A DNA stretch of 19,909 nucleotides from NCBI GenBank assembly GCA_030622125.1, contig JAUXGM010000024.1, positions 1-19,909 of the forward strand. Direction: 5' to 3'. Shown in pieces: positions 1-19,909 of this stretch. The position numbers and the translations under genes were made by a program. The DNA comes from a bacterium. GTDB taxonomy: Bacteria > AUK180. Each line of letters starts with the position of its first letter. The stretch's first letter is position 1. The notes beneath the pieces are model-generated. The model searched no databases, was not told the origin of the DNA, and worked only from the letters and a program-made list of their open reading frames with translations.

Positions 1-1158
1 ATTTTAGATGACAACGAATATACCGTTACATCCGATGACATACAATTTAATCCCAATGATGCATTAAGTGAAGTTATCGTAAATATCCCTGAATTTAATA
101 ATGATCATCCATTTATTATAGAAAATTTTTATTTGCAAGAGATTGTCAATACATCACCGTTTACCATTAGTGAACCTGATACGACTCCGGTTAATTATGT
201 TTGGAGCGGATATACAGATTATTACAAAGATGTTTATTATGATAGATCGACAGATACATATTATTGGGAGAAAACAGATAATTGGGGCAATACTTATTAT
301 CAAGTTTCCGATGGTAGTGTGGTAAAATCACTTCCAACGGGATATGAAACAATTATTGAAATTTATGGTTATGGATATCCGGAATCAATAATTGATTATA
401 CCAAACCACAATTAACCGGTAGTACACAATATTTTTATTGGGTGAAAAAATATGATTTCCTCTCTCCTGCTCCGATAAATTCTAATGAAGTTGCCGTCTC
501 CACCAATCCCATTTGCCCTACCAACTTGGTTGCCGTTCATACAAATCAAACCGTTGAATTAACATGGAATGGAGTGCCTGATGATATATTCAGGTATTAT
601 ATTTATAAATGCAGCACAAGTGCAATTTTAGAAAGTCCTACACCATTAGAGGAGAACTATATAGAGAAAGTCGGTGGCATTACCGTTTCCGGAACTCCAA
701 CCGCCACTTATTCATTTACCGATAATTATGTAGACAATTATAATAACTACTATTATTTTATTACTGCATACAATCGCACCACGGATCTTGAAAGTTCGCG
801 ATCAAACATTGCTTCTGTTAGAATTAATTTTGATTATGAGTCTGACCTAAAAAAGGCACATAATGTTCCAAATCCAATAATATTCGGAACAAAAGATGCC
901 GAAAAAGAAAACAACAATATTGTTTTTGTCGGACTGACAGAGGAAGCTGATATTTATATCTATACATTAAGGGGCAATCTTGTAAAAAAGATAACCCATA
1001 ATGCTTCAAGTCCTACGGCTTACGGTACCGGCGGCGAAAAATGGGATCTAACCAATGAATCGGGAAATCCTGTTGCAACAGGATTATATTTTTATGTAAT
1101 AAAAAATCCTAAAAATTCAGATGATATAAAAAAAGGCAAACTTGCCATAGTAAGATAA
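1..1158 (+). CDS. Secreted fibronectin-III protein with C-terminal T9SS-type sorting domain (5' partial)
   Basis: Frame 1 is open from base 1, so the gene enters from outside the window; the first possible internal start is a TTG at 133 with no Shine-Dalgarno sequence and is not a credible gene start. About 385 codons are visible. The middle is a Tyr/Asp/Asn-rich beta-type segment. It is followed by a fibronectin-III-like domain (about 507-825: CPTNLVAV, VELTWNG, RYYIYK, YFITAYN). The last ~100 residues are a FlgD-like/T9SS type A sorting domain, with VPNPIIFG, IYIYTLRGNLVKKI, WDLTNESGNPVATGLYFY and a final KGKLAIVR. In known T9SS organisms such a tail directs export and is removed or anchored at the surface. 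The precise role cannot be told because the N-terminus is missing. The PorV/PorQ-like gene begins 10 bp downstream, which fits joint expression of a T9SS substrate and an outer-membrane partner. Confidence 0.8.
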   Translation: MLDDNEYTVTSDDIQFNPNDALSEVIVNIPEFNNDHPFIIENFYLQEIVNTSPFTISEPDTTPVNYVWSGYTDYYKDVYYDRSTDTYYWEKTDNWGNTYYQVSDGSVVKSLPTGYETIIEIYGYGYPESIIDYTKPQLTGSTQYFYWVKKYDFLSPAPINSNEVAVSTNPICPTNLVAVHTNQTVELTWNGVPDDIFRYYIYKCSTSAILESPTPLEENYIEKVGGITVSGTPTATYSFTDNYVDNYNNYYYFITAYNRTTDLESSRSNIASVRINFDYESDLKKAHNVPNPIIFGTKDAEKENNNIVFVGLTEEADIYIYTLRGNLVKKITHNASSPTAYGTGGEKWDLTNESGNPVATGLYFYVIKNPKNSDDIKKGKLAIVR

Positions 1159-1168
1159 GGAGTTGACA

Positions 1169-2116
1169 ATGAAAAAGATCGGAATAATTATTTTTATTTT
1201 AGTAGCAATAATTGGCGTTTTCCCGTCCTCAAACGGTGAGATCTCAGGAGAATTTCTAACCCTTCCCATAGGTCCGAAAGCTTACGCACTTGGGAATGCA
1301 ATGGTCACAGCGAACAATGACCCGCTTTCAATATTTTATAATGCTGCTAATATAACATCATTTCCCAAGGTTGGTATTGCCGTAGGTCATTCAAATTATT
1401 TTATCGGAACCAAGATAGAATATTTTGCTTTCTGTATTCCATTTACCGCTACGGATTATTTTGGTTTGGGGGTGAATGCTTTCTATACGGATCCTATTGA
1501 TGTTTATACATGGGATGATCCGATGAAATCAAATGATCAGTTTGATGTCAGTTATAATAATCTCCTTATCAGTTATGGAAAAAAATTAAATAAAAATTTT
1601 TCATTTGGTTTGGCATACAAATTTTATAAGGAAGAAATAGTAAATATTAAATCTAATACCGGACTGGTCGATTTCGGACTGAAATACGATTTTCAAAAAG
1701 GTTCTTTCGGTTTTTCAATAAGAAATCTTGGTAACAGTTTATATTTTGACCGCAAAACCGAGACTGATTATGAGATTGAAACTGAAAAAATACCGACAGG
1801 TATACTAATAGGAGGGAATTATAATGTAAATAAATCTTTAAACCTTAAATTACAATCTGAATTTATTGCAAAGCATCCCACCGCTTTTTCTGTCGGACTT
1901 GAATATACATTATTTGATATCTTACCGTTAAGGATCGGTTATACAAATGTAGATGAATCCGGACTTGGCTTCGGTTTCGGACTAAGGCACACTTTTACCA
2001 AGATGTCGGGTAAAACAAAAGTAAATGTAGTAACCTTAGAATTTGATTATTCTTATGCTGTTTCGAGTAATATCGAGGATACACATCATTTGGGTATGAG
2101 TTTGGTATTTGAATAA
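1169..2116 (+). CDS. PorV/PorQ-family outer-membrane beta-barrel protein
   Basis: The protein has 315 residues. The start is the ATG at 1169 (MKKIGIIIF), because AAGGAG at 1157-1162 lies 6 bases upstream; a TTG two codons earlier is not needed. A hydrophobic signal peptide covers about residues 1-22. The mature N-terminus carries the family hallmark: FLTLPIGPKAYALGNAMVT followed by NDPLSIFYNAANI. The rest is alternating beta strands with aromatic girdle residues (YGKKLNKNFSFGLAYKFYKE, SLNLKLQSEF, FGLRHTF), as expected for an outer-membrane barrel ending in LGMSLVFE. PorV shuttles T9SS cargo from the translocon to the attachment complex, while PorQ and related proteins have similar folds; the sequence does not tell which. 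It lies between a T9SS-tail protein and gapA, 27 bp from the latter. Confidence 0.8.
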   Translation: MKKIGIIIFILVAIIGVFPSSNGEISGEFLTLPIGPKAYALGNAMVTANNDPLSIFYNAANITSFPKVGIAVGHSNYFIGTKIEYFAFCIPFTATDYFGLGVNAFYTDPIDVYTWDDPMKSNDQFDVSYNNLLISYGKKLNKNFSFGLAYKFYKEEIVNIKSNTGLVDFGLKYDFQKGSFGFSIRNLGNSLYFDRKTETDYEIETEKIPTGILIGGNYNVNKSLNLKLQSEFIAKHPTAFSVGLEYTLFDILPLRIGYTNVDESGLGFGFGLRHTFTKMSGKTKVNVVTLEFDYSYAVSSNIEDTHHLGMSLVFE

Positions 2117-2119
2117 TGA

Positions 2120-3157
<1,038 letters not shown>

Positions 3158-3163
3158 TTACCA

Positions 3164-4348
3164 ATGAATACCATTAAAACTCTTTCACTAAAATCGGAAA
3201 GTAGAGTTTTATTAAGGGTTGATTTTAATGTTCCATTAAAAGACGGTAAGATCACTGATACCAGAAGAATCGACGCTGCACTCCCGACCATAAATTACCT
3301 TTTGAAAAAGAAATGTAGGGTGATTGTATTGTCACATCTTGGAAGGCCAAAAGGAATCGGCTTTGAACCCGATTTTTCATTACTTCCGATCTTTGAAAAA
3401 TTACAAGATTACCTTGGTAAAAGTAGAGTAAAATATGCCGATGATGTTATTGGTGAAAAGGTGGCGAAAACGGTTAATGAACTTCAAAGCGGGGAACTAC
3501 TACTGCTTGAAAATCTTAGATTTTATAAGGAAGAAAAAAGTAATGATTTGGATTTTGCAAAAAAACTTGCAAGTTATGGTGAATATTATATCAACAACGC
3601 CTTTGGTGTAATGCATAGGAAGCATTCTTCCGTTTATAATTTGCCTTTACTTTTTCCTGTTCCTAATAAATGCTGTGGATATCTTGTAGAAAAAGAACTA
3701 CTCTTTTTAGTAGATAAATTAAAAGAACCCGACAAACCTTATGCAATTATTATTGGTGGTGCAAAGATCGCAGATAAGATCGATCTTATTAAAAATATGC
3801 TTCCGAAAGCTGATAATATATTAATTGGTGGTGGCATGGTATTTACATTTTTGAAGGCAATAGGAAATAATATTGGAAGGTCCTTGTTGGAAAAAGACAA
3901 GATAGATATTGCTAATGAAATTCTTAATAGAGGAAAAGAAAAAATTATTCTTCCTAATGATATTGTGGTTGTTGATGATATTACTAATCCGACTTATATT
4001 CTAACGAAATTTCTTGATCAGATCGATGAAAAGGATATAGGCGTTGATATTGGAAAGGAAACGATTAATAAGTTCTCAGAAATAGTATCACATTCTAAAA
4101 CCATTATTTTTAATGGTCCGATGGGAATATTTGAGGATGAGAGGTATGAACGGGGTACAAAAAAGATCATTGAGGCTATGACAAAGGTTAAGGGAACAAC
4201 GATTGTTGGCGGAGGTGATTCGGCAGCAGCAGTTAAAAAATTTAAAATGGAAAATAAAATAAATCATATATCAACCGGTGGTGGTGCTTCTTTAGAATTG
4301 TTATCTGGAAATAACCTACCGGGAATTTGTGCATTGGAGGAAAAATGA
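3164..4348 (+). CDS. pgk: Phosphoglycerate kinase
   Basis: The product has 394 residues, normal for bacterial PGK, which transfers phosphate from 1,3-bisphosphoglycerate to ADP. Visible signatures are LLRVDFNVPL near the N-terminus, VIVLSHLGRPKG (3-phosphoglycerate site), LLLENLRF, GGAKIADKIDL, FNGPMGIFEDE, GGGDSAAAVKKF (nucleotide site) and STGGGASLELL at the C-terminus. The ATG at 3164 has no clear Shine-Dalgarno sequence and follows the gapA stop by 6 bases, so translational coupling is likely. The TGA stop at 4346-4348 overlaps the ATG of tpiA as ATGA. Confidence 0.97.
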   Translation: MNTIKTLSLKSESRVLLRVDFNVPLKDGKITDTRRIDAALPTINYLLKKKCRVIVLSHLGRPKGIGFEPDFSLLPIFEKLQDYLGKSRVKYADDVIGEKVAKTVNELQSGELLLLENLRFYKEEKSNDLDFAKKLASYGEYYINNAFGVMHRKHSSVYNLPLLFPVPNKCCGYLVEKELLFLVDKLKEPDKPYAIIIGGAKIADKIDLIKNMLPKADNILIGGGMVFTFLKAIGNNIGRSLLEKDKIDIANEILNRGKEKIILPNDIVVVDDITNPTYILTKFLDQIDEKDIGVDIGKETINKFSEIVSHSKTIIFNGPMGIFEDERYERGTKKIIEAMTKVKGTTIVGGGDSAAAVKKFKMENKINHISTGGGASLELLSGNNLPGICALEEK

Positions 4349-5088
4349 GAGAAAGAATCGTTGCGGGAAATTGGAAAATGAATCTGAATAAACTTTCAAT
4401 TAAAAATTTTATAAATGATTTTCCATCTTTGGTTGCAGACATTAAAGAGGTGAAAAATATCATATTTCCACCTTATGTTTATTTATATCTCTTTCAGGAA
4501 CAGGATGAAATTCATTATGGTGGACAGAATATCTACTATGAGGAAAATGGTGCGTTCACATCTGAGATCTCCTCGGGAATGCTTAGGGACATGGGATGTA
4601 AATATGTGATTGTCGGGCATTCGGAAAGAAGACATATCTTTGGTGAAAAGAATGACCTTCTAAACAAAAAATTGCAAAGTGCATTAGATAATAATCTTAT
4701 TCCTGTATTTTGTATCGGTGAAACATTGAAGGAACGAAAAGCCAATCGGCAATTTAATGTATTGGAAACACAATTAAAAGAAGGTTTAAACGGAATAAAG
4801 AATATTGAGAAGATCATTTTTGCTTATGAACCGGTTTGGGCAATAGGTACAGGAGAAACAGCTACACCTGAAATTGCAGAAGGGGCGCACAAATTTATTA
4901 GGGAAGAACTAAATAAATTATTTTCTAATGCAGGAGAAAATATTACGATACTATATGGTGGAAGTGTAAAACCCCAAAATACCGGATCATTAATAAAAAT
5001 GAAGAATATAGATGGATTTCTTGTCGGCGGCGCGAGTTTACAGCCTGAGTCGTTTTCAGAAATTACCAGATTATCGAGAGAGGATTAA
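4345..5088 (+). CDS. tpiA: Triosephosphate isomerase
   Basis: The product has 247 residues and interconverts dihydroxyacetone phosphate and glyceraldehyde-3-phosphate. I chose the ATG at 4345 because GGAGG (4336-4340) lies 4 bases upstream and the protein then begins MRERIVAGNWKMN, the family's usual start; an in-frame TTG at 4327 is inside pgk. Catalytic residues are present: K11 in GNWKMN, H92 in VIVGHSERR and E162 in AYEPVWAIGTG. The phosphate-binding loop (YGGSVKPQN, LVGGASL) is intact. The ATGA overlap with pgk indicates coupled translation. Confidence 0.97.
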   Translation: MRERIVAGNWKMNLNKLSIKNFINDFPSLVADIKEVKNIIFPPYVYLYLFQEQDEIHYGGQNIYYEENGAFTSEISSGMLRDMGCKYVIVGHSERRHIFGEKNDLLNKKLQSALDNNLIPVFCIGETLKERKANRQFNVLETQLKEGLNGIKNIEKIIFAYEPVWAIGTGETATPEIAEGAHKFIREELNKLFSNAGENITILYGGSVKPQNTGSLIKMKNIDGFLVGGASLQPESFSEITRLSRED

Positions 5089-5090
5089 AA

Positions 5091-5459
5091 ATGAATAGTA
5101 TACTATTGACAATTTATGTTTTAGTTTGTATAATTTTAATTATTGCAATTCTTTTACAGAGTGGAAAAGGTGGTTCAATGTCCAGCTTATTTGGCGGCGG
5201 TGGCGGTGATCAATTCTTTGGTGCCACAGGTGCATTTAAGTTTTTAAATAAATTGACCACAATATTAGCAATATTATTTTTTGTTCTTTCAATAATACTT
5301 GCAAGCACTACGAGAGGACAGTCAACAGCAAGTTCGGTTATGAAAGGAACAAGCAAAAAACCGGCTGCGGAAAAACAGGCGGCTGATTCCTCCGGCGTAT
5401 CCCAAGACACGATGCCGAAACCGAATACTGCTTCCATCCCAATGAAGACTGATGAGTGA
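5091..5459 (+). CDS. secG: Preprotein translocase subunit SecG
   Basis: This 122-residue inner-membrane protein is an accessory subunit of the SecYEG translocon. It has two transmembrane helices (about residues 3-21 and 55-76) separated by the conserved loop LLQSGKGGSMSSLFGGGGGDQFFGATG, the best SecG signature. A polar, low-complexity tail of about 45 residues follows (SSVMKGTSKKPAAEKQ, later TMPKPNTASIPMKTDE). It starts 2 bp after tpiA; the tpiA-secG-tRNA-Leu order is common in bacteria. The TGA stop lies inside a short GAGYGARC-type tandem repeat, so the last codons may have been altered by that repeat. Confidence 0.95.
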   Translation: MNSILLTIYVLVCIILIIAILLQSGKGGSMSSLFGGGGGDQFFGATGAFKFLNKLTTILAILFFVLSIILASTTRGQSTASSVMKGTSKKPAAEKQAADSSGVSQDTMPKPNTASIPMKTDE

Positions 5460-5479
5460 ACGAGCGAAGCGAGTGAGCG
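5454..5479 (+). repeat. Short GAGYGARC tandem repeat spanning the secG stop codon
   Basis: Three degenerate units follow each other: GAGTGAAC (5454-5461), GAGCGAAGC (5462-5470) and GAGTGAGC (5471-5478), then GAATAC. The first unit supplies the secG TGA stop at 5457-5459. The strand is purine-rich and does not fold on itself, so this is not a terminator hairpin. Confidence 0.6.
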
Positions 5480-5508
5480 AATACGAAATGATCTTTTTTT
5501 TATTAAAT

Positions 5509-5595
<87 letters not shown>

Positions 5596-5606
5596 TTGTA
5601 AAAAAA

Positions 5607-5641
5607 AGGTCCAAAGTCCAAGGTCAAAAGTCGAAAGTCTA
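5607..5641 (+). repeat. Heptamer tandem array, 5 x RGTCNAA
   Basis: Five contiguous 7-base units of consensus RGTCNAA start at 5607, 5614, 5621, 5628 and 5635. The array begins 12 bases after the tRNA 3' end. It is followed one base later by an 8-base array of different sequence. Confidence 0.8.
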
Positions 5642-5642
5642 A

Positions 5643-5682
5643 AATAAGAAAATAAGGGAATAAGGCAATAAGGAAATAAGTA
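5643..5682 (+). repeat. Octamer tandem array, 5 x AATAAGNN
   Basis: Five contiguous 8-base units start at 5643, 5651, 5659, 5667 and 5675. The first six bases (AATAAG) are constant and the last two vary (AA, GG, GC, GA, TA). The array has no spacer structure, so it is not CRISPR. Confidence 0.8.
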
Positions 5683-5715
5683 AAACAATATTAAATTCAG
5701 AAAAACCATAAAAGA

Positions 5716-5761
5716 GGGACATTACCTCAACTTTCTGATTTTTAAAGTTGAGGTGTGTCCC
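5716..5761. repeat. REP-like hairpin, GGGACA...TGTCCC
   Basis: GGGACA (5716-5721) pairs with TGTCCC (5756-5761) and ACCTCAACTTT (5724-5734) with AAAGTTGAGGT (5744-5754). This gives 17 base pairs with a TT/G internal loop and a 9-base terminal loop. There is no following T run and no gene directly upstream, so terminator function is unlikely. The shape resembles the target hairpins of REP-associated Y1 tyrosine transposases; that assignment is inference. Confidence 0.65.
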
Positions 5762-5837
5762 GGATTCTTCCTTAAATAACGATAAACCACCCGAGAACAA
5801 TATAGACAAAGGAAATAGGTTCAAAGGTGACGAAGTC

Positions 5838-5864
5838 ATTATGAGGGGTTTACCCCGTAATAAT
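5838..5864. repeat. Small palindrome around GGGGTTTACCCC
   Basis: GGGG (5845-5848) faces CCCC (5853-5856) across a four-base TTTA loop. The flanks ATTAT and ATAATA-type sequence can extend the pairing imperfectly. It lies between the long-range GGTGAC/GTCACC pair at 5826 and 5895. Confidence 0.4.
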
Positions 5865-5934
5865 CTCAAGTTTAAACTCAAAGTTCCAATTTTTGTCACC
5901 GAAAACAAAAAAAACAACAGAATCGGCAGCAGGT

Positions 5935-5972
5935 GGGGCACCCCTTTTCGCAAAGCGAAAAAGAGTGTCCCC
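5935..5972. repeat. REP-like hairpin, GGGGCAC...GTGTCCCC
   Basis: TTTTCGC (5945-5951) pairs with GCGAAAA (5955-5961) across an AAA loop. GGGGCAC (5935-5941) pairs with GTGTCCCC (5965-5972) with one bulged T. The base of the stem shares the GTGTCCC end with the hairpin at 5716-5761, which suggests related elements with different inner stems. Confidence 0.55.
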
Positions 5973-5992
5973 TGTTATCAAGGAGATCCAGT

Positions 5993-6022
5993 TGCCTGTC
6001 TGCGTGCGGACACGTACAGGCA
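5993..6022. repeat. Palindrome TGCCTGT...ACAGGCA
   Basis: TGCCTGT (5993-5999) pairs with ACAGGCA (6016-6022) and CGTG (6003-6006) with CACG (6011-6014) across a CGGA loop. It is much richer in G+C than its surroundings. It is unrelated in sequence to the other hairpins in this intergenic region. Confidence 0.65.
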
Positions 6023-6057
6023 GGTAATCACCGAGAACAGAAAAACGAAGACATTAT

Positions 6058-6086
6058 TTGATTTTGATGCGGATATGTTGTAATAT
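6058..6086 (+). promoter_or_regulatory. Possible sigma70-type promoter for the DUF456 gene
   Basis: TTGATT (6058-6063) and TAATAT (6081-6086) are separated by 17 bases. Transcription would start near 6093, giving an almost leaderless mRNA for an ATG at 6096 or 6102, which has no clear Shine-Dalgarno sequence. In AT-rich DNA such matches arise often by chance, and FCB promoters may differ. Confidence 0.3.
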
Positions 6087-6095
6087 ATTAAAGTA

Positions 6096-6608
6096 ATGAA
6101 AATGTTGATTGCAAAGATACTTATTATTTTGTTATATCTATCTGGAATCATTTTGATCATTCCGGGACTTTCAGGATTATGGGTTATTGTTGGTACAAAT
6201 TTAGCAGTCAAACTTATTTTACCTGATATCTTCCCCTGGTGGTATGTTATTACAGGGATCATTCTTGCCATGCTCTCTGAGATTCTTGATTGGGTCTTTG
6301 GAATTGCAGGTGCAAAAAAAGCAAAAGCATCAAAATACAGTATTGTTCTATCCTTGCTTTTTTCTATTATTCTTGCGGTTCTCTTTACATCTATAATACC
6401 TGTAATAGGAAGTTTAATAGGTGTTTTTGTCGGCAGTTTTATCGGATGTTTTTTTGGAGAATTAGTTTTTTACAGGAAAACCCTTAAACATGCCGGAAAA
6501 GCGGGATTTGGAAGCATGCTTGGAAGAATATTTTCTGTGTTTGCCAAATTAGGATTTGGTCTGATCATTATTTCTTTTGGATTATATCAAGTTTTCTTTG
6601 CAAAATGA
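6096..6608 (+). CDS. DUF456 family integral membrane protein
   Basis: The 170-residue protein is almost entirely hydrophobic, with about four to five membrane segments. The first motif, LSGIILIIPGLSGLWVIVG, followed by a helix and a Gly-rich segment (GSLIGVFVGSFIGCFFGEL) and the basic loop YRKTLKHAGKAGFGSMLGR, matches my recollection of the DUF456 family, whose function is unknown. There are two in-frame ATGs (6096 and 6102) and no strong ribosome site, so the exact start is uncertain. The gene is isolated after the repeat-rich region. Its last 41 bases overlap the 3' end of the convergent acyltransferase gene. Confidence 0.75.
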   Translation: MKMLIAKILIILLYLSGIILIIPGLSGLWVIVGTNLAVKLILPDIFPWWYVITGIILAMLSEILDWVFGIAGAKKAKASKYSIVLSLLFSIILAVLFTSIIPVIGSLIGVFVGSFIGCFFGELVFYRKTLKHAGKAGFGSMLGRIFSVFAKLGFGLIIISFGLYQVFFAK

Positions 6609-7227
6609 TCTCCGCTTTTTTTTCTGTTTTTAAAAGGCATTTTCGGGCACAATCAACCATCTTTTTTATATTAGCGTTCTTATGAATATAGATTGGCTCA
6701 CCTACTGTTATTACGCCCCATGAATAGGGCTTCGGTATATTCATTTTATCCCATGAATTTAGTATCCATTTTTTTTCAAGTGCAGTTCCAACAGGAACGA
6801 GAGGCACACCTGTTCTTTTGGCTAAAAATATTGCTCCTTTCTTAAATGAAAATATGGGACCGACCGGACCATCCGGTGATATCGCTACGCTTTTACCTTT
6901 TTTTATGGTTTCAATTGCTTTTTGTAATGCATGAAACCCGCCAGCTGTTGATGATCCTCTTATAATTCCATAACCAAATTTTTTTAATGCAAGGATAATG
7001 AACTCTGCATCTTTGGAAAAACTTACCAGTGGATAAATTCCTTTATTTCTAAATTTATATAAGAAAATAGGAATATTATGATGCCAGAAAATAAAAATCA
7101 CCGGTTTATTATTTTTCAGTAAATTTCTTGTTTCATTATTAAAATAGAGTTTTGTGTGTGTTTTAAAGCAAAAAAAATGTTCCAAGAATATAATTAACTT
7201 AGGGAGTAATTGATCAATACATTTCAT
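6568..7227 (-). CDS. DUF374-type lysophospholipid acyltransferase family protein
   Basis: The 219-residue product resembles the DUF374 branch of the glycerolipid/lipid A acyltransferase superfamily. Visible motifs are VIFIFWHHN (residues 43-51, with the presumed catalytic His), IIRGSSTAGGFHAL (88-101), VAISPDGPVGP (114-124) and GAIFLAKRTGVPLVPVG (131-147). Members transfer acyl chains to lipid acceptors at the inner membrane; the acceptor here cannot be read from sequence. It is translationally coupled to glmS: its ATG overlaps the glmS TGA as ATGA (7224-7227). That pairing suggests a link with amino-sugar or lipid A supply, which is inference. Confidence 0.8.
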   Translation of the reverse strand: MKCIDQLLPKLIIFLEHFFCFKTHTKLYFNNETRNLLKNNKPVIFIFWHHNIPIFLYKFRNKGIYPLVSFSKDAEFIILALKKFGYGIIRGSSTAGGFHALQKAIETIKKGKSVAISPDGPVGPIFSFKKGAIFLAKRTGVPLVPVGTALEKKWILNSWDKMNIPKPYSWGVITVGEPIYIHKNANIKKMVDCARKCLLKTEKKAEIILQRKLDIIQKK

Positions 7228-9062
7228 TCAACTGTTACCGATTTTGCTAAATTTCTCGGTTTATCAACATCACAACCTTTTATTACAGCAAGGTAGTATG
7301 CAAAAAGCTGAAGTGGAATTATCTCTAAGAACGGATAAAATTCAGGAAGAGTTTCAGGAATAATTATTATGCTGTCAACAATATTTTTTGGTATACGATT
7401 TTCTTTGTTGGTAAGGAGAATTATCTTACCGTTGCGAGCCTTTATCTCCTGAATATTTGACAATGATTTTTCAAATATGGAATCATTCGGTGCCACAAAG
7501 AATGTGGGGAATTTGCCATCAATTAAGGCAAGTGGTCCATGCTTCATTTCTCCTGCTGGATATCCCTCTGCATGAATGTATGATATTTCTTTAAGTTTTA
7601 AAGCACCTTCCAAAGCAATAGGAAAGTGAACCCCTCTGCCAAGGTAGAGAAAATTTTTCGATTTTGAATATTCCATTGCAAGATTTTTCATACTTTTTTT
7701 TGAACTATCAAGGACCATTTGTATTTTTTTCGGCATCTCTTCCAATTCCCTAATATATTCCAGTCCCGCTTTTAGTGAGATATGTTTTTTTCTTCCAATA
7801 TTAAGTGCTATAAGAAAAAGTGCAAGTGTCTGTGATAGAAATGCTTTTGTAGATGCAACGCCAATCTCAGGTCCCACATGAATGTACAATCCTTGATCAA
7901 CCTCCCGTGAAATAGTTGAACCGACAACATTTACTATACCAAAGACCTTGGCACCACGTTCCTTCGCCTCTTTTATTGCTGCAATCGTGTCTGCTGTTTC
8001 GCCTGATTGAGATATTGCTATTACAAATGTATCCTGATCTACAACGGGACTGCGGTATCTGAACTCCGATGCATACTCTACTTCGGTTGGTATCTCTGTA
8101 AATCTTTCAAGGTAATACTCACCAAGCAATCCGGAGTGCCATGATGTCCCGCAGCCAATGATTATTATCCTCTTAATTGAATGGATGGAGTTTCCGGGAA
8201 ATAGATTTACCATGCCACCAAGATGAGTGGATCCCTCCTCATAATCAATATGACCCGCAAGTGTATTTGCATAAGACCTTGCTTCTTCGGAAATTTCTTT
8301 TAACATAAAATGTGAAAAACCATTCTTACTAATGTGTTCCTCTCCCCATTTTAAAGACATTATTTTCTTATTTACTTTTATGTTTTTCTTGTTGTATATT
8401 TTAATTTCATCGGATTTTACAACTGCAATCTCTTCGTCTTCGAGGTAGATGATCTTCTTTGTATATTTTACCACCGCAGTGGCATCGGAAGCAATAAAGT
8501 TCTCATTATCGCCTACTCCGATGATCAGTGGTGAGGAATTTCTTACTGCTACAATTTTTTCCGGTTCACGGGAAGATATTACAGCTAATCCATAGGTTCC
8601 AACAATCTTATCAAGTGCCATCTTTACCGCTTGTTCTAATTTTATTTCATCAACATAAAATTTTTCAATGAGATGTGCAATTATTTCCGTATCGGTATCC
8701 GATCTAAATTTGTGTCCCTCTTTTATAAGTTTTTTCTTTAATTTTAAATAATTTTCTATAATTCCATTATGAACAATTGATATTTTACCGGAACAATCAC
8801 TGTGAGGATGGGCATTTTTTTTTAATGGTTTCCCATGTGTCGCCCATCTTGTATGACCAATTCCAATGTTTGATTCGTTATTATCCGGTATGATCTCAGA
8901 GAGATGAACAACCCTACCTTTGTCCTTGTAGGTTACTATCTTTTTGTCTTTAACAATGCTTATCCCTGCTGAATCGTATCCTCTATATTCAAGTCGATGC
9001 AATCCGTCCACTATTGCATCAACAGCATTATTTTTACCGATGTAACCTACTATGCCGCACAT
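7224..9062 (-). CDS. glmS: Glutamine-fructose-6-phosphate aminotransferase (isomerizing)
   Basis: The 612-residue product is typical in length. It makes glucosamine-6-phosphate from fructose-6-phosphate and glutamine, the first step towards UDP-GlcNAc for peptidoglycan and lipid A. Cys2 of MCGIVGYIG is the glutaminase nucleophile after Met removal; HTRWATHG and HNGIIENY complete that domain. Two SIS isomerase domains follow (GCGTSWHSG, AISQSGETADT, then EISYIHAEGYPAGEMKHGPLALI). The C-terminus DKPRNLAKSVTVE is the classic ending. AAGGAG lies shortly upstream of the ATG. I see no glmS ribozyme; the leader instead carries a 40-codon gene that overlaps the glmS start by 13 bp. Confidence 0.97.
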   Translation of the reverse strand: MCGIVGYIGKNNAVDAIVDGLHRLEYRGYDSAGISIVKDKKIVTYKDKGRVVHLSEIIPDNNESNIGIGHTRWATHGKPLKKNAHPHSDCSGKISIVHNGIIENYLKLKKKLIKEGHKFRSDTDTEIIAHLIEKFYVDEIKLEQAVKMALDKIVGTYGLAVISSREPEKIVAVRNSSPLIIGVGDNENFIASDATAVVKYTKKIIYLEDEEIAVVKSDEIKIYNKKNIKVNKKIMSLKWGEEHISKNGFSHFMLKEISEEARSYANTLAGHIDYEEGSTHLGGMVNLFPGNSIHSIKRIIIIGCGTSWHSGLLGEYYLERFTEIPTEVEYASEFRYRSPVVDQDTFVIAISQSGETADTIAAIKEAKERGAKVFGIVNVVGSTISREVDQGLYIHVGPEIGVASTKAFLSQTLALFLIALNIGRKKHISLKAGLEYIRELEEMPKKIQMVLDSSKKSMKNLAMEYSKSKNFLYLGRGVHFPIALEGALKLKEISYIHAEGYPAGEMKHGPLALIDGKFPTFFVAPNDSIFEKSLSNIQEIKARNGKIILLTNKENRIPKNIVDSIIIIPETLPEFYPFLEIIPLQLFAYYLAVIKGCDVDKPRNLAKSVTVE

Positions 9063-9172
9063 TTTTCGACTCCTTTATAAGTTATTTTTGAAACGATGAC
9101 ATTTATAATTATTACCGATATAAACACAAGGTAACCTGAAAAATTTATCAGAAGAACTGTTGAGTTAGCCAT
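9050..9172 (-). CDS. Unrecognised 40-residue single-pass membrane peptide
   Basis: The ATG at 9172 is preceded at 5 bases by AAGGAGG (9178-9184), among the strongest ribosome sites in the window. The product begins MANSTVLLINFSGYLV, continues with a hydrophobic helix (about residues 6-27), then a basic tail ITYKGVEKCAA. The TAG stop (9050-9052) lies 13 bp inside glmS, and the glmS Shine-Dalgarno sequence is within its coding region, so translation of the two is probably coupled. It could be a genuine small membrane protein or a leader peptide that controls glmS. I recognise no family. Confidence 0.55.
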   Translation of the reverse strand: MANSTVLLINFSGYLVFISVIIINVIVSKITYKGVEKCAA

Positions 9173-9207
9173 AATAACCTCCTTAAATGGTTCTCAAACA
9201 AATACCT

Positions 9208-9235
9208 TTTATACATTTTACTACTTTTTTCAAAA
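9208..9235 (-). promoter_or_regulatory. Possible promoter for the small peptide-glmS-acyltransferase operon
   Basis: On the minus strand, TTTTGA (9235-9230) and TATAAA (9213-9208) are separated by 16 bases; TTGAAA (9233-9228) is an alternative -35 at a poor 14-base spacing. The site lies in the 80-base gap after the clostripain gene, the largest gap in the minus-strand block. A start near 9200 would leave a leader of about 28 bases before the small peptide gene. Confidence 0.35.
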
Positions 9236-9252
9236 AAATTCAATAAATCTTT

Positions 9253-10677
9253 TTATTTGATCTTTGCAATCTTACGATATACAATTCCGTTATCGGTAGA
9301 ATTTATCACCACAAAATAAATGCCATTTGCATACTTTGAGAGATCGATTTCTTTATCCATCGTATGAAATTTATTAAAAGAATAAAGCAAACTTCCGCTA
9401 ACCGTATAGATATTTACCTCATCCCCCCGTAATAGTCCCGATAATGTAAAGTTACCGGTTGTCGGATTAGGATATATCTTATAAGGATCTTCATAGTGAT
9501 CGCCAAAAAGAAAATTATCCCAATTGTGAGAATTGGAAAAAATGGAGTCTCCGTATGAACTCTCATTGCCATAGTATATTGTCAAACCCGTTGCTTCTAT
9601 TCGATCTAAAAAGGTATGAAAATAACTCCCTACCGTGGTTGAAACAAAATTATTATAGGCATTTAAAGCATTGTTCGCACACAACCTAACATCGTCCATA
9701 AACAGTGGATTTACAGAGATATCATTTAAAAATTTCCCAAGATCGGAATTAGATTGATTATTTAAAAGCGAATAATTATCCAATATATTTATAACGGTTT
9801 CTTTTTGTCCAAGTGCTGAAAACTGAATAAATTTATCCGTTAAGATATCAAAATTATCCAAGAAAGCATTAAATTGGGACATATCAAGAAGCGAAAGCGT
9901 ATTCCAATTCATTTCAGTCGGACTCGAAAGATAAACATCGTAATATGAAGAACATATTTTTTTTCCAAGATCTTTCGGAGTTATATCTCCGGAGTTTTCA
10001 AATAAATAATTCAAAGGAGTCGTATATTCCCAACCGAACACCGATTCAAAATCCTCACTTGCTATAATATAATTTACATAAGGTTGAACCTCTGCCGATA
10101 ATGTTATTGTTTGAGAGATACAGCAATCTATCCCAAGAATATCCGGTTTTATACCGTATTGATTATAGACATTGCGCAATGCCGAACGTAACTCCCCGTT
10201 CCCGATACCTATTGATGAATCACTTGTTTCATCATTACTGATATCTTTTATTTCCATACTTTTATTTTTATACCAGGAGTTCCCATGATCCCAGATTATC
10301 AAAGCGAAATGATCCGCCGAGTAATTTTCAATTCCCCATTTAACAAAATCGGAAAGTATGTTCTTATCACCCATATTAAGCTCTCCGCAATCCATAATTG
10401 CATTCGACGAGTCCGGTGTCATATCCTTTGTTACATAGAACCTTTTTGTATCGGTCCAATTACCATATCGGGTATCATAGCCGCTGATCCGATCAAATTG
10501 AACAAGGATATTTGCAACGGAGGTATCAATATTACTCTTTGAAATCTCTAAAAAATCATCGATAGCATACCCTTCAAGATTATTATCACCATTTAGAAAG
10601 ATCATAAATGTCCATGAATCAATGGAGTAAACGAAAATCGATAGTAGATATAAAATCAGAATTGTATTTTTTTTCAA
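9253..10677 (-). CDS. Clostripain-family (C11) cysteine protease with T9SS sorting domain
   Basis: The 474-residue protein has a signal peptide (about 1-18) and then the C11 start WTFMIFLNGDNNLE (22-35). The catalytic His is H131 in LIIWDHGNSW. The catalytic Cys is most likely C186 in DILGIDCCIS, aligned with the family's D-A-C motif. IIASEDFESVFGWEY (204-218) is also typical. The last ~75 residues, starting YPNPTTGNF and including VNIYTVSGSLLY and ANGIYFVVI, form a T9SS type A sorting domain. The protease therefore probably acts at or beyond the cell surface; clostripains usually cleave after Arg or Lys. Its ATG overlaps the stop of the GspE-N/SPOR gene by 4 bp, so the two are coupled. Confidence 0.88.
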   Translation of the reverse strand: MKKNTILILYLLSIFVYSIDSWTFMIFLNGDNNLEGYAIDDFLEISKSNIDTSVANILVQFDRISGYDTRYGNWTDTKRFYVTKDMTPDSSNAIMDCGELNMGDKNILSDFVKWGIENYSADHFALIIWDHGNSWYKNKSMEIKDISNDETSDSSIGIGNGELRSALRNVYNQYGIKPDILGIDCCISQTITLSAEVQPYVNYIIASEDFESVFGWEYTTPLNYLFENSGDITPKDLGKKICSSYYDVYLSSPTEMNWNTLSLLDMSQFNAFLDNFDILTDKFIQFSALGQKETVINILDNYSLLNNQSNSDLGKFLNDISVNPLFMDDVRLCANNALNAYNNFVSTTVGSYFHTFLDRIEATGLTIYYGNESSYGDSIFSNSHNWDNFLFGDHYEDPYKIYPNPTTGNFTLSGLLRGDEVNIYTVSGSLLYSFNKFHTMDKEIDLSKYANGIYFVVINSTDNGIVYRKIAKIK

Positions 10678-12485
10678 TCCTTTGCCTTAAAAATATTAGG
10701 TTCTACGCCAAAGTCAATTAATGTATCTGCTATGGCTTTTGCATTATCATAAGTTTTATAAGGACCTGAATAGAGAACATAGGTACCGCTTCTGTTTATA
10801 ATATACAACTTACCAATGCCGTAACTTTCAAATTCCGTCTTCATTATATCTATATCTTCCTTTCCACCCGAAAGTACCTTTATTCGATAGACCTGAGGTT
10901 TTGCAGTTGCTTTTCTTTTCTTTTCCGCTTCCAATCTGGCTCGCCTGTCTGCTTCCGCTTTTCTTTTCTTTTCTGCTTCTCGTGCCTGTCTGTCTGCTTC
11001 CGCTTTTCTTTTCTTTTCCGCTTCTAATCGTGCCTGTCTGTCTGCTTCCGCCTTTTTCTCTGCTGCTAATTCTGTTTGTTTTTCTTCTTCCGCTTTTTCC
11101 TCGGCTTCTAATTCCGTCTGTTCTGTTTCTGCTTTTTTTTCCGCTTCTAATTCCGTCTGTTCTGCTTCTGCTTTTTTTTCCGCTTCCAATTCTGCCTGTT
11201 TTTCTTCTTCTGTCTTTTTCCCTAGTTGTTTTTTGGGTTTTTCTTTTTCAATAGTAGTTTTTTTTGTCGGTGCAGCTTGACCTCCCAGATTAAATCCCCC
11301 CCTGGAGACCAAGAAAATATTTAAAGCAAGTGTGAGAATGATCAGTATCATAAATATATTTCTTATAAGTATTGAACTTTTGTAAAACTTCTTAGCTTTC
11401 TCCTTTATTATATCGTAGTCTTCACCACCATAAGTTTCTTCAAATATCTTGGAATGAATAAATTTTTTCAAGGTTTTATCTCGTAAACCTTTATTGATCT
11501 TTTTCTTTTCATCTTCTATGGATGAAATCATATCCCTGTATTCTTCCTTCATAGAATTAAAATTTTGTTTTGAATTTTCAAATTGGTCTTTAATACCGGC
11601 TACTTCACTCTTTTCAACCGTAATATCATTTTTAACTGTTTTTAATTCTGTTAATGTGTCTTGATATTTCTGATAAAAATCTTTCATCCCGGTAATAAAT
11701 TGATCATATGTCCCTTCAACAGGCTTTAATTTTTTATAGTATGCCGCGATAACGGATAAGCGTTTCTGGATCTCTTCTTTAACCGTAGAAAAATCCGTTA
11801 CTAATTGGGTCGTATCCTGCCGTAACTCCTCGATTTTTTGATTTAAAAGAGTATTTTGTTTTCTCAATTTCTCAATTTCGGGTGATATAACATCCTGATC
11901 AAGAAAGGTTGATTTTGCCTGTTGCTGGGGTTTATTTACTGCTTGCTCCTTAATAGGAATATTTGTGGAATTATTAAATCCAAGTATTGTATCTATCTCA
12001 TCCATTGGAGTAACGTTTGCGGCTGAATCAATTTTCGTTTGAACATCAATATTCCCCATTGACGGAGGATAATATTTATTTAATGCTTCGTTTAGTGAAT
12101 GTTCCGAGGTTACGAGCGGGTCAACATTTAATCCTGTTATAGATTTGATCTTTTCCTTGGTATCATCATTTAGGGGATCTAACATAACAACTGATATATT
12201 ATTTGCATATTTATCTATAGGCATTACGCTATTCTCTATACAAAATGCTGCTGGAAGTAAATTTAAAATATTCTCGCCAACATGTAAATTACTTAGATCA
12301 ACCGTTGATACCTCGAATTTATCTGTTAAAAATTTTAGAAGAACATCTTCCGATATAAATCCTAATCCTACGAGTATTGATCCTATTTTTTTGCCTGTTT
12401 GTTTCTGCATTTTTAATGCTTCTGCAAGTTGTTCCTTTTTAATAAAGTTATTTATTACTAAAAGTTCGCCTAATCTTAATGCCAT
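10674..12485 (-). CDS. GspE-N/MshEN domain-coiled coil-TM-SPOR domain fusion protein
   Basis: The start is the ATG at 12485 (MALRLGELL), with AGGGG upstream; an in-frame TTG two codons earlier is unlikely. The product has 603 residues. Residues 1-140 look like the N-terminal domain of type II secretion/type IV pilus ATPases (RLGELLVINNFIKKEQLAEALKMQ, then IGSILVGLGFISEDVL and DPLNDDTKEKI...). No Walker motifs follow. Residues about 200-345 are predicted coiled coil. A transmembrane helix lies at about 372-394, then a long Lys/Glu/Ala repeat tail (about 425-525) reaching out, and a C-terminal SPOR domain (about 528-603, VYRIKVLSGG...YVLYSGPYKTYDNAKAIADTL). MshEN domains can bind c-di-GMP and SPOR domains bind denuded septal peptidoglycan; a role linking the two across the inner membrane is inference. 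Confidence 0.8.
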   Translation of the reverse strand: MALRLGELLVINNFIKKEQLAEALKMQKQTGKKIGSILVGLGFISEDVLLKFLTDKFEVSTVDLSNLHVGENILNLLPAAFCIENSVMPIDKYANNISVVMLDPLNDDTKEKIKSITGLNVDPLVTSEHSLNEALNKYYPPSMGNIDVQTKIDSAANVTPMDEIDTILGFNNSTNIPIKEQAVNKPQQQAKSTFLDQDVISPEIEKLRKQNTLLNQKIEELRQDTTQLVTDFSTVKEEIQKRLSVIAAYYKKLKPVEGTYDQFITGMKDFYQKYQDTLTELKTVKNDITVEKSEVAGIKDQFENSKQNFNSMKEEYRDMISSIEDEKKKINKGLRDKTLKKFIHSKIFEETYGGEDYDIIKEKAKKFYKSSILIRNIFMILIILTLALNIFLVSRGGFNLGGQAAPTKKTTIEKEKPKKQLGKKTEEEKQAELEAEKKAEAEQTELEAEKKAETEQTELEAEEKAEEEKQTELAAEKKAEADRQARLEAEKKRKAEADRQAREAEKKRKAEADRRARLEAEKKRKATAKPQVYRIKVLSGGKEDIDIMKTEFESYGIGKLYIINRSGTYVLYSGPYKTYDNAKAIADTLIDFGVEPNIFKAKD

Positions 12486-12494
12486 AAGCAACCC

Positions 12495-13394
12495 CTATTT
12501 TATCTTTAAATTTCTATCATTGAATATAGTTTTAATATATTCTACAAAGTTTTCCAAGCCCTGTTCCGTTCTGCTCATAATCTCACTATAATAACTGCTT
12601 AGATGATGATGTTTTAAACTTTTCTTTAACTCCTCTTCAGCAACTTTATGTGACAGATCTATCTTATGCAATAATGCTATATAGTAAAGAGATTCCGGAA
12701 TTATTTCCATCATTCCATAGATATGAGAAAGTTTTCTTAAGATGCTTTTATAAAGTTTATCATGATCTTGCCTGATCTTAATTACCGATTGGTAATAATA
12801 CAACGCTTTATCCAAATTATCTTTTTCAAAATAAATATCTCCAAGTTTTATTAATATGGTTCTGCTTGGATTATCTTTTGCAAAGTTTTCATAATATTCT
12901 ATTTCATCTTGACTGAAAGTTATAAAATCTTCTTTTTTTAAATACTTGATCCTTGAATTAACATATTCTCTTACTTCAGAAGAATTGATTAGACCTTTTA
13001 AATTTTCATTCGAGTTTAAAATATTTAGAAACGCAAAAAAATCCTTAAAATTTGCCCTATAAAAATAAGCAAGATAAAGTTCCAAAATATTTTGATCTTG
13101 CATAGGCAAAATATCCATGATCTTATTAAATTCCTCAAACCCGATGGTAGAATCTGCTACTTTCAAATGTTTTAAAAAATATTTATAAAAATCCTTTTTG
13201 TTTACCCCCTGTGGTAATTTTTTCTTTTCCAGTAAATAATTTAAAGCCATAAGAAAAATTCCATTATCTTCCAAGTAGTAAGATTGAGAAATAACAATAT
13301 CATCATAAATTTCTTTTCCTGTTTTCCTGAATAAAGTAATAATAAAGAAAATTAAAAAAATAAATATTACACCAATAATAATTATCGTTTCGAT
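12495..13394 (-). CDS. Membrane-anchored TPR-like protein with non-canonical start
   Basis: I do not recognise the family. From an in-frame TTG at 13274 the frame gives 259 residues, mostly helical, with a TPR-like unit at about 137-170 of that version (RTILIKLGDIYFEKDNLDKA). The same frame stays open upstream to a TGA at 13404-13406 and encodes a convincing membrane anchor (IIIIGVIFIFLIFFIITLF) followed by RKTGKEIYDD. That extension has no ATG, GTG, TTG or CTG. GAGGAG (13400-13405) lies 5 bases before an ATC at 13394; ATA (13385) and ATT (13382) are alternatives. Using 13394 gives 299 residues. If only canonical starts work, the gene begins at the TTG 13274 or the ATG 13250, both without a good ribosome site. 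It overlaps the accC 3' end slightly and is 9 bp from the GspE-N/SPOR gene, also TM-anchored, suggesting a shared complex. Confidence 0.6.
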   Translation of the reverse strand: METIIIIGVIFIFLIFFIITLFRKTGKEIYDDIVISQSYYLEDNGIFLMALNYLLEKKKLPQGVNKKDFYKYFLKHLKVADSTIGFEEFNKIMDILPMQDQNILELYLAYFYRANFKDFFAFLNILNSNENLKGLINSSEVREYVNSRIKYLKKEDFITFSQDEIEYYENFAKDNPSRTILIKLGDIYFEKDNLDKALYYYQSVIKIRQDHDKLYKSILRKLSHIYGMMEIIPESLYYIALLHKIDLSHKVAEEELKKSLKHHHLSSYYSEIMSRTEQGLENFVEYIKTIFNDRNLKIK

Positions 13395-14734
13395 ATAAAC
13401 TCCTCAATAAAGTGTGTGTTATAATTCCCTTTTTTAAATTCAATTGTATTTACCAATTCTTTTAAAAAGAAAATATTCGTTTTTATGCCATCGATCCAAA
13501 ATTCATCAAGTGCCCTATTCAGTCTATTTATTGCCATAGATCTTGTTTCACCATATACGATTAGCTTAGCGATCATAGAGTCATAATAGGGAGAAATTAC
13601 ATAATTGGGAAATATAAAAGTATCAACCCTTATCCCAAAACCACCCGGTAAGTGCATATTTTTTATTTTACCCGGTGACGGTAGAAAATTCTCTAATGGA
13701 TCTTCGGCATTGATCCTAACTTCAATTGCATGTCCATTTAAGGTAACATCTTTTTGTTGTAAATTGAGTTTTTTATCATCAGCAAATTGTATTTGTTTTG
13801 CAACGAGATCAATACCACTTCTCATTTCAGAAACAGTATGCTCTACCTGTATTCTTGTATTCATTTCCATAAAGTAATAATTGAGATTTTTATCAACAAT
13901 AAATTCCATGGTTCCGGCACTATCATAACCGATTGCCTTAGCACCTCTTACTGCTTCGGCAATAATTTTTTTTCTTTTCTCATCATTTAATATTGGTGAT
14001 GGAGATTCTTCTATCATCTTTTGATGTTTTCTTTGAAGCGAGCAATCTCTTTCACCTAAATGAATCATATTACCATGCTTGTCGCCTAAAAGTTGGACTT
14101 CAATATGGTGTGGTTCTTCAATATATTTTTCTACATAGACCGATTTGTCATTAAAAGCGTTTTTCGCTTCACTCTGTGCCATCTTGAAATTTTTTAAAAG
14201 GTCTTTTTCATTTTTAACAACGCGCATTCCCTTTCCACCACCACCGGAGGATGCCTTTATTATAATCGGATATCCGATTTTTTTTACGATCTTTTTTAAT
14301 TCAAGTTCGTCTTCTATATTCCCGCTACTGCCGGGCACGATTGATACCCCGGCTTTTAACATTCTCGCTCTCGCATTTGACTTATTGCCCATTAATCCTA
14401 TTATATCGGAGCTGGGACCTATAAAAACAATATTACTTTCCTGACAGATCTTTGCAAATTCTGCATTTTCAGCTAAAAAACCATATCCGGGATGAATGGC
14501 ATTTGCACCACTAATCTCAGCAGCGGTAAGAATAGCCGGAATTTTTAGATAACTCTCTCTTGCGGAAGGAGGACCGATACAGATAGCTTCATCGGAAAAT
14601 GCAACATGAGAAGAGTTTTTATCAGCGGTTGAAAAAACAGCAACAGTTGGTATATTCAGATCTTTACAACTTCTTATTATTCTCAGTGCTATTTCACCTC
14701 TATTTGCAATTAATACCTTGGTAATTTTCCCCAT
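13382..14734 (-). CDS. accC: Acetyl-CoA carboxylase, biotin carboxylase subunit
   Basis: The ATG at 14734 gives 450 residues starting MGKITKVLIANRGEIA, matching the usual AccC N-terminus (E. coli has 449). An ATG five codons earlier, overlapping the helicase gene, is possible but less likely. The ATP-grasp domain shows the Gly-rich loop SSGGGGKGM (162-170), GERDCSLQRKHQK (227-239, with Lys238), FMEMNTRIQVEH (288-299) and RINAEDPL. The enzyme carboxylates biotin on AccB using ATP and bicarbonate, for fatty acid synthesis. It follows the DnaB-like gene by 1 bp and is separated from accB by that gene, which is unusual. Confidence 0.96.
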   Translation of the reverse strand: MGKITKVLIANRGEIALRIIRSCKDLNIPTVAVFSTADKNSSHVAFSDEAICIGPPSARESYLKIPAILTAAEISGANAIHPGYGFLAENAEFAKICQESNIVFIGPSSDIIGLMGNKSNARARMLKAGVSIVPGSSGNIEDELELKKIVKKIGYPIIIKASSGGGGKGMRVVKNEKDLLKNFKMAQSEAKNAFNDKSVYVEKYIEEPHHIEVQLLGDKHGNMIHLGERDCSLQRKHQKMIEESPSPILNDEKRKKIIAEAVRGAKAIGYDSAGTMEFIVDKNLNYYFMEMNTRIQVEHTVSEMRSGIDLVAKQIQFADDKKLNLQQKDVTLNGHAIEVRINAEDPLENFLPSPGKIKNMHLPGGFGIRVDTFIFPNYVISPYYDSMIAKLIVYGETRSMAINRLNRALDEFWIDGIKTNIFFLKELVNTIEFKKGNYNTHFIEEFISKR

Positions 14735-14735
14735 T

Positions 14736-16484
14736 TTACTCAAAACCATCGATCTTCATCATATTATATTCCTGTAATAGATGAGAAAACTCCGCCCATA
14801 GTATCCTACTTTTTATTAATTTCTTTATAATATTTTGCATCTTTGCATAAGTATGAGTTTCTTCCAAATTCTTAAATCCAATCTCAATGTGTTTATTAAT
14901 ATCAATAAAAAAGAGGTATTGGATAATATTGGAAAGTCCGGGAGGTGCATCACGATTTTTATCAATATAAAGATTCAGTACTTCTATTTTTGGTATTTTA
15001 TCTTCCGGTATTTTTTTAGACTTTGCAAGTTCGGCCAATTGCTGTAATAATTCCTGCGAATCCGGCCAATCCACGGTCAAGATCATGCCGACATCGAGAT
15101 CATATTCAATATCACCGGAGCCCATTGTATTATGGATCGTCGGTCTTTCATAGCTTTCTTTCTCATCAAGTTTACACCCCTCTCTATCAAGAGAAGATAT
15201 TGCCCATATTGGGCAATGTAATGAAAGAGAAAGCTCAGATAAGCCCGAAGAAATTCTATTTATCCTTGTTTGTGGATCGGTGATATGAGATTCAAGAGGC
15301 ATTTTTTGCAGATAATCTACAAATATAACAATATCGTCAACTTCAAATTCATGCATAACATTATAGGCGTGGGATTCTATTCTCTCAAAATTCTCCTTTT
15401 GCCCACCTTCTACCAAAAATATATAATTCATATATGATTCAGCCGCATGCCAACCTTTAATAAATTTGTTTTTAATAAGTTTATTCTGCATTATATTCTG
15501 AGTTTGTAGGACTGCCGGATTGATCAAACTCTCTTTGGAAAGTATTCTTAAAGTTAATACCCTTTGCGTCTGCTCCCATGAATAGTAAAGAATCGGTATC
15601 TTATTTTGAGCAGCAATATGAGTTGCCAGAGCAAGCGAAAAATTGGTTTTTCCTCTTCGCGGAGCACCGGCAAGTCCATAATAAAAACCTTTTCTTAATC
15701 CCGATAAGACCTTATTTAATGTACTAAACGGTTTTATTGAATATCCCATTGTTTCTTCTATTTCATCATCTTTTCTATTTCTTATTTCACTTTCCAATTC
15801 ATAAAGGTTATACTTCATCGGGAGAATTACTTCATGAAATTGCATTTTTTGAAGGGATATAAGCTGGTGCCCGAGCTGCCCGGCAAAATCAGCCACATCC
15901 TTTTTTTCTACAGAGGTTGATGTAAGGTATTCATTTATTTTTTCTTGAACTTCTCTAAGTTTATTTTTTCCCGCCCTCATCTTCAATATTTCAATGTAGG
16001 TCATAACTTGTGAAAGTTGAGGGGGTTCAATATCTTTTAATTGTGTATAAAATTTTTGCATTTCAATTGTAAAAAAATTTCTTGGGATGAGCTCATTTTT
16101 AATTGATTCATAATCAATGATGGTATCTTCTTGTTTACTATCAAAAAATTCAAAAATTACATTACATACTATTCTTGCAAGTTTTGATCTTAACAAAAAT
16201 GGTTTAAAACCTTTTTCTATAGCTGTTGATATTAAAAATCGATCTTGAAGAAAACCCGCCAATATTTTTAATTCCTCCTCTTCATAATTTTCACTTCCTT
16301 CTGTTTTAATCATATCCTCTTCTTCTTCTTCAATAATAGATTTTTCTTTCTTTTTTAATACAGGTTTTTCTTCTTCCTTTTTTTCCTCTATATTTCCTTT
16401 TTTTTCAAGAGGATTATCCTTAATAAACTCTGCAAATAGTTCTTCAGGGTTTACTTTATTTTTTTTCTTTTCATCATCTGACAT
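14736..16484 (-). CDS. DnaB-type replicative helicase-like protein
   Basis: The 582-residue product has a charged Lys/Glu-rich N-terminal extension (1-72) and a DnaB-N-like helical region (about 73-185, LAGFLQDRFLISTAIEKGF). A RecA-type DnaB C-terminal domain follows from about 250. That domain shows Walker A GAPRRGKT (273-280), YSWEQT in place of the usual SLEMS, Walker B IFVDYLQKM (387-395), PIWAISSLDRE, TMGSGDIEYDLDV, and an arginine-finger-like DKNRDAPPG (R511). All core motifs are recognisable but divergent, so it may be a DnaB paralogue rather than the main replicative helicase. GGGAG lies 6 bases upstream of the ATG. It sits between accB and accC with 11-bp and 1-bp gaps, so it is co-transcribed with them. 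Confidence 0.82.
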   Translation of the reverse strand: MSDDEKKKNKVNPEELFAEFIKDNPLEKKGNIEEKKEEEKPVLKKKEKSIIEEEEEDMIKTEGSENYEEEELKILAGFLQDRFLISTAIEKGFKPFLLRSKLARIVCNVIFEFFDSKQEDTIIDYESIKNELIPRNFFTIEMQKFYTQLKDIEPPQLSQVMTYIEILKMRAGKNKLREVQEKINEYLTSTSVEKKDVADFAGQLGHQLISLQKMQFHEVILPMKYNLYELESEIRNRKDDEIEETMGYSIKPFSTLNKVLSGLRKGFYYGLAGAPRRGKTNFSLALATHIAAQNKIPILYYSWEQTQRVLTLRILSKESLINPAVLQTQNIMQNKLIKNKFIKGWHAAESYMNYIFLVEGGQKENFERIESHAYNVMHEFEVDDIVIFVDYLQKMPLESHITDPQTRINRISSGLSELSLSLHCPIWAISSLDREGCKLDEKESYERPTIHNTMGSGDIEYDLDVGMILTVDWPDSQELLQQLAELAKSKKIPEDKIPKIEVLNLYIDKNRDAPPGLSNIIQYLFFIDINKHIEIGFKNLEETHTYAKMQNIIKKLIKSRILWAEFSHLLQEYNMMKIDGFE

Positions 16485-16495
16485 TTTAAACTCCC

Positions 16496-16936
16496 TTAAT
16501 TGTTTTCTATTTCGAATATTGCTTGGTCATACTCTACGCTCTCGCCATCATTAATCAATATTTTTTTAATTTTTCCACTGATTCCCGCTTTAATTTCGTT
16601 GAATATTTTCATTGCTTCAATAATACAAACAACTGTATCTTCATTAACAATAGACCCTTCTTTTACATACACAGGAGAATCAGGAGACGGTGCCCTATAA
16701 AAAGTTCCGGGCATTTTTGCTCGTATAAACTTTGTTTCTACTGTGGGAATATCAATTTTTTCCGAAACAGCTTTGCCTGGATCCGAATTATTGCATGAAT
16801 TTGAAACTTCTATATTTCTTTTATATAAAATATCCCTTTTTAGCTGAATTTTTACGCCCTCTTCTTCAATGGTTATTTCATTAACATCCGATTCCTTTAA
16901 AATTTTAATTAATTTTTCAATATCTTTTATATTCAT
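16496..16936 (-). CDS. accB: Acetyl-CoA carboxylase, biotin carboxyl carrier protein
   Basis: The 146-residue product has the two-part BCCP layout. An N-terminal helical segment (NIKDIEKLIKILKESDVNEI, 2-21) starts with the EEEG...IQLKR motif, a short linker comes next, and the biotinyl domain begins at KMPGTFYRAPSPDSP (74-88). The biotin attachment motif is EAMKIFNE with Lys110. The thumb-type residues (GTFYRAPSPDSPVYV) of acetyl-CoA carboxylase carriers are present. AGGAG lies 5 bases upstream of the ATG. Its order after efp is common in bacteria; here accC follows only after a helicase-like gene. Confidence 0.96.
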   Translation of the reverse strand: MNIKDIEKLIKILKESDVNEITIEEEGVKIQLKRDILYKRNIEVSNSCNNSDPGKAVSEKIDIPTVETKFIRAKMPGTFYRAPSPDSPVYVKEGSIVNEDTVVCIIEAMKIFNEIKAGISGKIKKILINDGESVEYDQAIFEIENN

Positions 16937-16947
16937 AGTTCTCCTAT

Positions 16948-17505
16948 TTAAACCCTCTCAATGTAGGTATTTGTTCGTGTATCCACTTTAATGGTATCAT
17001 CCTCATTTATAAACAACGGTACCGTAATGCTAATACCTGTTTCAAGTGTTGCAGGTTTGTTACCTCCGGATACGGTATTACCCCTTAATTCGGGTTGAGT
17101 TTCCGCAACCTTAAGGTTTACAAAAAGCGGAGGCTCTATCATAATAATCTTTTCATCATAAAAATATGCCACAACCTCAACGCCTTCAATCAAATAATTT
17201 TTCGTATTTCCAACAAGATCGGGGGTCAATTCATACTGTTCATAAGTTATTAAATCCATAAAAACATAGCTTTGCCCATCGTAATAAGAATATTGTAATG
17301 ATTTTCTTTCTACTGTAACATCTTCAACCTTTTCTCCTGCTCGAAATGTTTTTTCTACAACAGCTCCCGTTAAAAGTTTTTTTAACTTTGATCTTACAAA
17401 TGCACCGCCTTTTCCCGGTTTGACATGTAAAAATTCTACTATAATATATAAACTGCCGCCCTGTTTAATGATCATTCCATTTTTAAAGTCGTTTGAAGTA
17501 GTCAT
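16948..17505 (-). CDS. efp: Elongation factor P
   Basis: The 185-residue product has the standard three-domain beta-barrel length. EF-P enters ribosomes stalled at polyproline and helps peptide bond formation. The N-terminal domain tip is HVKPGKGGAFV with Lys32, the position modified by beta-lysine in some bacteria; no modification enzyme is seen in this window. The C-terminal signature (TVSGGNKPATLETGISITVPLFINEDDTIKVDTRTNTYIERV) is intact. GAGGAG lies 5 bases before the ATG. It is 11 bp from both the M24 peptidase and accB. Confidence 0.97.
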   Translation of the reverse strand: MTTSNDFKNGMIIKQGGSLYIIVEFLHVKPGKGGAFVRSKLKKLLTGAVVEKTFRAGEKVEDVTVERKSLQYSYYDGQSYVFMDLITYEQYELTPDLVGNTKNYLIEGVEVVAYFYDEKIIMIEPPLFVNLKVAETQPELRGNTVSGGNKPATLETGISITVPLFINEDDTIKVDTRTNTYIERV

Positions 17506-17516
17506 TCAATCTCCTC

Positions 17517-18608
17517 TTATAGTATTAATAAGTCCTTTTTGATACCACTTGTTAATAAAATGGGACCTGTCTCAGTTAAATAAATATCATCTTCAAGCCG
17601 TACACCGAATTCATTTTTCAAATAGATACCAGGTTCATCGGTAAAAGTCATTCCAGCTTCTAAATGTCCCCGCTTAGTTTTGCTTGACAAAAATGGGGGT
17701 TCATGAATTTCCAGACCGATACCGTGCCCCAAACTATGAATAAATTTATCGCCATAACCGGCTTTTTCTATTTCATTCCTTGCAATAGAATCCACCTTTT
17801 TAAAGGTCATGCCTATTTTAATTTTATCAAATACTTTTTGATTTGCCCTTAAAACCGCCAAATAAACCTCCTTCATTTTTTTTGTAGGTTCTCCTAAAAA
17901 GAATGTACGGGTAACATCAGAGGTATAGTGATTGTAATCAACACCGAAATCCATTAATATCACTTCTTTTTCTCTACAAAACACATCATGTTGTGGAACC
18001 CCATGAGGGAGGGAAGTTCTCGCTCCGAATAAAACAATTGATTCAAATCCGGGACCTAAACCGCCAAACTTTTTCATTTGATATTCCAATTCTGCTGCTA
18101 AATCCGATTCCGAGATACCCGGTTTTATTATTTCAATGGTTTTGTAAAATGCTTTTTCTGTAATTCCAACAGCTTTAGTAATATTTGCTATTTCATGTTC
18201 GTCCTTAATTAATCTTAAAGGATTAAGAATGTTATCTTTAGATTTTAATTTAACGCCCTTTAAAGATTTTTTAATACTTCTGTATAAATTCAAAGATATT
18301 CTATTCCCATCAATAAAAACCTCTTGAACATTATCTGCCTTTAGAATATCTGTTGTGTCTTTAAAAACAGAAATATAGGACTGAACTTCCACCATCTTTA
18401 TATGTTTTATCTCTTTTTTTGCCGCTTCAATATATCGACTATCTATAAAAAACAGAGCGCTCTTGGGCGTAATAATTAAAATGCCATCCCGTTCTTCGCT
18501 GGAATGAAATCCTGATAAATATGTTCTTGATATATTATCATAAAAAATAAAAGCTTTTTCCGGATATAATTTTCTTAGTTGTGTAATCCTATCGTTATAA
18601 GATACCAT
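17517..18608 (-). CDS. M24 family Xaa-Pro aminopeptidase/dipeptidase
   Basis: The 363-residue protein has a creatinase-type N-terminal domain (1-135) and a pita-bread metallopeptidase domain. The five metal ligands are visible: D220 (LMDFGVDY), D231 (TSDVTRT), H295 (HSLGHGIGLE), E325 (TDEPGIY) and E339 (VRLEDD). It likely removes residues next to proline from cytosolic peptides. Sequence alone does not separate PepP from PepQ-type specificity, so I give no symbol. The ATG overlaps the end of the Roadblock gene by 14 bp. Placement before efp mirrors the known M24 peptidase-efp arrangement (yqhT-efp in Bacillus). Confidence 0.92.
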   Translation of the reverse strand: MVSYNDRITQLRKLYPEKAFIFYDNISRTYLSGFHSSEERDGILIITPKSALFFIDSRYIEAAKKEIKHIKMVEVQSYISVFKDTTDILKADNVQEVFIDGNRISLNLYRSIKKSLKGVKLKSKDNILNPLRLIKDEHEIANITKAVGITEKAFYKTIEIIKPGISESDLAAELEYQMKKFGGLGPGFESIVLFGARTSLPHGVPQHDVFCREKEVILMDFGVDYNHYTSDVTRTFFLGEPTKKMKEVYLAVLRANQKVFDKIKIGMTFKKVDSIARNEIEKAGYGDKFIHSLGHGIGLEIHEPPFLSSKTKRGHLEAGMTFTDEPGIYLKNEFGVRLEDDIYLTETGPILLTSGIKKDLLIL

Positions 18609-19909
18609 TTTCCTTTGCCTTTTTGGATAATATTTTTGCTATTGGTAAAATACTTGTTGCTTGAACATACGGTTCGCCAAACAATACTAAATAGCCATAA
18701 TCGTCTTTTATATAGAATATCTTTTTATTCTCATATCTAAAAAAGCCCTCTATTAAATTATTACCACCGAACTCGTGTGATAGGTCCTCGGTTTTCTTTA
18801 ATATTTCTGCGAAATCTGCTGCAAACCTGTTGGTATCAATAGAGTTTTCTCCAACATTAGATGAAATCAGTAAGCCGTCGTCACTTGTAATAAATACCAT
18901 ATCAATTCCCTCAAAATTAACAAATGTATTTAATAAGCTTTCTATTGTAGTCATATCTTTTTCAACCTTATTTGCAAGATATATAGGAAGTTCTATTGGT
19001 AACGGAGTTTGCATTTGGATTCCCTCTGTGGTTACTTCTTCTTTCTCTTCTTTCTCCTCTTTTTCCTCTTCTGCTTTTTCTTCCTCTTCACCAACCTCCA
19101 AACTTTCACCCCGCACCAAATTGGTGCTGGGCAAGCCTCTATCCTCTTCTTCTATGGTTACTTCTTCTTTCTCTGCCGCTTCTTCTTCCTCTTCTTCTTC
19201 TGCGGTTACTTCTTCTTCTTCCTCTTCACCAACCTCTAACCTTTCACCCCGCACCAAATTGGTGCTGGGCATGCCTCTATCCTCTTCTTCTATGGTTCCT
19301 TCTAATTTTTCTCCCGGTTTCTCATCAGGAGTATAGATCACTGTTTCTTCAGCTTCTCCTTCTCCAGCCTCGTCGAAAAGGCCTTCAACAGATTCCTTTT
19401 CTGCTGCCTCTGCTTCACCGAAGAGATCCTCAACGGATTCTTCCTCTTCCTTTGCAGTTTCCGGTTCTTCTTCTTTCTCTTTTTCTTTCTCTTCACCAGC
19501 CTCTAACCTCGAGCCTCTATCCTCTAATTTCTCTTCTGCTTTTTCTTCAGTTTCCGGTTCTTCCTCTGCTTCCTCTTCTTCACCGAAGAGGTCTTCAACG
19601 AATTCTTCCCCTTCCTTTGCAGTTTCCGGTTCTTCCTCTTTTTCTTCTACAGTTTCTTCTTCTGCTGCTTCACCGAAGAGGTCTTCAACGGATTCTTCCT
19701 CTTTTGCTTCTTCTGTTTCACCGAAAAGGTCCTCAACGGATTCTTTCTCTTCCTTTGCAGTTTCCGGTTCTTCCTCTTCTTCTTCTTTTTCTTTCTCTTC
19801 TTCCTCTTCAGTTTCCGGCTCTTCCTCTTCTTCCTCTTTTTCTTTCTCTTCTTCTTCCTCTTCAGTTTCCGGTTCTTCCTCTTCTTCCTCTTCTTCTTCT
19901 TTTTCTTTC
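18595..19909 (-). CDS. Roadblock/LC7-domain protein with long acidic repetitive N-terminal region (5' partial)
   Basis: The frame is open from the stop at 18595-18597 to the window end (437 codons), so the start lies outside; a GTG at 19341 is internal. The C-terminal ~130 residues resemble a Roadblock/LC7 fold (ANKVEKDMTTIESLL, GIDMVFITSDDGLLISSNV, NRFAADFAEILKKTEDL, IFYIKDDYGYLVLFGE). In bacteria such domains regulate small Ras-like GTPases, as in MglB. The remaining ~300 residues are Glu-rich low complexity with recurring ETEPEEE and KEKEE blocks, five copies of a V-E-D/G-L-F motif and two copies of PSTNLVRGE flanked by EDRG and LEVGEE. No partner GTPase is seen in the window. The gene is upstream of the M24 peptidase and overlaps it. 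Confidence 0.7.
   Translation of the reverse strand, partial: KEKEEEEEEEEEPETEEEEEEKEKEEEEEEPETEEEEEKEKEEEEEEPETAKEEKESVEDLFGETEEAKEEESVEDLFGEAAEEETVEEKEEEPETAKEGEEFVEDLFGEEEEAEEEPETEEKAEEKLEDRGSRLEAGEEKEKEKEEEPETAKEEEESVEDLFGEAEAAEKESVEGLFDEAGEGEAEETVIYTPDEKPGEKLEGTIEEEDRGMPSTNLVRGERLEVGEEEEEEVTAEEEEEEEAAEKEEVTIEEEDRGLPSTNLVRGESLEVGEEEEKAEEEKEEKEEKEEVTTEGIQMQTPLPIELPIYLANKVEKDMTTIESLLNTFVNFEGIDMVFITSDDGLLISSNVGENSIDTNRFAADFAEILKKTEDLSHEFGGNNLIEGFFRYENKKIFYIKDDYGYLVLFGEPYVQATSILPIAKILSKKAKENGIL
19083..19160 (-). repeat. In-frame coding repeat with palindromic core, copy 1
   Basis: This 78-base unit matches 19221-19298 at 74 positions (138 bases apart, 46 codons). It contains the palindrome GCACCAAATTGGTGC at 19113-19127, flanked by CCCC and TGGG. 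On the minus strand it encodes EDRG-LPSTNLVRGES-LEVGEE inside the acidic region of the Roadblock protein. Confidence 0.85.
19221..19298 (-). repeat. In-frame coding repeat with palindromic core, copy 2
   Basis: This is the second copy, with the identical palindrome at 19251-19265. It encodes EDRG-MPSTNLVRGER-LEVGEE. The protein differs from copy 1 at two residues only. Confidence 0.85.
19372..19743 (-). repeat. Five copies of an ESVEDLFGE-type motif
   Basis: Eight-codon units lie at 19372-19395 (ESVEGLFD), 19417-19440 (ESVEDLFG), 19582-19605 (EFVEDLFG), 19672-19695 (ESVEDLFG) and 19720-19743 (ESVEDLFG). They are embedded in Glu/Lys-rich sequence. The regular hydrophobic V..LF in a disordered acidic chain suggests a short binding motif. 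Confidence 0.7.
19491..19525 (-). repeat. Related coding repeat lacking the palindromic core, copy 3
   Basis: The left 19 bases (19491-19509) match copy 2 at 19224-19242 with one mismatch. The right 13 bases (19513-19525) match 19273-19285 exactly. Between them copy 3 has 3 bases where copy 2 has 30, so it encodes EDRG-S-RLEAGEE without the PSTNLVRGE stretch. Confidence 0.75.

Follow-up and report, generated by a model that had tools for sequence, protein, structure and literature searches.

The window analysed in this work, 19,909 nucleotides long, is an entire contig (C47) of a 2.08-Mb draft genome, 96% complete and divided into 192 contigs, which was searched as a whole. At the right end of the window, on the reverse strand, lies the C-terminal part of a gene encoding an acidic low-complexity linker and a Roadblock/LC7 domain (about 18688-18945), and this gene contains three copies of a repeated unit, two of them bearing a short hairpin. 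The N-terminal, TPR half of the gene is probably found on contig C1 (C1:21972-23080, at the contig end); both C1 and the window (at 19909) break within the acidic repeats of the gene. The relevant features, all on the minus strand, are:

18595-19909, minus strand: host gene, C-terminal part, with acidic low-complexity linker and Roadblock/LC7 domain (Pfam PF03259, 30.2 bits; orthologues in the relatives G001-G004)
19041-19316, minus strand: 138-nt tandem duplication bearing copies 1 and 2 (halves 19041-19178 and 19179-19316, 84% identical)
19082-19146, minus strand: hairpin-bearing unit, copy 1, GAGGATAGAGGC-hairpin-TGAAAG..GGTGAAGAGGA, in the Roadblock ORF
19105-19134, minus strand: 30-nt core of copy 1 (palindrome 19113-19127)
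19220-19284, minus strand: hairpin-bearing unit, copy 2, used as query in the genome search (covariance model 70.9 bits)
19243-19272, minus strand: 30-nt core of copy 2 (palindrome 19251-19265; single-stranded DNA fold -9.6 kcal/mol, z -3.4)
19490-19524, minus strand: copy 3, hairpin-less 35-nt five-heptad form (EDRGSRLEAGEE), among the 46 genome matches to the 35-mer pattern

The palindrome GCACCAA-A-TTGGTGC was located in copies 1 and 2, and a shorter copy 3 beside them, exactly where the earlier note had placed them. Counting both strands, the window holds 4 palindrome matches against 0.30 expected, and at least 4 were obtained in none of 200 shuffles. Copies 1 and 2 are 95% identical (E 6.7e-24), their predicted translations being EDRGLPSTNLVRGESLEVGEE and EDRGMPSTNLVRGERLEVGEE, respectively; copy 3, shorter by 27 nt, has matching flanks (GAGGATAGAGGC ... 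GTTAGAGGCTGGTGAAGA). The suggestion that copies 1 and 2 arose by local duplication is borne out by the 138-nt tandem duplication. The differences between its two halves are spread evenly over the codon positions (7, 7 and 8) and affect 13 codons non-synonymously and 5 synonymously, so that the encoded peptide seems to be tolerated, rather than preserved: as judged from these codons, the duplicated copies carry no sign of purifying selection and their peptide is probably not functional.

The core at 19243-19272 reads TGCCCAGCACCAATTTGGTGCGGGGTGAAA on the gene strand. Its stem, CCC-A-GCACC / GGTGC-G-GGG, includes one conserved A/G mismatch and extends beyond the palindrome, which lies innermost. 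The stem is invariant, and for this reason no covariation was found in it, while the loop is variable (AATTT, AAGAT, AATAT, GTGAAACT, ATTACT and others); the sequences adjoining the stem are CATG, TTCA or TTTA at one end and, for the most part, TGAA at the other. The basic unit of the repeat is 35 nt long and made of five heptads, GAGGTTA GAGGTTS GAGGTTA GAGGTTA GTGAARA; in a second form, a hairpin core of about 30 nt (CCCAGCACC-loop-GGTGCGGGGTGAAA) is placed between heptads 2 and 3, giving a unit of about 62 nt. This genome has 46 copies of the hairpin-less 35-mer, across which the position-specific differences among heptads 1-5 are kept, indicating that whole units were copied and that the heptads did not slip independently. 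Copy 3, previously taken for an empty site preceding insertion, belongs to this hairpin-less form, and the flanks common to the three copies are thus part of the repeat unit. Around the same core, an alternative heptad dialect (AAAGGTTCA / AAGTTCAAAAG) is found at some places in this genome and in the relative AUK180, where it takes the form AAAGGTTTA-core-TGTTCAAAAG, some copies here being alike; the core therefore occurs in more than one context. The site just upstream of the common intergenic sequence AACAATATTAA is a slot with three states: in the stretches of DNA examined, 27 instances are without the unit, 27 contain the 35-mer and 8 the hairpin form. The slot junctions overlap (AGTGAAAAAC vs AGTAAAAAC), with no target duplication.

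The earlier note had proposed to look for dispersed copies of the 30-base core in this genome and its relatives, and these do exist, mostly in intergenic regions, but also in other genes. The 15-mer palindrome, with up to 2 mismatches allowed, matched the whole genome 17 times forward and 17 times in reverse; its reversed version, used as control, matched neither strand. The 65-nt sequence of copy 2 found 29 genome places, and a covariance model gave 31 matches here (one being the same site on the opposite strand), 15 in G002 and 0 to 1 in five other relatives. The core and its 62-nt surroundings make up a dispersed family, represented some 30 times in this genome and 15 times in one relative; about 22 copies lie outside any convincing gene. 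These copy counts are approximate, because the draft assembly breaks at repeats and the first 117 nt or so of contig C44 look chimeric. When 84,980 species genomes were scanned for the exact pattern, the core was found only in the MAG AUK180 and at two isolated actinobacterial sites, which look like chance occurrences. G002 appears to be AUK180 itself, judging from its Y1_Tnp matches and from a Roadblock orthologue with identical coordinates and scores; a published listing assigns AUK180 to the candidate phylum Uvuciota, with deep-sea and marine hydrothermal sediments as the source (PMC11382960). None of 386 genomes, this one included, contains a pure 23-nt heptad string, which is too strict a pattern to inform on distribution. 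Spread by phages or plasmids was also considered and rejected, the exact core being absent from viral contigs and no similar DNA being present in the plasmid collection; similarly, no known RNA family could be assigned, the sole Rfam match in the window being a tRNA.

Six copies of the hairpin form fall within the coding DNA of four genes, and they share both strand and frame (+0, ...DRGMPSTNLVRGERLEV...). The hosts are the Roadblock gene (two copies, in the tandem duplication), the gene for ribosomal protein bL17 (two copies, in the C-terminal tail), a SPOR-domain gene and a gene on contig C58 with no Pfam match. The SPOR-domain gene is split over contigs C36 and C44, which represent a single gene, since the G001 orthologue holds both halves. 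The common frame, one of the six, reads for example DRG-M-PSTNLVRGE, and the predicted repeat-derived peptides include STNLVR, LEVSEEGK and TIDNGQLTIDNEEK. This agrees with the earlier view of a palindromic repeat lying in frame within acidic low-complexity stretches of protein genes. Coding 35-mers, including those in bS16, C130 and C178, follow the same rule, 8 out of 8 being in frame +0 (P about 0.0006 with frames drawn evenly from the open frames of each copy, a value which assumes independent copies, although duplicates are not independent). Position 5 of the 35-mer is A, giving Asp for Val, in 5 of the 8 coding copies vs 3 of the 38 others (Fisher P 0.002). Kinship among subfamilies, as opposed to independent insertion, might account for part of the frame rule. 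On C110, the bL17 gene is part of an alpha/spc operon with intact order; named from the translations, the genes run secY-adk-map-S13-S11-S4-rpoA-bL17. The expected location of bL17 after rpoA indicates that it is not a stray pseudogene.

Four relatives of the same family, belonging to other genera (G001-G004), provided Roadblock orthologues for comparison. PSTNLVRG was not found in any of them, despite their long acidic linkers, nor were the repeats found in the charged tails of bL17 orthologues; the linkers are therefore older than the repeats inside them. The linker of the AUK180 orthologue (L049, on contig C319 of G002) contains the peptide ITTEHAEHSE, which looks like the in-frame reading of a different intergenic repeat (ACCACAGAG type) in the same protein.

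Other dispersed repeats are predicted to be translated in protein tails: CAATTGA heptads, with reading TIDNGQLTIDN, AGTGAAT heptads, with reading VNSEQLIVNSE, the TCATTCTGAGG..GAAGAATC repeat, with reading HSEASAEE, and the ACCACAGAGGACACAGAG repeat, with reading TTEDTE. By Pfam the hosts include bL17, bS16, S1 and uL30, and an ORF upstream of secY is probably a uL15 tail. The bL17 tail (L120:1354-2229, C110) is about 170 residues long and by its predicted translation, largely made of at least four families of dispersed repeats. VNSEQLIVNSE, TIDNGQLTIDN and HSEASAEE occur in the repeat-containing tails of bS16 (L282:839-1597, C49), S1 (L272:393-2609, C50) and uL30 (L279:901-1227, C147). The TTAGATAACGATAGA.. 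repeat, present at 30 distinct places in the stretches of DNA examined, has a single occurrence in a long frame, where it and CAATTGA heptads jointly form an insert some 50 residues long within the catalytic domain of a radical-SAM/Elp3-like protein (L274:1101-2213, C76); Elp3 structures have about 3 residues at the corresponding position. The window itself holds, at 5772-5816, an intergenic copy of the dispersed repeat TTAAATAACGATAAACCACCCGAGAACA..., for which 30 distinct places were seen in the stretches of DNA examined. It is conceivable, though we consider it doubtful, that core proteins (bL17, bS16, S1, uL30, Roadblock, SPOR) systematically capture, in a single acidic frame, members of several unrelated intergenic families, which would be the raw material for the growth of their disordered tails, possibly through a dedicated insertion route favouring GAA/GAG codon tracts.

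As to the origin of the copies in genes, we regard as highly probable a non-autonomous dispersed repeat, whose two forms are copied as whole units and of which a few copies land in acidic linkers and tails. Both forms would have been copied to dozens of places, mostly intergenic, and a few copies would have reached the GAA/GAG-rich codons of acidic linkers and tails, the disorder of which is suggested by their composition. Within genes, only the frame giving a hydrophilic, acidic peptide has been found, so that the host protein would be lengthened, not broken; local tandem duplication may then have multiplied some of the copies, and their retention would reflect tolerance, rather than use. For the copying step we tentatively propose, with somewhat less than even confidence, copy-insertion through GA-rich microhomology at the unit ends during replication or repair, possibly aided by the hairpin; mobilisation in trans by some enzyme would be the alternative. 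The unit starts with GAGG and ends with GAAGA, and microhomology of this kind would account for its being drawn to GAA/GAG codons as well as for the frame being constant. No target-site duplication, defined terminal inverted repeat or linked transposase came to light. None of the relatives is close enough to supply nucleotide-exact empty sites.

A different account would dispense with any mobile element, the sequence having spread by heptad slippage, gene conversion and simple-repeat recombination. The core is indeed flanked by heptad repeats, and the slot junctions overlap instead of being target duplications; against this, slippage does not account for whole-unit copying, with its position-specific heptad differences across 46 copies, nor for the same hairpin being set in two heptad dialects in two genera, and we judge this account rather unlikely. 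It appears quite improbable that the unit is a REP-type element, for which a Y1 (IS200/IS605-like) RAYT transposase would provide mobility in trans. Y1_Tnp genes do exist, 4 in this genome and 13 in AUK180, and the unit does contain a short hairpin whose stem has a conserved mismatch, yet neither the hairpin nor the heptads are found near any of these 17 loci, no GTAG/CGTC tag adjoins the stem, and Y1 genes are present in every relative searched, those free of the element having 3-7 of them.

In principle, contig joins at repeats might have created false copies within genes, as many copies lie at contig ends, the SPOR gene is split at the element into its C36 and C44 halves, and there is a resemblance between C44:1-117 and sequence of the window. 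This explanation is nevertheless very improbable, because bL17 resides in its intact operon, bS16 and S1 lie inside contigs of 40 and 33 kb, and the flanks of the window agree with the Roadblock orthologues at both sides. The start of C44 itself (L118:1-117) matches the Roadblock gene of the window and looks like an assembly chimera formed at the element, with C36 as the probable true neighbour of C44 on the left. Least credible of all, and rejected on the evidence of orthologues and intergenic copies, is the notion that PSTNLVRGE is a conserved functional motif, the likeness at the DNA level resulting from gene duplication. The peptide does occur in four proteins of the genome, in the same frame, but it is missing from orthologues, about 22 copies of the unit lie outside convincing genes, and the evenly distributed, mostly non-synonymous differences between the 138-nt duplicates do not suggest preservation. 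The earlier note had opposed to its proposal a core found nowhere else in the genome and a PSTNLVRGE stretch conserved in all orthologues; neither holds.

A dispersed, non-autonomous repeat of this kind invites comparison with several known systems, although a search of the literature on heptad repeats and in-frame intergenic repeats found no description of this case. Like the degenerate heptanucleotide repeats found between genes of cyanobacteria (short tandemly repeated repetitive, STRR), the present family consists of degenerate tandem heptads and is dispersed (a five-heptad unit in 46 copies); unlike them, it is dispersed as a fixed five-heptad unit, which may carry a hairpin and in some copies is read in coding frames. 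ERIC and Correia-type MITEs are small non-autonomous repeats that can be fused in frame to genes (PMC2229807). Terminal inverted repeats, TA termini and target duplications were not seen here, in comparisons with relatives too distant to offer nucleotide-exact empty sites. REPs are palindromes of 20-40 nt, mostly intergenic and sometimes within ORFs (PMC3733652). The present repeat shares with GTAG/CGTC REPs a short palindrome and a mostly intergenic, sometimes intragenic location, and differs from them in having no GTAG/CGTC tag at the stem and in that 0 of 17 Y1_Tnp loci are flanked by the element.

The closest parallel is with RPEs, dispersed palindromic, non-autonomous elements of Rickettsia, found also in Wolbachia, which lie in intergenic regions and, in frame, within conserved genes without breaking them (PMC2229807, PMC3767692, PMC10969869). 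The likeness to Rickettsia palindromic elements that had been proposed stands as far as behaviour in genes is concerned, the unit being in frame in otherwise conserved genes and absent from Roadblock and bL17 orthologues. Membership, on the other hand, is not supported: RPEs are 100-150 nt long, with long stem-loops and terminal inverted repeats, and are palindromic over most of their length, whereas the units described here measure 35 or 62 nt, with only about 22 nt in a hairpin set inside heptad repeats. Their host, moreover, belongs to a candidate phylum, and copies in genes fall mainly in acidic low-complexity tails and linkers. By the features tested, the family is thus neither REP nor RPE, being set apart from the latter by size and palindrome extent in spite of its RPE-like behaviour. 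The presence of several repeat families in ribosomal protein tails illustrates a way by which intergenic DNA may become protein, and offers a natural data set on the growth of acidic tails and on the insertions tolerated by essential proteins. Protein-coding palindromes have been described as peculiar to Rickettsia and its kin; the family reported here represents a separate case, in an unrelated candidate phylum.
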